DNA of 64,000 nucleotides from Gammaproteobacteria bacterium (GTDB lineage Bacteria > Pseudomonadota > Gammaproteobacteria > Ga0077536): assembly GCA_021773835.1 (NCBI GenBank), contig JAJFJQ010000073.1:1-64000 (forward strand), written 5' to 3'. Made by a program: the position numbers and the translations under genes. Below are positions 1-64,000 of the stretch, in pieces. How positions within the stretch are numbered: position 1 is the first letter of the stretch; each line of letters starts with the position of its first letter. The notes below the pieces were generated by a model, which saw nothing but the letters and a program-made list of their open reading frames with translations, was not told the DNA's origin and ran no database searches.

Positions 1-77
1 TCAGCTTCAGTTTTGATGCCTTTTGCGATCTCTTCGGCTAATGCACGGACCTTTGATTTGTCCATCGTTGCTTCCAT
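1..77 (-). CDS. IS256-family transposase, N-terminal fragment
   Basis: Twenty-five codons are visible, starting at an ATG at 77 preceded by a strong GAGGAG ribosome site at 85-90. The peptide contains the stretch ALAEEIAKGIKTEA, which resembles the start of IS256-family mutator-type transposases, where a KT(E/Q)xDL motif normally follows. The DDE catalytic core would lie outside the window. Whether the full gene is intact cannot be judged. A second in-frame ATG lies four codons in. Confidence 0.7.
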   Translation of the reverse strand, partial: MEATMDKSKVRALAEEIAKGIKTEA

Positions 78-112
78 GATTGTTCTCCTCTGATAGGATA
101 TTTAAAATCATG

Positions 113-143
113 GCCGCTTACACAATTTCGTGGACAGTCTCCC
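113..143. repeat. IS256-type terminal inverted repeat
   Basis: Read outward-in on the minus strand this is a GGGAGACTGTCCAC-type end followed by an AAATTGTGTAA segment, the usual composition of IS256-family ends. It lies between the transposase start and the broken repeat copy. The matching end and the 8-bp target duplication are outside the window. Confidence 0.65.
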
Positions 144-285
144 GGACAACGTGAGATGAGGTATCTACGTTCCCCTTTGATGGCTTCTTCGCCACTAGGC
201 TTTCTCAATGTGCATGTTATTTTCAAACTTAGTCGGATTTGTTCTTCGTATTCGGTCTTCAAGCTTAAAAATTTACTTAGACCCC
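144..285. repeat. MITE-like repeat, truncated copy (right half)
   Basis: This stretch aligns with the right halves of the repeats at 1519-1823 and 3023-3328. Shared blocks include ACAACG, GAGATGAGGTATCT, the ACTTAGTCGGATTTG segment (shared with the third copy) and a terminal ACCCC close to TTTACTCCGACCCC of the others. The left half is missing at the point where the IS256 terminus begins, so insertion of that element probably removed or displaced it. No coding function is seen. Confidence 0.65.
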
Positions 286-309
286 TTTTTCTCTTTTTCC
301 TACTCGTCT

Positions 310-798
310 CTAACCAAGCACTTTCTTTAGCCATGCTGCGGATTTCTTTTGCTGGCGTGGATCGACCTTTTCAGGGATCTCGGCAATGAGGTCCGAGAGC
401 GTGCAATTCATTAGAGATCCCCGCCACGCGGCGTCGGCGTTTGCAAACGCGGCTGCAATTCCACACGGGCGCCGATAACACTTTGAGCCAAGCGCACTAG
501 GTCCACGCTGACGGATTTCGGAGCAACGGAACGCCGGTCTTTTCCCGTCAATCGCATCAACTACGTCGAGCAAGGTGATCTGCTCGGTCGCTCGTGAAAG
601 ACGAAACCCACCACGGGGTCCAGGGATGGATTCCAATATGTTATCCCGAACTAACGCTTGCAGATGTTTTGTTAGGTATGCGGCCGGTATACCGTGAAAT
701 TCTGCCAAACGTTTTGCGGACAGTGTTCTGTCCGGCGGTAGCGAGGCTAATAGCGACAAACAGTGCACGGACCACTCTACGCCGCCACTCATTTTCAT
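310..798 (-). CDS. Rrf2-family transcriptional regulator
   Basis: A 162-residue protein with an N-terminal winged helix-turn-helix typical of Rrf2 regulators (LAEFHGIPAAYLTKHLQAL near residues 31-49, then PRGGFRL as the wing). Three cysteines follow (C92, C107, C112) in the context FRCSEIRQRGP...RPCGI. IscR and NsrR use three cysteines in this region to hold an Fe-S cluster, so a cluster or a redox thiol sensor is plausible, though spacing of the last two differs from IscR. The start at 798 is chosen because GAGGGG lies 7 bases upstream; a longer frame begins at 924 but would run through the operator. It is divergent from the RidA-like gene and three phased palindromes lie between them, suggesting autoregulation and control of that gene. 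Confidence 0.85.
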   Translation of the reverse strand: MKMSGGVEWSVHCLSLLASLPPDRTLSAKRLAEFHGIPAAYLTKHLQALVRDNILESIPGPRGGFRLSRATEQITLLDVVDAIDGKRPAFRCSEIRQRGPSALGSKCYRRPCGIAAAFANADAAWRGSLMNCTLSDLIAEIPEKVDPRQQKKSAAWLKKVLG

Positions 799-828
799 CG
801 TTGTCCCCTCGGTGTTTAGAGTTTGAAT

Positions 829-873
829 ATATCCTGGATATTTAATATCCTGGATATATAATATCCCGAATAT
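829..873. promoter_or_regulatory. Three phased palindromic operator sites
   Basis: Three 13-bp inverted repeats occur at 829-841, 845-857 and 861-873. The first two are identical, ATATCCTGGATAT, and the third is ATATCCCGAATAT. Their starts are exactly 16 bp apart. They lie in the AT-rich region between the divergent Rrf2 and RidA-like genes. Rrf2 regulators bind short dyads, so these are the likely operator; the match to this particular regulator is inferred from position only. Confidence 0.65.
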
Positions 874-993
874 AGTTCTAAGCAAAGCGCTATAACCCAA
901 TGTCAGAATGCGTGTCGTACGCAACCGAAAACTCGATTAACAGCTAATGCAAGGTGCCCGACCGGTATCAATCTTGCGGGCGAAGGAGTGACG

Positions 994-1497
994 ATGAAGA
1001 ACGCACTGTTAAATTTAATATTCCTCTTGACTCTGGTCGTAGCGAGCGTAAGCATCGCGGCGGAACGAACGAATAGGACGAACCCTTATCGCGAAATCGT
1101 CGAGGTTGGCGAGACGGAGTATTTCATGCCTTATGCATCGGCCGTGAGAGTAAAGGCCGGAGCGACACTTTTGTTTCTCTCGGGAGCGACGGCGCTGCCA
1201 ATCTATCACCAGCACCCGCACGAGCACGACAAACTCGATCCACCTATGGATGTTCGAGAACAAACGCGTTTGGTGATGGAAAACTTAAAAAAGATGCTCA
1301 ATGCGGCCAACGCCGATTTCTCGGACATTGTTCGAACAGATGTCTTCATTACCGATATGGAAGAACAAGACGCGATAGGTGAAGTGATGGGGAAATATTT
1401 CAAAGGCGATTTTCCGGCCAGCACATGGATTGGTGTGACCCGCCTCGTGGACCGACGCTTGAAACTCGAGATGAACGCCATTGTCGCCGTCGAGTAG
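994..1497 (+). CDS. Exported RidA-family (YjgF/UK114) protein
   Basis: A 167-residue protein: a hydrophobic signal peptide (residues 1 to about 24, ending VSIAAE) followed by one RidA domain. The C-terminal part shows the family pattern TRLVDRRLKLEMNAIVAVE, with an arginine at the position that binds carboxylate in RidA deaminases. Cytoplasmic RidA hydrolyses reactive enamine/imine intermediates; this copy appears exported, so its substrate is unknown. The ATG at 994 is preferred because AAGGAG (983-988) sits 5 bases upstream; a GTG at 988 overlaps that site. Divergent from the Rrf2 regulator and probably under its control. Confidence 0.8.
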   Translation: MKNALLNLIFLLTLVVASVSIAAERTNRTNPYREIVEVGETEYFMPYASAVRVKAGATLLFLSGATALPIYHQHPHEHDKLDPPMDVREQTRLVMENLKKMLNAANADFSDIVRTDVFITDMEEQDAIGEVMGKYFKGDFPASTWIGVTRLVDRRLKLEMNAIVAVE

Positions 1498-1518
1498 AAA
1501 TTATTGGGGCTAGTTAAT

Positions 1519-1823
1519 GGGGTCGGAGTCAATTTCGTTTTGGTTACGATACGCCGATGGTGGGTTATCAAAATAGACCTGAACGAATGACTGTCATGCT
1601 CTTAATCCGAGAGATTGCGACTTTCAAAATACCCGTGTTCGGCCGTAGTGTATAAATTTACAGGGCGTCCACCTCCGATTGCACAACGGGAGATGAGGTA
1701 TCTGCGATCCTGATTCTTGGCTTTCTTGCCATTACGGTTTCCCAATGTGGCCGTAACTACTTAATTTAGATGGACTTGCAACTCGTAACGGCGCGTTTAG
1801 GTTTAATTATTTACTCCGACCCC
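1519..1823. repeat. MITE-like repeat, complete copy
   Basis: A 305-bp element starting GGGGTCGGAGTCAATT and ending in the inverted counterpart TTTACTCCGACCCC. It matches the copy at 3023-3328 over its whole length, with many substitutions, and lies in the same orientation. It contains no convincing gene. It fills the space between the RidA-like gene and the arsenite transporter, just downstream of the 3' ends of both convergent genes. Short elements with ends of this kind are often mobilised by transposases encoded elsewhere; that link is inference. Confidence 0.7.
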
Positions 1824-1845
1824 TTTTTCCTTTTTCTTTTCGCGC

Positions 1846-2886
1846 CTAAATTTCAGCAACGGGAAATTTCCGTCGAGTTCGATTTGCTAAGACCACAAGT
1901 GACAACATCACGGGCACCTCGACTAATACACCGACAACCGTTGCCAGGGCGGCGCCACTGTCAAGACCAAAAAGACTAATTGCCACCGCCACCGCAAGCT
2001 CGAAGAAGTTCGAGGTCCCAATAAGTGCTGCAGGCGCGGCTATCTCGAAAGGTGTACGCCACAACCAAGCCCAGCCATAAGCGATAAAGAAAATCCCGTA
2101 GCTTTGGATCAACAGCGGTATTGCAATTAAGAAAATGACGAATGGTTGCTCGATAATACGTGGCCCTTGGAAACCAAATAACAATACAACCGTCGCGAGG
2201 AGACCGACGATCGTGAATGGCTTGAGCATCGCGCTAAAGGCGATTACGCGAGAAACATCTTCAACTCCATCTGTCAATGCTCGACGCGTGACAACTCCCG
2301 CAAGAAGCGGAATGACGACGTAAAGAAGTACCGAAAGAAATAGGGTTGACCATGGCACAATGACGTCGGCAATTCCCAACAGCAACGCAACAATGGGTGC
2401 GAACGCGAAAATCATAATGAGGTCGTTTACTGACACTTGGACGAGCGTATAAGTCGCATCGCCACTTACCAGTTGACTCCAGACGAAAACCATCGCGGTA
2501 CATGGTGCCGCTCCGAGTAGGATCATTCCGGCAATGTATTCACGCGCATCCACTGGATCGATCCACTCGTGGAAGAGTATCTCAAAAAAGAGGACTCCCA
2601 GACCTGCCATTGTCAGCGGCTTAATCAACCAATTAACAACAAGCGTTATTAGAAGGCCCTTAGGGCGATCTCCTATTCGGCGCAACGAAGCAAAATCAAC
2701 GTTCACCATCATCGGATAGATCATGACCCAAATGAGGACTGCGACGAGAAGATTTACACCGGCGAATTCTATGTTCGCGAGCGCGTCAAAACTTCCGGGA
2801 AATAATGCGCCAAGCATCATTCCGCCGCCAATGGCAAAAGCTATCCATAAGCTAAGATATCGCTCAAAGATTCCCATCAGCAGCAT
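1846..2886 (-). CDS. ACR3-family arsenite efflux transporter
   Basis: A 346-residue protein with about ten membrane segments. It carries the ACR3 signature [13 protein letters not shown] around residues 125-137, whose cysteine (about 129) is the conserved one needed for As(III) transport in this family. ACR3 pumps arsenite out of the cytoplasm using the proton gradient. No arsR, arsC or other ars gene is adjacent. The start at 2886 has AGGGG just upstream; a methionine three codons in is an alternative. The gene sits between two direct copies of the MITE-like repeat, suggesting it was acquired or moved with them. Confidence 0.88.
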
Positions 2887-3022
2887 GACCCCTATGTATA
2901 GTTTGTGGTCGAATCTTTATTCGAAAATTCCGGATTTACTACAAAAGCCTCAGAGTCTTCAAGCACCCGGTGCCTTTTCCGACGCAGCCAATCGGGCTCC
3001 TTTTAGCCAATGGGGTGCCAAT

Positions 3023-3328
3023 GGGGTCGGAGTCAATTACGTTTTGGTTATGATACGGCGACTTTTGGTCTTCAAGATAGAGCTACACGAATGGCAGTCG
3101 TGTCCATAATTCGAGAGACTGGGACTTTCAAGATATGCGAGGTCGACCATCGTGCATATAATCGCCGTACGAATCGTCCACGGTTGCACAACGAGAATTT
3201 CGATATGTGTGATCCCATCGCGTAGCTTCTTGACCGTTACGCTGCCTCAACGTGTTCGTTATTATCTGACTTAGTCGGATTTGCTAGCCGAAATCGATCT
3301 TACAAGTCTAATAATTTACTCCGACCCC
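3023..3328. repeat. MITE-like repeat, complete copy
   Basis: A 306-bp element with ends GGGGTCGGAGTCAATT and AATTTACTCCGACCCC, in direct orientation to the copy at 1519-1823. Immediately left is a partial echo (CCAATGGGGT at 3007-3016). The right end stops five bases before the stop codon of the luciferase-like gene at 3333, so the element abuts that gene and its terminal dyad may act in transcription termination. No coding content is supported. Confidence 0.7.
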
Positions 3329-3332
3329 ATTT

Positions 3333-4211
3333 TTAATTATTCGCTGGCGCCAAAGCCTCTAGTAAGTTCCAATCTACCCCCGGTTGACCATCGGGTCGAA
3401 TAGAATCGATTGCGAGATGATCGGCGCCCTTGTCGTAGTTTCCCTGCAAGCCGGCCTTGATTTGCTCTATATCGCCCCATACGACCAACGCATCAATTAG
3501 TCGATCGCTGCCCCCGTTTTCGAGGTCACTCGCGTCGAAGCCAAATCCCATCCATGCATTGGTGTAGTTTGGCAACGTGAAATACAGTGCTAAGGCCGCC
3601 CGCGCCGCCGCTCGCGCTTGTTGCGGATCTGGACTCATGCACACATGAATCATTGGACACACGACACGTGTTGGACCAACTTGTGCGCGCGCGATGGCTG
3701 CGTGCTCCGTGGTTACGTTGGCGGGCATCACGCCTAAGCTTCTTTCGCCGCCTAACTTCAGCATATTGGGGCCGAGTGCCGCCAAGATGATTTGTTTTTC
3801 CTGTGGTGTGTTGCCAAGCGATTCCCACGTTTTATCCATCGCATCCAGATATGCACGCATTGTAGTCACGGGTTTTTTATACTCGTGGCCGCGCAGATCG
3901 GAAACTAACGGCGCATGTGATACGCCGAGACCTAAAACGAAACGCCCCCCGTAAAGTGCATTTAGAGAATTGAGCCCCATCACCGACGCTGCAGCATCAC
4001 GGGCATAGATATTTGCGATTCCACTGGCAACAATTAGCGTCTTCGTTTGACTAAGCAGGAACCCACCGAGTGCCAATGCTTCGTAATGAAATGCTTCGGG
4101 ATACCAGAGGGTTGTGTATCCCAGGCGTTCAATACGTTGCGCCGATTCTGCCAATTCGTCAGGCCCGCAGGGGTCGGCATACATAAAGGCACCAAGTTTT
4201 CCGAAGTCCAT
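3333..4211 (-). CDS. LLM-class (possibly F420-dependent) oxidoreductase
   Basis: A 292-residue luciferase-like TIM-barrel protein. Family features include GYTTLWYPEA near the start, then GGRFVLGLGVSHAPLV and LAALGPNMLKL. Members use reduced F420 or FMN on a wide range of substrates; cofactor and substrate are not determinable here. The ATG at 4211 is preferred, with AAGGA nine bases upstream; an ATG three codons earlier sits directly on that site. The MaoC gene 83 bp upstream on the same strand may be co-transcribed. The 3' end abuts a repeat element. Confidence 0.8.
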   Translation of the reverse strand: MDFGKLGAFMYADPCGPDELAESAQRIERLGYTTLWYPEAFHYEALALGGFLLSQTKTLIVASGIANIYARDAAASVMGLNSLNALYGGRFVLGLGVSHAPLVSDLRGHEYKKPVTTMRAYLDAMDKTWESLGNTPQEKQIILAALGPNMLKLGGERSLGVMPANVTTEHAAIARAQVGPTRVVCPMIHVCMSPDPQQARAAARAALALYFTLPNYTNAWMGFGFDASDLENGGSDRLIDALVVWGDIEQIKAGLQGNYDKGADHLAIDSIRPDGQPGVDWNLLEALAPANN

Positions 4212-4294
4212 GAGCTGCATTCCTTGTGATTATTGAATTTCAAACAAAGTGTGAAACTCGGGTTGCTACGGAGCTGGCGATTACCAGCTGAGCA

Positions 4295-5155
4295 TTAGCG
4301 GGTACATACAAACCCTTGGTTGATTGCCGGCTTACCGTCCTCCGTAAGCACGCTATAGGCGATAAGGTCATCTTCGGTCGCATGCACCACTAAGGTAAGG
4401 TGTGACGGCATCGTTACCATAGCGCTGAAGCGCCCACCGAGGCGCGCGACTTGCGTCGAATCTCCGGCTAGGTACTGATCCACAATGGTCGAAATAGCGA
4501 GTGCCATTGTTGCGGTTCCATGCAAAATGATATCGGGTAGGCCAGCTTCGAGCGCTACTCGGCGATCAGTATGGACTGGATTCCAGATCCTTGCGCACTC
4601 GGTGTACACGTGGGCGGCCGCTTTCGATACTGGTATGACAAATCGTTGTTCGCCGCTCGATGATTTCGGTAGGCTCGGTAATGCAGGGGGATCTTCAACG
4701 AATTTTGGTTCGCCGATGATGTCGACGCCACGCTTGATTCCCAATTGATAGGTTCGGCAGACGAGTTCGCCGCTCTGGTCTACGGTGTCGAGTCGGATCG
4801 TTTGTGCCGCTCCAGGTCTTATTTGCTCGATGCCAACAATTTTTGCTGTTGTCGTGAGCTGGTCACCGACCTCTATTGCGCGGTAGATGTGTAGATCGTG
4901 GGCTGCATGAACATCGCGCCGACGTTCGTCAAGGGTGATGGATTCGCCGCCGGGGATTTTGGTGCAGTCCAATATTGCAGGCCATTCGAGACACACCGGA
5001 AACATTGGGTGGCCAATGACGGTATTTGCGTCAGTATCGAAGTATGCCGGGGCCGTATCACCAATCCCGGCTGCATAGGACATTAGCCAGCGCGCGTCTA
5101 TGTCATTAACGAATGCCTTGCTGGTTCCGCCAACCATAGCCGTACTGAATGGCAT
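4295..5155 (-). CDS. Double hot-dog MaoC-like hydratase family protein
   Basis: A 286-residue protein with an N-terminal MaoC_N-like half and a C-terminal MaoC half. The C-terminal signature reads ARIWNPVHTDRRVALEAG followed by ILHG near residues 190-220. Authentic R-specific enoyl-CoA hydratases have a catalytic Asp two residues before the Asn of the NPxH box; here that position is Ile, while the His is kept. It may be a non-hydratase acyl-binding or thioester-acting member. The gene precedes the luciferase-like oxidoreductase by 83 bp. No clear ribosome site is seen at this ATG; another lies six codons in. Confidence 0.75.
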   Translation of the reverse strand: MPFSTAMVGGTSKAFVNDIDARWLMSYAAGIGDTAPAYFDTDANTVIGHPMFPVCLEWPAILDCTKIPGGESITLDERRRDVHAAHDLHIYRAIEVGDQLTTTAKIVGIEQIRPGAAQTIRLDTVDQSGELVCRTYQLGIKRGVDIIGEPKFVEDPPALPSLPKSSSGEQRFVIPVSKAAAHVYTECARIWNPVHTDRRVALEAGLPDIILHGTATMALAISTIVDQYLAGDSTQVARLGGRFSAMVTMPSHLTLVVHATEDDLIAYSVLTEDGKPAINQGFVCTR

Positions 5156-5261
5156 TAGGTGCGTGCTCGAAGGTAGGGGTTAATGATAACGATATTTGGC
5201 GATTTCGAATCCGTCGGCTTACGGAGAAGTGCCGATCCAACTTGGACTGCCTGCCGCAGAA

Positions 5262-5642
5262 CTAGGTCCATTTGATTTGGCTAACGTCTTCGCTTTCACG
5301 TAGCACTTTATCCACGGCGTTGAGCAGATCCTTCGCAGATTCTATCGGCACACCCGCCAATCCGAACCATCGTTTTGCCTGTGGTTGCAATATCATCCGC
5401 CATCTATTCTCCTGCCCATCGATATTGCCGCAGCAAAGCCAATATTCGTATCCGTCGTTAATATATTCCAGAAACCACCCCCAATCTTCGAAATTAGGGT
5501 ATGCGGTGTAGACACCTTCTTCGGCGAGTTTTTGGCACAACCACCAGGTGAGCTCCGCACCGTAGCGCTCGGGGTTTATTTGCGAATCCTCCGGCAGAAA
5601 TGGTCGGAAACCTTCCGAATAGAACTCAACCTGTGGTGCCAA
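5262..5642 (-). CDS. Conserved hypothetical protein, 126 residues
   Basis: A small soluble protein rich in aromatic residues, with INPERYGAELTWWL near residues 22-35 and EDWGWFLEY near 51-59. I recognise the EDWGW-type pattern from uncharacterised bacterial proteins but know of no function. The frame opens with TTG at 5642 and has no internal methionine near its N-terminus; AGGCGG lies about 8 bases upstream, so TTG is the likely start. It stands between the MaoC gene and the acetone carboxylase operon, all on the minus strand, with gaps of 106 and 179 bp. Confidence 0.6.
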   Translation of the reverse strand: MAPQVEFYSEGFRPFLPEDSQINPERYGAELTWWLCQKLAEEGVYTAYPNFEDWGWFLEYINDGYEYWLCCGNIDGQENRWRMILQPQAKRWFGLAGVPIESAKDLLNAVDKVLRESEDVSQIKWT

Positions 5643-5762
5643 TGTCGCCGCCTATAAGGTAATTAGCATTTTATCCGCTGTGTAGCAGAAGATATTCTGA
5701 ACACGTGATTATTTTTTAACCTTCGTGATTTTGCTATCAATGAGATTCCGGGGAGCCTGGCA

Positions 5763-5787
5763 CCCAGTCGAGCGATGGTCGACTGGG
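5763..5787. terminator. Palindrome downstream of the acx operon
   Basis: Perfect 9-bp arms CCCAGTCGA and TCGACTGGG flank a 7-base loop, 35 bp beyond the stop codon of the gamma-subunit gene. There is no T run, so it may be a transcript-stabilising hairpin or a weak terminator rather than a classic intrinsic terminator. Confidence 0.4.
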
Positions 5788-5821
5788 CGTTGCAACGATG
5801 CTGGGCCTAATGCGTAGCGGG

Positions 5822-6325
5822 CTACGGCAAATCGCGGCCAAGCCAGTCTTGGTAGAACGCCTCAAGGTTTGGGGTGAAGTTCGCCAAGATTGGGTAACCC
5901 GGCGGTACGGCGTCGACTTCAAGTTGGATCCCACACCCCGGGCAGATGAACTCGCGTATCTCATTTTTTTCTGGATCCGGGCAGCGGGGACCAGGCCAGA
6001 TCTCGGACATGCTCGCTTCATCATCGCGCACGTTGATTAACGCACTCAGTTTCCAATTGTCCCGATAGTCGCCGAACTCTTGACTGCAAACACACTTGAC
6101 CGCGTAGATCCCATCTTTGTTTTTAACAATGGAAAGGTACGGTCCAAGTGGGAGGACGATAGGGTCGTCCCATTCCATCCGGGATTGCAGCACCTTAACG
6201 TAAGTGTCGAATCGCTTTGGATCTTTATACGACGATTGAACATGGTGCACGTCGGTAAACGGCAGTTCGCCGTCGATCATCTGGCCGAGCGTGGCCTCGT
6301 CGAGTTCTACAATTTGTCCAGCCAT
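5822..6325 (-). CDS. acxC: Acetone carboxylase gamma subunit
   Basis: 167 residues, matching the roughly 168-residue gamma subunit of Xanthobacter/Rhodobacter-type acetone carboxylase. It has the family cysteine pattern CVCSQEFGDYRDNW and a C-terminal FICPGCGIQLEVD knuckle. The holoenzyme is an alpha2-beta2-gamma2 complex that carboxylates acetone with bicarbonate and ATP to acetoacetate. It is the last gene of a three-gene minus-strand operon, two bases after the alpha-subunit stop. Confidence 0.9.
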   Translation of the reverse strand: MAGQIVELDEATLGQMIDGELPFTDVHHVQSSYKDPKRFDTYVKVLQSRMEWDDPIVLPLGPYLSIVKNKDGIYAVKCVCSQEFGDYRDNWKLSALINVRDDEASMSEIWPGPRCPDPEKNEIREFICPGCGIQLEVDAVPPGYPILANFTPNLEAFYQDWLGRDLP

Positions 6326-6327
6326 AC

Positions 6328-8613
6328 TTAGAACTCCAATGGGTCGTCAGCAACACGCGATACGCCAGAGCGCATGGCGACCGGATTGACTTCACGGATG
6401 CTGTCCACCTGGAAGGTAAACTCATCGTCAACGCCCCAAAATTCCCGGAACTCGTTCATCCATTTTATCGAATGCGAACTCACGTCACGGTATATCTCGA
6501 GTGCGACGTCTGGTAGGTCGTAATCTTCGATACGTTTTTTCTGTGTCGCCATCCACTGGTCGACGGGTACGGCTTTCGTTTTGCGGGCATCGCGAATGGC
6601 CTGGCGTTTGGCGTCAGTTTTCTCGCGATCGATCGTATAGCGATCCTCTGCCGCATCGTGGTCAACCACGACACCGCAGATATTCTCAACCATCGAGGGC
6701 GTTACGATGCCGTTTTCGAAGTCCTTTTCGATCAAGCTGGGGTCGCGATCCAAGGGATCGCCAAAGCCGCCCATGCCGCGGTACTGCATCAAAAACACAT
6801 CGCCGTCCTTCATGGGTTTATCTGCGGTCATGTTGCCGTGTGAGACCGTAAGGTTGCCGGAGACGATTTTCGCGATGTCGGGATCCGTCGGATCAGGGCC
6901 TTCGCCAGTCGGCAGCTCCAGACCTTGCGCGATCCGTTCGTGCATATCGGTATCAGTCATCAGGTAGACGTAGTGAATCTTACCCGGATAGCCGCCGTAC
7001 AGGCCTTGATGATCAAACGCGCGCGCCTGACATAGCTCAGTCGTCAACACCATCTGATCTGATTTGTGCGTCATCAGACACGATTGCCAGCCGTTGCCGC
7101 CGCGGTATTTGCCGAAGCCGTGGGCGTTCGGCAAGATCTTGCGTGACAGATATAGCTGCGGGAAGAGCTGCTCCCAGATCTCCGCGTTACCCATATCGGA
7201 CTCTGGATTCCACAGCACGTAACCGAAGTCGATGCCGTCCGAGATCGCGCGTGCGCCTGAGCCTTGCGCCGCCAGTTCGAAGTTCGTGCCACCAAAGACC
7301 TTGCCGTATTGGTCAATACCGCCGGCGTCGTAGGCTGGCGTGAGTGCGCCGAACAGGAATGTTTCCTCAACGAAGCCACGCATATAAGTAGCGCGGCCCA
7401 TCATGCGATACCAATTCGCCCAACTCGGCATCACCAAATTCCAACCCAGTGAGGTCGAGGCGTACTTGTTGTCCGGCCATACCATTGTGCCTTTGGAGAA
7501 TTTGAGCTCACAACCCAAATAGCTACCGTGGTTGAGGCGGCCATCAAAATTCAAGGCCTGCGACAGCGACACAAACAAGCCACCCTCTAATGCAGCAGGG
7601 GTTCCGTTGCCAGCCCAGTAACGCCAAGAGCCGAAGCCATCGAAGTCGATAGTCATCTTGCCGTTACCGTCGATCACCATTTCCAGCGGTTCGATGATCG
7701 TGACGTTACCGTCGGCGAGGGGTGCCAGTCCTGCTGAACCCTCCATTATCTGATCACAGGTGGTTACTTCTTTGTACGTACCTGGGATGAGCATGGTTTT
7801 TACCCGCTCAAGCTGGGTACGTCGTGCGCCTTCAATGTATTCATTTGTCGCCTCTTTGTAATAATCGAGGCCGAACTCATCAATAGTCGCCAGCACTTCA
7901 TCGCGCGCGGATATCGCACCGGTGACGCGTGCCTTGGTATCCAGGATCCAGAGATCCGGCGAACGAACGCTGCGTTCAGCGCGGACTTCGTAGTGCTTGT
8001 ATATCTGATCATTTTCGCCAACTTTCTCAGCGCAAATGATCAGCCCTTCGGTGAACCGCTCAGAACACAGATTCGGCATGCTACCAGGTGTGATGCCGCC
8101 GACCTCGAGCACGTGGGTGACCATGCCGGTCCAGCCGATCAACTCCTCCCCGATGAAGATTGGGGTGACGTCCATCACGTCCGGGATATGCACGCCGCCG
8201 ATGTAGGTATCGTTATTCTCGAAGATGTCTCCCGGTTTGAAACCCGGAGAGATCTCATAATCATGTGCAAGCATCCATTTAATGAAGCGACTCATCGTAT
8301 GCACATGAACCATGATGCCGCCCGAGAACACAATTGAGTCGCCCTCAGGGGTGTAGAGGCCGACTACGGACTCACCGACTTCACGGGTGCCGGGCGAACA
8401 CGCCACCTTCGAGCCAATCTGCTGTGCGCCAATCACAGTGGACTGCAACCGTGAATAGAGTAATTCGTAGCGAATAACGTCTTGCTCAGCCAAGCGCATA
8501 TCCGCGACACCGTTATAGTGTCCGGTCTTCTTAAGCGTTTGCTTGGAGTTCTCTGCGCGTGCACGCAGTGAAATTTGGACCGCTGATTCGTCTAAGGGGA
8601 CGGCTGCACTCAT
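6328..8613 (-). CDS. acxB: Acetone carboxylase alpha subunit (hydantoinase B-like)
   Basis: 761 residues of the hydantoinase B/oxoprolinase fold, the length expected of acetone carboxylase alpha subunits. Recognisable blocks are GDIFENNDTYIGGVHIPDV near residue 130, GNGTPAALEGGLF near the middle and YRGMGGFGDPLDRDP near residue 615. In characterised enzymes this subunit holds the Mn site and joins the activated acetone enolate to CO2. The neighbouring small cysteine-containing gamma gene separates it from ordinary hydantoinases or acetophenone carboxylase. It lies 27 bp after the beta gene. Confidence 0.88.
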   Translation of the reverse strand: MSAAVPLDESAVQISLRARAENSKQTLKKTGHYNGVADMRLAEQDVIRYELLYSRLQSTVIGAQQIGSKVACSPGTREVGESVVGLYTPEGDSIVFSGGIMVHVHTMSRFIKWMLAHDYEISPGFKPGDIFENNDTYIGGVHIPDVMDVTPIFIGEELIGWTGMVTHVLEVGGITPGSMPNLCSERFTEGLIICAEKVGENDQIYKHYEVRAERSVRSPDLWILDTKARVTGAISARDEVLATIDEFGLDYYKEATNEYIEGARRTQLERVKTMLIPGTYKEVTTCDQIMEGSAGLAPLADGNVTIIEPLEMVIDGNGKMTIDFDGFGSWRYWAGNGTPAALEGGLFVSLSQALNFDGRLNHGSYLGCELKFSKGTMVWPDNKYASTSLGWNLVMPSWANWYRMMGRATYMRGFVEETFLFGALTPAYDAGGIDQYGKVFGGTNFELAAQGSGARAISDGIDFGYVLWNPESDMGNAEIWEQLFPQLYLSRKILPNAHGFGKYRGGNGWQSCLMTHKSDQMVLTTELCQARAFDHQGLYGGYPGKIHYVYLMTDTDMHERIAQGLELPTGEGPDPTDPDIAKIVSGNLTVSHGNMTADKPMKDGDVFLMQYRGMGGFGDPLDRDPSLIEKDFENGIVTPSMVENICGVVVDHDAAEDRYTIDREKTDAKRQAIRDARKTKAVPVDQWMATQKKRIEDYDLPDVALEIYRDVSSHSIKWMNEFREFWGVDDEFTFQVDSIREVNPVAMRSGVSRVADDPLEF

Positions 8614-8640
8614 GGCAAGACTCCTTACTTTCGGTTTACG

Positions 8641-10776
8641 TTAAATATTTTCAAGCCAAACGAACTTACGCTCGTCCATGCGCGCGCGCCGGTTGCTGGG
8701 CACCAGCAGCGTAGTCGCAGGATGCTCAAGCACCGCGAGGCCATCGACGATATTGCCCGATTCCATTTCATCCATGTCGTAGATCCCGGCCGTTTGCCAC
8801 TTACCGTCGATGTATAACTTGCGCTCACCCTTGTATGCCGCAGCAGGTGGGATCGGTCCTTTATCGGGTAACTGTGGGAACTCCGGTTTGCGGGTCTCGA
8901 TCGAGGCGACCAGCGCGACTTGCAAGATGGCGTATCCCGCCTTTGGGTAACGCGCGGCCTTGACGTACATTTTTGTATACAGCTCTTCAAAGCTATCCAG
9001 TAAGACGTCGATATCTGCGGCGCTGCCGGTCCACTCACCGTCGAACGGTACTTCAACATCGTCAAGTTGCCCGCCGTAGCGTACGAAGGCGATACGCTTG
9101 TAGTCGACCTTGGTGTGATCCATCCCTTCGCTATCGAAGCTTTCGTGGGCTTCTGCTTCTAGCTCTTGCCAATGTTTGGTCAGGCCATCGGCAACGGCCT
9201 GTTTCGTTTCCACGTCGGCGTCGTAGGTAAGACTAAATAGGCTAGAGCGGGTATAGCGGTGTGAGTAATCGGTAGTGGTACAGCCGAATGCAGAAAATGC
9301 CCCGGCGAACGGAAATGTCATTACGCCCTTGAACGGCTGATTCTCGCTAACCCCAGCCAACACCATGGGGCCGGCTCCGCCGTAACCCATGAGCACGTAG
9401 TCGGCGACGTCGCCACCGCGTACCTGGATTGCGCGCTTGGTCGCGTCCATTGCTTGCTGCAACCAAAGCTGAAGGATCCCATCCGCGGCTTCATTGACAG
9501 GCAATCCAATCTTGTCCGCTATTTGAGCTTTCAATTCACGCTCGGCCAAAGGCAGGTTGAGCTTCACCTTTCCGCCGAGGAAATTATCTTTGTTAAGATA
9601 ACCGTTGATGGCAAGGCAATCGGTAACGGTCGGCTGTAGATTACCTTTGTCGAAACATACCGGTCCCGGATTAGCGCCAGCCCCTTCCGGACCCATCACA
9701 ATCCGATTGGTAACGGGATCAACCGATACGTACAAACCCGCACCACCGCGGATGCTGTCGAGTTCGATACTGGGCAAGGCCAAACGGAACCTGGCGATCT
9801 CGGGTTCGTTGTTCAGATTGAAGGTGCCGTTCGTGATCAATCCAAAGTCGTAGCTCGTACCGCCCATGTCGACTGCGAGTACGTTGTTGGCGCCAATGAG
9901 TTGAGAGACGTAGTGCGCCCCGAGCATGCCACCGATTGGGCCTGAAATCAGTGTTTCATGCAGACGTGGGTGGCGGATGTTGGCGAGCCCGCCGTAGGAC
10001 AACATCGTCGTCATCTGTTTGCGGAAACCGCGCTGGGTCGCGCTTTCTTCGACATTGTGTAATTGCTTGCGCACCGGATCGGCGGCATAGGCCTCGATGG
10101 TTGTCGCATTGACCCGCTGGTTCTCACGGATCACGGGTCGGATATGCGAAGACAAATAGATCGGTAGGTCGACGCCAACCTCGGTCATGATCTCGCGCAG
10201 AATCGCCTCCATCCGTTGTTCGTTTGCGGGATTGGCGTAGCTATGCAGAAAACACACTGCAACCCCTTCGACGTCCTGGCTCAAAATGTAGTGCGCGACT
10301 TTGCGCGCATCGTCTTCGTACAACGGAATAACAACATCGCCAAACATATCGGTACGTTCCGATACACCGCGAGTGCGGCGGCGGGTCACCAAAGGGTCAT
10401 TGTGAACGTGCGTTGCTGAATGCAGGCGATCGGCATGCGAGTAACCGGACCAGACTTGCCGTCCTTGCTCCATCAATAAAATGTCTTCGAAACCTTTCGA
10501 GGTGATCAGTCCAATCTGTCGCCCGGTCCGGGTGAGCAGGGTGTTCAGCATCGTGGTGCCGGCATAGACCGATACCTCAAACTGCGAGAAAGCAGTCTTC
10601 TCGTCCAGGCCCCATTGCTCAAAGGCGTCTTCGGTAGACTCGATAAATCCTTCGGATTCATCCCACGGTGTGGTTGGCGCCTTACCGATAACAAAGTTAC
10701 CGTCCGTGTCGACGATGAACGTATCCGTCATCGTGCCGCCCGCGTCCATCGCGAGCCCGAGTACCTGGCGTGTCAT
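8641..10776 (-). CDS. acxA: Acetone carboxylase beta subunit (hydantoinase A-like)
   Basis: 711 residues from the ATG at 10776. The N-terminal ASKHA-type nucleotide site shows MDAGGTMTDTFIVD, with a second phosphate motif VDMGGTSYDFGL near residue 315 and GYGGAGP further on. In acetone carboxylase this subunit uses ATP to phosphorylate acetone and bicarbonate. The frame also allows a TTG four codons upstream; no strong ribosome site distinguishes them. It is first in acxABC. No sigma-54 activator such as AcxR is next to it, and a sigma-70-like promoter lies just upstream. Confidence 0.88.
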   Translation of the reverse strand: MTRQVLGLAMDAGGTMTDTFIVDTDGNFVIGKAPTTPWDESEGFIESTEDAFEQWGLDEKTAFSQFEVSVYAGTTMLNTLLTRTGRQIGLITSKGFEDILLMEQGRQVWSGYSHADRLHSATHVHNDPLVTRRRTRGVSERTDMFGDVVIPLYEDDARKVAHYILSQDVEGVAVCFLHSYANPANEQRMEAILREIMTEVGVDLPIYLSSHIRPVIRENQRVNATTIEAYAADPVRKQLHNVEESATQRGFRKQMTTMLSYGGLANIRHPRLHETLISGPIGGMLGAHYVSQLIGANNVLAVDMGGTSYDFGLITNGTFNLNNEPEIARFRLALPSIELDSIRGGAGLYVSVDPVTNRIVMGPEGAGANPGPVCFDKGNLQPTVTDCLAINGYLNKDNFLGGKVKLNLPLAERELKAQIADKIGLPVNEAADGILQLWLQQAMDATKRAIQVRGGDVADYVLMGYGGAGPMVLAGVSENQPFKGVMTFPFAGAFSAFGCTTTDYSHRYTRSSLFSLTYDADVETKQAVADGLTKHWQELEAEAHESFDSEGMDHTKVDYKRIAFVRYGGQLDDVEVPFDGEWTGSAADIDVLLDSFEELYTKMYVKAARYPKAGYAILQVALVASIETRKPEFPQLPDKGPIPPAAAYKGERKLYIDGKWQTAGIYDMDEMESGNIVDGLAVLEHPATTLLVPSNRRARMDERKFVWLENI

Positions 10777-10810
10777 GTTTGGTTTCAACTCAGTTCAGAT
10801 GTTGGGCCCG

Positions 10811-10837
10811 ATTATAGCGATATAACGAGACATCCAA
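10811..10837 (-). promoter_or_regulatory. Candidate sigma-70 promoter of acxABC
   Basis: On the minus strand a perfect TATAAT (10811-10816) is preceded by TTGGAT (10832-10837) with a 15-bp spacer. It lies 35 bp upstream of the acxA start. No TGGC-N8-TTGC sigma-54 signature was seen here, unlike known acetone carboxylase operons. The spacer is short, so the assignment is tentative. Confidence 0.4.
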
Positions 10838-10841
10838 CGAG

Positions 10842-11915
10842 TTGATTTCTATTGCGGCGCACCAATTTTTGCGGTCGGCGCGAGGCTGCACTGGAACATT
10901 TACTCGAACACGGCGGTCCTTGTTGTTGGAGGTGATCATTTTCAATCGAATAGTAATTCCTGGTCGCGCCGCTAGAGGACTGATTTACCTTGGCGTGCTG
11001 TTGTGTGCCGTCTATCAATTGCCCCCGCTCCTTGCGGCAAGCGGTAGCCATAATGGTTTTGATGTCAGTCGGTCTTTGGTGCCGGCGGACAAAATTCAAT
11101 CCGGTGGTCCACCACGCGATGGTATCCCTGCGCTGAATGCTCCCAAGATGCTTAAGTCCGCCGATGCGATCTATCTACGGCCCTCCGACCGGATCTTAGG
11201 CGTCAGCGTAAACGGCGAGTCACGTGCCTACCCGATCAGACTGCTAAATTGGCACGAGGTGGTAAATGACACCGTTGGTGGAAAATCGATCGTGGTCACC
11301 TATTGCCCCTTATGTGGCACCGGTATGGTGTTTGACGCGTCGGTTGACGATGCCCAACTCGAATTCGGTGTCTCCGGCCTGCTCTACAACAGCGACATGT
11401 TGCTCTACGACCGGCAAACGGAATCGTTGTGGTCGCAAATCATGGCGCGAGCAGTGAGTGGTCCGGCGAAGGGAAAAACCTTGTCCTTAGTCCCGGCGTC
11501 TTATACGAGTTGGGCAAACTGGGTAGCAGCGCATCCCGATGGGAGCGTGTTGGATATCGATACTGGATACGGTCGAGATTATTCACGCGATCCTTATGCG
11601 GGCTACGATCTAACACCATCGCTTTATTTTGCGGTTAGCAGCCGTGACAATCGCCGTCATCCAAAAGAACCCGTGGTTGGATTGGTCTTGAACGGGCGGG
11701 CGAAAGTTTGGCCATTGCGGGAGTTGGCGAAGGTTAACGGCGGGGAGCTATCCGATTCGTTAAACGGAACAGAACTCCAAATTGAATATGCGTTAACCGA
11801 TCAGACGGTCCTGATAAAGGATACCACCGGGCACACCCTGCCGAGTGTGCCGGCTTACTGGTTCGCCTGGTTGGCGTTTTACCCGGATACACTCGTCTAC
11901 GAGGCGCCTAATTGA
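10842..11915 (+). CDS. DUF3179 domain-containing protein
   Basis: Up to 357 residues. An N-terminal hydrophobic segment (LIYLGVLLCAVYQLPPLL, about residues 47-64) suggests export or anchoring. The DUF3179 core is unmistakable: YPIRLLNWHEVVNDTVGG, then VTYCPLCGTGMVFD with two conserved cysteines, then FGVSGLLYNSDMLLYDR and ESLW. The family's function is unknown; the CPLC pair suggests metal or thiol chemistry outside the cytoplasm. The true start is uncertain: GGAGG at 10928-10932 points to initiation near 10938, which would drop about 30 residues. Convergent with the porin downstream. Confidence 0.82.
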   Translation: MISIAAHQFLRSARGCTGTFTRTRRSLLLEVIIFNRIVIPGRAARGLIYLGVLLCAVYQLPPLLAASGSHNGFDVSRSLVPADKIQSGGPPRDGIPALNAPKMLKSADAIYLRPSDRILGVSVNGESRAYPIRLLNWHEVVNDTVGGKSIVVTYCPLCGTGMVFDASVDDAQLEFGVSGLLYNSDMLLYDRQTESLWSQIMARAVSGPAKGKTLSLVPASYTSWANWVAAHPDGSVLDIDTGYGRDYSRDPYAGYDLTPSLYFAVSSRDNRRHPKEPVVGLVLNGRAKVWPLRELAKVNGGELSDSLNGTELQIEYALTDQTVLIKDTTGHTLPSVPAYWFAWLAFYPDTLVYEAPN

Positions 11916-11927
11916 CCCGTGCCGTAC

Positions 11928-13436
11928 TTAGAACGAGATATCCCACTGTAAGCGCCCACGGTCGTCTTCAACGTCTCGATTGAAAAATTCGTCTTCCAGG
12001 GTTAGATGCGAGAAATCGATCGTGAATTTATTGTTGTGTCCCGCTATGAACCAATTCGCACCAACGGTGAACTCTTCGCGGGTGTTATCCAACACGCGGT
12101 TCATTTCGTTGGGTTCTTTTACGAACGCATAGCGGAACGCGAGTTCCAGGTGCTTAGGGATAGACGGGAAGAGGTGGTGGAAGAAATAACCTGCTTGAGC
12201 GTACGCACCGGTGAAGTCATATTTCGTGCCGGTACTATCGTCTTTAACCGTTTTCCAGTGATATTCCTCTTGCACTGAGAATCCGCGCCACTTGAATGCG
12301 AATTCCTGCACCATCTGATCAACGGCAAATTGTCCATCCATGGCACTCCCAGGCCGTGCAAATCCATCGAGATTGCCACACCCGCTGGACGACCACCTGG
12401 TGCAGCGACCTTCATGGGTCGCTGCGGCAAAAGCTAAGTTACCGGTGGGCAGCTCAGTATATTCGACGTCGGATTGTCGCCATTTAAGATCTCGACCGAA
12501 AAAATTCCACTGCAACCGGCCAGTCCACATCAGTCCGTCATCGTCATTGTGGACACCCCGACCTTCGCCCGTAAAGACACCGCCGTAGTAGCGCATGTCG
12601 GCGAGCGTGTTCTTGAAAAGGCGGCCGCGTAGCTGCACGCCGACCTGGCGGTCGATGGTAAAAATACGATTGACGATGGAGCGCTCGACAAACTGTTGGC
12701 GGCCGGAAGAGTCGACCCGCTCTCGGTTGTAGTCGATTTTCCATTGGCCGACTCGCAGCGCCGCCCAATCCCACTTGTCTGCGGTGATCCGCCAATCGAT
12801 TACCCGTGCGCTGGCCGCAGCGCTGCTATTGTCCACATCGCGGCTCGGTTGCAGGTCAACCTCAAAGTAATATCCGAGCCACGGACGGTAACCGTGGCCG
12901 CCGATTTTCATGCGTAGCCGACGTGCCTCGAAGGTACTTTCGGTATCATTGGCAAAATCATCGACCTGACGATAGTCGCCAGACGTCGGGTTGGTATAAC
13001 GTAATTGCGCGCGCCACTGCAAATTGGTCTGCCAGTTTCCATCCCGCGTTTCCAGGCGGAAACCTTTTTTACCGTAGCTCGCCTTAACCGGGAACTCCTC
13101 CTCGATTTTTGCCGCAACCTTATCGGTCAGCTTGCCATCGATCTTGGCATCGATTTTTTGTTCTAGGTTTTTGTCAATAGCCGCATCGACCTGACGCGCA
13201 ACCATTTCCTCGGATTCGCTCGGCGTCGGCGTTGAGGCGGACCCAAAATCTTTACTGCTTAGGCTGGGTTTTTTCATCAGCGTGCGGTGCTGTTCGGCGG
13301 TAATTGCACCGTTGCTTAATAAAATATCTAGTAGTTCTTTGTCGGCAGCAAATGGGCCTCCAACAGGTGCCAGTAGCACAACTAGAATCACAATGCGGCA
13401 GTTTTTCAGAAAGCCTTGCGGCAACTTCTTTTTCAT
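11928..13436 (-). CDS. OprP/OprO-like phosphate-selective porin
   Basis: About 502 residues: a signal peptide (VILVVLLAPVGGPFAA), a periplasmic N-terminal stretch with a Lys/Glu-rich helix (about residues 65-120, likely coiled coil), then a beta-barrel with many alternating aromatic strands (NWQTNLQWRAQLRYTN and later) ending in aromatic F (DISF), as outer-membrane barrels do. It fits the Porin_O_P family, trimeric anion channels induced by phosphate starvation. The start at 13436 has AGGTAGG about 9 bases upstream; the frame is open for nine more codons. A Pho box 91 bp upstream supports the phosphate role. Confidence 0.82.
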   Translation of the reverse strand: MKKKLPQGFLKNCRIVILVVLLAPVGGPFAADKELLDILLSNGAITAEQHRTLMKKPSLSSKDFGSASTPTPSESEEMVARQVDAAIDKNLEQKIDAKIDGKLTDKVAAKIEEEFPVKASYGKKGFRLETRDGNWQTNLQWRAQLRYTNPTSGDYRQVDDFANDTESTFEARRLRMKIGGHGYRPWLGYYFEVDLQPSRDVDNSSAAASARVIDWRITADKWDWAALRVGQWKIDYNRERVDSSGRQQFVERSIVNRIFTIDRQVGVQLRGRLFKNTLADMRYYGGVFTGEGRGVHNDDDGLMWTGRLQWNFFGRDLKWRQSDVEYTELPTGNLAFAAATHEGRCTRWSSSGCGNLDGFARPGSAMDGQFAVDQMVQEFAFKWRGFSVQEEYHWKTVKDDSTGTKYDFTGAYAQAGYFFHHLFPSIPKHLELAFRYAFVKEPNEMNRVLDNTREEFTVGANWFIAGHNNKFTIDFSHLTLEDEFFNRDVEDDRGRLQWDISF

Positions 13437-13526
13437 AGATTTAGACCTACCTATATTCGGCACTGTCGCTAGTGCCGAAACCGTGGTTAGTGAGGATTAT
13501 TGTTTGACGCGGCGATTGTCAGAGGT

Positions 13527-13548
13527 GAATGTGACAAGAATATGACAG
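13527..13548 (-). promoter_or_regulatory. Pho box (PhoB binding site)
   Basis: On the minus strand the sequence is two 11-bp direct repeats, CTGTCATATTC and TTGTCACATTC. This is close to the PhoB consensus CTGTCATAWAW repeated at 11 bp. It lies 91 bp upstream of the OprP-like porin start on the same strand, so that gene is predicted to be in the Pho regulon. Confidence 0.75.
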
Positions 13549-13955
13549 TCACATGATGGCGCGTGTGGTCGGGAACCATCGGCCAGGTAGCCATGCAGGC
13601 GCTTGCAACTGCTGGCTCGGCCAGCAACCCACGAAACTGCGAATCGCATCGGCGATATGAGCGGGGAGTGTATAAGGATCTTGGTGCGCTTAACGCCGGC
13701 GAGTCACCTAGCGGACGGGAAGTATCGGAAATATAGAGCGGACGCGGCGCGTGCCGCCATTAACGGAGAATACCGTTGGTCTGTAGTCGCATGGTCCGGC
13801 GTATTAGTTTTGACGGGATCCGAACGCCCAAGCTGCCGGATCATCCTTTGGCCGCGATCTCGCCGTTGCAGTGCCTTAGCTTGAAGTCGATCAGCGATGA
13901 ACCCCACGAATCGGCCTGTCACCGCGCCGTGAACGCAATATTTATCGAAGTGACA
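13549..13955. other. Intergenic region with no supported gene
   Basis: About 400 bp between the Pho box and the hairpin beyond the next porin. Open frames on either strand here (for example 13603-13884) are arginine-rich, lack ribosome sites and show no recognisable domain. Nothing else is seen. Confidence 0.5.
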
Positions 13956-13985
13956 AGGATGCTACCTTTGAATAGGTAGCATCTT
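13956..13985. terminator. Hairpin downstream of the second porin
   Basis: Arms GATGCTACC and GGTAGCATC flank an 8-base loop, extending to AAG/CTT with one bulged base. It lies 20 bp past the stop codon of the porin at 14006. The following T content is low, so termination would be modest. Confidence 0.5.
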
Positions 13986-14005
13986 GGTTTACAGAAGTAA
14001 CGAGC

Positions 14006-15166
14006 CTAATAGGTGACGATGAAATCAGCCGAGATCAGAAATTGATCATCTTCCGTGCCATCGTCAAACGGGTTGCTGTTTTCCGTCGTCCAATCGTAGC
14101 GTATTTCGGGCCGTATCTTCAGCCACGGCGTTACGGTGTAGTTAATGCCGGCGGTAAGACCGAAGAAATGGTCATTAATGCCAGTTACACGAGTGCCGCC
14201 TTCATCCCGGAACCATTCGAATCGTAAGCCCGCGGCCAACACATCGCTGACGTCGTAGGTAAGGTATTGGTTAATACCGTACCACTTCGTGTTCTGCGGG
14301 GTGCTCAGTGATTCGTCTTCGGTGCCGAAGTCGTGCTGGAAGACATAATGCAGCTGATCCGAGAGATCGTGTGAAATCACAACGCTGTACATAGTTCGGT
14401 TGTGTTTGTCGGAGTCATCGACATCGCCGGTAACGAGTGATAGCGCAACCGATGTACGTCCGTCATCACTGGCATAACTAATGCCGCCGAGGAAATTCGC
14501 AGGCTCTTGGAAAAATGAATCCCATCCAGACACCACGCCGCCTGTCAGGCTCCAATTGTCGTTTAATGCATACGACATCAAGATACCGGTATGGGTGAAG
14601 GGCTCTGCATATTGCATCGTGTATGCATGCGAGAAGAAGAAATTATCCGGTGCAGTGACGACTTCGTAGCCAATGATGGTGTAGAAATGGCCGACTTTTG
14701 TCGTCAGACCGTTACCCAGTGGGATAAAAATCTCTGCGTAGGTTTGCGGAAAAACCAGCTTGTAGTCATCAGCACTGCTGAACTTGTCATCGAGGTTTGA
14801 CGTTGGTGAGAAACGTCCGTCGGTGCCATACAGCAGATCCGCTCGGAAACCCAAGCTCCAGCCCCCATCGGTTGGTGCGACTCTTTCGATGAACCCGTAA
14901 AATTCGTTCATCTCGATCTCGTTTGCATCGTTGTTGAATGTGACGGGCCCGTTGGTCTCGTCATCAGGATCGTGCGGGTTGCCGGAAACACCAACTTCTA
15001 ACCATCCGCCGAACTCAATCCCGTTTGCTTTAAGTACCGAAGCATCATTGAATTTGGTGTTGGTGATTGCTTCGTATAGCCCTTCGGCTTCGGCGTGTGC
15101 CGGGTTGGCTATCGCGCACGCCGAGAGGATTATCCCAAGGCCGAGCGTTTCTTTCAGATTTCGCAT
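14006..15166 (-). CDS. Outer-membrane beta-barrel porin (OmpL/bbp2-like)
   Basis: About 386 residues with a signal peptide ending NPAHAEAEG and a barrel of alternating strands, for example WLEVGVSG, WSLGFRADLLYG and KWYGINQYLTYDVS, ending ISADFIVTY with a terminal aromatic. The GHFYTIIGYE segment is characteristic of the outer-membrane beta-barrel family often annotated porin or OmpL-like (bbp2). Substrate unknown. The start at 15166 is chosen because AAAGGGA lies ten bases upstream and a signal peptide follows directly; the frame is open back to 15256. It is on the same strand as the phosphate porin but 569 bp upstream of it, with its own hairpin after the stop. Confidence 0.75.
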   Translation of the reverse strand: MRNLKETLGLGIILSACAIANPAHAEAEGLYEAITNTKFNDASVLKANGIEFGGWLEVGVSGNPHDPDDETNGPVTFNNDANEIEMNEFYGFIERVAPTDGGWSLGFRADLLYGTDGRFSPTSNLDDKFSSADDYKLVFPQTYAEIFIPLGNGLTTKVGHFYTIIGYEVVTAPDNFFFSHAYTMQYAEPFTHTGILMSYALNDNWSLTGGVVSGWDSFFQEPANFLGGISYASDDGRTSVALSLVTGDVDDSDKHNRTMYSVVISHDLSDQLHYVFQHDFGTEDESLSTPQNTKWYGINQYLTYDVSDVLAAGLRFEWFRDEGGTRVTGINDHFFGLTAGINYTVTPWLKIRPEIRYDWTTENSNPFDDGTEDDQFLISADFIVTY

Positions 15167-15591
15167 TTTTGGTATGTCCCTTTGTATGGTACGGAGTTGA
15201 GCACTATCTAGCGGAACGCGTCGCCGCATCTTCACTCGCGCAATAGGGATGCACATTACGTGCCAGGCCGGGGATCGTTTATCTTGGCCGTTCTACCGCG
15301 AATTGTTGGTTGGCTCGCCATAAATTTGCACCAAAATGGACCATCCGCCGCGATAATGCTCGATAGAGACACAATATTCGTGGCGGTGTCAGCAGGTTGA
15401 TTGGAAGAACAATCGGCGAAAGAAGTCGAGCGAGTCCAGTTTCTGGATAGCCGCTTTGTGGACGCCTGTGAATCAACGACAACGCTCGCTGCGTTCGTCT
15501 ATCTGCGACATTGCCGTATGCTTCTTTTGGCCTCAAAGCCCAATATCAAAGTCGGCAATCCGTCCTATTGCCGTAGGATCGCAGCTACACG
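15167..15591. other. Intergenic region, upstream of the porin
   Basis: About 425 bp between the porin start and the acyl-CoA dehydrogenase stop, both on the minus strand. The first part holds the porin leader. The rest contains an 85-codon frame (15279-15536, minus) with low-complexity basic composition and no ribosome site, which I do not accept as a gene. No tRNA or terminator was recognised. Confidence 0.5.
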
Positions 15592-16782
15592 CTAATGCCG
15601 TAGCAATTCTCCAGCAATGATCATCTGTCGCACCTGATTGGTACCAGCGCCTATTTCCATCACCTTGCCGCTGCGGTAAAGCCGGTTGACCTCGCTTTCT
15701 CGCATGAAACCCATCCCGCCGTGTAGTTGCACCGCGTTATCGAGCACGCGCATGCTCGCACGTCCCGCATGCAGCACGGCAGCAGCACTGCGTTTATGAA
15801 TTTCTCCTCGGCCGCCTTCCCCGACCGGTAGTTCGAGCACTTCACGGCCGAGTTGATAGGTAAGCGCGCGTATGGTTTCGACATCGGTATACATGTCGGC
15901 AAGTATCGCCTGAACCATTTGGAAGTTGCCAATGGTCTTACCGAACTGTTCGCGCGTATTGGCATACTCAACTGAAAGGTCCAGCGCCCGTTGAGTCATA
16001 CCGAGGCAATAGAAGGCGCCGATGGCACGCTCGATATCAAGCCCGCTCATCATGATCCCGGCGCCCGTATTTTCCTCACCCAGCAGATTACCCGCTGGCA
16101 CACGGCAATCGTCGAACACGAGCTCACCGGTTGGACTGCCACGCCAACCCATTTTGTCGAGTTTCTGCGCGACGGCAAATCCTTCAAAAGATTTTTCGAC
16201 AATAAAAGCCGAGATGCCTTTATTACCGCGATCAGGCGCGGTTTTGGCGTAGACCAACAACACGTCCGCAATTGGTCCATTGGTAATAAATAACTTTCGG
16301 CCGTTCAGCACAAAGTCATCGCCGTCCCGGCGTGCGGTAGTCGCCATGCTCCCAAGTGCATCGGATCCCGCGCCAGGTTCCGTCATGCCGAGGGCACCGA
16401 TCGCCTCGCCGGTACAAAAACGTGGAAAGTATTGTTGTTTCTGCACAGCGTTTGCGTTGTGCGTCAGATTATTGATGCAGAGATTATCGCTCGCGAGATA
16501 GCACGCTGCGATGGAGTGATTCCAATACGACAAGGCCTCACAGATAAAGCATTGCGCGAGTACGTCTAATCCTGGCCCGCCATGTTCGGGTGCGATGGTC
16601 GCTCCAAGGAAACCTTGCTCGTGCATGGCTCGGTATTGTTGCTCCGGGAACCAGTCTTCGTTATCCATACGCTCGCACAATTCGTATAGCTCTTCGCGCG
16701 CGTAACGAAAGGCCATGTCATAGATTGCTTGGTAGTCGGAAGCAAAGCCGTATTGCTGGAGGTTGGGGATCGTTACTGCCAT
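15592..16782 (-). CDS. Acyl-CoA dehydrogenase, isovaleryl-CoA type
   Basis: 396 residues of the acyl-CoA dehydrogenase fold: GALGMTEPGAGSDALGSM and FITNGP for FAD/substrate binding, and a C-terminal helical domain with QLHGGMGF. The usual catalytic Glu near the C-terminus is replaced (EIGAGTNQVRQ, residues about 379-389), while SGLDIERAIG provides Glu at about 249. That placement is the hallmark of isovaleryl-CoA dehydrogenases of leucine breakdown, although some related branched-chain enzymes share it. No other leucine-degradation genes are next to it. It follows the threonine aldolase gene by 11 bp. Confidence 0.82.
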   Translation of the reverse strand: MAVTIPNLQQYGFASDYQAIYDMAFRYAREELYELCERMDNEDWFPEQQYRAMHEQGFLGATIAPEHGGPGLDVLAQCFICEALSYWNHSIAACYLASDNLCINNLTHNANAVQKQQYFPRFCTGEAIGALGMTEPGAGSDALGSMATTARRDGDDFVLNGRKLFITNGPIADVLLVYAKTAPDRGNKGISAFIVEKSFEGFAVAQKLDKMGWRGSPTGELVFDDCRVPAGNLLGEENTGAGIMMSGLDIERAIGAFYCLGMTQRALDLSVEYANTREQFGKTIGNFQMVQAILADMYTDVETIRALTYQLGREVLELPVGEGGRGEIHKRSAAAVLHAGRASMRVLDNAVQLHGGMGFMRESEVNRLYRSGKVMEIGAGTNQVRQMIIAGELLRH

Positions 16783-16793
16783 GTGGGGGATCT

Positions 16794-17873
16794 CTATGAA
16801 TTGGTGAGTGCGCTAACGGACGATGCTGCGACATTTTTTCGCGCGACTTCATGTATTAGCTCGGCGAATGCATCGACGTCGGCTGGTGTTGTGCTAAACG
16901 ACGTCATCCAGCGGGCGATCGAGGCCTTCTCGTCCCACAGGTAAAACACACAGCGCTCTTGCAGCGGCGCTATAAATGACTTTTCGAGTCGCGGAAACAG
17001 CGCATTGATTTCCACTGGGCAGGTGAACTCGATCTCATCAATTTCGCCTATCGAGACGGCGAGCCGGGCAGCCATGGCATTCGCGTGTGCGGCGTTTCGT
17101 CGCCATAACTCATCCGTTAGCAAGGCCTCGAATTGGACTGCAATGAAACGCATTTTCGATGCAAGCTGGGTTGCTTGCTTACGTAGGTAGCCTGCGTGCT
17201 GCGCAAACGCACTGTCGCTGAAAACAATTGCTTCGCCGCCCATAAGTCCATTTTTTGTGCCTCCAAAGCTCAACACGTCGACGCCGATATCCGTCGATAT
17301 TGCACTGAGTGAGGTATTGAGCGCGGCGGCGGCATTGGATAACCGGGCACCATCGACGTGCAACACCATGTCTCGTTCGTGAGCGAAATCGGCGAGCGCT
17401 TGGACCTCTTCAGGTCGGTATACCGTGCCCCATTCTGTAGGTTGCGTGATGGAGATGACTTTTGGAGCGGCGTGATGGACCCCGCGATCCTCGCCTAAGC
17501 TTCCGGCCACAGCCTCAGGCGAAATCTTCCCATAAGCGGACGGTACCGGGATGAGCTTACCGCCAAGGAATTTTTCAGGAGCGGCGCACTCGTCCGACCA
17601 TATATGCGAACAATCAGCGCAGTACACCGCTTCAAATGAACGTGCAATAGCGCCCAAACCAACAACGTTTGCACCAGTGCCGTTGAAGGTGAACAAGACT
17701 TCAGCTCGCTCTCCGAACTCCGCACGCATCGCGGCGATCGCCGATTCGGTATACGCATCCTCGCCGTAGGGTTTTACAAAACCAGCATTAGCTCGTCCGA
17801 TAGCAGCCAATACTTCAGGGTGGATCCCCGAGGTATTGTCACTCGCGAAATAGAGGAGGTCTGATGACGCCAT
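16794..17873 (-). CDS. Threonine aldolase family PLP enzyme
   Basis: 359 residues of the beta-eliminating lyase / low-specificity threonine aldolase family. The start YFASDNTSGIHPEVLAA is typical, MVLHVDGARLSNAAAAL holds the PLP-binding Asp, and LSFGGTKNGLMGGEA (about residue 200) contains the Schiff-base Lys. These enzymes split L-threonine or allo-threonine to glycine and acetaldehyde. The gene lies between the pseudoprotease (24 bp upstream) and the acyl-CoA dehydrogenase (11 bp downstream) in one apparent operon. Confidence 0.85.
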   Translation of the reverse strand: MASSDLLYFASDNTSGIHPEVLAAIGRANAGFVKPYGEDAYTESAIAAMRAEFGERAEVLFTFNGTGANVVGLGAIARSFEAVYCADCSHIWSDECAAPEKFLGGKLIPVPSAYGKISPEAVAGSLGEDRGVHHAAPKVISITQPTEWGTVYRPEEVQALADFAHERDMVLHVDGARLSNAAAALNTSLSAISTDIGVDVLSFGGTKNGLMGGEAIVFSDSAFAQHAGYLRKQATQLASKMRFIAVQFEALLTDELWRRNAAHANAMAARLAVSIGEIDEIEFTCPVEINALFPRLEKSFIAPLQERCVFYLWDEKASIARWMTSFSTTPADVDAFAELIHEVARKNVAASSVSALTNS

Positions 17874-17897
17874 TAGTCGCTACGACTCATAATGACA

Positions 17898-18875
17898 TCA
17901 ATGTAAATCGGGTGATTTAAACTGTGCTCGCCGATCGATCGAGAGTACGTGCACGTCGAAGGCTGCGCCGTCCCGATAAATGATGATCGGGATCTCGCTG
18001 CCGGCCTCGCCCTGAGCCCAGATGCGACGAAAGAAATCGGCTAGGTCACGGGTCCTCTCACCAGCCACACCGATGACAACGTCGCCGGCCCGCACGTCGG
18101 CTTGCTCGGCGGGACCGCCATCAAGGACGCCTGCGACTACTAAATTTTCAGGCGTCTCCGTCACAAACAAACCGAGCCATGGTCGCGGCGGTTTCAGGGT
18201 CGTGCCGTAGTCGAGCATCTCTTTCATGATCGGCTTAAGAATATTGATCGGTACGATCATATTACCTGCGGTGACTTCGGGCGCTACGTTTTCGACGTAT
18301 AAGGAACCGATCCCGGCGAGTAGTCCGGCCGGCGATATCAGCGCGGCGCCGCCCCAGTTAGGATGCGGCGGCGTCGTGAAGATGGCTTCGTCAAGTACAT
18401 ACTCCCAATACCCGGCGAACTCGCGTTTGGCGACAACAGTCGCTTCGAGCGATTGGGTCGCCCCGCCACACCCAGCGACAACGACCTGATCCCCTGGCGA
18501 GAGCAGGTCGGAATCGTCGAGATCGAGTATTGGGAGGTCCATTTGGCCGAGTGGTTGCACCAGTCCAAATCCGGTTTCGTAATCGTATCCAACGACATGA
18601 CCGGTAACCGCCTGGTCATTCGCACCAACCAGCCAGATTTCTTCCGCTTCGGCGATAACGTAGCCGATCGTCACGACTAGTCCGGTTTCTAGGATCCGCA
18701 CGCCATGACCAGACCGTTCCGTGCCGAGAATAGGCGCGGTGAACGCGTCATCTGGAATGCGCGCGCGCACCGATATAATCGAGCTTAAGGCGGCTTCGAG
18801 ATCGTAAGCTAGGTTCGCTTGCGTTGGCCGCAGTTCCTGACTTATTTGAGCTTCTATTTCGATTTCGTCACTCAT
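17898..18875 (-). CDS. HtrA/S1C-like pseudoprotease with PDZ domain
   Basis: 325 residues with an HtrA-like trypsin fold (about 40-225) and a PDZ domain (about 225-315: LVVAGVLDGGPAEQADVRAG). The three catalytic positions seem lost: the TNNHV box reads TIGYVI (His to Tyr), the DIAL box reads GFGLV (no Asp), and the GNSGG box reads NWGGAAL (Ser to Trp). The fold is otherwise well kept, so this may be a binding or regulatory protein rather than a protease. No signal peptide is visible; it begins MSDEIEIEAQ. Its ATG overlaps the end of the TlpA-like gene by 8 bp, implying translational coupling. Confidence 0.78.
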   Translation of the reverse strand: MSDEIEIEAQISQELRPTQANLAYDLEAALSSIISVRARIPDDAFTAPILGTERSGHGVRILETGLVVTIGYVIAEAEEIWLVGANDQAVTGHVVGYDYETGFGLVQPLGQMDLPILDLDDSDLLSPGDQVVVAGCGGATQSLEATVVAKREFAGYWEYVLDEAIFTTPPHPNWGGAALISPAGLLAGIGSLYVENVAPEVTAGNMIVPINILKPIMKEMLDYGTTLKPPRPWLGLFVTETPENLVVAGVLDGGPAEQADVRAGDVVIGVAGERTRDLADFFRRIWAQGEAGSEIPIIIYRDGAAFDVHVLSIDRRAQFKSPDLH

Positions 18876-19362
18876 TTGTTTCTACGGTGAAGTCTCGAAT
18901 GATTTCGTTTATGTCGAGCAATGTGATGACGCCGTGCCATTTAGCGACCATCTGCCCATGGGGATTGAAGGCGAGCGTGATCGGGACAAGGTCCACATAG
19001 TCGCCGACAAAATCCGATGCGAGCGTACGATCCGCTAACAGCAACGGGAAATTAATTTTGTGTTCATTGGCAAACGCGCGAACCTGTTCTTCGTCGGGGT
19101 ATCCGAACCCAGGATAGGCGACTGTCACCCCGAGTACCATCGCACCAAACTCGTTATTACTGTGAAATCCACGCAGGGTTGGCACCTCGGTGACGCAATG
19201 CGGGCATCCTGGGCTCCACACATTGACCATTACCCATTGACCGCGACCGATATATTCGCCGAGGGTGTGGCTCGATCCGTCTAGCCCAAGTAGATCTGTC
19301 TGGCCGGAGGCATAGGCGCCGTTGCCGCATAGTATCAATATCAGAAGGATTAGATGGCGCAT
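18868..19362 (-). CDS. TlpA-like thioredoxin-fold protein
   Basis: 164 residues: signal peptide or anchor (LILLILILCGNGAYA), then a thioredoxin fold with WSPGCPHCVTEVP, where C53 and C56 form a CPHC redox pair, and a cis-Pro loop LVPITLAF near residue 126. The long insert with an EQVRAFANEHKINFPLLLADR segment matches TlpA/ResA-type periplasmic thiol-disulfide reductases. It is first in a four-gene operon with the HtrA-like pseudoprotease, threonine aldolase and acyl-CoA dehydrogenase. Partner substrates are not evident. Confidence 0.82.
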   Translation of the reverse strand: MRHLILLILILCGNGAYASGQTDLLGLDGSSHTLGEYIGRGQWVMVNVWSPGCPHCVTEVPTLRGFHSNNEFGAMVLGVTVAYPGFGYPDEEQVRAFANEHKINFPLLLADRTLASDFVGDYVDLVPITLAFNPHGQMVAKWHGVITLLDINEIIRDFTVETNE

Positions 19363-19549
19363 GGGTTGAAACTGTAATACATGAATGCGAATCGAAGAAA
19401 GGGTATCTTCTTAATTCGTCAGTTAGCTTAAACGAAAGTTCATCGCCAAACAGTGTCTAAGTGGTCGGTATTGGCAGATGTCCGAGTTAGCAAAGAGCTA
19501 GCGTCCGGTCACCGGTGCTTTACTTGGTGCAGCTAATAGAGGTGGTTAC

Positions 19550-22500
19550 ATGAAAGCACGACACGTGCCTGCAGCAATAATCGCGCTCATCCTGTTTTGC
19601 GCAATGCTTGGCCGAAGTGCCGCCGGCCCATTGAACCCGGCCGATGTTCCGGAACCGCTGAAACCTTGGATCAACTGGGTAGTGGCCGACGACAAAGATC
19701 GCTTGTGCCCATTCCTGTACAACAATTTCGCGACTAAACGCTGCATTTGGCCGGGAGAGCTACGCTTCGATTTGCGCGCTACAACTGGGTCGTTTAGCGG
19801 CTCGTGGCACGTATATGCTGATAGCTGGATTGTGCTGCCGGGCAGCCAGGTGAACTGGCCGATGGACGTCGAGGTCAACGGTGAAACACACGCAATCATT
19901 GGCCGCAACGGTAAACCATCATTACGTTTATCGCCCGGCGCCTACACCATAACTGGGAAATTCTCGTGGCCAGAAATGCCCGAATCCCTCACCGTCGCAG
20001 CCGATACCGGGATCGTCCGACTTTCGCTCCGAGGCGCCGACATTAAGTTTCCGCGTATCAATAATCGGGGTGAAATTTGGTTGGGCCGTTCCGAAGGGAT
20101 ACCGAATGATCCACAAAACGGCGTCAAAAACAGCCACACCGTCACCGTCCAGCGTCGTATCCTCGATGAGATCCCCTTACAGGTCCACACCAGAATCGAG
20201 GTAGACGTCACCGGTGAACAGCGTGAATTAGTTCTGGGGAAACCGTTGCTCGACGGATTCATTCCGATTGCGATTACCAGTCCACTACCGGCACGGATTG
20301 AGGCGAATGGCGAATTGCGCGTACAGTTGCGTGCAGGACGACATGTCATCGACGTTCAAGCACGCCACCCTCGGGAACTCGATCGCTTGCAGTTACCGGC
20401 GCAAGCAGCGCCGTGGCCGCCGGGTGAAGTATGGGCATTCGACGCGCGTAACGATTTACGCTTAGTTGAGATCGTGGGTGGGAAAGCAGTTGATCCGAGC
20501 CAAACCAAAGCGCCGAAAGATTGGCACCATTTGCCGGTGTACCGGATCGAAGCCGGTGACAGTCTCAGTTTCACTGTCATACGTCGTGGTGATCCTGAAC
20601 CCGAGCCAAACAAGTTCACACTTAAGCGCCAACTCTGGTTAGATTTTGACGGACGCGGCTACACCACACAGGACCAGATTGACGGGACGATCACGCGCGA
20701 TTGGCGCTTGGACAGCGGCGAGGACTTGCAGCTCGGTCAGGTGATCGTAGATGGACAGCCGCGCTTTATCACGCGGCGGGAGAATAACGGTCCGCATGGT
20801 GTTGAGCTACGCCGCCATCGCGTCAATCTCGTCGCTGATGCACGCATGGACCGCGGCCACGACAATTTCGCCGCGACCGGTTGGGCGCATGATTTTCATA
20901 ACGTTAATGCGACGCTCAACTTACCGCCCGGGTGGGATGTGTTGGCGATAGATGGTGTCGATAACGTACCTGATACGTGGCTCGCTCGTTGGACACTACT
21001 GGACTTATTCCTGGTCCTGGTGATGTCGGCAAGCGCGCTGCGTCTATGGGATCGGCGGGCCGCCGTGTGCACTTTGCTGATGCTAAGCCTGATTTGGCAT
21101 GCACCGGGTGCGCCGCACTATATCTGGCTCACCTTATTCATTGCCATCGCGCTGTTGCGAGTGTTGCCGCAGGGGCGCGTGCGCTCGCTGGTTGTTGGGT
21201 TGCGAAATTTAACGGTGCTCGGGTTAGCCATTATTTGCGTTCCGTTTGCCGTCCATGAATTTAGACTCGCCGTCTACCCGCAACTTGAGTTTGCGCACTT
21301 AAGCGCGACGACACCAATGCGCCAGCGGGTTGCGGCTGCCAAGATCGAGCCGGCACCTGCGGTTGAACAATCGATGCCAATGGAGGCCATGGAAGAAGCC
21401 GACATGATGATGGATATGGGGTCGGACGTCCCGCAAGCGGCCAGCGCCATGCTCAAATCAGCTCCGCAAAAATTTGCGAGCGAGATCGTGCGTCGCAAGC
21501 CGGCGAAGACCTTCGCGCTCGATCCAGCAGCAGTAATTCAAACTGGTCCTGGATTACCGGAATGGCGATGGAAGGCAATCGACTTAAGCTGGAACGGACC
21601 AGTCGACCAAAATCAACGCGTCGCGATTACCTATATGCCGCCGCCGCTAAACGCGCTGATCCGCGTCTTGCGGGTGGTCTTGATTGGCGTCGTAGCGATC
21701 CTGATCTTTGGTATTGGAAGTAGACGCCTATTTACCCAAGGCGCACCGACGACATTGATATTATTGATTGGACTGATGGCCGCCGGCGTGCCATCGTCCG
21801 ACGCTGTAGCCGGTGATATACCGGATCCTGCGCTATTAGAATCCTTGCGCCAACGCCTCAATGCCCCGCCGGAGTGCGCACGTCAATGTGCCGATATCAC
21901 TCGGATGCGATTACAGCTCGATGCGGCGCGTTTGCAATTTCGCTTGGAAACCCACAGTGACCACCCAAGCGCGATTCCGTTGCCCGGGCAAGCACAGCAA
22001 TGGTCGCCAACGCTGGTGCTGGTCGACGGCAAGCCAACGACCGAATTGGCCAGGGATCGGCGTGGTGTTCTGTGGCTGCAGTTGCCGCTGGGGGTTCATC
22101 AAGTTGCCTTAAGTGGCGCCTTACCTTTGCGACGCAATGTTCAAATCACCCTGCCGTTACGGCCGCACAGCGTTGAGTCAATCGTCGAGGGCTGGGAAGT
22201 TCGCGGCTTGCGCGAGGATGGCCAAGTAGAAGGGCAACTTCAATTGACGCGCCTTGCGACGGATGCCTCACCGGTCGAAACGACGGCGTTCGAAACGAAT
22301 CAGCTCCCGCCATTCGTCCGTATCGAGCGGACCTTGCGTTTAGGACTTGATTGGAGCTTGGTGACGACAGTCGTGAGGGTCGCCGGAGGAAACACGGCGG
22401 TGGTGTTCGAGGTGCCATTAGTCGCTGGAGAGTCCGTTGTAACCCCAGGGATTGAAGTTGCGAACGGAATGGTGCGGGTCAACCTTGGCGCACGCGCACG

Positions 22501-23662
22501 TAGCCTTACATGGCAATCGAATCTCGAGTTGAGCCAAGCCGTTGCGCTACGCGCGCCTGATACCACGGAGTGGCTCGAGACCTGGACCTTGCAAGCCGGA
22601 CCAATGTGGCACATTGGGTTTGAGGGAATTGCGCCAGTCCACCATCGCGGCGGCGGTGGGGAGTGGCTACCGCAGTGGCGCCCGTGGCCTGGTGAGAGCG
22701 TTTCATTCACAGTTGGGAAACCGGGTGGTGTTCCAGGCCAAAGCCTTACCATCGATAACAGCGCGGTGCGGTTGAAACCCGGCACCCGCGCAACCGACGC
22801 CACGTTGTCCCTGCGCTTACGAAGCAGTAAGGGTGGACAGTTCTCGATGCGGCTACCGGACGACGTGAAACTTCAAGGTGTGCGGATTAATAATGTCTCA
22901 GAACCTTTGCGTGCAGAAGGTCGCGATCTCACGATCCCGGTGTCTCCCGGGGCGCAGACGGTTGATATTGAATGGCGTAAGGCGAGCGGTATCTCGACGC
23001 GATTTAGCTCCGATGCGATCGATTTATCGATCCCGAGCATCAATCATCAAATTGAAATGAATCTTGGCCGCGATCGCTGGACCCTGTTCACCTTCGGTCC
23101 AAGCCTCGGTCCCGCCGTTCGATTTTGGAGTCTGTTCGCGATCTTATTGGTTGTCGCGGTCGGTCTTGCTCGGATCCCATTGACCCCACTCACTACAGGA
23201 CAGTGGCTACTACTCGCGATCGGACTGAGTCAGGTCGCCGTACCGTTAGCTGCGGTGGTTGTGCTGTGGCTGTTGGCGCTGGGAATGCGCGAGCGTTACG
23301 GTGCCGGCCTCGTCGGTTATCGTTTCAATCTGACGCAAATCGGTCTCGTGCTACTCAGCCTCGCTGCGATGGCTATTTTGGTCGAGGCGATCCGCCATGG
23401 CCTGCTTGGGCATCCCGACATGCATGTCGCGGGGAACGGTTCAAACGCACACCAATTACGCTGGTATGCCGATCGTGTATTAGCCGAGCCGCCGACGGCG
23501 ACCGTCGTCTCGGTGCCGATCCTCGTTTATCGCTTGTTGATGCTTGCTTGGGCCTTGTGGCTAGCGTTTGCGATATTGCGCTGGTTGCGTTGGGGTTGGA
23601 GTTGTTTCGGTAAGGATGGTTTGTGGCGTGCGTGGCGCAAGCCTAAGGAAACACCAGCGTAG
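19550..23662 (+). CDS. Very large membrane protein of unknown function
   Basis: 1370 residues, start supported by GAGGTGG 5-11 bases upstream. A signal peptide (AAIIALILFCAMLGRSAAG) leads to a long beta-rich region to about residue 480. Membrane segments follow at about 480-575. A Met/Glu-rich linker (near 608-628, including EADMMMDMG) leads to more membrane helices at about 700-755. A second beta-rich region (about 760-1185) precedes C-terminal helices (about 1190-1350). The two beta-rich halves look like large extracytoplasmic domains. I recognise no named family. It stands alone, divergent from the TlpA operon and convergent with the next gene. Confidence 0.75.
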   Translation: MKARHVPAAIIALILFCAMLGRSAAGPLNPADVPEPLKPWINWVVADDKDRLCPFLYNNFATKRCIWPGELRFDLRATTGSFSGSWHVYADSWIVLPGSQVNWPMDVEVNGETHAIIGRNGKPSLRLSPGAYTITGKFSWPEMPESLTVAADTGIVRLSLRGADIKFPRINNRGEIWLGRSEGIPNDPQNGVKNSHTVTVQRRILDEIPLQVHTRIEVDVTGEQRELVLGKPLLDGFIPIAITSPLPARIEANGELRVQLRAGRHVIDVQARHPRELDRLQLPAQAAPWPPGEVWAFDARNDLRLVEIVGGKAVDPSQTKAPKDWHHLPVYRIEAGDSLSFTVIRRGDPEPEPNKFTLKRQLWLDFDGRGYTTQDQIDGTITRDWRLDSGEDLQLGQVIVDGQPRFITRRENNGPHGVELRRHRVNLVADARMDRGHDNFAATGWAHDFHNVNATLNLPPGWDVLAIDGVDNVPDTWLARWTLLDLFLVLVMSASALRLWDRRAAVCTLLMLSLIWHAPGAPHYIWLTLFIAIALLRVLPQGRVRSLVVGLRNLTVLGLAIICVPFAVHEFRLAVYPQLEFAHLSATTPMRQRVAAAKIEPAPAVEQSMPMEAMEEADMMMDMGSDVPQAASAMLKSAPQKFASEIVRRKPAKTFALDPAAVIQTGPGLPEWRWKAIDLSWNGPVDQNQRVAITYMPPPLNALIRVLRVVLIGVVAILIFGIGSRRLFTQGAPTTLILLIGLMAAGVPSSDAVAGDIPDPALLESLRQRLNAPPECARQCADITRMRLQLDAARLQFRLETHSDHPSAIPLPGQAQQWSPTLVLVDGKPTTELARDRRGVLWLQLPLGVHQVALSGALPLRRNVQITLPLRPHSVESIVEGWEVRGLREDGQVEGQLQLTRLATDASPVETTAFETNQLPPFVRIERTLRLGLDWSLVTTVVRVAGGNTAVVFEVPLVAGESVVTPGIEVANGMVRVNLGARARSLTWQSNLELSQAVALRAPDTTEWLETWTLQAGPMWHIGFEGIAPVHHRGGGGEWLPQWRPWPGESVSFTVGKPGGVPGQSLTIDNSAVRLKPGTRATDATLSLRLRSSKGGQFSMRLPDDVKLQGVRINNVSEPLRAEGRDLTIPVSPGAQTVDIEWRKASGISTRFSSDAIDLSIPSINHQIEMNLGRDRWTLFTFGPSLGPAVRFWSLFAILLVVAVGLARIPLTPLTTGQWLLLAIGLSQVAVPLAAVVVLWLLALGMRERYGAGLVGYRFNLTQIGLVLLSLAAMAILVEAIRHGLLGHPDMHVAGNGSNAHQLRWYADRVLAEPPTATVVSVPILVYRLLMLAWALWLAFAILRWLRWGWSCFGKDGLWRAWRKPKETPA

Positions 23663-23683
23663 AGCGAAATCGATCGAGGGTGC

Positions 23684-24217
23684 CTATTCGGGTTCGACCC
23701 CGAGTGTTACCAAAAAGCGGGACACCATGTTATAGGCTGCGATAACACCGACGATCTCAACGACGTGCTGGGGCTTTGGCAATACTTCTTTAATCGCGGC
23801 AAACGTTTCATCGGACGCCGCCGCATTGATGCTCATCTCCCGCGTCAACGCAATCACTGCACGTTCGCTTGTATCAAACATTGAAGTATCCGCATCGCCG
23901 TTGACTAGGGCGGGCAACGCGGCGACTTGTTCGTCGTTACCACCAGCGGCAATGAAGCCAGGTAGATGATGGGTGTATTCGTAATCCGCGCGATTGATAA
24001 TCGCCACCAGGCAAATCGCCAACTCACATAATTTTGGTGAGACATCGAGCTCTTTTCTCACGTTGCCTAGGAAGGTATTCCAGCCGGCAGCAAACGGCGG
24101 GCTGTGGAGCAGCATGCGATCCAGGTTGAAAAGACCGCCGCCGCGACGATCGCGGATGGCATCGACTACCGATGCCGGTTCGCTGATGTCAGCGGGTTGG
24201 TAGGGGATCCGTGCCAC
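23684..24217 (-). CDS. Carboxymuconolactone decarboxylase family protein
   Basis: 177 residues of all-helical AhpD/CMD type: ELAICLVAIINRADYEYTHH is the core helix pair and EIVGVIAAYNMVSRF the second. The CxxC of AhpD peroxidase-type members is absent, only one Cys remaining in the core, which suggests a decarboxylase-like or unknown role rather than a thiol peroxidase. It follows mlaC by 8 bp on the same strand and its 3' end faces the giant membrane protein gene. Confidence 0.78.
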   Translation of the reverse strand: MARIPYQPADISEPASVVDAIRDRRGGGLFNLDRMLLHSPPFAAGWNTFLGNVRKELDVSPKLCELAICLVAIINRADYEYTHHLPGFIAAGGNDEQVAALPALVNGDADTSMFDTSERAVIALTREMSINAAASDETFAAIKEVLPKPQHVVEIVGVIAAYNMVSRFLVTLGVEPE

Positions 24218-24225
24218 AAACCTAT

Positions 24226-24894
24226 CTAGTTCGTGGATAGCGACTGATTGCGTTCCTGCAACTGTGCGATTAATACGTCCAAGCCTTGCCGTTCAACCGT
24301 CGAGCTGAAGTTACTGCGGTAGCTCTGCACCATGCTAATCCCGCTAACGCTAACATCGATCACCTTCCAGACATCACGCCACAGCATGCGGTATTCAACC
24401 GCAATCGCTTCACTTTCCGATTGACCTATCAGCGTTCGCACGAAAACCTGGCGGTCGCCTTTCGGGCGTGGTTCATCGCGAAAAGAGATGATGTCCGTCG
24501 GAACCTCGTCACTGTCGACATAGCTGGCCAGGGCGCCGGTATAGAAACGCACGAGAAAGGCTTGAAATTCGTTGATGAAAGCCTCGCGCTGGGCTTCACT
24601 CGCGGCTTTCCAATGCGGTCCAAGAACCAGATTCGAGGAGGCGCGGAAATCGATATGGGGCACCAGTATCCGTCGCACAAGTAGTTCTACCTGATCGAGG
24701 TTCTGGCGAACCGCAGGGTCTTGCAGCGCCGCGACCATTTGCTTGGCGACTTCCTCAAGTTGGGCTCGGGCCAGTTTCGGATCGGCCTCGACATTGGCAG
24801 ATGCCGTCGATGTGGTAAGCGCAAGGAACAAACCACAAAAAAGAATGACGGGGCGGCAATATCTTTTTGTAACAGGCAAAATCTTACTATTCAT
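24226..24894 (-). CDS. mlaC: MlaC/Ttg2D-like phospholipid-binding protein
   Basis: 222 residues with a signal peptide (VILFCGLFLALTTSTASA) and the MlaC fold: VELLVRRILVPHIDF, ASEAQREAFINEFQAFLVR and WKVIDVSVSGISMVQSYR. MlaC shuttles phospholipids between the MlaA-porin complex of the outer membrane and the MlaFEDB transporter of the inner membrane. Here it is not accompanied by mlaFEDB, so it may be an extra copy or serve another MCE-type transporter. The start at 24894 has GGAG seven bases upstream. The CMD-like gene follows at 8 bp. Confidence 0.82.
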   Translation of the reverse strand: MNSKILPVTKRYCRPVILFCGLFLALTTSTASANVEADPKLARAQLEEVAKQMVAALQDPAVRQNLDQVELLVRRILVPHIDFRASSNLVLGPHWKAASEAQREAFINEFQAFLVRFYTGALASYVDSDEVPTDIISFRDEPRPKGDRQVFVRTLIGQSESEAIAVEYRMLWRDVWKVIDVSVSGISMVQSYRSNFSSTVERQGLDVLIAQLQERNQSLSTN

Positions 24895-25091
24895 CGTTAA
24901 CTCCACGGACGCCGTGGTTGGTGGCTGGAGGTTCATCTGGGCAACGGAGCGCGCATCTTATAGGAACTGACGCCAAAGTCGACACCGCTTCGACCCGGAA
25001 TTGTGAAATTCGTTTCAATTTTCAGGCGGATGCGGGCGGCTGTCATTTCAAGACAGCTTCCCAATGACCAAGATATCGGCGTCGAATTATG

Positions 25092-25493
25092 TCACTTGAG
25101 TGCGCTAACGCTGACCAAGCGGCTATCGAATGCGACGTAGTCGGCAAGAACGTTGGCGAAATCGAACGCACGAGAGTAACACCAGCCAACCGCATCTATA
25201 GACGCTTCGCCGTCATTAAAGTCGTAGTAGTTCGTGTCGCCTTTCAATGGGCAATGTGATGATTTATCAGAGACTTGCAAGAGATCCAGGCGTGCATCGG
25301 CCAGCGGGAAATAGAGCACCGGATCGTAGATGTGATAGCCAACTTCTGAGAGTTTTAATACCGCGCCTGATTCGGCGATGACGGTTTCACCAATTTTTGC
25401 GACGTAGCGTTGTTCAGGGTAGCTATATTCCATGAAATGCCGCGGCTCGTCGGGCCTATGGATAGCTTCTTTGACTAATGTGATCTGTTCCAT
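25092..25493 (-). CDS. DUF427 domain protein
   Basis: 133 residues with the DUF427 pattern: RYVAKIGETVIAES, YHIYDPVLYFP, then SHCPLKGDTNYYDF and WCYSRAF. Members are small beta-rich proteins of unknown function. The start at 25493 is fixed by GGAGG eight bases upstream, 17 bp after the stop of the luciferase-like oxidoreductase, so the two are probably co-transcribed. Confidence 0.8.
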   Translation of the reverse strand: MEQITLVKEAIHRPDEPRHFMEYSYPEQRYVAKIGETVIAESGAVLKLSEVGYHIYDPVLYFPLADARLDLLQVSDKSSHCPLKGDTNYYDFNDGEASIDAVGWCYSRAFDFANVLADYVAFDSRLVSVSALK

Positions 25494-25510
25494 GGTATCG
25501 CCTCCGTTCA

Positions 25511-26530
25511 TTAAGCGGCGTGGACGGCCGCGATGAGTTCGTTCCAACGGTTAAAGGTCGAATCGCCCGACATGGCCATGTACAGCGAGACGCGGTCGAG
25601 GACCCCGTCGTAGCGTTCGCGCAGGCGCCTACCAACTTCCGCAGGCGGGCAAATAATCGAGACTGCTTCGATCAATCCGTCCGGTACTATCTTTGCCATT
25701 TCATCGAGCTTACCTTCGCGCATCAACCCGTTGAGCTGCTTGCCAAGGTCGTTGAAGCCATGGTGTCGTAGCAAGGCGCCATAGCTCGGGGTCGAAGCGT
25801 AAAACGATATCTGGCGACGAACGCTCGCTTCCATTGCCGCCGATTCATCCGGCGTATCGCCAGTGATAACAAATACAGGCGCATAAAGTTCTAGATCCGA
25901 GACCGACTTACCCCGGGTCTTCGCGCCTTCATCGAGTGCCGGGCGTACAACCTCATTGAGGTAACTAACCGAATGCATCGGATGTACGTGAAATCCGTCG
26001 GCGACTTCACCCGCAGCACGACACATGCGGGGATTTACCCCGGCAAGATAAATCGGGATGTTGGGATGTTCGATCGGACCGGGGTTGAAGAATGGATTGA
26101 TCATTTTGAACCGATAGAACGGTCCGTCATAGTTCGGCCGTGCGTCGTTTTGAAAGGTGTCCCAGATCGCTCGTACGCAGCGAATGTAATCGGTGACCCT
26201 CGCGGCAGGATGATCGAATGCAGCAGAGAAGCGCCGTTCAATATGTGCGCGAACCTGTGTACCCAATCCCAGTCGAAGGCGACCGTTAGAATATTTCTGT
26301 AGATCCCATGCAGTTTGTGCCATCGAAAATGGGGTGCGCGCAAACGCCACCGCGATATTCGTGCCTATCTCGATACGCTTGGTCGCTGCTGCGGCGAAGG
26401 CTAGGGGAAAAAATGCATCGTTGGTTGCCTCGAAGGTCCACGCGCAGTCATAGCCGGCGGCTTCAAGTTCTTGCGCGCGTGCCGCGACCGCATTGGGTTC
26501 GAGTGCGGGCATGAGGGTATCAATTTTCAT
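25511..26530 (-). CDS. LLM-class (possibly F420-dependent) oxidoreductase
   Basis: 339 residues of the luciferase-like TIM barrel. Typical blocks are AAGYDCAWTFEATNDAFFPL, KRIEIGTNIAVAFARTPFSMA, RLRLGLGTQVRAHIERRF and IPIYLAGVNPRMCRAAGEVADG. It belongs to a subgroup common in mycobacteria and marine proteobacteria and annotated as F420-dependent; cofactor use is inferred. Upstream is a CinA-like gene (75 bp) and downstream the DUF427 gene (17 bp). Confidence 0.82.
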   Translation of the reverse strand: MKIDTLMPALEPNAVAARAQELEAAGYDCAWTFEATNDAFFPLAFAAAATKRIEIGTNIAVAFARTPFSMAQTAWDLQKYSNGRLRLGLGTQVRAHIERRFSAAFDHPAARVTDYIRCVRAIWDTFQNDARPNYDGPFYRFKMINPFFNPGPIEHPNIPIYLAGVNPRMCRAAGEVADGFHVHPMHSVSYLNEVVRPALDEGAKTRGKSVSDLELYAPVFVITGDTPDESAAMEASVRRQISFYASTPSYGALLRHHGFNDLGKQLNGLMREGKLDEMAKIVPDGLIEAVSIICPPAEVGRRLRERYDGVLDRVSLYMAMSGDSTFNRWNELIAAVHAA

Positions 26531-26605
26531 TGGTGGGTCACCATTTTTGCTATAAGGCCGGGGATGTAATGATGCGTAGGGGTTAAACCTGCGCGGTGCC
26601 GATAT

Positions 26606-27085
26606 CTAGTCTATGGCATCGCCTAAGAGTGCGAAGGCGGCTTCTGCAAATTGCCACATATTGGCTTCGCGATCGTCGCTGCCGGTTTCGATCTGCTTGG
26701 TCAATGTTACCGGGCCATCAACCGCGAGGACGCAGATGCCGGGAGGATGACCATAGCGTGAGCCGGTTGGACCGGAGACGCCGATTTCGGCCAAGCCCCA
26801 GGTCGCGTTCAGGTTTTCGCGCATCGAGCGCGCGCATTGCAGGACATAGGCCTCGCTTAACGGCGTCATGTCCTGCAGAACATCATCCGGTATATTGAGC
26901 AATACACGCCGGGCATCCAGCGTGTAGACGACGCTGCCGCCAAGAAAATAGGCCGAGGCACCAGGCACGGCGAGAAGCGAGGCTGCAATTAATCCGCCAC
27001 TGGAAGATTCAGCGATCGCGATTGTCTCCGCTCGCTGTTTCAGTGCGGCGGCGACGTCTGCACTATAGGTCTTGAGATCGTTCAT
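26606..27085 (-). CDS. CinA C-terminal domain nicotinamide-nucleotide amidase
   Basis: 159 residues comprising only the CinA/PncC amidase domain: AIAESSSGGLIAASLLAVPGAS holds the nucleophile-bearing serine cluster, and GLAEIGVSGPTGS the second loop. PncC converts nicotinamide mononucleotide to nicotinate mononucleotide and ammonia in pyridine nucleotide salvage. The SSSGG variant and GPTGS instead of GPGG suggest a divergent member, as often seen in genomes with a second canonical PncC. Confidence 0.75.
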   Translation of the reverse strand: MNDLKTYSADVAAALKQRAETIAIAESSSGGLIAASLLAVPGASAYFLGGSVVYTLDARRVLLNIPDDVLQDMTPLSEAYVLQCARSMRENLNATWGLAEIGVSGPTGSRYGHPPGICVLAVDGPVTLTKQIETGSDDREANMWQFAEAAFALLGDAID

Positions 27086-27227
27086 GGGTGTCTGCTACCG
27101 ATGAGTTCTATGTAGATGATTCAAGGTTAAGTGAAATTGAATTACGAATACAATTCCAAACGCTCGCTATGGTTGCCGCAAAATCGTGTTGAGACGCCGC
27201 GCCGCCAGCAACGGACGGACGTTTCCT

Positions 27228-28226
27228 ATGGGTAGCGCGGCAAACTACTTCGACGCGCATGTTTGCGCACACTACGGTGATTATCGCGATTTATCAGTCA
27301 AGGAGTTGCCGATTATTGAACCTGGGCCAGGCGAAATCCTGGTTCACAACCACGCGTTTGCAGTTGGCTTTCCGGACCTTCTGACGATTCAGGGGAAATA
27401 CCAGCGTAAACCGGCGTTACCGTTTGTACCCGGCAGCGAGTTTAGCGGCGAGGTGGCAGCCGTGGGTGAGGGGGTGGACCGGTTTGGTATCGGCGATCCT
27501 ATTATCGGTACGGTGTTGATCGGTGCCTTCGCCAAGATGGTCATAGCGCCAGCGGAGAACTGTTTGCCACTACCTCAACCCTTCGATTTTGTGACTGGCG
27601 CGGCATTTCAAACGGCGTATAGAACTGCCTATGTGGCATTGGTTGAGCGCGGTCACTTACAAGCGGGCGAGACTTTGCTCGTGCATGGCGCAACCGGTGG
27701 CGTTGGTCTGGCCGCGGTCGAAATGGGAAAGATGCTCGGTGCGCACGTCATTGCAACGGGGTCGAGCGCAGAAAAACTGAAACAAGCGAGTGCGAGCGGC
27801 GCGGATCATACGATTATTCTATCGACCGCGACATTTCGCGACGAGGTCAAGGCGTTGACCGGCGGGGCCGGTGCCAATGTGATCTTCGATCCGGTTGGAG
27901 GCGATGTGTTCGACGAATCGCTGCATTGCATCGCACCGTTTGGCCGGATCTTGGTAATTGGATTCGCGAGTGGCCGGATCCCCGATGCACCGGTCAACTA
28001 TCCATTGATAAAGCAGATGTCTATTGTCGGCGTACGCGCCGGTGAATTTGGCCGGCTCGACCCGAGCGGCGGTCGCCGGGTAAATGCCGCTCTACTGGAG
28101 ATGGCTAATGCCCGCAAACTGCATCCGCATGTTCACAAACGGATGCCTTTCGATAGCATCGAAGGCGCTTTCGATGAGATCGTGAGGCGCACCGTGGTTG
28201 GTCGAATCGTCGTGGTCACGGGGTAA
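27228..28226 (+). CDS. NADPH:quinone oxidoreductase-like zinc-independent dehydrogenase
   Basis: 332 residues of the medium-chain dehydrogenase/reductase family: FPDLLTIQGKYQRKPALPFV and PGSEFSGEVAAVGEGV in the GroES-like domain, then the NAD(P) site VHGATGGVGLAAVEMGK and FDPVGGDVFDESL. The cysteines of zinc-dependent members are absent, so it is a QOR-type enzyme. The start is uncertain: ATG at 27228 is used, a GTG at 27186 is in frame, and neither has a good ribosome site. It is divergent from the CinA-like gene. Confidence 0.82.
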   Translation: MGSAANYFDAHVCAHYGDYRDLSVKELPIIEPGPGEILVHNHAFAVGFPDLLTIQGKYQRKPALPFVPGSEFSGEVAAVGEGVDRFGIGDPIIGTVLIGAFAKMVIAPAENCLPLPQPFDFVTGAAFQTAYRTAYVALVERGHLQAGETLLVHGATGGVGLAAVEMGKMLGAHVIATGSSAEKLKQASASGADHTIILSTATFRDEVKALTGGAGANVIFDPVGGDVFDESLHCIAPFGRILVIGFASGRIPDAPVNYPLIKQMSIVGVRAGEFGRLDPSGGRRVNAALLEMANARKLHPHVHKRMPFDSIEGAFDEIVRRTVVGRIVVVTG

Positions 28227-28414
28227 CGATGGGCTAGTAGCTAATGGGCTTTGCTCGGTCCTCTCGCGCTTCGCTAGGCTATTCTGAAAAACTTTAGTGG
28301 TTGTATCAGCCGTCTATAGTGAATTGTTAACAATGTCTTCTTTTGGGAAATATTACCGACGCATGTCTGAATTATGACCTTTAATGTGTTCATGCCCGAC
28401 AGGATGCATGGACC

Positions 28415-29005
28415 ATGGAATCGCTGTATTTAGCCTATAACGATGAGTGCGATAGCGCGCGAGTCAACACAATCCGCAAGCAACTACTTGGGACCGGACG
28501 GTTCCTGGCCGAAGGTTATATGCCATTTACCACATGGTCGAAGACCAAGCTCGGTTGCTCTACCGACGAGATAAAGCGCAACATCGAAGAAGGCTTAGGG
28601 CGATCGGCTGCAACCCTAGTATTAATCGGACCCGATGCAGCGACGAATCCCTGGATCCGTTATGCGATCGAGCTGACCTACACCATGAAAAAGCCGATGA
28701 TCGCGCTATACATCAACGAGATAGCAGACGAGCGCGGCGACAAATCGCATGCGGATTTGAATCCACTTGAACGCTTCGCGGTCATGGAGCGAGGCAAAAA
28801 GATATATCTCAGCGATCGTTATGCGACGCACACCTGGTCCGATATTGAAGACGGCGAATTTGACCAGTGGCTGGACGAGGCGAAGAATTCGCTAAAAGCA
28901 CGCTCGCGTATGCCGACAAAAAAGATCGTCGAAGCGGCAGTGGCAATGGCGGCGACTGGCGGTCATTCATCAACCAACCAGGACCTCGATACCGCGAACC
29001 TTTAG
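28415..29005 (+). CDS. Lone TIR-like (DUF1863/ThsB-like) domain protein
   Basis: 196 residues. The central part matches the TIR-like fold of the DUF1863/ThsB group: STDEIKRNIEEGL, SAATLVLIGPDAATNPWIR near residues 68-82, and KKPMIALYIN. In most TIR enzymes a Glu follows the Trp by four residues; here that position is Ala and the Glu comes two residues later (WIRYAIE), so NAD-cleaving activity is doubtful. The C-terminal 45 residues are basic and low in structure. No ThsA, phage-defence partner or nuclease is adjacent. AGGA lies ten bases before the ATG. It converges on the PHP gene. Confidence 0.7.
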   Translation: MESLYLAYNDECDSARVNTIRKQLLGTGRFLAEGYMPFTTWSKTKLGCSTDEIKRNIEEGLGRSAATLVLIGPDAATNPWIRYAIELTYTMKKPMIALYINEIADERGDKSHADLNPLERFAVMERGKKIYLSDRYATHTWSDIEDGEFDQWLDEAKNSLKARSRMPTKKIVEAAVAMAATGGHSSTNQDLDTANL

Positions 29006-29027
29006 GAACGTGCCCCAGTTCGGGCGC

Positions 29028-29852
29028 CTACCAACATTCCCATACCGGTCGGCATGCTTTCGGCAAGCCCAGATGCATACCAAGTCGGGCCCACGGTTGC
29101 CCCAATTGATGGAAGTCCGAACCCACTGAGGCGTACAGACCAAGGTTTTCGGCAGTTGTCGCGAGCGATTCGGTCAACATTGGATCCTGCTGTCCGGAGA
29201 TGAGCTCGAGCCCCTGTCCGCCGCTACGTTGAAAGTCCTTGATCAAGGCATTTCTTTTACTGCGGGTTAATCCGTACTTCCCCGGATGCGCTAGAACCGG
29301 GGTGCCGCCACTGTCGCGGATCCATTCGATGATCTGATCAAAGGAAGCCCAATGCTGTTTGACATCGCCGGCTTTGCCTGCACCGAGGTATTTCCTGAAC
29401 GCTTCGGCCAGCGTCTTGACGACGCCGCGCTCGACGAGGTGTTGAGCAAAATGGGGTCGGCCAATCGCACCCCATTTTGCGATTGCCGCGGCGCCGGCCA
29501 AAGTATCGGCGATTCCAGCACGGTCTAAGCGTTCGGCGATCCGCGCGGCGCGTTGTTTCCGCGCATCGATTTGGAACACGGTTGATGTTCGTATTGCATC
29601 GCTTGATAGGTCGACGTTGAGGCCGAGTATATGAACTCCGGTGCGTTGCCATTCGGTCGAGAATTCAACGCCTGGAATAACCGTCAGCGCTTTAGTCGTT
29701 GGAACCAGCTCAATATCGCGATAAGCGGCAATGGTGTCATGGTCGGTGATCGACAACAGCTCAATACCTGCTGCTGCTGCGTGTTGTAGCAACTCAACGG
29801 GTGGCAATGTCCCATCGGACCGGTTTGTATGGGTATGTAAGTCGACAATCAT
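29028..29852 (-). CDS. PHP-domain phosphoesterase, RNase AM (YciV/TrpH) type
   Basis: 274 residues. The PHP metal ligands are present: DLHTHTNRSDG at the start, ITDHDT near residue 36, IPGVEFS near 60, GRPHFA near 130, AHPGKYG near 190 and GSDFHQ near 245. E. coli RNase AM (YciV) is a 5'-3' exonuclease that matures rRNA 5' ends; this homologue has a similar length. A perfect 12-bp inverted repeat lies inside the coding region around the GRPHFA codons. It is divergent from SelO. Confidence 0.82.
   Translation of the reverse strand: MIVDLHTHTNRSDGTLPPVELLQHAAAAGIELLSITDHDTIAAYRDIELVPTTKALTVIPGVEFSTEWQRTGVHILGLNVDLSSDAIRTSTVFQIDARKQRAARIAERLDRAGIADTLAGAAAIAKWGAIGRPHFAQHLVERGVVKTLAEAFRKYLGAGKAGDVKQHWASFDQIIEWIRDSGGTPVLAHPGKYGLTRSKRNALIKDFQRSGGQGLELISGQQDPMLTESLATTAENLGLYASVGSDFHQLGQPWARLGMHLGLPKACRPVWECW
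29446..29480. repeat. Perfect inverted repeat inside the PHP gene
   Basis: Arms GCAAAATGGGGT (29446-29457) and ACCCCATTTTGC (29469-29480) are perfectly complementary around an 11-base loop. The location is inside the open reading frame at the conserved GRPHFA region. It may be chance, a gene-internal structure, or a remnant resembling the GGGGTCGG repeat ends elsewhere in the window. Confidence 0.6.
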
Positions 29853-30020
29853 GAAATTCCGCTAAGCATTCTCAATGGATACCGTAGGACGGGCATGCAG
29901 AATGCTCGAAAACTTCGGTACAAGCAAAGATTGTCACTACCACTGCCAGACAAACCTAGATTGATTGAAGCTGCTAAGATCGAACCACTGATATACGGCA
30001 AGTACCGTCTAGGAGTTTTG

Positions 30021-31628
30021 ATGGACGCACAACTTGGAGTTAGCGGGCTCCACAGCTTGAATTTTGACAACCGTTTTGTCGGCTCCTTGCCGGGTGATCC
30101 CGAGACAGACAATCATCGCCGACAGGTTAACGCAGCCTGTTACTCGCGTGTGATGCCACAGCCTGTCGCGAAACCCGAGCTGGTCGCCTATGCCCGTGAG
30201 GTCGCTGAATTGTTGGATTTGAGTCCCGCGGATTGCACGACCTCGGATTTTGCCGCGATCCTTGCCGGCAACCATATCATTGAAGGCATGGAGCCCTATG
30301 CGACGTGTTACGGCGGGCACCAATTCGGTAACTGGGCCGGTCAGCTGGGTGACGGACGCGCAATTAATCTAGGTGAGATCGTCAATCGGGTCGGTCAACG
30401 CTGGGCACTACAACTTAAAGGTGCCGGCCCAACGCCGTACTCACGCACGGCCGACGGATTAGCCGTATTACGCTCGTCAATCCGCGAGTTTCTATGTAGT
30501 GAAGCGATGCATCACCTTGGCGTGCCCACAACGCGTGCTTTAAGTCTCGTTCGAACCGGTGAGGACGTCGTTAGAGATATGTTCTACGACGGCCGCCCGA
30601 AAGCTGAGCCGGGCGCAGTGGTGTGCCGCGTCGCGCCGTCGTTTACCCGCTTTGGTAACTTTCAGTTGTTTGCCTCACGGGGTGAGATTGACGTGTTACG
30701 CCAATTGGTCGACTACACCATCGAAACTGACTTCCCGGACATTGGCGCGCCATCGAAGGAAAACTACGTTGCATGGTTGGCAGAGGTCTGTCGCCGTACC
30801 GCGATCATGATCATCGATTGGATGCGGGTCGGCTTCGTGCACGGGGTGATGAATACCGACAACATGTCGATCTTGGGTCTTACGATTGATTATGGTCCGT
30901 ACGGTTGGCTTGAAAACTACGATCCCGATTGGACGCCCAACACAACCGATGCCGGTGGGAAGCGCTATCGCTTTGGGCACCAACCACAAATAGCATTGTG
31001 GAACCTAGTGCAACTCGCCAATGCGATTTATCCGTTGGTTGAAGAGGCCGAACCCTTAGAGCAGGCCTTGGGGGAATATGCGCGTAGCTTTGAGCAAGGC
31101 TGGCAAGAAATGATGAGGCGCAAACTGGGACTCGATTCTATTGACGGTGCGGCGGATATGTCGTTGATCACCGAATTGCTCGAAGTGTTACCGCTGGTCG
31201 AGACCGACATGACAATCTTTTATCGACGCTTGGCGGAACTCAGGACCGATCGCGACCTCGATGAGGCCGAATGCTTAGCACTACTGGCCGATGCCTACTA
31301 CGTACCAGAGCAACTTAACGCTGGGTATACGACTAGACTCCATGTTTGGATTCAATCCTATGTGACGTGCTTGCGTGGGGGAGCTGTTCCAGACGACGAA
31401 CGCAAGGCCCGGATGAATACCGTTAATCCAAAATACGTCTTGCGAAATTACCTTGCACAGCTTGCCATCGATGAGGCTGAGACTGGGGATTATAAAATGG
31501 TAAATGAGTTGTTGCAGGTGCTGCGCACGCCTTATGCGGAGCAAACGAAATACGATCAGTACGCGGCCAAGCGACCGGACTGGGCCCGCGAGCGCGCTGG
31601 CTGTTCAATGCTGTCGTGCAGCTCATAA
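30021..31628 (+). CDS. selO: Protein adenylyltransferase SelO
   Basis: 535 residues of the SelO/YdiU pseudokinase family, which transfers AMP from ATP to Ser/Thr/Tyr of target proteins. Visible motifs: NFDNRFVGSLPGDPE near the start, QLKGAGPTPYSR (about 130, ATP-binding Lys), HGVMNTDNMSI (about 273) and DYGPYGWLENYDP (about 290, metal Asp). The protein ends GCSMLSCSS, with the conserved C-terminal cysteine where eukaryotic forms carry selenocysteine. The start at 30021 is set by AGGAG six bases upstream; the frame extends back to 29895. Confidence 0.9.
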   Translation: MDAQLGVSGLHSLNFDNRFVGSLPGDPETDNHRRQVNAACYSRVMPQPVAKPELVAYAREVAELLDLSPADCTTSDFAAILAGNHIIEGMEPYATCYGGHQFGNWAGQLGDGRAINLGEIVNRVGQRWALQLKGAGPTPYSRTADGLAVLRSSIREFLCSEAMHHLGVPTTRALSLVRTGEDVVRDMFYDGRPKAEPGAVVCRVAPSFTRFGNFQLFASRGEIDVLRQLVDYTIETDFPDIGAPSKENYVAWLAEVCRRTAIMIIDWMRVGFVHGVMNTDNMSILGLTIDYGPYGWLENYDPDWTPNTTDAGGKRYRFGHQPQIALWNLVQLANAIYPLVEEAEPLEQALGEYARSFEQGWQEMMRRKLGLDSIDGAADMSLITELLEVLPLVETDMTIFYRRLAELRTDRDLDEAECLALLADAYYVPEQLNAGYTTRLHVWIQSYVTCLRGGAVPDDERKARMNTVNPKYVLRNYLAQLAIDEAETGDYKMVNELLQVLRTPYAEQTKYDQYAAKRPDWARERAGCSMLSCSS

Positions 31629-31681
31629 CTTGAATCAGCATCGCAACTTCAATTGCGACAGAATCACACAGGAGAATAAAC

Positions 31682-32077
31682 ATGGGGATGCAGCCGGGGA
31701 AGAATTGTGTCGACATCGGTATCGTCGTTAAAGACATCGAGAAGAGTTTGGCGTTTTACCAGGGGTTGCTTGGCCTTGAGAAGATCGGCGAGACGCCGCT
31801 GTGGTTTGGGACCATGCACCGCATGGGCTTTGGCGATAGCTTCGTTAAGATCATCGATGCGAATGAGCCACCGCCGGCCGGCACACAAGGATTAGACAAA
31901 GCGCTGGGGTTTCGCTACCTCACCTTTCAAATAACGAATATCGATGAGATGTGCACCGATTGTGAAAAGGCCGGGATCCCATTTGATCTCACCAAACGCG
32001 AACTGATGCCAGGGGTCACGATCGCGATGGTACAAGACCCTGACGGCAACGTCGTGGAGTTTGTTCAGCGCGCCTAG
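31682..32077 (+). CDS. VOC-family (glyoxalase/dioxygenase superfamily) protein
   Basis: 131 residues forming one VOC module of two beta-alpha-beta-beta-beta units: CVDIGIVVKDIEKSLAFYQ at the start and VTIAMVQDPDGNVVEFVQ at the end. The PDGNVVEF motif carries the C-terminal metal-binding Glu. Substrate unknown. A strong AGGAG precedes the ATG by 7 bases. It follows selO by 53 bp on the same strand. Confidence 0.82.
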   Translation: MGMQPGKNCVDIGIVVKDIEKSLAFYQGLLGLEKIGETPLWFGTMHRMGFGDSFVKIIDANEPPPAGTQGLDKALGFRYLTFQITNIDEMCTDCEKAGIPFDLTKRELMPGVTIAMVQDPDGNVVEFVQRA

Positions 32078-32339
32078 CGGTTATTTGGAATCAATTAGTA
32101 GCAGCGTTGAGGTTTTAGTTTCATTGTAAAACTGATGCTCGACCCTTTGATTTCGAATCTTAGTTCCGATCGCATAAGACAACTACACCGTGCTGCTCTG
32201 GGCTCAATGGGCGGACGTTTGGTTCTGTAATACCGTTTGACGCCATCGGCCATAAACTGTCAGCCGAGACGTAAAATGGCATTCGCTACGAGAGCGGTAT
32301 TCAGAGAAATAAGTGCGTCCTCTTTACACCTCATTACAC

Positions 32340-32367
32340 GGTGACGACTTTTAATCCCGCCGTCACC
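32340..32367. terminator. Hairpin at the methyltransferase stop codon
   Basis: Arms GGTGACG (32340-32346) and CGTCACC (32361-32367) enclose a T-rich loop, TTTTAATCCCGC overall resembling the right arm of the perfect hairpin at 33593-33655. It overlaps the stop codon of the minus-strand methyltransferase gene. The preceding 260 bp back to the VOC gene contain nothing else recognisable. Confidence 0.45.
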
Positions 32368-33265
32368 CGTGCTCTTGTTCTCTGATAAGAGTTTTGCGAA
32401 AAACATATTCGTTACAAGCAATACTTCCTGCGCAGGTCTTCAATTTTTGTAACTCAAAGCCTCGAGACAAATAGAAATCGATCACTTCTTCAGGTTTGGC
32501 AACCTCAAAGGGATAACCACCTACCCAATCAAGCAAATCACGCCAGTAACTCATCCCCCGAGTGCTACTCTCGGCATAGTCTCGAATGTTGGCAAAATAA
32601 AGCCCAGGTCTGCCACTGAGACACGAGAGCAAGAGAAACTTCAGCTCCCGGGGGGCCATGATCAGCACCGCATATGGTATTTTCAATACGTCCGGTAGCT
32701 TGTTGTACAGCCGCTTCATTACGCGCCAACGATTGCTCATACCGCCTTGATCATTATAGATCGCAATGTACAGCGTACCGCCCTCAGCTACGGCTTCCAC
32801 CACATTGTCCAGCGCCTGCCACATCGCACCAGTGTGGTGTAGAACCCCCCAGGAATAGACGACATCGTAACGCCCAAGAGTTGAAAGATAGGTCGTATCG
32901 AGCACCGATCCCGTATCGACCTGCCAACCAGTTTTCGCCACATCATCTGCTGCAGAAGGCTTTTGGTAACGGTCTCGCAAAGTCTTAGTGCAGACGACAG
33001 ATTCGGGGTCAAAATCGAAGGAGCGGACTTCTGCACCAAGCCGATATGCCGCCAAGCTCATAATGCCACTACCTGATCCAGCATCGAGAAATCGAATTCC
33101 GTCTAAGCTGGACCGATTTAACATGCTCGTTAGAGAGCGTTCTGCCAGAACAACGCGCGCCTCATTTAAGCACCTTAAGAACTCGGCCCAATTCTTACCG
33201 AACGCAAACCGCTCTCCTGCATTGAGTTCTTGTTGGTGTTGCGTGGTTGCAGCCGGTTCAGACAT
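32363..33265 (-). CDS. Class I SAM-dependent methyltransferase
   Basis: 300 residues. The Rossmann SAM site reads FLDAGSGSGIMSLAAYRLGA (about 59-78), followed by VRSFDFDPESV (acidic ribose ligand) and YDVVYSWGVLHHTG. A C-terminal extension with RELKFLLLSCLSGRPGLYF and a SYWRDLLDWVGGYPFE segment is seen in methyltransferases found in cell-surface polysaccharide loci, but no such locus is present, so the substrate is open. Its 3' end overlaps a hairpin. Confidence 0.8.
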   Translation of the reverse strand: MSEPAATTQHQQELNAGERFAFGKNWAEFLRCLNEARVVLAERSLTSMLNRSSLDGIRFLDAGSGSGIMSLAAYRLGAEVRSFDFDPESVVCTKTLRDRYQKPSAADDVAKTGWQVDTGSVLDTTYLSTLGRYDVVYSWGVLHHTGAMWQALDNVVEAVAEGGTLYIAIYNDQGGMSNRWRVMKRLYNKLPDVLKIPYAVLIMAPRELKFLLLSCLSGRPGLYFANIRDYAESSTRGMSYWRDLLDWVGGYPFEVAKPEEVIDFYLSRGFELQKLKTCAGSIACNEYVFRKTLIREQEHG

Positions 33266-33592
33266 TAACTACTGCTGTCATGGGACAAGGTCTGAAACCT
33301 TATGATTCGTCCGTGGCATGGGATAGTCCGCGTTTAGCCATCTCTACGGCTTCAAACATAGCGCGACATTTGTTCATTGTTTCTTCCCACGGTAGTTTGC
33401 GGCACAGGATCGGTTACGATACCGCATTCGGCTTGGATAAAGAGTTTATTGTCTTTAAAATGAGCAGTGCGGATGGCATTCGCCGTATCCGTATTCCCGT
33501 CCCTACAAATATAACCTACCGCCCGGCCTTAGACGCCGCGGTTGACCGGTTCGAGCCCGTTGATGGTTTGCATCGCGTGGATTTCGGCCGAG
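33266..33592. other. Intergenic region beside a long hairpin repeat
   Basis: About 330 bp between the methyltransferase start and the hairpin. A 166-codon plus-strand frame (33247-33747) crosses the methyltransferase start, this region and the hairpin; I do not accept it as a gene. The segment may be the body of a small repeat element ending at 33655, but no second end is found on its left. Confidence 0.45.
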
Positions 33593-33655
33593 AAAATGTG
33601 ACGGAGGGATTAAAATTCAACCAATGGCGATTTTTTAATCCCTCCGTCACATTTT
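33593..33655. repeat. 63-bp perfect hairpin with GTGACGGAGGGATTAAAA arm
   Basis: Two 23-bp arms are perfectly complementary (33593-33615 and 33633-33655) around a 17-base loop. The arm core is ATGTGACGGAGGGATTAAAA. It lies 11 bp beyond the stop codon of the crotonase-family gene and would form a strong bidirectional terminator. The arm resembles the ends of small mobile repeats rather than ordinary terminators, in line with the degenerate relative at 32340-32367. Confidence 0.75.
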
Positions 33656-33666
33656 CCTTTTGTACC

Positions 33667-34422
33667 TTATTTGCCATGCCGGCCTACCCCAGCCGCGAAT
33701 CGGGCCGCGCCGGATTGCGCGTCGTTGGCCTTGGCCGTTTCGGCTAAGGCAATTTCGTGGGCAAATGCCTCGCTCAAAGAAAGGCCCGCTTGCTCATCGG
33801 CGGAGCGCCGGTCCGAGTTGAGGGCTGTCTGTGGCGTTGCGGCGATCTGCTTAGCAAGCGTGATCGCAGCATCTAATACCGAACCGGATTGGATGAGGCG
33901 GGTGATTAAGCCTATCCGTAACGCCTCTTCGGCCTGAACGGCGCGGCCGGTTATCAACATATCCTGCGCGAAACCCATTCCAATAACACGCGGCAGTCGA
34001 ACGGTGGTTCCGTCACTCATCGGCACGCCAAATCGACGCGAAAAAACGCCAAATACTGCTGTGGTATCTGCAATCCGAACATCACAGCGCAGCGCAACGC
34101 CGAGACCGCCAGCGCAAGCGTGGCCAGCAATGGCGGCAATGATGGGTTTGGTTAAGATGCGGCCGTTTGGTCCATTCGGACCGGCCCAGGGTTCGTACTC
34201 TGCCCCGGTGGCCGCCATTTCTTTGAGATCCGCGCCAGCACAGAAACTGCCTTCTGCACCGGTTAATACCGCAACCTTAAATGTATCGTCTTGCTCAAAG
34301 TCCTCAAAGGCGTGCGTTAAAGCCTGCGCGGCCTCGTTATCAAGTGCGTTGCGTACCTCCGGTCGATTAATCGTAATAATCCGAACCGGGCCATCGCCTG
34401 AGACTACGATCTTCTCACTCAA
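33667..34422 (-). CDS. Crotonase (enoyl-CoA hydratase) superfamily protein lacking catalytic Glu
   Basis: 251 residues: start RIITINRPEVRNALDNEA, oxyanion-hole segment FCAGADLKEMAA and HACAGGLGVALRCDVRIA, then RRFGVPMSDGTTVRLPRVIG. Both catalytic glutamates of hydratases are missing (the CELA position reads GVAL, and the PEI position reads FSR). This places it in a crotonase subgroup of unknown reaction rather than as a fatty-acid hydratase. The oxyanion hole is kept, so CoA-thioester chemistry is still likely. The hairpin at 33593 follows its stop. Confidence 0.8.
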   Translation of the reverse strand: MSEKIVVSGDGPVRIITINRPEVRNALDNEAAQALTHAFEDFEQDDTFKVAVLTGAEGSFCAGADLKEMAATGAEYEPWAGPNGPNGRILTKPIIAAIAGHACAGGLGVALRCDVRIADTTAVFGVFSRRFGVPMSDGTTVRLPRVIGMGFAQDMLITGRAVQAEEALRIGLITRLIQSGSVLDAAITLAKQIAATPQTALNSDRRSADEQAGLSLSEAFAHEIALAETAKANDAQSGAARFAAGVGRHGK

Positions 34423-34562
34423 TACGCTGTCCTCATTGTTGGGCGAATACCTTGCCGAGGGGAAAAAGCGGGAATCAGGGACAGACCACGTCTATTCAGA
34501 CGATAAAACGTTGTCTGCCTCCTCGACGCCTAAACGCTCGAAGAAGTTTACGTTTCTACTCG

Positions 34563-35225
34563 TTAGTCGGCCGCGAAGCAGTAAAATAGGCCTGCCCCGC
34601 CGGTTCCCACCAGGTTCTGCTGGCTGCAGCCGCGCGATGCGTGAGTAGAGTTCCACGATAGGTTGCCACCGCCTTGCCGATCATGGTGGCCCACCCGCGC
34701 GCTGCCCTTGCCGTCTTCCGAACTCGTCCAATTACTGCAGGTATAGTCGCCTTCCTCCCACGGAAAAAAGGCCGTGCCGTCGTCCCTGGTACCGGTGAGG
34801 ATGTCGTGTTTGTTTGGCTTGTCGCCGCGTCCGTTAATCACCTTCCCGTTTTCATCCAGCGCGGTGCGCTTGACGATATTGCCGCGCAGGTGCAATTGAT
34901 CGAGATCGCTCGCGATTAATTCGCCGCGCGCGTTATACCAAGGGCCTTTGCCGATCCGGTCGCGTGCGGACAGACCAAACGCTTTGCCGTCGGGTGATTG
35001 TGTGCTGAGGTAGGCGCGCCATTGTCGCCCTTCAGTTCCGGCCGCTTTGGCCAACTTGGCGCAGTGCGCATCGGCCCCTTCGAGTCCACCAAGATCGGCG
35101 CCGTTACCAATACCAACGCTAGTAATGAAGAAACCCATTGGATTATCGGCTGCTACCGTAGTGCCCGTCACAATCAGTAGTGCGGAGACGATTACAATTG
35201 TTCTGGTGGTTGCTGTTGGTGTCAT
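34563..35225 (-). CDS. Secreted protein, possibly C-type-lectin-like
   Basis: 220 residues with a signal peptide (IVIVSALLIVTGTTVAA) and a mature domain starting NPMGFFITSVGIGNGADLG. Motifs GADAHCAKLAKAAG and WRAYLST near the start, and CSNWTS and RGCSQQNLV near the end, with cysteines likely in disulfides, recall bacterial DUF1554/endostatin-like domains of the C-type lectin fold. That link is tentative. AGGAG nine bases upstream supports the start at 35225. No neighbour suggests a role. Confidence 0.65.
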   Translation of the reverse strand: MTPTATTRTIVIVSALLIVTGTTVAADNPMGFFITSVGIGNGADLGGLEGADAHCAKLAKAAGTEGRQWRAYLSTQSPDGKAFGLSARDRIGKGPWYNARGELIASDLDQLHLRGNIVKRTALDENGKVINGRGDKPNKHDILTGTRDDGTAFFPWEEGDYTCSNWTSSEDGKGSARVGHHDRQGGGNLSWNSTHASRGCSQQNLVGTGGAGLFYCFAAD

Positions 35226-35387
35226 ATGAGGTTTCTCCTGGGGTAGGGCGCATATCCGACACGGTAGTTTCGGTTCGCGATGGCACAACTGTAGAGTGCG
35301 GTTGACGGCCGGTCAACGGACTCCTTTTTTTTGGGCAGTAAAGCGATGTCTGTTGCGGTTTTTGCAATACCAAATGCAATGCGGTTT

Positions 35388-36107
35388 TCACCAGCCTCGC
35401 ACAAGCAAGACGATCCCACCGGCCGTACAAAGCGTTAAAACCATGGCGCGGGTCGCTTGTTGATTCAGGTGGCCGGCGAGGAACTTTGAGCATGCAAACC
35501 CCAACAACATGCCGGGCATGAGCACAACAGAAAGTTTTACTTCCTCCCAGCCGAGACGTCCGGCGGCGCTTAGCGCGATCAATATGATCGGCGAGGTAAT
35601 TAGAAAGTACGCTGACAAGGTGCCGCGCAAGGCCGGCCCGGGTAAGCGTTGATAGAGCAGCGCCACGGGTGGTCCGCCGACAGACGTTATCGTACCCATA
35701 AATCCGCCTATTACGCCTGCGATACTCGCGCTCCAGGCCGTCAGTGGCGGCCGCCAACCCAACAAACTCACAACTACTGCGAACAGCAATAGTGATCCGA
35801 ACAGGGTTGCGTAAGTTGATTCGCTGACGCGTGTTAGCGCGAATCCAGCAGCAAACGCACCCACCGCGCAAGCCCCGACGAGCCAGCCAAGCTGACGAAA
35901 CTGCACGTCTTCACGGTTAACCCATGCAACGAGGCAAACGATGATTACCGAATTGATGATGATCGGCGCGGGTACGAGTTGCGGATAGAGGAACAACAGC
36001 AATGGCGCGCACACGAAGTTGAATCCGATGCCGATTACGCCGTGGATCGCGGCCGCGATAAACGAAATCAATATGCACAGCGCAATACCGAGCGGCTCTG
36101 TAGGCAT
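35388..36107 (-). CDS. TauE/SafE-family membrane exporter
   Basis: 239 residues with about eight membrane helices. The two family motifs are present: AAIHGVIGIGFNFVCAPLLL near the N-terminus and GVIGGFMGTITSVGGPPVAL in the second half. The family exports sulfite, sulfoacetate or other organic anions; specificity is not visible. The ATG at 36107 is preferred over an in-frame TTG at 36143. No obvious ribosome site is seen. Confidence 0.82.
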   Translation of the reverse strand: MPTEPLGIALCILISFIAAAIHGVIGIGFNFVCAPLLLFLYPQLVPAPIIINSVIIVCLVAWVNREDVQFRQLGWLVGACAVGAFAAGFALTRVSESTYATLFGSLLLFAVVVSLLGWRPPLTAWSASIAGVIGGFMGTITSVGGPPVALLYQRLPGPALRGTLSAYFLITSPIILIALSAAGRLGWEEVKLSVVLMPGMLLGFACSKFLAGHLNQQATRAMVLTLCTAGGIVLLVRGW

Positions 36108-36193
36108 AGTCAGTGGATCTGATAATCGCTTTGTGTTTTGCAACGCTCAACCGAACAGGCGCGAGCGGAATATTAATTGGTTGCAAATATCGG

Positions 36194-37129
36194 TTATGGC
36201 ATCAAGGCCTCACGCAATACCCCACAGGCATCGTCGAGCGCGGTTAAACCGGCGTCAACTTTCGCGCCCATGCGCGCAAAGCCATGGATCACCCCTGGGT
36301 AGCATTTGTACTCAACCGGACATCCGGCGGCCATTAGTGCTTCGGCGTAGGCGCGCCCTTCATCGCGCAAGGGATCGAATTCGGCGGTTTGAACAAAAGC
36401 GCGCGGTAAGTCGGTGTGGCTAGCGCACAGTAGCGGCGAGGCGCGCGGGTCCGAACGTGTCGTGCGGTCCGGTAGATATAAATCGGTAAACATCTCCAGT
36501 GCTTCCCGGGTCAACATATAACCGGTCGCGTTTTCACGTAGGGAATTATTGTCGGCCGTGAAATCGACGGCCGGATAGATCAGTAGCTGCAATGCAAGCT
36601 TTGGTCCCCCAGTGTCACGCATCTCGATCGTTACAGCAGCAGCGAGATTACCGCCAGCCGAATCGCCACCTATCGCAACCCTAGTCGCATCGACTTCGAG
36701 TTTACCGGCGTTATCGATCACCCAGTGAACCGCTGCAATGCAATCGGCGAGACCTGCGGGAAATTTGTGTTCCGGCGCGAGGCGGTAATCAACCGAAATG
36801 ACCACTGCACCCGAGCCGTGCGCGAGATGTCGGCACATATGGTCATGCGTGTCCAAGTCACCAACCGCCCAACCGCCACCGTGGTAGAAGATAAGACATG
36901 GCGCGAGACTTGCGCCATCACCTTGCGGACGATAGATACGGATAGGAACGTCGCCGGCTGGCCCGGGAAACGCCGAGTCGACCACGCTATTCAATTCACC
37001 AGTTGCATGTCGAAACGCGGAGATTGTCGCAGCGTAGCCATTACGTACGGCAATATGATCGCTACCATCGAATGGTGCACTGCCGGCAGCGGCTTCGATC
37101 AGCGCGCGGCATTGGGGATCCAAAGGCAT
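36194..37129 (-). CDS. Alpha/beta hydrolase, hormone-sensitive-lipase family
   Basis: 311 residues. The HSL motif FYHGGGW (oxyanion hole, about residue 80) is followed by GGDSAGGN (nucleophile Ser, about 155), with Asp in EFDPLRDEG (about 250) and His in VIHGFARMG (about 282). Enzymes of this family hydrolyse short acyl esters. GGAG lies eight bases before the ATG. It is 86 bp upstream of the TauE-type exporter on the same strand. Confidence 0.87.
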   Translation of the reverse strand: MPLDPQCRALIEAAAGSAPFDGSDHIAVRNGYAATISAFRHATGELNSVVDSAFPGPAGDVPIRIYRPQGDGASLAPCLIFYHGGGWAVGDLDTHDHMCRHLAHGSGAVVISVDYRLAPEHKFPAGLADCIAAVHWVIDNAGKLEVDATRVAIGGDSAGGNLAAAVTIEMRDTGGPKLALQLLIYPAVDFTADNNSLRENATGYMLTREALEMFTDLYLPDRTTRSDPRASPLLCASHTDLPRAFVQTAEFDPLRDEGRAYAEALMAAGCPVEYKCYPGVIHGFARMGAKVDAGLTALDDACGVLREALMP

Positions 37130-37265
37130 TTAAGCTCTCCATGAGATTGTGCTTGCGATGATAACTTATCGCACCACTGGCAAGGCAGCGGTGTTGGGAA
37201 AAATTTCGACCGATCGGATATCGTAGATTGCTATGTCCATATAGCCGGCGTGTAACCAACATGTT

Positions 37266-38396
37266 GTGACAATCCCTGCCCCCGACTTTTTCTTGCCGCC
37301 AGACTTTTTTTCACGCTACTGGCAACGCAAACCGCTTGTCCTTCGCCAAGCGCTGCCAGGCTTCCGATCGCCTTTGAGCGCCGACGAACTTGCCGGTCTA
37401 GCTTGTATGCCAGAAGTCGAGGCGCGCATCGTATTGGAAAAGGACGGTGCTGTGCCTTGGGTGGTACGCCACGGTCCATTCGAGGAAAGCAGCTTCGCGA
37501 AATTGCCGGAGAGCCACTGGACGCTACTTGTTCAGGCAGTTGACCACTGGGACAACGGCGTTGCCGCATTGCGTCGCAGCTTTCGGCCAATCCCAAATTG
37601 GCGGATCGACGATGTCATGGTCAGCTATGCCGCCGACGGCGGTAGCGTTGGGCCGCACTTTGACCATTATGACGTGTTCCTGCTGCAAGGTTTGGGGCGT
37701 CGTCGTTGGTTGCTTGGCGGCCCGGTCGGGACAGATCCGGCCTTGGTGCCAGACCTAGAGCTACGGCTGCTCAGCGATTTCGAGACCCAGAAGGAATACG
37801 TACTCGACCCTGGTGATGCGCTGTATCTGCCACCAGGCTATGCGCACTGGGGGATCGCCGAGGGTGAGTGCCTGACCTATTCGATCGGCTTTCGCGCACC
37901 CGGCACCAGCGAGCTTATCGACGACTTCGCGGCCCGGGTGGCCGAGCAATTGCCTGAATACGAACGCTACGAAGATCCCGAAGATCTTGAAGACGTCGCG
38001 ACGCACCCGGGTGAGATCACCGAAGCTGTCATAACCCGCCTCCGCAATATCGTTCTCGATCGGCTCAGCGAGCCGGCAATGGCCGCATGGTTCGGCACCT
38101 ATGCGACGATGCCAAAATATCCAAGTGAGCCGATTCATCTCGACCCGGCAGCAGCCGAGCGCCGCTTGGATCAGTGCACTAGTTGCCGGGCGCGTGACGA
38201 TTCGCGCTTTGCCTTTATGCGCGGAGACGGTGTTATCGAGCTATTTGTCGATGGACATCGGTTCACCTGCCAGACCACGGCCGAACAATTGATTCGGGAT
38301 CTTTGTGATGGATGTACGCTTGCGCCTGCGGACCTGGTTGAATTTCGCGGGCTGATGCTGGATCTTGTCCGCATCGATAGTCTCGAGCTCGATTAA
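37266..38396 (+). CDS. roxA: RoxA: ribosomal protein L16 arginine hydroxylase
   Basis: 376 residues of the JmjC-type 2-oxoglutarate/Fe(II) oxygenase RoxA (YcfD), which hydroxylates an Arg of ribosomal protein L16. Iron ligands are H and D of GPHFDHYDVFLLQ (about 130 and 132) and H of PPGYAHWG (about 193). The N-terminal FFSRYWQRKPLVLRQALPGF is the family start. A C-terminal winged-helix region follows. The start codon is GTG; no strong ribosome site is seen. Confidence 0.88.
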   Translation: MTIPAPDFFLPPDFFSRYWQRKPLVLRQALPGFRSPLSADELAGLACMPEVEARIVLEKDGAVPWVVRHGPFEESSFAKLPESHWTLLVQAVDHWDNGVAALRRSFRPIPNWRIDDVMVSYAADGGSVGPHFDHYDVFLLQGLGRRRWLLGGPVGTDPALVPDLELRLLSDFETQKEYVLDPGDALYLPPGYAHWGIAEGECLTYSIGFRAPGTSELIDDFAARVAEQLPEYERYEDPEDLEDVATHPGEITEAVITRLRNIVLDRLSEPAMAAWFGTYATMPKYPSEPIHLDPAAAERRLDQCTSCRARDDSRFAFMRGDGVIELFVDGHRFTCQTTAEQLIRDLCDGCTLAPADLVEFRGLMLDLVRIDSLELD

Positions 38397-38476
38397 TACG
38401 GCTAGGAGACCTTACCCTACGACTCCCATATAATCCCACCCAGTATCAACTGAGTGTCGGGGCGATATAACCATTG

Positions 38477-40294
38477 ATGATCCTTCTCGCACGCGTGCTA
38501 GTGCTGTCATTACTCGCGGTCCCTGTTGTTGCTGCTGGGACATCACCGAAGGCCGGCGACTTGTCGCCGCTCGATCCCTCGGCCTGGAGCCGGCACCACG
38601 CTGCACATCTCCTTGAGCGCGCCGGTTTCGGCGCCACCCCTGAGGAAATCGATCAATTTGCCAAGCTAACGCCGACACAAGCCGTGCGGCGGCTGGTCTA
38701 TTTTGATGGCGTGCCACCAGTCAAGTTGCCGCCCTTCGAGCATTCCGGGGTTTTTAAAGATGGATTGGACCCCTTTCCATCGAGCCGCCCGGCAACCACC
38801 GCGCTGGCTAAAGAGACTGGCGAAGCCTTAGGGATCAAAGTTAAACAATCGGGTAACCGTCCGCTGCAACCAGTGGTCAATGAATTCTTCTACTGGTTAC
38901 GCGCGAGTCGACTTGAGACCGATCGAGTGGTCTATTGGTGGGCCAATCGCATGCTCGCATCGCCGCGTCCTTTGGAAGAAAAAATGGCGCTGTTCTGGCA
39001 CGGCCACTTCGCTACCAACGAGGACAAGGTGCGCGATTATCGCAAGATGCTGAAGCAGCTCAATCTGTTTCAGACCGAGGGGCTCGGCGATTTTAGGACC
39101 TTGCTGATAGGTGTCGCCCAAGACCCTGCGATGCTCGCATTTCTCGATGCGGGCGTTAACGTCAAGGGCGCGCCGAATGAAAATTTCGCGCGCGAGATCA
39201 TGGAATTGTTCACCATGGGCGTCGGCAATTATGGCGAGAAGGATATTCGCGAGGCCGCACGCGCGTTCACAGGCTGGAATTATGTCGGGCTCGATTTTCG
39301 GGTTAACCCAGAGCAGCACGACGACGGTATGAAGGAGGTTCTAGGGCACACCGGGGCATTTAACGGTGTCGACGTGATCGATATTATTCTCGATCAAGAT
39401 GTCACCCCGGAATTTATGGCGGCGAAAATTTACCGTTACTTTGTTCGCGAGACACTGGACGACGAATTGCGGCGTGCCTTGGGTGCACGACTTAAGGCCG
39501 GCAACTATGCCATCGCGTCGTTTCTTGAGACGGTTTTTTTATCGCAGGACTTCTACAGCGATGCGTCGCGCGCCACACGAATAAAAAGTCCCGTCGAGTT
39601 GCTTGTATCGACTTACCGCAAACTGGGGCTGGAACGGATCCCGGGCGCACCGGATTTCAATCTCGTGAGTGAGGCATTGGGGCAACGCTTAATGCATCCA
39701 CCCACGGTCGCCGGCTGGGCCCAAGGTCGAAGCTGGATCACCCCAGGCCTACTGCTCGAACGCGGCAATTTTGCCCTGGATGTGATGTTCGCCGATCTTT
39801 CATTTATTCCACAGGACCGGTACCCATACTATGCCGGCGGCGATGAGATCCGTGCCGTCGATGCACGCATCCGTGTCGGCCTCGACATGACTTCGGCGAC
39901 CAAGCCATCGCAAACCGACACCAGTAGCGACATGATGGCCATGTCGAATGCTATGGCCGATCGCGACGAAATGTTTAATACGCGGTTCGCCAGCTACCGC
40001 GGGTGGCAGATGGCGATTGAGCAGGTGAAGCCTATCGAACGCAGTATCGCGCAGATCGATTTGACCGGCATGGTAATGAGTGCACGCCTGACCACCGCGG
40101 ATGCTGTTGTCGATTATTTCGTGCGTCGATTTCTGTCAGTGCCCCTGGATGAATTGACGCATACGCGGCTGACGGAATTTTTACAGGAACAGCTAGGCAC
40201 TGACGACATTCCCGCAGCCGCGACGTATCTTGAGGATCCGTTACGACTGCTGCTCCATGTGATCTTGAGCAGACCAGAATACCAACTGGGCTAG
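38477..40294 (+). CDS. DUF1800 family protein
   Basis: 605 residues with an N-terminal signal peptide (LLARVLVLSLLAVPVVAAG). DUF1800 blocks are clear: HLLERAGFGATPEEI, KMALFWHGHFAT, NENFAREIMELFTMGVGNY and DIREAARAFTGW, then PPTVAGWAQGRSWI. Members are large secreted helical proteins of unknown function that nearly always sit next to a DUF1501 gene, as here 12 bp downstream. A TTG one codon earlier is in frame but ATG is preferred. Confidence 0.87.
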   Translation: MILLARVLVLSLLAVPVVAAGTSPKAGDLSPLDPSAWSRHHAAHLLERAGFGATPEEIDQFAKLTPTQAVRRLVYFDGVPPVKLPPFEHSGVFKDGLDPFPSSRPATTALAKETGEALGIKVKQSGNRPLQPVVNEFFYWLRASRLETDRVVYWWANRMLASPRPLEEKMALFWHGHFATNEDKVRDYRKMLKQLNLFQTEGLGDFRTLLIGVAQDPAMLAFLDAGVNVKGAPNENFAREIMELFTMGVGNYGEKDIREAARAFTGWNYVGLDFRVNPEQHDDGMKEVLGHTGAFNGVDVIDIILDQDVTPEFMAAKIYRYFVRETLDDELRRALGARLKAGNYAIASFLETVFLSQDFYSDASRATRIKSPVELLVSTYRKLGLERIPGAPDFNLVSEALGQRLMHPPTVAGWAQGRSWITPGLLLERGNFALDVMFADLSFIPQDRYPYYAGGDEIRAVDARIRVGLDMTSATKPSQTDTSSDMMAMSNAMADRDEMFNTRFASYRGWQMAIEQVKPIERSIAQIDLTGMVMSARLTTADAVVDYFVRRFLSVPLDELTHTRLTEFLQEQLGTDDIPAAATYLEDPLRLLLHVILSRPEYQLG

Positions 40295-40306
40295 GCGGAC
40301 CAGCCA

Positions 40307-41515
40307 ATGAGCAAATTCAATCATCGACGACGTCAACTATTAGCCGGCGCCCTAGGCGGTCTAGGGGCTGCGCAATTTGCGCTGCCTGCAGCCTTTGCTA
40401 AGAGCAACTCCGCGGCAAGCGACGAAGACCGCATCCTCGTTGTACTGGAATTATCCGGCGGTAACGATGGCCTCAATACCGTCGTGCCGTATGCCGATGA
40501 TGCTTACTATCGTCAACGGCCAACGATTGGGATCAAGGCCCCGCAGGTGATTAAACTCGATGACCACTATGGTCTGAATCCCGGTATGGTCGGTTTTGAG
40601 CGGCTGTGGAAAAACGGCGAGTTGGCCATGGTCCACGGATGCGGCTATGACAATCCGTCGTTCTCGCATTTTACCTCGATGGCGTATTGGCATACGGCTG
40701 CGCCGAACAGTGGCAATGACTATGGTTGGTTTGGGCGGCTGGCCGATGCGATGGCGCCGGAGCCACGACCCAATTTTTTGATCAATATTGACACCTCGCA
40801 ATCGCTTGCCGTGCGCAGCCGCGTTCACAACCCAGTCGTATTCGACGAGCCCGATCGCTTTCGGCGTAATGGCATGCAACCAGCGCGGGCGTTGCTAGAT
40901 CATATTGGTAAGTCCGATCCGGCCAATCCGACACAAGCCTATCTTAACGACGTCGCATTGAGTGCACGCGAAGCCTCGAGTCTTGTTCGTAGCGCTTGGT
41001 CGCGATACAACTCACCAGTGGATTACGGCCTTGTATCATTGCAGTTGCCGAAGGTCGCGGCATGTATCGCAGCGGGGCTACCAACGCGCCTCTACTACGT
41101 AGCCTTCCGCAATAACGCGTTTGACACACACGTACAGCAAGGTCCGTTACACCAGCGCCTGCTAACCTACGCAGCGGATGCGGTGCACGGATTTATCCGT
41201 GATCTCGAACGTCTCGGGCACGCGGACCGCGTTACCGTGTTGGCGTTTTCTGAATTCGGGCGTCGGGTGCCGGAAAATACGAGTCTCGGCACCGATCACG
41301 GTGCCGCCAACGTCATGTTCCTCGCCGGCAAAAAAGTCAACGGTGGACACTATGGTACGGCACCTAGTCTGACCGAGCTCGATGACGGTGATAACCTGCT
41401 CCATACGAGTGATTTTCGCCGAGTCTACGCGACGGCGATCGACGGCTGGTTGGGCTTGGGTGCATCGAAAACGGTGTTAAACGGTGAATTCGAAACGTTT
41501 CCTATCTTTTCCTGA
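40307..41515 (+). CDS. DUF1501 family protein with Tat signal
   Basis: 402 residues. The N-terminus RRRQLLAGALGGLGAAQFAL is a twin-arginine export signal. The core shows VLELSGGNDGLNTVVPY, GYDNPSFSHFTSMAYWHT and VLAFSEFGRRVPEN followed by GTDHGAANVMF, the sulfatase/phosphatase-like metal-binding pattern of DUF1501. It is the partner of the DUF1800 protein and probably the enzymatic one, acting in the periplasm; the reaction is unknown. Confidence 0.87.
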   Translation: MSKFNHRRRQLLAGALGGLGAAQFALPAAFAKSNSAASDEDRILVVLELSGGNDGLNTVVPYADDAYYRQRPTIGIKAPQVIKLDDHYGLNPGMVGFERLWKNGELAMVHGCGYDNPSFSHFTSMAYWHTAAPNSGNDYGWFGRLADAMAPEPRPNFLINIDTSQSLAVRSRVHNPVVFDEPDRFRRNGMQPARALLDHIGKSDPANPTQAYLNDVALSAREASSLVRSAWSRYNSPVDYGLVSLQLPKVAACIAAGLPTRLYYVAFRNNAFDTHVQQGPLHQRLLTYAADAVHGFIRDLERLGHADRVTVLAFSEFGRRVPENTSLGTDHGAANVMFLAGKKVNGGHYGTAPSLTELDDGDNLLHTSDFRRVYATAIDGWLGLGASKTVLNGEFETFPIFS

Positions 41516-41571
41516 GCAGCTCCAATCAAATTCATCGTCGTTGTTTCACTTACTAATTTCGGAGCGCCACA

Positions 41572-42384
41572 ATGCGTCTATTCTTGATTCTAATATTTAC
41601 CGCGAGCCTTGGGTTTTTACCGACTGCTAGCGCCGACACGGCAGCGTCCATCGTTAGCGCAGCGAGCGGTACGCACCGTAGCGCGGATAACATCAAACGC
41701 AATGAGTGGCGCCATCCAGTCGAGACGCTGACGTTTTTTGGTTTGTCAGATGACATGACCGTAGTCGAAATCTGGCCGGGTGGCCGCGGTTGGTACACTG
41801 AAGTACTCGCTCCGGTCCTACGCGAGAACGGCAAGCTGTATGCAGCAAACTATGACGGTAGTACTGGTCGCGAGTATTTCACGCGCAACGCCAAAGCCTT
41901 TAGAAATAAACTTGCCGAGCAACCTGGCATCTATGACCGCGTCGTGATCACCGCGTTGATGCCGCCAGCTTCCACGGAACCCGCGCCAAAGGGCAGTGCG
42001 GACATGGTGCTCAGTTTTAGGAGTCTACACAATTGGATCCGCGATGGCATCGATGGGCAAATGTTGAAAGCGATCCACGAGGTGCTTAAACCAGGTGGTG
42101 TGCTCGGGCTCGTCGCCCATCGAGGCAACCCAGAGATGGTCGGGGTCGAATGGGCACGAAAAGGCTATGTGTCACAGGCGGAGGCGATCCGAATTGCAAC
42201 TGCCGCGGGATTTGATTTCGTCGGTAGCAGCGAGATCAATGCCAACTCGAATGATACGAAAGACTACCCCGATGGGGTATGGACCTTACCGCCGAGCTTC
42301 CGTCTTGGGGAGACCGACAAAGATAAATACCAAGCCATCGGCGAAAGCGATAGGATGACACTAAAATTTGTTAAAGCCCCCTAG
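41572..42384 (+). CDS. Exported class I methyltransferase-like protein
   Basis: 270 residues: a cleavable signal peptide (FLILIFTASLGFLPTASA) before a methyltransferase fold with VVEIWPGGRGWYTEVLAP as the SAM loop, MVLSFRSLHNWI as motif IV and GGVLGLVAHRG beyond. It matches a family of predicted exported methyltransferases. SAM is not expected in the periplasm, so either the enzyme binds something else or it works before export. GGAG precedes the ATG. It follows the DUF1501 gene by 56 bp. Confidence 0.8.
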   Translation: MRLFLILIFTASLGFLPTASADTAASIVSAASGTHRSADNIKRNEWRHPVETLTFFGLSDDMTVVEIWPGGRGWYTEVLAPVLRENGKLYAANYDGSTGREYFTRNAKAFRNKLAEQPGIYDRVVITALMPPASTEPAPKGSADMVLSFRSLHNWIRDGIDGQMLKAIHEVLKPGGVLGLVAHRGNPEMVGVEWARKGYVSQAEAIRIATAAGFDFVGSSEINANSNDTKDYPDGVWTLPPSFRLGETDKDKYQAIGESDRMTLKFVKAP

Positions 42385-42416
42385 TAACGAGGTTTGAGCA
42401 CCGGAGGACGAGAACA

Positions 42417-42992
42417 ATGAAAACGATCAACATCTCACGTGAAGAAATCGAGGGCCGTGTTGCCCGCCATCGCGACTTAAAGTGCTTGCAGGAGCAAAAC
42501 GATGGCTTTCCACAGGACGCCTTGGACGTGGCATTTGCACGCGAGCTCCTACCGGTCATCGGTTTGGACGACAAAGGTCACACGGCACTAACGGATGCCG
42601 GAGATACGCCGATTAACGGTGCCGGCGGGATGACAATGACTATGGTCAAATGCCCGCCGGGTCAGGGACCTGGCTTGCATTCGCATCGCATGACCTATGA
42701 AACATTTACCATCCTTGAGGGACGTTTCGAATTCACGTGGGGCGACCATGGCGAGGAATCCCTTACGCTTGATAAGTTCGATGTCGTGTCATTCCCACCA
42801 GGCTTCTGCCGCGCGTTCAGAAATGTGGGTGACGAGGAGGGCATCATGCAGGTCCTCATCACCGGCGGCACCCATGATATGAATGATATCGATTTCCGCC
42901 CCGAGGTCGCCGAGTCTCTACGCGAAAAATCACCCGAGCTTTTGACCACCCTGGAACAACGTGGGATGACGTTTACCGCCGGACAAGAGTAG
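42417..42992 (+). CDS. Cupin-domain protein
   Basis: 191 residues with a single central cupin: GLHSHRMTYETFTILEGRFEF for the first motif (two His and a Glu as likely metal ligands) and DVVSFPPGFCRAFRN for the second. Helical segments lie on either side. The substrate is unknown; it could be a dioxygenase or an isomerase. GGAGG is eight bases upstream. It is last in the DUF1800-DUF1501-methyltransferase cluster, 32 bp after the previous gene. Confidence 0.8.
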   Translation: MKTINISREEIEGRVARHRDLKCLQEQNDGFPQDALDVAFARELLPVIGLDDKGHTALTDAGDTPINGAGGMTMTMVKCPPGQGPGLHSHRMTYETFTILEGRFEFTWGDHGEESLTLDKFDVVSFPPGFCRAFRNVGDEEGIMQVLITGGTHDMNDIDFRPEVAESLREKSPELLTTLEQRGMTFTAGQE

Positions 42993-43032
42993 ACCACGAC
43001 GCGGTTGCTACGTGCGTTGAGGCCCGTCGCGA

Positions 43033-43069
43033 GTCCCTGCGTTGCAACATCGTTGCTGCACGGGGACTG
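43033..43069. terminator. Imperfect hairpin between convergent genes
   Basis: Arms AGTCCCTGCGTTGCAAC and GTTGCTGCACGGGGACT pair at 12 or more of 17 positions around a three-base loop. It lies 41 bp past the cupin stop codon and before the stop of the convergent YchJ gene. It could terminate both transcripts. Confidence 0.4.
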
Positions 43070-43220
43070 TTCACCCCTCAGGCCAATACAGGGCCTCGTG
43101 TCCTGTAATCGCGCGCGCCGCTGCGAAAGCTGAGTAATAGTAGGGTTGGTGGAAGTGGCGGGACGAAAAACCCATCGCTGCCAAATTCGCCTAGTAATGC
43201 CCGCTGACACCTAGCGCCCC

Positions 43221-43607
43221 TCAACCCCCGCTAACGCCGTCCAGGTAAAACCATCTGCCACCTTCCCGTACGAAGCGGCTGGTTTCGTGCAGCCGCACAC
43301 CACGGCCTGAGTCTCGGTAGCGGGCGACAAATTCGACCACACCAGTGTCATCGTTGCTATCGCCGCGTTCAGTTCGAATTATTCTCAAACTCAGCCAACG
43401 TCGCCCGGCCAGCGGTTGCTCGATTTTTGGTCGCGTGGTCGGATGCCAACTCTGCAGTAGATATTCAAGGCGACCTTCAACATACGCGCAGTAACGTGAA
43501 CGCATGCACGCTGCTGCAGTTGGTGGAGGAATTAGTCCTTCAAGGTAAGGACCGCAACAATCACTTCGTGCTTTGTCGGATCCGCACGCACACCGCTCGG
43601 CGACCAT
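43221..43607 (-). CDS. YchJ-family protein with SEC-C motif
   Basis: 128 residues. The N-terminal CACGSDKARSDCCGPYLEG is the SEC-C zinc motif, followed by the YchJ body (RSRYCAYVEGRLEYLLQSWHPTTRP) and a C-terminal VEFVARYRDSGRGVRLHETSRF, the NTF2-like domain. The function is not known. It lies nine bases downstream of a quinone oxidoreductase-type gene on the same strand. Confidence 0.87.
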   Translation of the reverse strand: MVAERCACGSDKARSDCCGPYLEGLIPPPTAAACMRSRYCAYVEGRLEYLLQSWHPTTRPKIEQPLAGRRWLSLRIIRTERGDSNDDTGVVEFVARYRDSGRGVRLHETSRFVREGGRWFYLDGVSGG

Positions 43608-43616
43608 TCGCCGTGT

Positions 43617-44588
43617 TCAATCCATGACCACGACGATTTTGCCATTTGCCGCATTCCTATCCATTAGATCATGCGCGTCGCGTAGTTTATCGAAAGAAAA
43701 TACCGGGCCAGCTTGCAGCGCGAGGTCGCCGTTCTCCACAAGTTCGACGTAGCGCTGCAGCTGGCTTTCCGTGATGTCGGATGCATTTCCCGAATAAGAC
43801 GTCAACGCCACTGCTGTAGGGATGTCGCCCATGGGGTGGAATTCCGGCAAGACCCATTCGCCACCGAGGATCCCAGTCATGCACACAATGCCGCCGCGCC
43901 GTGTCGCTCGCAACGAGTCACGCAACGTTGTCGTCCCAATCAGTTCTAGTACGCGATCAAACCCGGCTGGATAGAGCCGCTGTGCTTGTTCGACTATCGA
44001 GCCGTTGTCGATCAGGACGTGTTCGGCGCCGCCAGCAATAAGTGCGTCTTTCTTAGCAGCAGAGCGCGTCGTTGCAGACACCGTTAGACCTGCTGCGCGA
44101 CCGATTGCGATTGCAGCAAAGCCAATCGAGGAAGTCCCTCCGCGCACCAGGAGATTAGTCGATCGTTCGATTTCAAGGGCGGTGTAGAGCGAGCCGTGGG
44201 TGGTTTGCAGCATTTCCGGTAATGCGCCGAGATGGTGCCACGGAAGATCCGTGTCTAAGGCAAAGACGCTATTGCGTGGCACAACAGTAAATTCCGCATA
44301 TGAACCGTCGAAATCACGGCCCATCCCGCCCATCATCGCGGCGACGGTTTGGCCGGCGCGAAAATCGGTGTCTCCGGGATCTGCGATTTCACCAACGCAT
44401 TCGATACCGAGTACGCGCGGGAAGCGCACTCCAGGGGAATCGCCGCGCCTGGTAAACCATTCCGACCGATTGAGGCCAAAGGCGCGTATGCGGATCAATA
44501 CAGTCCCGGGCGCGCAACTCGGTATAGGAAGTTCTGTTGGCTCTAGTCGCTCGGGTCCGCCCGGTTTATGAACAAGGTAGGCTTGCAT
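43617..44588 (-). CDS. Quinone oxidoreductase-like MDR family enzyme
   Basis: 323 residues from the ATG at 44588, where the family start MQAYLVHKPGGPERLE begins; the frame is open further back to 44675. The GroES-like domain (FGLNRSEWFTRRGDSP) and NADP site (VRGGTSSIGFAAIAIGRAAG) are evident, and RVLELIGTTTLRDSL follows. Zinc ligands are lacking. Substrate unknown. Co-transcribed with the YchJ gene and divergent from the DUF1538 gene. Confidence 0.83.
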   Translation of the reverse strand: MQAYLVHKPGGPERLEPTELPIPSCAPGTVLIRIRAFGLNRSEWFTRRGDSPGVRFPRVLGIECVGEIADPGDTDFRAGQTVAAMMGGMGRDFDGSYAEFTVVPRNSVFALDTDLPWHHLGALPEMLQTTHGSLYTALEIERSTNLLVRGGTSSIGFAAIAIGRAAGLTVSATTRSAAKKDALIAGGAEHVLIDNGSIVEQAQRLYPAGFDRVLELIGTTTLRDSLRATRRGGIVCMTGILGGEWVLPEFHPMGDIPTAVALTSYSGNASDITESQLQRYVELVENGDLALQAGPVFSFDKLRDAHDLMDRNAANGKIVVVMD

Positions 44589-44785
44589 GGTCTTATCGGC
44601 GGATGATTTCATATGTCGATGGGTGAATTTCAAGGTCGGAACTGTCACGGTAAATCGGAATCGGTGTTCGCACAATACAACCGGGCGGCGATACTACCCG
44701 AGCGGGACTCCTCGGTTTACAGCGAGGGGGCTTTCGCATACCTTCGAAGTGCTTTGAGCAACAAAAATATCCGTCGTAACGTCTC

Positions 44786-46672
44786 ATGAGCCAAGATCCG
44801 GTCACACTCGGCGTGCGCGCGACCTTCGCGATCTTATGGCCGTATATTCGCGATAAGCTCACAGAGCAGATCCGCAGCATCTGGTTTATCGTCGGTTATT
44901 TAGCATTTTTTCAGATCGTCATACTGCGCTTGCCAATCGTTTACGCCGCGATGATCGCTCTCGGTATTGTAATCGTCGCCGTTGGGCTCATGTTTTTTAT
45001 GGAAGGATTGCGCCTGGGGTTAATGCCGCTCGGCGAGACGATCGGTGCGATTCTGCCGCGCAATTCTTCGTTGCCGGCGATCCTATTGTTTGCCTTTCTG
45101 CTCGGGGTCGGTGCCACGTTTGCAGAACCGGCGATCGCCATTCTGCGTGAAGCCGGCAGCGGTGTGTCAGCGCATCAGGCACCATTGCTCTACAGCTTAT
45201 TAAACGAGTTTTCCTTCCAACTCGTTTTCGTCGTCGGACTCGGGGTTGGTGTCGCCGTGCTGCTGGGGGTGCTGCGATTTTTTTTCGGCTTGTCGATGAA
45301 GTTATTGATCATTCCCGGGGTGTCTATCTTACTTGGATTAACGATATTCGCGCATAACAACCCGGTCCTGAAGCCGATCCTTGGCCTAGCCTGGGATTGT
45401 GGGGCAGTGACGACTGGTCCGGTCACGGTGCCCCTAGTGCTCGCCCTTGGAATCGGGGTATGTCGTATCGTCGGCGACGCGGATACGAGTAACGCCGGTT
45501 TTGGCATCGTCACCTTGGCGTCGTTATTACCCATACTTGCGGTACTAAGTCTCGGGATTTATCACTACGCCGCAGATGATTATTTCGGCCGGCCTAATCA
45601 CGTTACTACGGACGCGGTCGCGGCTGTGGCATCGGATGACGGCGAGCGCGAGAAATCCGTAGCGCGTGAAGCTGTCGAATTCTCGACCGAGGAGTTCGAG
45701 CGGATTGTGGCGAGCGGTGTCATCGATATCGACCATCGTCTGCGCTACCGTGACGGCGAGATGGCCCTAGAAGACGGTCGCATCGTGATGCGCGATACAA
45801 CGATCGTCGTCGAAAAGATCCCCGAGCAACGACCGCGGTTGATTGGAGGTCGCTCTTGGGATCCAAACCAGAACGTCATAAACCGAATTGGGGAGTCGAT
45901 AATCGCTGCGCTGCGCGCGATCATTCCGTTATGTCTGTTTTTGCTACTAACGCTTAAATTGGTGCTAACCGAAAGACTGAAGAATGCGCAAGAATTATTT
46001 ATTGGGATTGGTTTTGCGCTGGTTGGCATGGCGTTATTTATTCTTGGGATCAATCTCGGTCTCAGCCCGCTCGGTGCTCAGCTCGGTAGCAATGTGCCTG
46101 CAGCCTTCGCGCCCTTGACGCCGTGGGGTATGCAGGGTGTGGAGGGTCCGCTATTCGAAACCGCGTTCTACGGTAAGGCCTTGGCCGTGTTATTTGGTTT
46201 TTTTCTTGGTTATGGTGCGACCCTGGCAGAGCCTGCATTAAACGCGCTTGGTGAGACGGTAGAAAAGATCACGGTTGGTGCGTTTCGTAAAGGTTTGTTG
46301 ATCCAATCGGTCGCACTAGGCGTTGGACTCGGGATAGCGACCGGCGTGCTCAAGATAGCCTATGACCTACCGTTGGCCTACTTGCTCGTCCCACCGTACT
46401 TACTGTTGTTGGTATTGACCTGGCTCTCATCCGAGGAATTTGTCAATTTCGGGTGGGACAGCGCTGGAGTGACCACCGGGCCGATCACGGTGCCGTTGGT
46501 GTTGGCAATGGGGCTTGGTATCGGTGCCAATGTCCCAGGCGTATCGGATGGATTTGGGATTTTGGCGCTCGCATCGGTTGGTCCAATAATTACCGTTTTA
46601 CTGGTCGGCTTTATCGTTTCGCGTTCGAGTCGTAGCGCATTCGAAACAATCGCCAAGGAAGCACGTGAATAA
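44786..46672 (+). CDS. DUF1538 polytopic membrane protein, internally duplicated
   Basis: 628 residues with some 14 membrane segments and clear internal duplication. The first half holds LGVGATFAEPAIAI (about residue 110) and DCGAVTTGPVTVPLVLALG (about 208); the second half repeats them as LGYGATLAEPALNA (about 475) and DSAGVTTGPITVPLVLAMG (about 555). A soluble acidic linker (about 270-355) separates the halves. The duplicated TTGPxTVPLVLAxG loops are likely the transport path. The family is uncharacterised. The stop codon overlaps the ATG of the next gene by one base, so the two are coupled. Confidence 0.85.
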   Translation: MSQDPVTLGVRATFAILWPYIRDKLTEQIRSIWFIVGYLAFFQIVILRLPIVYAAMIALGIVIVAVGLMFFMEGLRLGLMPLGETIGAILPRNSSLPAILLFAFLLGVGATFAEPAIAILREAGSGVSAHQAPLLYSLLNEFSFQLVFVVGLGVGVAVLLGVLRFFFGLSMKLLIIPGVSILLGLTIFAHNNPVLKPILGLAWDCGAVTTGPVTVPLVLALGIGVCRIVGDADTSNAGFGIVTLASLLPILAVLSLGIYHYAADDYFGRPNHVTTDAVAAVASDDGEREKSVAREAVEFSTEEFERIVASGVIDIDHRLRYRDGEMALEDGRIVMRDTTIVVEKIPEQRPRLIGGRSWDPNQNVINRIGESIIAALRAIIPLCLFLLLTLKLVLTERLKNAQELFIGIGFALVGMALFILGINLGLSPLGAQLGSNVPAAFAPLTPWGMQGVEGPLFETAFYGKALAVLFGFFLGYGATLAEPALNALGETVEKITVGAFRKGLLIQSVALGVGLGIATGVLKIAYDLPLAYLLVPPYLLLLVLTWLSSEEFVNFGWDSAGVTTGPITVPLVLAMGLGIGANVPGVSDGFGILALASVGPIITVLLVGFIVSRSSRSAFETIAKEARE

Positions 46673-47883
46673 TGGCCTTCCTGTCGAACAAAAACGTCTC
46701 CGTTATTAACGCGATCTTACCGCAGCATATCGCCAATCAGGTCGTCGACGATGTGTTTCAGCAAGGTGAGCGTAGTGCGCTGATAATCAATGCGCGTGGC
46801 ACCCTCATGCGTGAGCGTTGGTATCAGGCGCTGATCCCGATGGTCTCTCCGGAGCGGGAGTTTGTTCAATTTTTGGTACCCGACGCCGAAGTTGATCACT
46901 TGATGGAGGCGATCGTGGCAACTGGCGATCTTCATTTGCCGGGTGCCGGCGCGGTATTTGCAGTGCCCTGTGATGATGTTGTTCATAGTGAGGATTTTCT
47001 ATTGTGGTCCGGCACGAGCTGGGAATCGGATAGTTTTAATGCATCCACTGTGCTGAAGGAAAATCTCACTGCTATTTTTTGTATTGTTCAAAAAGACCAA
47101 ACCGAATCCGTTTCACGGGCCGCGATGCAGGCGGGCGCGCACGGCCCGATTGTTTTCTACTGCGAGGGACATGGCCTGCGCGACCGTCTTGGCTGGCTCA
47201 GAATAACCCGGCAGCGAGAAAAGGAGGTCGTGATTGTGATCGTCGATAACGCGGACGCCATCGCGGTGACCGAAGCGATGGTCGATGCCGGCGACATCGA
47301 TTTACCCGGACGCGGTTTTTTGTATCGAATGCCGGTGCAAAAAGGTGTGGTCAATATCGGTAGCACGTTCGGGCGCCGTCGCCACGCAGCCAACATTCAA
47401 CAAATAATTACCGCAATCGATGAGCTCAAAGGCAGCTCGACATGGCGCGATCAACGAGTGAACGAACTCATCGGCACTGGGCAGAGTGCCGGCTTGACGC
47501 TATTCGGTAAAGTTCGTGAGCGGCGTTACTTGAAGAATCAATGCAGTCTCAATTGCATCGTCGGCAGAAAGGATTTTGAACCATTAGTTGAGGCCGCATT
47601 AAGGGCGGGCGCGCCGGGCGCGAATGTCAGTTTTGCGAAGTTTTTTGAGTTCGACAATCGCGCAACAGCCGCCGGGGTGCGCTATCACCGCGAGCGGGGC
47701 ATCATCCGTATTATCTTGCCGGAAGATCGACGACGAACGGTTTTGGAAACCTTGCAGGAAACCTGTACGGAAAATGACATCACCGGAGTGTGTATGTATA
47801 GCACGCCCGTGACGCGCGCTATTACCTACATCGCCGATCCGGGTGATCCGAATGCGACGACCAATCGGCCGCCGCATCAATAA
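46672..47883 (+). CDS. Triple PII-like domain protein
   Basis: 403 residues made of three ferredoxin-like segments of PII type: about 8-100 (VINAILPQHIANQVVDDVF to GAGAVFAVP), about 130-235 (LTAIFCIVQKDQTESVSRAA to GRGFLYRMPVQKGV) and about 285-390 (CSLNCIVGRKDFEPLVEAAL to VCMYSTPVTRAITYI). PII proteins normally form trimers from single-domain chains, so one chain may form a pseudo-trimer. PII proteins control transporters by binding adenine nucleotides or other effectors. Coupling to DUF1538 suggests it gates or senses for that protein. The exact ligand sites are not visible. Confidence 0.75.
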   Translation: MAFLSNKNVSVINAILPQHIANQVVDDVFQQGERSALIINARGTLMRERWYQALIPMVSPEREFVQFLVPDAEVDHLMEAIVATGDLHLPGAGAVFAVPCDDVVHSEDFLLWSGTSWESDSFNASTVLKENLTAIFCIVQKDQTESVSRAAMQAGAHGPIVFYCEGHGLRDRLGWLRITRQREKEVVIVIVDNADAIAVTEAMVDAGDIDLPGRGFLYRMPVQKGVVNIGSTFGRRRHAANIQQIITAIDELKGSSTWRDQRVNELIGTGQSAGLTLFGKVRERRYLKNQCSLNCIVGRKDFEPLVEAALRAGAPGANVSFAKFFEFDNRATAAGVRYHRERGIIRIILPEDRRRTVLETLQETCTENDITGVCMYSTPVTRAITYIADPGDPNATTNRPPHQ

Positions 47884-47905
47884 ATCAGTGGCTGAAAATC
47901 GAGAC

Positions 47906-48337
47906 CTATTCCGGTAGTTCTACGCCGGAACCGCCCATCTCCGCGGGCACATCTTTTTGCTTCACAACACCATCGTGGATGCGAAGAACTGTTTCTTCAT
48001 AAAACACATGCACACCAGGGGTAAACGGCAGGGTTGGAATTACGGCCGCGTAAACATCGATCAACCCCATCCCAGGGTGGTCGGTGAATAAATGCCCGCC
48101 ACAACTCTTACACCATTTGCGATGACTGTTGTCCGTTTTTGCATATGTGCCGATGTTGTCGGCTCCTTGGGTGACCTTGACCGAGTCCGGTGGCCACAAA
48201 GTAAAGGCATTGATCGGTCCAGCCGACCAGTGACGGCAAGATTCACAGTGACAATAGCCCATTGCCGCCGGGTCGCCCGTCACCGTTAATTTGACCGCGC
48301 CGCAGAAGCATCCGCCATCGTGTGATTTATCGCTCAT
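47906..48337 (-). CDS. GFA-family (Mss4-like) zinc protein
   Basis: 143 residues with the GFA cysteine set: C10 and C12 (GGCFCGAVK), C29, C31 and C34 (YCHCESCR) and C76 and C79 (WCKSCG), binding structural and catalytic zinc. The prototype converts glutathione and formaldehyde to S-hydroxymethylglutathione, but most homologues are uncharacterised. Its 3' end faces the triple-PII gene, 22 bp away. Confidence 0.85.
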   Translation of the reverse strand: MSDKSHDGGCFCGAVKLTVTGDPAAMGYCHCESCRHWSAGPINAFTLWPPDSVKVTQGADNIGTYAKTDNSHRKWCKSCGGHLFTDHPGMGLIDVYAAVIPTLPFTPGVHVFYEETVLRIHDGVVKQKDVPAEMGGSGVELPE

Positions 48338-48427
48338 CTATTCCTCTCCTTTTAGCCCATATTTGTAAGGTCTTTGTTAAGCAGGCTAGCCAAGTATAAA
48401 CGTAGTTGTACCTACTGTTTTGAGGTC

Positions 48428-49612
48428 TCAATCTGGATACAAGGCGCACGCATCGTAACCGTAAATCCAGCTTGATTTGGCGAAGCCGCCACCGTCGCCG
48501 CGTTCAGCAATATCGCCGCCGCGGCCGACAGCGTGGGTGATCTGTCCCTGTTCCCAGGCCCCGATTTGAATCTTCCCGGTGCGCTCTAAGCGCGCTTCCT
48601 CGTAGGCTTTAAGCGCCTTCCCCGGGTCACTGGGGTGTGCCGATAAATAGTGGGCCACCACCCATGCATCCTCTATTGCCATCACGGACCCCTGGGCCAA
48701 GTAAGGCACCATTGGGTGGGCGGCATCACCGAGCAATGTTGTGCGAGCCGTAGACCAAGCCGGTAACGGATCGCGCATCAGCAGTGCCCATTTATAACAC
48801 TGTCCCTGCTGCGTGTGGTCGATGATCGTCTGTACCGTTGGATTCCAATCCTTGAACTGGTCAGCGAGATCGGCCTTGTTCGCTTGGGTGGTCCAACTTT
48901 CCGTTTCCCAACCATCTTCTTCCGTGAGCGCGACATAATTTAGCAACTCGCCACGGCGAACGTAGTAGGCGACGACATGCGCGCCGGGTCCGGCCCAGAG
49001 ATTCATTTTTGGTTCCACGAGATCCGGTTCGAGATCGTCGACCGAAACCATACCGCGGTACGCGACATGTCCGGTAAAACGCGCATCGGGATCACTGTGT
49101 AGCAATGTGCGTACCGTCGAATGCACGCCATCGGCACCGACGACAACAGGTTCGCGGACTTCACTGCCGTCCTCGAATACCAACGTAACGCCGTCTTTGT
49201 CTTCTGTGAGAGCAGTCAATCGTTTGCCGACTGCAATGCAATCTTGATCGTTCCGTTCGACGGCATCCAGCAGCATCTTATGCAGGTCTGCTCGATGAAA
49301 TCCGTAGAAAGGCGCACCGAAGGTTTTAATGAAATCTCCGGTAAACGGATTTTCAAAGAACGGCTTACCAGTTTCGAAATGGCGCAATGCGAGCGCCTCC
49401 GGCTGAAACCGGATGGCTTCGATCTCGTCGTTAAGACCTAAGGCATAGAGCACCTTCATGCCATTAGGACTCAAGTGCAGGCCGGCTCCAATCTCGCCGA
49501 GTTGGCTCGATTGTTCGTAGACTCGCACCCCGATACCGCGATGCTGTAAAGCTAGCGCCGCCGTAAGGCCGCCGATGCCGGCGCCGATGATGGTTACTTT
49601 GGCCGCTGCCAA
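48428..49612 (-). CDS. FAD-dependent aromatic monooxygenase
   Basis: 394 residues of the salicylate / 3-hydroxybenzoate hydroxylase type. The N-terminal GAGIGGLTAALAL binds FAD, VVGADGVHSTVR (about 158) is the DG motif, and LLGDAAHPMVPYLAQGSVMA (about 295) contacts the flavin ribityl. It would hydroxylate an aromatic acid with NAD(P)H and oxygen. A fumarylacetoacetate hydrolase-family gene lies 1.4 kb away but the pathway is not evident. Confidence 0.85.
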   Translation of the reverse strand: MAAAKVTIIGAGIGGLTAALALQHRGIGVRVYEQSSQLGEIGAGLHLSPNGMKVLYALGLNDEIEAIRFQPEALALRHFETGKPFFENPFTGDFIKTFGAPFYGFHRADLHKMLLDAVERNDQDCIAVGKRLTALTEDKDGVTLVFEDGSEVREPVVVGADGVHSTVRTLLHSDPDARFTGHVAYRGMVSVDDLEPDLVEPKMNLWAGPGAHVVAYYVRRGELLNYVALTEEDGWETESWTTQANKADLADQFKDWNPTVQTIIDHTQQGQCYKWALLMRDPLPAWSTARTTLLGDAAHPMVPYLAQGSVMAIEDAWVVAHYLSAHPSDPGKALKAYEEARLERTGKIQIGAWEQGQITHAVGRGGDIAERGDGGGFAKSSWIYGYDACALYPD

Positions 49613-49829
49613 ACCAGTCCTCCTGAGTGCCGGCGCCCGATGCGTCGGGTCCGGATTTCTTTGTTAACAAATGTAATACAAGGGGTGAAGACTACCGCGA
49701 ATACGTTGGAATGTGGATTACCTCACACCATGGCATTGGTTTACGCGTGAGCCTAACCTCATACTTGCTCTCGCATGACAGCTATTAAGGATCCCAGTTG
49801 CCCCACATACACATGGATGGAATAAAACA

Positions 49830-50831
49830 ATGAAATTAATACTGCGATTGTGCATCGTTTATTTGGCAATGAATGCCAGCGCCCATGCGGTCGTGAATGG
49901 CGAGGTGGACGTGGGGAACGTGTATTCCTCGGTCGGCTACGTATTCGGAACGTCGGAAATGTCAGGGGCATTCGGCAGTGTGGTTGCAATTGACTCTCAA
50001 TGGGTATTAACAGCTGCGCACGTAGTGGATACACTGCCATCTCCACCCGTCGGTGGTAATCCGCTTCTTATTCTGGGCGACCCCGTCGCGGGAACGGAAG
50101 GCATTTACGGCTTCCCGTTTGCTCTCGAGGAGATCATCCTGCACCCCGATTACGTGCCCGGCGAACTCCACGACGATATCGCGCTAATTAGGATGTCATC
50201 GCTAGATCCGATCGTTCCAACTCCGGGGCTGATTGATACGTCCTTTGCGACACTGTCTAACGTCGATTTAGATCCTACTTCCCCCGATTTTATGACGCTG
50301 CCGGGGACGTCGAGGATCTCCGGTTACGGCGTGACGGATGTCGACGCCGCTCCAGATCCGACTGCTCCATTTCTTCGTCGGTTCGGCGACGCCCCGACTT
50401 ACTCAGGTGACCCATTCGCCACGCTGGGTGTTCCGTTTACGGACCCAGGCTTCCCATCCGGTTGCATGTCGGCGATGTTACTCTGTACGTATAGTACCGG
50501 CGCTCCTCCCGGCACCAGTGCCGGAGGTGCACCAGGCGATAGCGGCGGTGCGGTGTGGCTTGATTACGGCGGCGGCGAAATCGTCGCTGCCATCAACTCC
50601 TTTATCTTCGATGAAAATGACATCGACCCGTCAATACCGCTCGATTGGACCGATGGGTACTGGACGGTCGGAACCTCTACCGCGTATTACGAAGATTGGA
50701 TCAGGGATGTCGTAGAAGGGGCCGGGGGCAGCGTTCGCTTTGGCGCCGCTCCGGTACCAATTCCACCAGCAATATATCTTTTTGTGGCGGGACTTATTGG
50801 TGTGGCGGGGATCAGCCGCAGGCGGCTGTAA
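49830..50831 (+). CDS. Trypsin-like serine protease with PEP-CTERM-like tail
   Basis: 333 residues: signal peptide, an S1-type domain starting VVNGEVDVG, with the triad H in LTAAHVVD (about 63), D in DDIALIRM (about 115) and S in GAPGDSGGAVW (about 237). The C-terminus VPIPPAIYLFVAGLIGVAG then RRRL is a proline-rich motif, a membrane helix and a basic end, the arrangement of exosortase sorting tails (VPxPP-type variant of PEP-CTERM). The protein is probably exported and processed at the surface. No exosortase is in the window. Confidence 0.82.
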   Translation: MKLILRLCIVYLAMNASAHAVVNGEVDVGNVYSSVGYVFGTSEMSGAFGSVVAIDSQWVLTAAHVVDTLPSPPVGGNPLLILGDPVAGTEGIYGFPFALEEIILHPDYVPGELHDDIALIRMSSLDPIVPTPGLIDTSFATLSNVDLDPTSPDFMTLPGTSRISGYGVTDVDAAPDPTAPFLRRFGDAPTYSGDPFATLGVPFTDPGFPSGCMSAMLLCTYSTGAPPGTSAGGAPGDSGGAVWLDYGGGEIVAAINSFIFDENDIDPSIPLDWTDGYWTVGTSTAYYEDWIRDVVEGAGGSVRFGAAPVPIPPAIYLFVAGLIGVAGISRRRL

Positions 50832-51037
50832 TTTCCATGGCGAAAAATTCCGCCACACTAACGTAAGTCAGGCGACGCCGACGTGCGCGTCGATTTTGTA
50901 GTGACATTTGTACGCGACACCGATTGAGCCGATAAATTCGATCTATAATGCGGCTGTTAGGGCGAGTCTGTCTTACCTTCGGCCCGAATTGCTACGGCCG
51001 ATCGGTATTTGGCGAAAGTGCCAAATCGGAGTCCTGG

Positions 51038-51931
51038 ATGAAGTTCGTTAGCTTTGCTGTGAGCGGGCACACCCCGCATGTTGGTGCATTGGACAATGAC
51101 GGGAGAATTGTAGATCTCTGCGCTGCGTCGGTAGATTTTCCCACCTCAATGCTTGATCTTATAGGTGAAGGTGAATCGGCATGCGATCGCGCCAGAGAAA
51201 TCATCAATGATGCGCCCGCTCGCGTACGACTTGCACCGGACACGGTTCGACTCATGGCACCGATCCAACGCCCGACTAAAAACGTTTTCTGTGTTGGACG
51301 AAACTATAAAGAACACGTCGACGAAGGGTATCGCGCACGTGGTACTGAGATCGTTTACCCGAAAGCCCCACAATTCTTTACCAAAGCGCCAACGGCGGTA
51401 GTTGGCCCGGATGATGTTGTTTATCTCGATCCTAGGGTCACTCAGAAATTCGACTATGAGGCTGAGCTTGGGATCGTGATTGGCAGTGGTGGTAAAAACA
51501 TCTCCGAAGCTGATGCCTTAGATGCGATATTCGGTTTCACGATCATCAACGATTTGACGGCGCGCGATCTGCAGCGGCATCACGACCAGTGGTTTAAGGG
51601 CAAGAGTCTCGATCGCTCGTGTCCGATGGGTCCGTGCATCGTACATCGCTCGGCAATAAGTGATCCGCAGGACTTAGGTTTGCAGTTGACGGTAAACGGT
51701 GAGCTGCGGCAGCAGAGCCGAACCAGCAACATGATCTTCAGTATTTCAAAAATCATCGCCGATTTGTCACTTGGTATGACCTTAGAACCGGGAGATATCA
51801 TTGCGACCGGCACCCCTCAAGGGGTTGGCTTCGCGATGGAGCCGCCGTGTTTCCTTGCCGATGGCGACGAAGTCGTGATTGAGATTGAACAGATAGGTCA
51901 ATTGCGTAATCGGATCGAGGAAGTCGTTTAA
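51038..51931 (+). CDS. Fumarylacetoacetate hydrolase family protein
   Basis: 297 residues. The FAH core shows NVFCVGRNYKEHVDEGYRA, FDYEAELGIVIGSGG with acidic metal ligands, and GFTIINDLTARDLQ, ending MTLEPGDIIATGTPQGVGFAM. The family hydrolyses or hydrates C-C bonds in catabolic ring-fission products; substrate open. The start at 51038 is chosen because GGAG lies seven bases upstream and homologues start MKFVSF; the frame is open to 50948. Confidence 0.87.
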   Translation: MKFVSFAVSGHTPHVGALDNDGRIVDLCAASVDFPTSMLDLIGEGESACDRAREIINDAPARVRLAPDTVRLMAPIQRPTKNVFCVGRNYKEHVDEGYRARGTEIVYPKAPQFFTKAPTAVVGPDDVVYLDPRVTQKFDYEAELGIVIGSGGKNISEADALDAIFGFTIINDLTARDLQRHHDQWFKGKSLDRSCPMGPCIVHRSAISDPQDLGLQLTVNGELRQQSRTSNMIFSISKIIADLSLGMTLEPGDIIATGTPQGVGFAMEPPCFLADGDEVVIEIEQIGQLRNRIEEVV

Positions 51932-52043
51932 GGGTGTGATGCCTTAGGCGACGTCTATTCGCTGCTAGGGTGATCGCAACGTCGGCGCCATTCCGTTGGA
52001 CGCCGGGATCCAAACCGTGTTTCGACAAATGTGATATTGCTGG
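51932..52043. other. Short intergenic stretch before the tandem array
   Basis: Contains palindromic fragments related to the array core (GCCGGGATCC) but no gene or clear terminator. Confidence 0.4.
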
Positions 52044-52288
52044 ATGCCAGATCAAGTCCGGCATGACGAGAACACCTACGTCATTGTGGTAGATGCCGGA
52101 TCAAGTCCGGCATGACGAGGACCCTTACGTCATTGTGGAAGATGCCGGATCAAGTCCGGCATGACGAGGACCCTTACGTCATTGTGGAAGATGTCGGATC
52201 AAGTCCGGCATGACGAGTACTACTGCGTCATTGTGGAAGATATCGGATCAAGTCCGGCATGACGACTACTCCTGCACCATCTCGGTGA
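52044..52288. repeat. Five-copy tandem array of a 49-bp palindromic unit
   Basis: Units begin at 52044, 52093, 52142, 52191 and 52240, exactly 49 bp apart, and end near 52288. The core of each is ATGCCGGATCAAGTCCGGCA, an 8-bp dyad around TCAAG, followed by TGACGAG and a variable stretch ending CGTCATTGTGG. Units 2 and 3 are almost identical; units 1, 4 and 5 have drifted. The core resembles widespread proteobacterial extragenic palindromes. There are no unique spacers, so this is not CRISPR. Confidence 0.85.
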
Positions 52289-52327
52289 ATGTCGAATCAA
52301 CGCCGTCACGATAACGATACCCGCGTC

Positions 52328-52347
52328 ATCCCGGCGAATGCCGGGAT
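52328..52347. repeat. Extragenic palindrome
   Basis: Arms ATCCCGGC and GCCGGGAT around GAAT, the same type of dyad as in the tandem array but standing alone 40 bp past it. It lies downstream of darP (stop at 52479) on the other side of about 130 bp of unassigned sequence. Confidence 0.55.
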
Positions 52348-52478
52348 CCATTCGGCGTTTCAAAGTTCGCAAACATTATTGGAAAGGATGGCGCTGCCAT
52401 GGAGGTCATTAAATCTGGTATGACCCATATTGCGGCGACCGCGCTAATCCGGAACCGCACGCAATCGGTAGTGACGCA

Positions 52479-52976
52479 TCACAGTTCCCTTAAATACCTA
52501 AACAGTGAGCGTGATGATTTCGGCGGCTTGCCTTCGTTTTGTTCTTTTCTCGCATGACGCACGAGTCGACGTAGTTTTTGCCGATCCGCACTTGGGAAAC
52601 GCGCGAGGACGGCATCGATCTCGGGCTCGCCGCCCGCCACCAACTCATCGCGCCAAGCCTCCAGCTTGTGAAATTCCGTTACATCTTCACGCACTGGATG
52701 TAGTACTTTATGCAGCGCTTGTTTTATCGCCTCGGCGTCCTCGTTCGCGATTAGACCGCCGAGGTAGCGTAGTTGTCGCTGAAGCGCGCCGCGGCTCATT
52801 TGTCGTGCATTACGAATTTCTTCGAGTAGTGTTTCCGAAAGCGGCAGCTTTACGAGGTATTTTTCTGGGAGCTCAGTTATTTCACGACCGAGATCTTGTA
52901 GCGCGCGTAGTTCGCGCTTGACCTGGCTTTTACTCTTTTCGTCTCCAGGATCCATTGTCGAACGGATACTGCTCAT
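52479..52976 (-). CDS. darP: DarP (YjgA), ribosome biogenesis factor
   Basis: 165 residues of the DUF615 family: KSQVKRELRALQDLGREITEL, then RGALQRQLRYLGGLIANED and RQKLRRLVRHARKEQNEGK. The family is helical and highly basic and helps 50S subunit maturation. The start at 52976 is not well supported; an ATG at 52955 (MDPGDEKSKSQVKRE) is an equally good choice. It follows the ribA gene by 11 bp on the minus strand. Confidence 0.88.
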   Translation of the reverse strand: MSSIRSTMDPGDEKSKSQVKRELRALQDLGREITELPEKYLVKLPLSETLLEEIRNARQMSRGALQRQLRYLGGLIANEDAEAIKQALHKVLHPVREDVTEFHKLEAWRDELVAGGEPEIDAVLARFPSADRQKLRRLVRHARKEQNEGKPPKSSRSLFRYLREL

Positions 52977-52987
52977 AAGTTGTATGT

Positions 52988-53809
52988 TTAGGGCTTGGTG
53001 AGATCGTTTTCGGAGAGTTCATGACCCCAGTCGCGCTTAGCCGCAAGATAGCGGCGATTCCATGCATTAACGCCAATAACGTGCTTAACCGGCGACACGT
53101 CGGTAAGCCCATGCGCGGTAAGGTCGTCGATCTTTTTCGGATTGTTGGTCAATAATCGAAACGGTCGCTTACCAACAAAGTAGTGGAGCAGGGCAGCGGC
53201 ATCAGTGAAGTCGCGCGAATCGTCTGGTAATCCGAGGGAGCGGTTGGCCTGGTAGGTGTTTTCGCCGGCATCCTGCAGCAAGTAGGTTGCGGCCTTGGCC
53301 CACAATCCGATCCCGCGCCCCTCGTGACCGGACATGTAGATGACAAGTCCCCCTTCCTCGTCTCGGTCAATACGGTCGAGTGCGGAGATGAACTGTGGTC
53401 CGCATTCACAGCGCTGGGAACCGAATACATCGCCGGTAAGACAACTCGAATGTACCCGCACCAGCGGGTTTTGACTTTTTTCTAGGTCGCCGATGAGCAA
53501 CACACTGTTCACCGCCATGCTTGAGGCAAGCATCGAAAATAGCCGTTGCCCACCTTGCTTACTCAAGTCACGTGCAAGCTCTTCGACTTTTGCTAACTCT
53601 GTACTCCGTACTGTGGCGTACCATTGAGCCGTGATCTCGACGTCGCCAAGTTGCAATGGTAGCGGGATCGGCCCGAGGATATTGATAGCGAGTTCGCCGT
53701 CGATCGGTGCCTCATTGATCGGAAGTTCGCGACCGTTTGAATCGATCCGGATGAGCTTGTGTTCGTCCGCTAAGCGTTGCCGAACGGTTGGATTGAGATA
53801 GGTAAACAT
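52988..53809 (-). CDS. ribA: GTP cyclohydrolase II
   Basis: 273 residues. The zinc site is SSCLTGDVFGSQRCECG with three cysteines (about 123-136) and the catalytic core is YMSGHEGRGIGL, with LLTNNPKKIDDL near the C-terminus. GTP cyclohydrolase II makes the first riboflavin precursor from GTP. The N-terminal 90 residues are longer than in E. coli RibA (196 residues), but the fused DHBP-synthase domain is not apparent. It may be a second copy; a luciferase-like flavoenzyme lies 24 bp upstream and darP 11 bp downstream. Confidence 0.85.
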   Translation of the reverse strand: MFTYLNPTVRQRLADEHKLIRIDSNGRELPINEAPIDGELAINILGPIPLPLQLGDVEITAQWYATVRSTELAKVEELARDLSKQGGQRLFSMLASSMAVNSVLLIGDLEKSQNPLVRVHSSCLTGDVFGSQRCECGPQFISALDRIDRDEEGGLVIYMSGHEGRGIGLWAKAATYLLQDAGENTYQANRSLGLPDDSRDFTDAAALLHYFVGKRPFRLLTNNPKKIDDLTAHGLTDVSPVKHVIGVNAWNRRYLAAKRDWGHELSENDLTKP

Positions 53810-53833
53810 TGGGTCAATTCATTATCTATGCAT

Positions 53834-54757
53834 TTAACGGCGTGAATCATTAACCGAGGCGAGTAGCGCCACAGTCCGATCGAAGCTGTCGGCTTCGAGC
53901 GTAAATATTGCAGCCATGAAATCTGTGACGCCAATGTCACGCAATCGTTCGATTCTTTCACGCACCTGACCCTCGTTACCGACGATGGCGAGCTCCGTCG
54001 GGTCCGCTACGCCTTCGCGATCGAGCATCGCCCGGTAACTTGGTAGGCGTCCGTACAGTGCTAGGGGCTCCGATAGCGCTTGTCTAATTGCATCCGGCTT
54101 ATCCGTAACGACCACCGGGAAGCCACCAACGACCAATGGGCTCGGCTTGCCCGCCGCAAACGCGGCGTTGGTAAGACGTTTTACGATATGTTGCTCCATC
54201 GTTTTCGGTCCTACCATCCAAGTATTGGTGCCATCTGCATACGTACCGGCTAATTTCAGCATCACCGGCCCCAGCGCCGCAAGTACGACCGGCGGCGGTG
54301 GCGCATCTGGCGCTTCGAGCGCAATGTCTTGAACGTGGTAGTGATCGCCCGCATAGGTCACGGTGTCTCCCCGAAGCAGCGGCATTAGGATCTCAAGATA
54401 TTCGCGCATGTGACGGGCTGGTTGCGCATAAGAAAGGCCATGCAGATGTTCGATAACAACTTTATGTGATACGCCGATCCCAAGCGTAAAGCGTCCTGCG
54501 GTGGCGGCGGCGGCAGTTAACGCGTGCTGTGCGATGGCGATCGGGTGTCGCGGGTACGACGGTGTGACGGCCGTGCCGACCCCGATGCGGTCGGTTTCTC
54601 GACCGGCAATCGCCAGCGCCGTGATCGCGTCATGCGCACGAATATTCGCCATCCAGAGGTTATCGAGCCCCGCGGCTTCAACTTGTTTTGCAATCGCAAC
54701 GATAGTGTCGATCGGATGAGCCACTCGGTCCGAACCCAGCATGATACCGATGCGCAT
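53834..54757 (-). CDS. LLM-class (possibly F420-dependent) oxidoreductase
   Basis: 307 residues. Signatures: MRIGIMLGSDRV, AGLDNLWMANIRAHDAITAL, RIGVGTAVTPSYPRHPIAIA and RFTLGIGVSHKVVIEHLHG, then LAALGPVMLKLAG. It resembles a luciferase-like subgroup usually annotated F420-dependent. The 3' end lies 24 bp from the ribA start on the same strand. Cofactor and substrate are not determined. Confidence 0.82.
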   Translation of the reverse strand: MRIGIMLGSDRVAHPIDTIVAIAKQVEAAGLDNLWMANIRAHDAITALAIAGRETDRIGVGTAVTPSYPRHPIAIAQHALTAAAATAGRFTLGIGVSHKVVIEHLHGLSYAQPARHMREYLEILMPLLRGDTVTYAGDHYHVQDIALEAPDAPPPPVVLAALGPVMLKLAGTYADGTNTWMVGPKTMEQHIVKRLTNAAFAAGKPSPLVVGGFPVVVTDKPDAIRQALSEPLALYGRLPSYRAMLDREGVADPTELAIVGNEGQVRERIERLRDIGVTDFMAAIFTLEADSFDRTVALLASVNDSRR

Positions 54758-54822
54758 GGGGATGTTCTCCGTAAACGATGTTTTCTGAACGAAACGCTAA
54801 TGATAACAGCGTCTGAACGTTC

Positions 54823-55662
54823 TCAACTGGGCGTGTCACCTTTGAGCGTTACCCGATACATGGTGCGTTGATGACCGTGGTAGTCATTTAAGGCGTTATG
54901 TTGCGCGCAGCGGTTGTCCCAGATCGCAACTGATCCCGGATACCAATGAAATCGGCATTGCCATTCCTCACGTTGCTGTTGTGCGTAGAGGTATTGCAGT
55001 AACGGCCGACTCTCGGCTGGCGTCATTCCTTCGATATGCATCGTATGGGCGTCGCTACAGTAGAGTGCTTTGCGCTTAGTCTCGGGGTGCGTGCGTACGA
55101 TTGGATGCGACGCCGTGGTGACAATATCCGTAGTGTCCTTCGGACGATCGGCGATCCGATGGACTCGAGTGACGGCCGCGTCTGGCTTCTCGGAACTATT
55201 AACCCCACGCAGGCCTTCCAACAACCTTTTCATTCCATCGGACAGCGACTCATAGGCGAGATACATATTCGCAAACAGTGTATCGCCCCCAACTTCCGGC
55301 ACCTCGACCGCATAGAGTAGGGAGCCCATCGGTGGTAACTCGAGGTAGCTTGTGTCGGTGTGCCAGAGCCCACCAAAATTAATCTTCTCGTCCGGTTTCT
55401 TCGCGACCTCGACGACTTCCGGATGTTTTTCCATACCTTTTACGAACGGGTAATAACCGATCTCGCCGAATCGCCGGGAGATGTTGACCAACGTTTCGGG
55501 CGTTAACGATTGGTCGCGGAAAAATAATACTAAATGTTCAAGCCACGCGCGGCGGAGCTCCGCGATCGTGTCATCTGGCAGATGAGTCGCCAAATCGACA
55601 CCGCTGATTTCAGCACCGATCGCGGGCGTCAGGGGTGTTACTGTGATGGTGTCGTAGCGCAT
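54823..55662 (-). CDS. TauD/TfdA-family 2-oxoglutarate dioxygenase
   Basis: 279 residues: N-terminal ITVTPLTPAIGAEISGVDL, iron ligands H and D in LWHTDTSYLELPP (about 101 and 103), the distal His in CAQHNALNDYHG (about 255) and the 2-oxoglutarate Arg in RTMYRVTLKGD. It may act on an alkylsulfonate, aryl ether or carnitine-like substrate; none is indicated. It lies four bases downstream of the cupin gene, so they are co-transcribed. Confidence 0.87.
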   Translation of the reverse strand: MRYDTITVTPLTPAIGAEISGVDLATHLPDDTIAELRRAWLEHLVLFFRDQSLTPETLVNISRRFGEIGYYPFVKGMEKHPEVVEVAKKPDEKINFGGLWHTDTSYLELPPMGSLLYAVEVPEVGGDTLFANMYLAYESLSDGMKRLLEGLRGVNSSEKPDAAVTRVHRIADRPKDTTDIVTTASHPIVRTHPETKRKALYCSDAHTMHIEGMTPAESRPLLQYLYAQQQREEWQCRFHWYPGSVAIWDNRCAQHNALNDYHGHQRTMYRVTLKGDTPS

Positions 55663-55666
55663 GATC

Positions 55667-56176
55667 TCATTCGATCTTCTCGCGTTTGAAACCCGCGTGT
55701 TCGACTAAGGTGTCGGCTTCGCCGCCCGGAAGCCAAATGACAACAGCCTTGACCGGCACGTCGGAAAGAACGCTGTGGCGGACCGTGTCACCAGGATTGA
55801 CATAGCCGAGGTCACCTGGATTTAACCGGTAGGTTTTTCCGTTGACTTCGTGCCCCAAGATCCCCTCGACAACGTAGAAGATTTCAAGGCTGCCATGCGG
55901 ATGAGACTCGCCTTCACCGTATTCCACGGGAAGGTTGAGTTCGCCAACTTCGATGTCGCTGCGCCCGAGATTCGATTCGTCAAGCAGCATTCTTATCGTC
56001 ACTGGTCCCAGCACTAGGTTTTCAGTGCCGCTACTGGCGGCGTTGTAAGCGACGTTCGATTTGGCGTGCTTGCTTGTCGTGTGATCACCGTCGGCGACGG
56101 CGGTGCCGCTCGACAGGCCAATTACCGTGGCAAGCATCAAACCGCGTGTCAAATTGCTTGGCATAAGATTTTTCAT
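55667..56176 (-). CDS. Exported cupin protein
   Basis: 169 residues with a signal peptide (GLMLATVIGLSSGTAVA) and one cupin: GESHPHGSLEIFYVVEGILG as first motif and VNPGDTVRHSVL as second, giving His and Glu ligands. The start at 56176 is set by GGAG eight bases upstream; the frame is open to 56230. It is followed at four bases by the TauD-like gene. Periplasmic cupins can bind metals or act as hydrolase-like enzymes; the role here is unknown. Confidence 0.8.
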   Translation of the reverse strand: MKNLMPSNLTRGLMLATVIGLSSGTAVADGDHTTSKHAKSNVAYNAASSGTENLVLGPVTIRMLLDESNLGRSDIEVGELNLPVEYGEGESHPHGSLEIFYVVEGILGHEVNGKTYRLNPGDLGYVNPGDTVRHSVLSDVPVKAVVIWLPGGEADTLVEHAGFKREKIE

Positions 56177-56257
56177 AAGATGCGCTCCATTCAAATCATG
56201 ACTCTGTTGCAGTATCGATTGTCCATACACATGACGCCGTTGTATTTAAGGTTCGTC

Positions 56258-57022
56258 TTATGGGCCGATTAGCAGTTCTTGTAGCCGTCGCTGTTTCGAG
56301 GGCGTTATTCCCACACCATCTCGCAGGTAAATTGTAATCGATCCAAATTCGCTTTCCATCGCGTTGATGGCGGCCAACAGATATTCAGGGTTTGCAGCCA
56401 TGACAATTCTAATCGCTTCAGCGTCCGCGGTGTCGGCAAAAAAATCAACCTTCTCGATCCGACCTTGGGTCATTGCATAGTCTTTTGCAATGGCGTCGGT
56501 CGGGGCGTTAAGGGCGAGTAACACGATGGCCGCGATCATGCCCGTGCGATCCTTGCCGCTGGTGCAGTGAAAGATAGCAGGCGCCGCGCCAGGCTCAATC
56601 AAGTCATCGATAATGCGACGGTAGTCCTCGGTGTGTTCTAGGGCGAGCGCCCGGTACTGTCTAAGCATTGCGGTGTAACTCGCGTCGGCATCATACTCGC
56701 CCGCATTGATCGCATTGAACATCGGCAAGGTATCGCGGGGTAGGAATGCGCGGTTAAGCTGCTTAACCCGGGCGTGTTGCGGCAAACAATTTGGCGCACG
56801 TTCGCGCTCTTCCCGGCTGCGCAGGTCAATGACCGTCTCGATACCAAGTTGGTGCAGCCGCTCGCAATCCAGCGAGCTTAAATTTGACAGCCTATCGGAT
56901 CGATAAAATACGCCGAACCGAGTTTCGCCGAACGGCGTTGGTATTCCACCCAAATCCCGAAAGTTGCGTGTCCCGTCGAGGTCGATAGACCGCTGAGGCT
57001 TGCTATTTGTCTGGTCATCCAT
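56258..57022 (-). CDS. Tyrosine-protein phosphatase family (PTP-like)
   Basis: 254 residues from the ATG at 57022. RNFRDLGGIPTPFG near the start and the signature HCTSGKDRTGMIAAIVLLAL (about 152-171) with the CX5R loop show a protein or phosphoinositide phosphatase of the bacterial MptpB/LipA-like family. The GTG at 57097 would add 25 residues but no ribosome site supports either. The upstream region is shared with the SRP RNA promoter. Confidence 0.83.
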   Translation of the reverse strand: MDDQTNSKPQRSIDLDGTRNFRDLGGIPTPFGETRFGVFYRSDRLSNLSSLDCERLHQLGIETVIDLRSREERERAPNCLPQHARVKQLNRAFLPRDTLPMFNAINAGEYDADASYTAMLRQYRALALEHTEDYRRIIDDLIEPGAAPAIFHCTSGKDRTGMIAAIVLLALNAPTDAIAKDYAMTQGRIEKVDFFADTADAEAIRIVMAANPEYLLAAINAMESEFGSITIYLRDGVGITPSKQRRLQELLIGP

Positions 57023-57099
57023 CGCTGTTATTAACAATTGCTCTACTGTATTAAAAGGTTTGCACCGAATCATATTCGCAAATTGCTGCCCGAACACTT

Positions 57100-57105
57100 T
57101 ACAAT
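57100..57105 (+). promoter_or_regulatory. Candidate -10 box of the SRP RNA
   Basis: TACAAT ends 12 bases before the mapped start of the RNA helix, the expected distance. A -35 box is not clear: TTCGCA at 57075-57080 would give a 19-bp spacer. Confidence 0.35.
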
Positions 57106-57117
57106 ACTCACCTCAAT

Positions 57118-57226
57118 GGTGGCCGTGCCGGTCCCCTCGCGACGTTAAACTACGAACCCCGCCAGGCCCGGAAGGGAGCAACGGTAGTGGTAGCGCGGGC
57201 GCCGAGGTGCGGCTGGCACAGCCGCC
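57118..57226 (+). ncRNA. ffs: Signal recognition particle RNA (4.5S)
   Basis: The apical domain IV motif CCAGGCCCGGAAGGGAGCA (57162-57180) is the conserved Ffh-binding part of bacterial SRP RNA. The closing helix pairs the 5' strand GGTGGCCGTGCCGG with the 3' strand CTGGCACAGCCGCC, giving about 109 nt, near the E. coli 4.5S length of 114. It lies 107 bp upstream of dnaX, a usual place in proteobacteria. Ends are estimated from the helix and may shift by a few bases. Confidence 0.88.
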
Positions 57227-57333
57227 GCCCTCTATTGATAATTGCCAATTGCTCGTTCTGCAAAAGCATTAGGGCTTGAGGCGTCGAACTATCGACGGCA
57301 AGGCAACTGCGTTGGGACGGCGTAAACAGATCT

Positions 57334-59007
57334 ATGAGTTATCAGGTTCTCGCAAGAAAGTGGCGGCCGCGCAACTTCGATCAAGTTGTGGGGCAGGGAC
57401 ACGTGCTGCGTGCCTTGGTAAATGCGCTGGATTCCGATCGTCTCCATCATGCTTATCTCTTCACAGGTACAAGAGGCGTTGGAAAAACATCCCTTGCGCG
57501 CGTGCTCGCGAAAGCACTCAACTGTGACACGGGCGTTAGTAGCGCACCCTGCGGTGAGTGTTCCTCGTGTCAGGAGATCGACGAAGGGCGCTTTGTTGAT
57601 TTAATCGAAGTTGATGCCGCGTCCCGAACGAAGGTTGATGAAACACGGGATCTACTCGATAACGTGCAATATGCGCCCACCCGCGGCCGCTACAAGGTTT
57701 ACCTCATAGACGAGGTGCATATGTTTTCAACGCACTCGTTTAACGCGTTGTTGAAAACTTTGGAGGAACCGCCACCGCACGTTAAATTTCTGCTTGCCAC
57801 AACCGACCCCAAAAAACTTCCGGTCACAATCCTCTCGCGTTGCCTCCAATTTAACTTGAAGCGGATCACGGTTGACCAATTGATCGACCGATTGCGCCTG
57901 GTCGTCGATGCCGAGGGTGTTCAAGCGGATGAGGGGTCGTTAGACTTGATAGCGCATGCCGCCGACGGCAGCGTACGTGATTCATTGAGTTTGCTCGACC
58001 AGGCAATTGCCTATGGTGCCGGTGAGTTACGCCAAGCAGAAGTGGCGGTCATGCTCGGTACTATTGCGACGGCTGATATCACAGCCATTGTCGAAAAACT
58101 GAGCGACAATGATGGCGCCGGACTCATCTCGCTTGCACGTGAACTCGCCGAAAGCGCACCTGATTACCATCATGTTCTAGGTGAATTATTGTCCTTGTTA
58201 CGGCGGGTTGCGGTGTTTCAGGCGCTTGCCGACGACGCATCCGCACTAGATGAAGGTAGCGATGTTGTTGATTTAGCCGAACGCCTAAGCCCCGAAGATT
58301 GCCAATTATTCTATCAGATTGGGCTCATCGGCCGCCGCGATTTATCGTTGGCTCCAGATCCGCAGTCAGGATTTGAGATGGTGCTGTTACGTATGCTCGC
58401 CTTTCGGCCGATGCAAGCTGAGTCTTCAGCAACCGGACGTGAGGCATCGACGAAAGCGTCGAAGCGAAATGTTTCGTCATCACCAGTGTCGAGCGGGAAG
58501 GCGGCCGCATCAGATGGGCGGGTCACGCCGGCTGCCGCCTCCTTGCCGGCGTTGGCACCGGAGAGCCCCGCTAAGGTAACCGCAGTACCATCAAATACGG
58601 ATCTGAGTGTGCCCGCGACGGATTCGAAAAGCGGTGAACTTGATTGGAACGACATGGTGTCTAAGTTGGAATTACCCGGGCTCGTTCGCGAACTTGCACG
58701 GAATGCTGCGTTAAAGTCTTATAACGGAAGAATTGTGGAATTATTACTCGAACCGCAGCATGAGAATTTAAGCGGCGATCGCCTGATACAAGGGTTGGAG
58801 GCGGCATTAAAAGAACAGCTCAATGCCGATATTCGGATTCGCGTGGCGCTTGAAGGCCAAGCGGAACTCGATACCCCATCGAAACGTATGAGTGAAGCGG
58901 AGAAAGCACGCCAACGTGAAGCGGAGCGTGTGATCGAGGCGGATCCGACGATCCAGTCGTTGCAAAATCAATTTGGCGCAACAATTGAACGGGTTGATCC
59001 CAAGTAA
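57334..59007 (+). CDS. dnaX: DNA polymerase III subunits gamma/tau
   Basis: 557 residues. MSYQVLARKWRPRNFDQVVG is the invariant start; Walker A GTRGVGKTSLAR (about 44-55), zinc cysteines in LNCDTGVSSAPCGECSSC (about 64-79), DEVHMF (about 128) and the SRC motif complete the clamp-loader ATPase. From about 370 a Ser/Ala-rich linker leads to the tau-specific C-terminal domain (about 430-557). No clear slippery site for producing gamma was noticed. First protein gene of the dnaX-ybaB-recR cluster. Confidence 0.93.
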   Translation: MSYQVLARKWRPRNFDQVVGQGHVLRALVNALDSDRLHHAYLFTGTRGVGKTSLARVLAKALNCDTGVSSAPCGECSSCQEIDEGRFVDLIEVDAASRTKVDETRDLLDNVQYAPTRGRYKVYLIDEVHMFSTHSFNALLKTLEEPPPHVKFLLATTDPKKLPVTILSRCLQFNLKRITVDQLIDRLRLVVDAEGVQADEGSLDLIAHAADGSVRDSLSLLDQAIAYGAGELRQAEVAVMLGTIATADITAIVEKLSDNDGAGLISLARELAESAPDYHHVLGELLSLLRRVAVFQALADDASALDEGSDVVDLAERLSPEDCQLFYQIGLIGRRDLSLAPDPQSGFEMVLLRMLAFRPMQAESSATGREASTKASKRNVSSSPVSSGKAAASDGRVTPAAASLPALAPESPAKVTAVPSNTDLSVPATDSKSGELDWNDMVSKLELPGLVRELARNAALKSYNGRIVELLLEPQHENLSGDRLIQGLEAALKEQLNADIRIRVALEGQAELDTPSKRMSEAEKARQREAERVIEADPTIQSLQNQFGATIERVDPK

Positions 59008-59086
59008 ACGTGAGATGTCGGATGATTTTGGCGACATGAGCAAGATCTATATTGAATATTACAGACTTAAGGGTTGAGCATTGCAG

Positions 59087-59410
59087 ATGAAAGGCGCACT
59101 TGGAAACATCATGAAACAGGCGCAGCGCATGCAGGAGGATATGGAGCGCGCGCAGGCCGAATTGGCCGCGACAGAGGTCGGTGGGGAATCTGGCGGCGGT
59201 ATGGTTAAGGTCACGATGCTCGGTAATCGTGATATTAAATCAGTCAAAATTGACCCGGTTCTGCTATCCGACGACGTCACGATGCTCGAGGATCTCGTTG
59301 CCGCAGCGATGAATGATGCAACGCGCAAAGTCGAGGCCTTAAGTAAGGAAAAACTTTCCGGGATGACCGCGGGTCTTAATCTTCCGCCAGGATTTAAACT
59401 TCCCTTCTAA
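59087..59410 (+). CDS. ybaB: YbaB/EbfC nucleoid-associated protein
   Basis: 107 residues matching Yba[21 protein letters not shown], then [20 protein letters not shown] and [19 protein letters not shown]. YbaB forms dimers that bind DNA and affects transcription or repair. The ATG at 59087 is used; a TTG at 59081 is in frame. Gene order dnaX-ybaB-recR is conserved. Confidence 0.92.
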
Positions 59411-59511
59411 TTAACCGCAAATCTGCGGTCGTTCGATCGTGTGATCGGCCAAACCTATAATCTGCTGTAAGCTTAAGCCTTAACTCGCAACGCATCGTCG
59501 GAGGGGCATCT

Positions 59512-60108
59512 GTGTCCGAGCAACCGCTGCTGGAGCAGCTCATTGAGGCATTACAGTGCCAACCTGGTATCGGTCCGAGATCGGCCCAACGTATCGCCTA
59601 CCAGTTGCTCGAACGTGACCGCGATCGCGGACTGAAACTTGCTCGAGTTATTGCACAGGCGATGAACGATATCGGCCAGTGCGGCTCATGCCGCACCTTT
59701 ACCGAGGCGGAGCTGTGTCGCATCTGTGCCTCGCATTCGCGCGACGGCTCGATCCTGTGCGTTGTTGAAAGCCCGATGGACGTCGCCTCGATCGATCAGG
59801 CGGCTGATTATCGCGGAAAGTACTTCGTCCTAATGGGACACTTATCGCCGATTGACGGGATAACGCCGGAGACCTTGGGTCTGCACATTCTTGAGCAACG
59901 CCTCCAGCGCGGGGAGGTGAGTGAACTCATCGTTGCGACGGGTACGACCATGGAAGGCGAGGCAACCGCGCATTATTTAAAGGAAATTGCGGCCCGGGCT
60001 GACGTCCGTGCGACGCGAATTGCCTATGGCGTACCGATGGGTGGAGAGCTTGAGTATGTCGATGGCTCGACCTTGTCGCATGCGATTTCTAGCCGACGAG
60101 AGTATTGA
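59512..60108 (+). CDS. recR: Recombination mediator RecR
   Basis: 198 residues. The N-terminal helix-hairpin-helix GIGPRSAQRIAYQLL, the zinc finger CGSCRTFTEAELCRIC and the Toprim motif ILCVVESPMDVASID are present, with ATGTTMEGEATAHYL in the C-terminal half. RecR acts with RecFO to load RecA on gapped DNA. The GTG start at 59512 has GGAGG 7-11 bases upstream. Confidence 0.93.
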   Translation: MSEQPLLEQLIEALQCQPGIGPRSAQRIAYQLLERDRDRGLKLARVIAQAMNDIGQCGSCRTFTEAELCRICASHSRDGSILCVVESPMDVASIDQAADYRGKYFVLMGHLSPIDGITPETLGLHILEQRLQRGEVSELIVATGTTMEGEATAHYLKEIAARADVRATRIAYGVPMGGELEYVDGSTLSHAISSRREY

Positions 60109-60179
60109 GTCTCTAAGCAAAACAAGCCGGCGCTATGCGCTCGGCAACGAATCGGTAGTGTGGCCTCGAGGTTAACATC

Positions 60180-60728
60180 ATGGAATTTGCGCAAACGAAT
60201 CTTGTCTGGATTGATCTGGAAATGACCGGCCTCAACCCCGATACCGACTGCATCATCGAAATCGCAACGATAGTCACCGATCAACACATCGAGGAATCGA
60301 TTGAAGGTCCAGTGCTTGCAATCCATCAGTCCGACGATGTACTAGCCGCGATGGATGAATGGAATACTGCCCATCACGGCAAATCCGGTCTCACCGAACG
60401 CGTGCGAGAGAGCGTTGTCACGACTGCTGCGGCCGAGCGCGAAACAGTAGCATTCTTGAGCAAATGGGTCCCGGCTGGTGCCTCACCAATGTGCGGCAAT
60501 AGTATCTGCCAGGATCGGCGATTCCTCTACAAATACATGCCGGCGTTAGCAGAGTTTTTCCACTATCGGAACCTAGACGTCAGCACACTGAAGGAACTTG
60601 CCAAGCGCTGGTCGCCGAGCATGGCGCCGTTTAAAAAATCCGGTGCTCATCTAGCGATGGATGATATCCGCGAATCGATCGGGGAGTTGCGTCATTATCG
60701 CCAACACTTTCTAAAACTCGATGGCTGA
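60180..60728 (+). CDS. orn: Oligoribonuclease
   Basis: 182 residues of the DEDDh exonuclease: [14 protein letters not shown] (acidic pair), [16 protein letters not shown] and [19 protein letters not shown] (final acidic with His). Orn degrades dinucleotides and small RNA fragments to nucleotides and clears pGpG. Its stop codon overlaps the start of the downstream nnr gene by 8 bp. Confidence 0.93.
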
Positions 60729-62196
60729 ACCGATGTTGCCCGCGGCACTTTATGACGCAGCCGGGGTGCGCGCGTTAGACCGGGCAGCAATTGACGGTTT
60801 GGGGCTGAGCGCCCATACATTGATGTTGCGGGCAGCGGCTGCCGTATTGCGCCGCTTAGAAACTGAATGGTCGGCGATCAGGCACATTACGATTGTCTGT
60901 GGTATCGGAAATAACGCAGGCGATGGCTATGCGCTGGCTAGCTTGGCGCAACGCGCAGGTTACGTCGTGAACGTGGTGCAGGTTGGTAGCACTGACGGAC
61001 TTGGCGAGGCTGCCCGATCATTTCTCGACACGCTGCTCGCTGCAGGCCTGCATCTTGGTGACGATTTCAGTGCCATCGATAGCGCCGAGTTGATTGTTGA
61101 TGCGCTATTCGGGATCGGCCTGGGACGGCCAGTTGCGGGCGATTTCGCAGCAGCGATAAGTCGCATCAACCGGTCCACGGTGCCTGTCGTCAGTGTCGAT
61201 ATGCCCTCGGGGATCAGCGCCGATACCGGATCTCGTATGGGAACGGCAGTGCACGCCACACTCACCGTGACCTTCATTGCTCTGAAGCTGGGTTTGTTTA
61301 CCGGGGACGGTCCAGACTACACAGGCGCCATCGAATTCGATGACTTAGAACTGGCGGATCTCAACACTACAAACGCTGTACCCACAGCGACAGTGTTCAC
61401 GGAGAATGATGTCGCCGGCATTTTGCAGCCGCGGGCCCGCACTGCCCACAAAGGTGACAATGGGCATGTGCTAATTTGCGGCGGCTCGCCTGGGTACGTT
61501 GGCGCGGTTCAGTTAGCCGGCGCCGCAGCGGCGCGAGCGGGCGCAGGCCTTGTTAGCATCGCTACGCACCCAGCCCTGGCGCAGGTTGCAAACTCGTCGC
61601 GACCCGAGCTAATGGTGCACGCGGTGGAGACGGCCGCGCAACTCGGTGCGTTGATCGAGCGGGTCGATGTTGTCGCCATTGGACCTGGGCTTGGTCAATC
61701 CGATTGGGCGATGGGTTTGTTTGCGACCGCGCTGAGTGCTAAGCGACCTTTGGTGGTTGATGCTGACGCGCTCAATTTGCTCGCGCAAGAGCCGAGCGTC
61801 CGCAACGATTGGATCTTGACCCCGCACCCCGGGGAAGCCGCGCGACTGTTAGCAACAAGCACCAGTGAGATCCAAACCGATCGATTGACGGCCGCAAACG
61901 CCTTGCAACAAAAATACGGCGGTGTGGTGGTCTTAAAGGGCGCTGGCTCAATTGTGCATGACGGTAAGCTGCCGGTAGTCCTTCGTGCCGGCAACCCTGG
62001 GATGGGTAGCGGTGGCATGGGCGACGTTCTGACAGGGCTCATCGCCGCGCTGGTCGCGCAGGGTTTTGCGCTCGACGATGCCGCGCGGATTGGCGCATGT
62101 GTACATGCAAATGCGGCCGATCGGGCCGCATTTGATGGCGAACGCGGCTTACTCGCGAGCGATCTATTGCCGTATATACGCGCGCTGCTGAACTGA
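60721..62196 (+). CDS. nnr: Bifunctional NAD(P)H-hydrate repair enzyme
   Basis: 491 residues. N-terminal epimerase YjeF_N (about 1-215): [18 protein letters not shown] and [15 protein letters not shown]-terminal ADP-dependent dehydratase (about 230-490): [30 protein letters not shown] and [18 protein letters not shown]. The enzyme repairs hydrated NADH and NADPH. It is coupled to orn by overlap and followed after 16 bp by tsaE, an order seen in many gammaproteobacteria. Confidence 0.92.
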
Positions 62197-62212
62197 TAGA
62201 CGTTGCTGCTCA

Positions 62213-62698
62213 GTGTCTCAACAACCCCACATAAGTATCGATATCGAGACGGCAGCAGCGATGGAAGCCTTCGGTGCGGCCATCGCTGAAGCGGCGACCG
62301 ACCCGATCACCGTACATTTATCGGGCGATCTCGCGGCTGGCAAAACCACTTTAGCGAGAGGGTATATGCGCCGTTTGGGCTACCAGGGTGCGGTCAAGAG
62401 TCCGACATTTACCTTGGTCGAGAGTTATGCGCTGGATACACGAGCGGTCCATCATTTCGACCTTTATCGTGTAGAAGATCCCGAAGAACTAGAGTATATC
62501 GGCCTCGACGAGTACTTCGAGGCGGGTGCGGATTGCTTGGTTGAATGGCCCGGGCGCGGTCACGGCACGCTCTCGCCCCCAGACCTCGATATCTACCTGG
62601 AAGTGCGTGGCAGCGCGCGACGGGCGCGGATATCCGCGTCCACGGAATATGGTGAGAAGCTACTGGAGATAGTGAATTTTAAACACATAAATTCATAA
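62213..62698 (+). CDS. tsaE: tRNA t6A biosynthesis ATPase TsaE
   Basis: 161 residues with Walker A GDLAAGKTTLARG (about 39-51), SPTFTLVESY and HHFDLYRVEDPEELEYIGLDEYF, the Walker B region typical of TsaE. TsaE works with TsaB and TsaD to make the threonylcarbamoyl-adenosine of tRNAs reading ANN codons. Start codon GTG; no strong ribosome site is seen. Confidence 0.92.
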   Translation: MSQQPHISIDIETAAAMEAFGAAIAEAATDPITVHLSGDLAAGKTTLARGYMRRLGYQGAVKSPTFTLVESYALDTRAVHHFDLYRVEDPEELEYIGLDEYFEAGADCLVEWPGRGHGTLSPPDLDIYLEVRGSARRARISASTEYGEKLLEIVNFKHINS

Positions 62699-62788
62699 GG
62701 TTAGGGCGATCAAGTATGTTTTACTTGAAATATTGTGGATAACGCGGAAAATAGCGTAGAACGACCATGAAAGATCGTTCCTATCGTC

Positions 62789-64000
62789 ATGCGAGGAATC
62801 ATATTTTTAGCCCTAGTTGCTCTTTCGATCGCGGGACAGGCGGCCGAAATCGACACCGTTCGCTTATGGGCTGGGCCAGACCGCACAACCGTTGTTTTCG
62901 ACGTCAGCGAGCCGCTGAAATATCGTCTGTCAGCATTCAAGAATCCGCATCGTCTGGTCATCGACTTCGCCGGCGCTGAGTTACCACGAAGCCTAAAGCT
63001 GCCGGACGTTACCGGTACTCCAGTGAAGCGTTTGCGCTATGCGCGGCGGAACAAGAACGACGTGCGAGTGGTACTCGACTTGGAGCAACGGGTCCGGGTC
63101 GGTGATTCTTTACTGCCGCCACGCAAACAATACGGTCATCGGGTAGTGCTCAATCTGGCGCCCATGGAGCGGGCGGCGGTGGCGGCGACACCGTCGATTC
63201 CAACTGAACCGAAGCTAAGCAGCAAGCGTGCTGGGAAGCCCGGCGTCCGCGATATCGTGATCGCTGTCGATGCCGGACATGGCGGCGAAGACGTCGGCGC
63301 AATCGGTCCGAGTGGCGTGTACGAAAAAGATATCGTCCTCTCAATTGCCCGCGCATTGGTCAGCGAAATTAATCGATACGATGGCATGCGCGGTGTACTG
63401 GTCCGGGATGGCGACTATTACGTTGGCTTGCGCAAACGGATGATCAAAGCGCGCGATGCGAAGGCTGACTTATTTATCTCGATCCATGCGGATGCGTTCC
63501 GCGATCGTCGCGTGCGCGGCTCATCGGTCTACGTCTTGTCGCAGCGCGGCGCCAGCAGCGAGGCGGCCCACTGGCTTGCGGAAAACGAAAATGCCTCCGA
63601 CCTGGTAGGTGGGGTCAGCCTCGATGATAAGGACGATGTGCTGAAATCGGTGTTACTCGATTTGTCGCAAACGGCATCGTTAGACGCGAGTATCGACGCT
63701 GCTAACGCCATACTAGGCGGATTAAAAAAACTCGGGAAGGTGCACAAGCGCGAGGTTCAGCACGCCGGATTCATGGTGCTGAAATCACCGGACATTCCCT
63801 CACTATTGATAGAAACTGCCTTTATCTCCAACCCGGATGAAGAACGTCGACTGAGAAACGCCAGCTATCGTCGCAAGCTTGCCTCGTCCATGTTTAGCGG
63901 CATTCGCACCTATTTTGAAAACAACACCCCGCCAGGGACTCGCCTTGCGGCGCAACGGTCACATCGAGTTTCGCCGGGTGATAGCCTGTCGGTTATTGCG
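62789..64000 (+). CDS. N-acetylmuramoyl-L-alanine amidase AmiC/AmiB type, 3' part missing
   Basis: At least 404 codons, running off the right edge. Signal peptide (GIIFLALVALSIAGQAAE) and an AMIN domain (about 20-115: YRLSAFKNPHRLVIDF), then an Amidase_3 domain: VDAGHGGEDVGAIG (His about 165), EKDIVLSIA (Glu), LFISIHADAF (His) and LLIETAFISN (catalytic Glu). SHRVSPGDSLSVIA at the edge is the beginning of a LysM repeat. It splits septal peptidoglycan at cell division. It follows tsaE, as usual in gammaproteobacteria, where mutL and miaA often come next. Confidence 0.9.
   Translation, partial: MRGIIFLALVALSIAGQAAEIDTVRLWAGPDRTTVVFDVSEPLKYRLSAFKNPHRLVIDFAGAELPRSLKLPDVTGTPVKRLRYARRNKNDVRVVLDLEQRVRVGDSLLPPRKQYGHRVVLNLAPMERAAVAATPSIPTEPKLSSKRAGKPGVRDIVIAVDAGHGGEDVGAIGPSGVYEKDIVLSIARALVSEINRYDGMRGVLVRDGDYYVGLRKRMIKARDAKADLFISIHADAFRDRRVRGSSVYVLSQRGASSEAAHWLAENENASDLVGGVSLDDKDDVLKSVLLDLSQTASLDASIDAANAILGGLKKLGKVHKREVQHAGFMVLKSPDIPSLLIETAFISNPDEERRLRNASYRRKLASSMFSGIRTYFENNTPPGTRLAAQRSHRVSPGDSLSVIA

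Follow-up and report, generated by a model that had tools for sequence, protein, structure and literature searches.

Short repeats tied to a Y1-type transposase have been described in several forms. The closest system is that of the TIRYT transposases and their TIRtrons (Di Nocera et al., 2013; PMC3733652), which belong mostly to subclass 2.1 of Quentin et al. (2018; PMC6006769). In what these two papers state of TIRYT, the consensus GGGGWSAS holds for some or most of the repeats and not for all, the C-terminal extension of the protein resembles HTH domains, and no GTAG-type REP hairpins are expected next to the gene. REPs and REPINs are linked in a similar way to a RAYT gene (PMC3116915, PMC2817692). 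For REPINs, one possible origin that has been put forward is the flanking sequence of an ancestral IS200-like element (PMC3116915), and for TnpAREP the literature, as given in PMC8266576, reports no evidence of the gene itself moving. In the archaeon Haloquadratum, which has PATEs and core-deleted IS605-type elements, internal deletions of Y1-type elements give short non-coding ones, perhaps still mobile (PMC3119063). Here, we describe a family of repeats found in a stretch of 64,000 nucleotides (the window) and compare it with these systems; other contigs of the same genome are written as C7, C48 and so on.

Repeat Copies in the Window

The window contains two complete, co-oriented copies of 305 and 306 bp that are 70% identical over their whole length (E 4.4e-32), with GGGGTCGGAGT at one end and ACTCCGACCCC at the other. 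The same-orientation repeats with inverted ends reported in a first-pass annotation are thus real. Both are intergenic and near stop codons. The features are as follows, the strand of a copy being the sense of the lost transposase gene.

1-141, minus strand: terminal part of an insertion sequence of the Mutator/IS256 type, including the beginning of its transposase gene; the contig starts here
142-149, no strand: 8-bp target duplication of that insertion, CCGGACAA; second copy on C55
142-285, minus strand: probable MITE copy 3, right half, split by the insertion sequence; left half at C55:142-313
270-285, minus strand: inverted end of copy 3, two mismatches
1519-1823, minus strand: probable MITE copy 1, 305 bp
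1519-1534, plus strand: inverted end of copy 1, GGGGTCGGAGTCAATT
1557-1732, minus strand: decayed transposase codons 1-60 of copy 1, with stops and a length change; coordinates from reading the sequence
1808-1823, minus strand: inverted end of copy 1, one mismatch
3023-3328, minus strand: probable MITE copy 2, 306 bp, 70% identity to copy 1
3023-3038, plus strand: inverted end of copy 2
3061-3237, minus strand: decayed transposase codons 1-60 of copy 2; coordinates from reading the sequence
3313-3328, minus strand: inverted end of copy 2

Copy 1 probably extends a few base pairs past GGGG at both sides, and the true boundary of the element probably lies 3-8 bp outside GGGG, because the homology of most neighbouring pairs runs that far.

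The half copy that had been placed at 144-285 is also real, but the repeat begins at about position 142 and is one part of an interrupted copy. Bases 1-141 of the window recur without change at C41:1-141 and at the end of C20, and they are identical to one end of an insertion sequence. The left half of the repeat lies at C55:142-313, CCGGACAA stands at both junctions, and the whole comes to 308 bp (172+144-8). The most likely reading of 142-285 is that a ~308-bp copy was split when a Mutator/IS256-type element inserted and duplicated 8 bp, and that this is its right half. The copies had also been seen as bracketing an Rrf2-RidA pair and a pump gene; nothing was found to suggest that they jointly bracket or move these genes.

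Copies in the Whole Genome

Across the genome of 6.14 Mb, exact matches to the 16-mer GGGGTCGGAGTNAATT number 26 and those to its reversed control none; with up to two mismatches the counts are 65 and 14. The window alone is less striking, with six end-motif matches at up to three mismatches, a number reached by one of 100 shuffles. A census in which 150 of 896 first-look candidates were scored gave at least 10 uninterrupted ~305-bp copies in addition to shorter or partial ones, about 20 in total. The repeats are present at other loci and share their boundaries, so neither of the outcomes that the first-pass annotation had listed as refuting it occurred. The sizes of the elements are 818, 611, ~305, 203/189, 106 and 45 bp, the last being two inverted ends that fold into a single hairpin. 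Several copies have single ends repeated in tandem, and in one place a half copy directly adjoins a full one. Conservation is 0.94 at the ends and 0.54-0.58 in the interior, a difference that is partly due to ascertainment because the copies were found largely via their ends.

Of 58 genomes, only the present one is matched by the exact motif, and the same holds for the copy model, with 30 candidates scored per genome. Five motif strings were searched in the literature, and among the matches listed the titles look unrelated.

A Y1 Element with the Same Ends

The first-pass annotation had likened the ends to those handled by HUH transposases and had called for a full-length element. Such an element exists: the only Y1_Tnp gene found in the genome, a single-copy open frame of 231 amino acids on C48, is flanked by exact end motifs, GGGGTCGGAGTAAATT, at C48:48111 (plus) and 48913 (minus), which delimit an element of 818 bp (C48:48111-48928). 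The protein scores 51.2 bits against Pfam Y1_Tnp (cut-off 23) and has NHVH at residue 59, WEG at 99 and YIELNP at 120; H60, H62, Y120, N124 and P125 are invariant across 13 aligned relatives. About 90-110 residues after the tyrosine motif also align in these relatives, and Pfam finds no HTH domain in any of the 13 at E<=10, nor in the C-terminal part of the C48 protein. The score against the NCBIfam model of the REP-associated tyrosine transposase is 71.3, below the cut-off of 80; against the IS200 model it is 26.8 bits (cut-off 55), and the YxxxQ tyrosine motif is absent.

With a Y1_Tnp domain carrying HUH and a class 2 tyrosine motif (Y---NP), and with its gene between terminal inverted repeats, the C48 element is a predicted TIRtron whose transposase resembles TIRYT of Quentin subclass 2.1. 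As in the TIRYT/TIRtron system so far as described in the two papers, a transposase of similar length (published median 238) with NHVH and YIELNP is encoded between GGGG-type inverted repeats, and extra end repeats occur across the genome. The ends of the C48 element, however, have the sequence GGGGTCGG, which differs by one base from the published GGGGWSAS, and whereas TIRtrons are described there with single, paired or grouped TIRs, the extra copies here are mostly deletion derivatives that bear the start of the gene. Like the REPIN/REP systems as presented in PMC3116915 and PMC2817692, the family is tied to a Y1-type gene and includes a two-ended hairpin, the 45-bp form; unlike them, it has gene remnants in its copies, has about 20 copies and not hundreds, and has ends that lack the GTAG tag and, with GGGGTCGGAGTNAATT read in both orientations, the head GT(A/G)G with its palindrome. 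Internal deletion giving short non-coding elements is shared with the PATEs, which are listed without terminal inverted repeats and with near-terminal palindromes, and which derive from a different transposon subclass (PMC3119063). Canonical IS200/IS605 elements (subclass 1.1) share the Y1_Tnp fold family and the expectation of no target duplication, but the present element differs from them in having YIELNP instead of YxxxQ, inverted terminal repeats and one gene copy.

A scan of named genomes with the single C48 protein found no relatives; an alignment-based scan matched at least 80 of 590. Two of 80 loci (L130 and L142) were too near contig ends for a test of their flanks. Among the matches listed, inverted flanks were found at 59 of 78 related transposase genes (control, 1 of 78), and the upstream sequence of the same 78 holds GGGGWSAS in 50, GGGGWCGG alone in 7 and neither in 21. 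Deletion derivatives of other TIRtrons were seen in Electrothrix and in a Pseudomonadales MAG. In Rheinheimera, an entire unit is present in duplicate, and the match between the units runs from one inverted end to the other.

The Repeats as Probable Internal-Deletion Derivatives

All ten full copies align to the 818-bp element with one common internal gap of ~517 bp, matching bp 1-270 and the last 30-40 bp. They retain the leader and the first 60 codons, and the HUH and tyrosine codons past codon 60 are missing. A protein search recovers the N-terminus of the transposase in copies on C32, C41, C68, C18 and C7. Differences between copies are about equal at the three codon positions (1058, 1156 and 1120), and between the parent and the copies position 3 leads (177, 193 and 274, summed). 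The repeats are short and multicopy, have inverted ends in common with a larger coding element and contain no functional transposase gene. Because ten of ten copies share one gap and keep a leader and 60 codons that decayed without codon bias, the ~305-bp repeats are very probably MITEs of a TIRtron, formed from an ancestral Y1 element by internal deletion and presumably multiplied in trans. The HUH guess is therefore supported, and the earlier view of an old, non-autonomous element is borne out.

Could the repeats instead be conserved functional elements, such as a structured RNA, regulatory DNA or a small peptide, with mobility past or incidental? Their intergenic position near stop codons in the window, the higher conservation of the ends and the constant length of ~300 bp would fit, the length being a consequence of one founding deletion. 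A conserved RNA structure was rejected, as none of 22 predicted consensus pairs has changed at both sides and positions 1-5000 of the window have no Rfam match at E<=1. A coding role for the remnant frames was likewise rejected, since codon positions are evenly substituted between copies and several copies have stops. This explanation is thus very unlikely. A few copies keep an open frame.

Clustering, Flanks and Target Sites

The copies cluster, with 10 adjacent pairs within 12 kb where 0.81 are expected, and neighbours are co-oriented in 10 of 10 pairs. This orientation count includes C38:5304 and omits a reverse reading (C32:158-463), the abutting partials C32:1050 and C7:124979, and C55, which was merged with C71:132; when two solo ends on C68 (149847 and 152454; not model hits) are added, it becomes 11 of 12. 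The flanks of cluster mates are unrelated: homology ends 3-13 bp outside GGGG even in pairs that are 85-87% identical inside (C32, C47), except that it runs 25-26 bp at the right in two alignments, where the stretch of the window pair is T-rich. Shared orientation with unshared flanks suggests local, strand-biased insertion. Segmental or tandem duplication with recombination could also have spread the copies, and clustering, co-orientation, tandem single ends and the half copy abutting a full one speak for it over transposition; against it stand the unrelated flanks of cluster mates and the Rheinheimera units that match between their inverted ends, and we regard it as unlikely, though it fares better than a conserved function.

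At the GGGG border, no target duplication longer than 3 bp is present in 18 elements. Since the true border may lie further out, the test was repeated with the border free to move 12 bp and with 200 shuffles: the mean longest direct repeat was 3.67 as against 3.15 for shuffled partners (highest of the 200 shuffles, 3.67), a slight and non-positional excess of short flank repeats. The longest, 8 bp (C48:43426), lies in sequence resembling another end, and at no fixed offset up to 12 bp do more than 3 of the 18 elements have a repeat of at least 4 bp. The absence of target duplication is therefore clear only at the GGGG border, and there may be a short, variable one. Least likely of all is an origin as MITEs of a DDE transposon that shares these ends, with the Y1 gene a passenger, for, although inverted repeats of 11-16 bp are usual in DDE-type MITEs and the slight excess of flank repeats would agree, no target duplication of fixed length or offset is seen, the copies hold part of the Y1 gene, and related Y1 genes elsewhere bear ends of this kind.

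An empty site was looked for and not found; within the genus, the orthologue of the LLM gene in genome G001 (locus L170) does not have any of the four other window proteins in its flanks. As for replication-strand bias, plain skew is confounded by gene direction. After correction for genes, skew and copy orientation agree in 8 of 12 contigs (8 of 11 with C55 and C71 counted as a single locus), and several of the values lie less than one standard error from zero.

A Model for the Origin of the Repeats

An outline of the process for the TIRtron MITEs may be as follows. The ancestor would have consisted of a Y1/HUH transposase gene between two inverted ends, with the 818-bp C48 element as its present-day representative. 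Loss of ~517 bp of internal sequence, beginning at codon 60 within NHVH and ending shortly after the stop codon, would leave a ~300-bp product with both ends, which the transposase would multiply in trans while the interior decays. The enzyme would act on the ends in single-stranded form, possibly folded into weak hairpins with a 13-nt loop starting with GGGG, and would cut and rejoin them without consistent target duplication, often near the donor and in the same strand. The model thus supposes that the copies moved, that the protein is catalytic and acts in trans through a single-stranded intermediate, and that it may have been active recently.

Implications for Dispersed Repeats

Within TIRYT, the sister class of TnpAREP, this single genome holds an element in full, another with part of it deleted, many derivatives bearing the gene start and a bare two-ended hairpin, and a proposed path of shrinkage can therefore be viewed stepwise. 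Tentatively, and as a possibility short of an even chance, we suggest that TIRtrons are mobile as whole units, that the size series is a path from a Y1 transposon to REPIN-like repeats, and that new copies near the donor and co-oriented with it mark short-range insertion into one single-stranded arm of the replication fork. Co-oriented local clusters would provide a simple test of single-strand, fork-linked insertion, and the family as a whole gives a small yet helpful indication of how transposons may give rise to dispersed repeats in bacteria.

The repeats and their probable parent element

The window contains two direct repeats in the same orientation, with inverted ends GGGGTCGGAGT/ACTCCGACCCC, and a third, partial copy, as the first-pass annotation had described; the two complete repeats are 70% identical:

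1519-1823: copy 1, complete, 305 bp
3023-3328: copy 2, complete, 306 bp
142-285: copy 3, partial

Genes beside them match Rrf2, Ribonuc_L-PSP and SBF (Pfam), that is, an Rrf2-RidA pair and a pump, and the copies look like intergenic insertions. At 822-881, in the space separating the divergently transcribed Rrf2-type and RidA-type genes, ATATCC units recur in an A-T rich stretch (79% self-complementary) that is likely an operator or promoter region.

A single Y1_Tnp match was found in the genome (C48:48236-48568; C48 and similar handles denote other contigs of the same genome). The 231-aa ORF is flanked by exact copies of the end motif, defining an element of 818 bp (C48:48111-48928); a full-length element with the same ends and a Y1-type transposase, for which a search had been proposed, is thus present. 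The NCBIfam model of the REP-associated tyrosine transposase gives its protein 71.3 bits, under the cut-off of 80. The ~300-bp repeats align with bp 1-270 of the C48 element; relative to the orientation in which they were originally read, the match is antisense. Their remaining ~30 bp correspond to the last 30-40 bp of the element. In all ten uninterrupted full copies the alignment has a single gap at the same place (~bp 273-789), spanning from codon 60, inside the HUH motif NHVH, to just beyond the stop codon, the exact junction base being uncertain in the most diverged copies. An independent protein search detected N-terminal transposase sequence within copies from C32, C41, C68, C18 and C7. 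A TIRtron that underwent one internal deletion would yield such ~300-bp MITE copies. The repeats are very probably an old MITE family of this origin, with the parent type surviving in the genome; the earlier view of an old, non-autonomous element is borne out by decayed copies carrying a single internal deletion of the C48 element. A 611-bp element (C18:177573-178183) retains both an N-terminal stretch and residues 165-225, and therefore represents a different, smaller deletion.

Differences between copies, summed over pairs, are about equal at the three codon positions (1058, 1156 and 1120), and those between parent and copies are highest at the third (177, 193 and 274), which fits selection on the parent's lineage and none on the copies. 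Identity between copies is 94% at the ends and 54-58% in the interiors, a contrast that is partly ascertainment because the copies were found via their ends.

Copy number, size and clustering

The exact end motif GGGGTCGGAGTNAATT occurs 26 times in the 6.14-Mb genome (0 for the reversed control), and 65 times with at most two mismatches (control 14). A model built from ten copies, by sequence only, gave 24 matches at E<=0.001 (150 of 896 first-look candidates scored), including the parent and one reverse reading of C32:156-464. Many loci beyond the window thus match motif and model. Among 58 genomes (own included), neither the exact motif nor the copy model (30 candidates scored per genome) matched outside the own genome; a related transposase was found in 36. 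Shorter two-ended forms measure 203 bp (C21), 189 bp (C38, two), 106 bp (C47, two) and 45 bp (C32:27688-27732), the last folding as a single hairpin.

The 21 placed family members, parent included, form 10 adjacent pairs at most 12 kb apart, against 0.81 expected and a maximum of 5 over 5000 random placements. Both members share orientation in all 10 (chance 0.001 if independent); two solo ends on C68, external to the model, would make this 11 of 12. Segmental duplication could be invoked for cluster mates, but is unlikely because their flanks are unrelated. The direction in which copies lie fits the gene-corrected GC skew for 8 of 12 contigs, several of the skew values being within one standard error of zero. 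A tree joins window copy 1 to copy 2 (support 0.957) and C7:113106 to C7:124674 (0.936) as nearest neighbours; the two copies on C32 form a group (0.703), to which C41 is joined (0.998). At C7:124979-125135 a half copy directly adjoins a full one, both facing the same way. Further local duplications lie close to family members, one at C38:5510-6071 and 7000-7559 (73% over 564 bp) and a tandem one at C48:42014-42204 and 42191-42381 (82% over 191 bp).

The partial copy

Window 1-141 matches both C41:1-141 and the end of C20 at 100% identity; window 1-142 is 97% identical to C47:118785-118926, where a Transposase_mut gene begins (408 aa; Pfam 400.9 bits); the window's contig, C71, therefore starts within an insertion sequence. 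The half copy previously noted is a real partial repeat but probably not a stand-alone half: its partner is on C55, with CCGGACAA at both junctions. The two halves are most simply read as one full repeat of ~308 bp into which a Mutator/IS256-type element has inserted; IS256 insertion makes an 8-bp duplication. As this duplication is common to both contigs, it suggests that C55 and C71 are adjacent in the genome. The insertion sequence interrupts the assembly, several contigs starting or ending in it (the window's, C41, C20 and C55:1-141; it is also at C47:118785-118926).

Related transposase loci

The comparison covered the best 80 of 590 named loci encoding a related transposase (45-57% identity), of which 78 were usable. 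Inverted repeats between the flanks scored 11 or more at 59 of the 78 (control 1 of 78), and the motif lay on both sides at 50 (control 2). Derivatives occurred in two of the three genomes examined for them. The one in Electrothrix aarhusensis retains both ends, the sequence through and past NHVHLL, and the C-terminal end. In a Pseudomonadales MAG, a 154-bp derivative lies 1.4 kb away from the full unit and shares its orientation; elsewhere that genome has four inverted-end pairs of 72-76 bp. Rheinheimera oceanensis has two full units ~6 kb apart (97% identity over 782 bp), which align inverted end to inverted end with tandem ends adjoining; 15 of 16 matches fall in a ~12-kb part of a single contig, and several of them represent the same palindromic end matched on each strand.

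Element ends

Neighbouring copies share boundaries, homology mostly ending 3-13 bp outside the GGGG of the inverted ends (25-26 bp on the right side in two alignments). As for target duplications, also to be defined, no direct repeat longer than 3 bp was found at the GGGG border in any of 18 elements. When the border was allowed to shift by as much as 12 bp, the longest flank repeat averaged 3.67, against 3.15 for shuffled partners (top of 200 shuffles, 3.67), and no fixed offset was found in more than 3 of the 18; this slight excess of short repeats weakens the claim that target duplication is absent.

The upstream motif is present in 65 of the 78 related loci, where the positions immediately outside GGGG are complementary to those 13 nt inward more often than in permutations (61 distinct stems; 197 pairs vs 154.6, z 5.2). 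Loop length 14 gave z 2.3, no other length in 8-18 exceeding 1.2. These data suggest, but do not establish, a hairpin whose loop contains GGGG: at least five of six pairs form in just 14 of 65 loci, permutation leaves some relatedness, and in the own genome no excess over permutation was found, two or three positions pairing in most ends.

Single ends are tandemly repeated in units of ~21-39 bp at C55:298-338, C48:43405-43441, C48:48913-48955 and C32:1056-1110, and at a related transposase gene of another genome (L066:1425-1457 and 2262-2360; five on one side).

Relation to known systems

TIRYT and TIRtron were named by Di Nocera (2013, PMC3733652), and subclass 2.1, whose motifs match the C48 transposase, takes in 20 of 26 TIRYTs (Quentin, 2018, PMC6006769). 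Among the possible origins of REPINs, Bertels and Rainey (2011, PMC3116915) propose the flanking sequences of an IS200-like ancestor. Core-deleted IS605-type elements (PMC3119063) and RAYTs (PMC2817692) have been described, and evidence for tnpAREP mobility is stated to be absent (PMC8266576). Gene-bearing deletion derivatives of TIRtrons were not found in the literature examined, whose coverage excluded most subscription journals. The kind of element is known; new are the gene-bearing derivatives, the sizes descending to a REPIN-like doublet, and the local clusters with common orientation.
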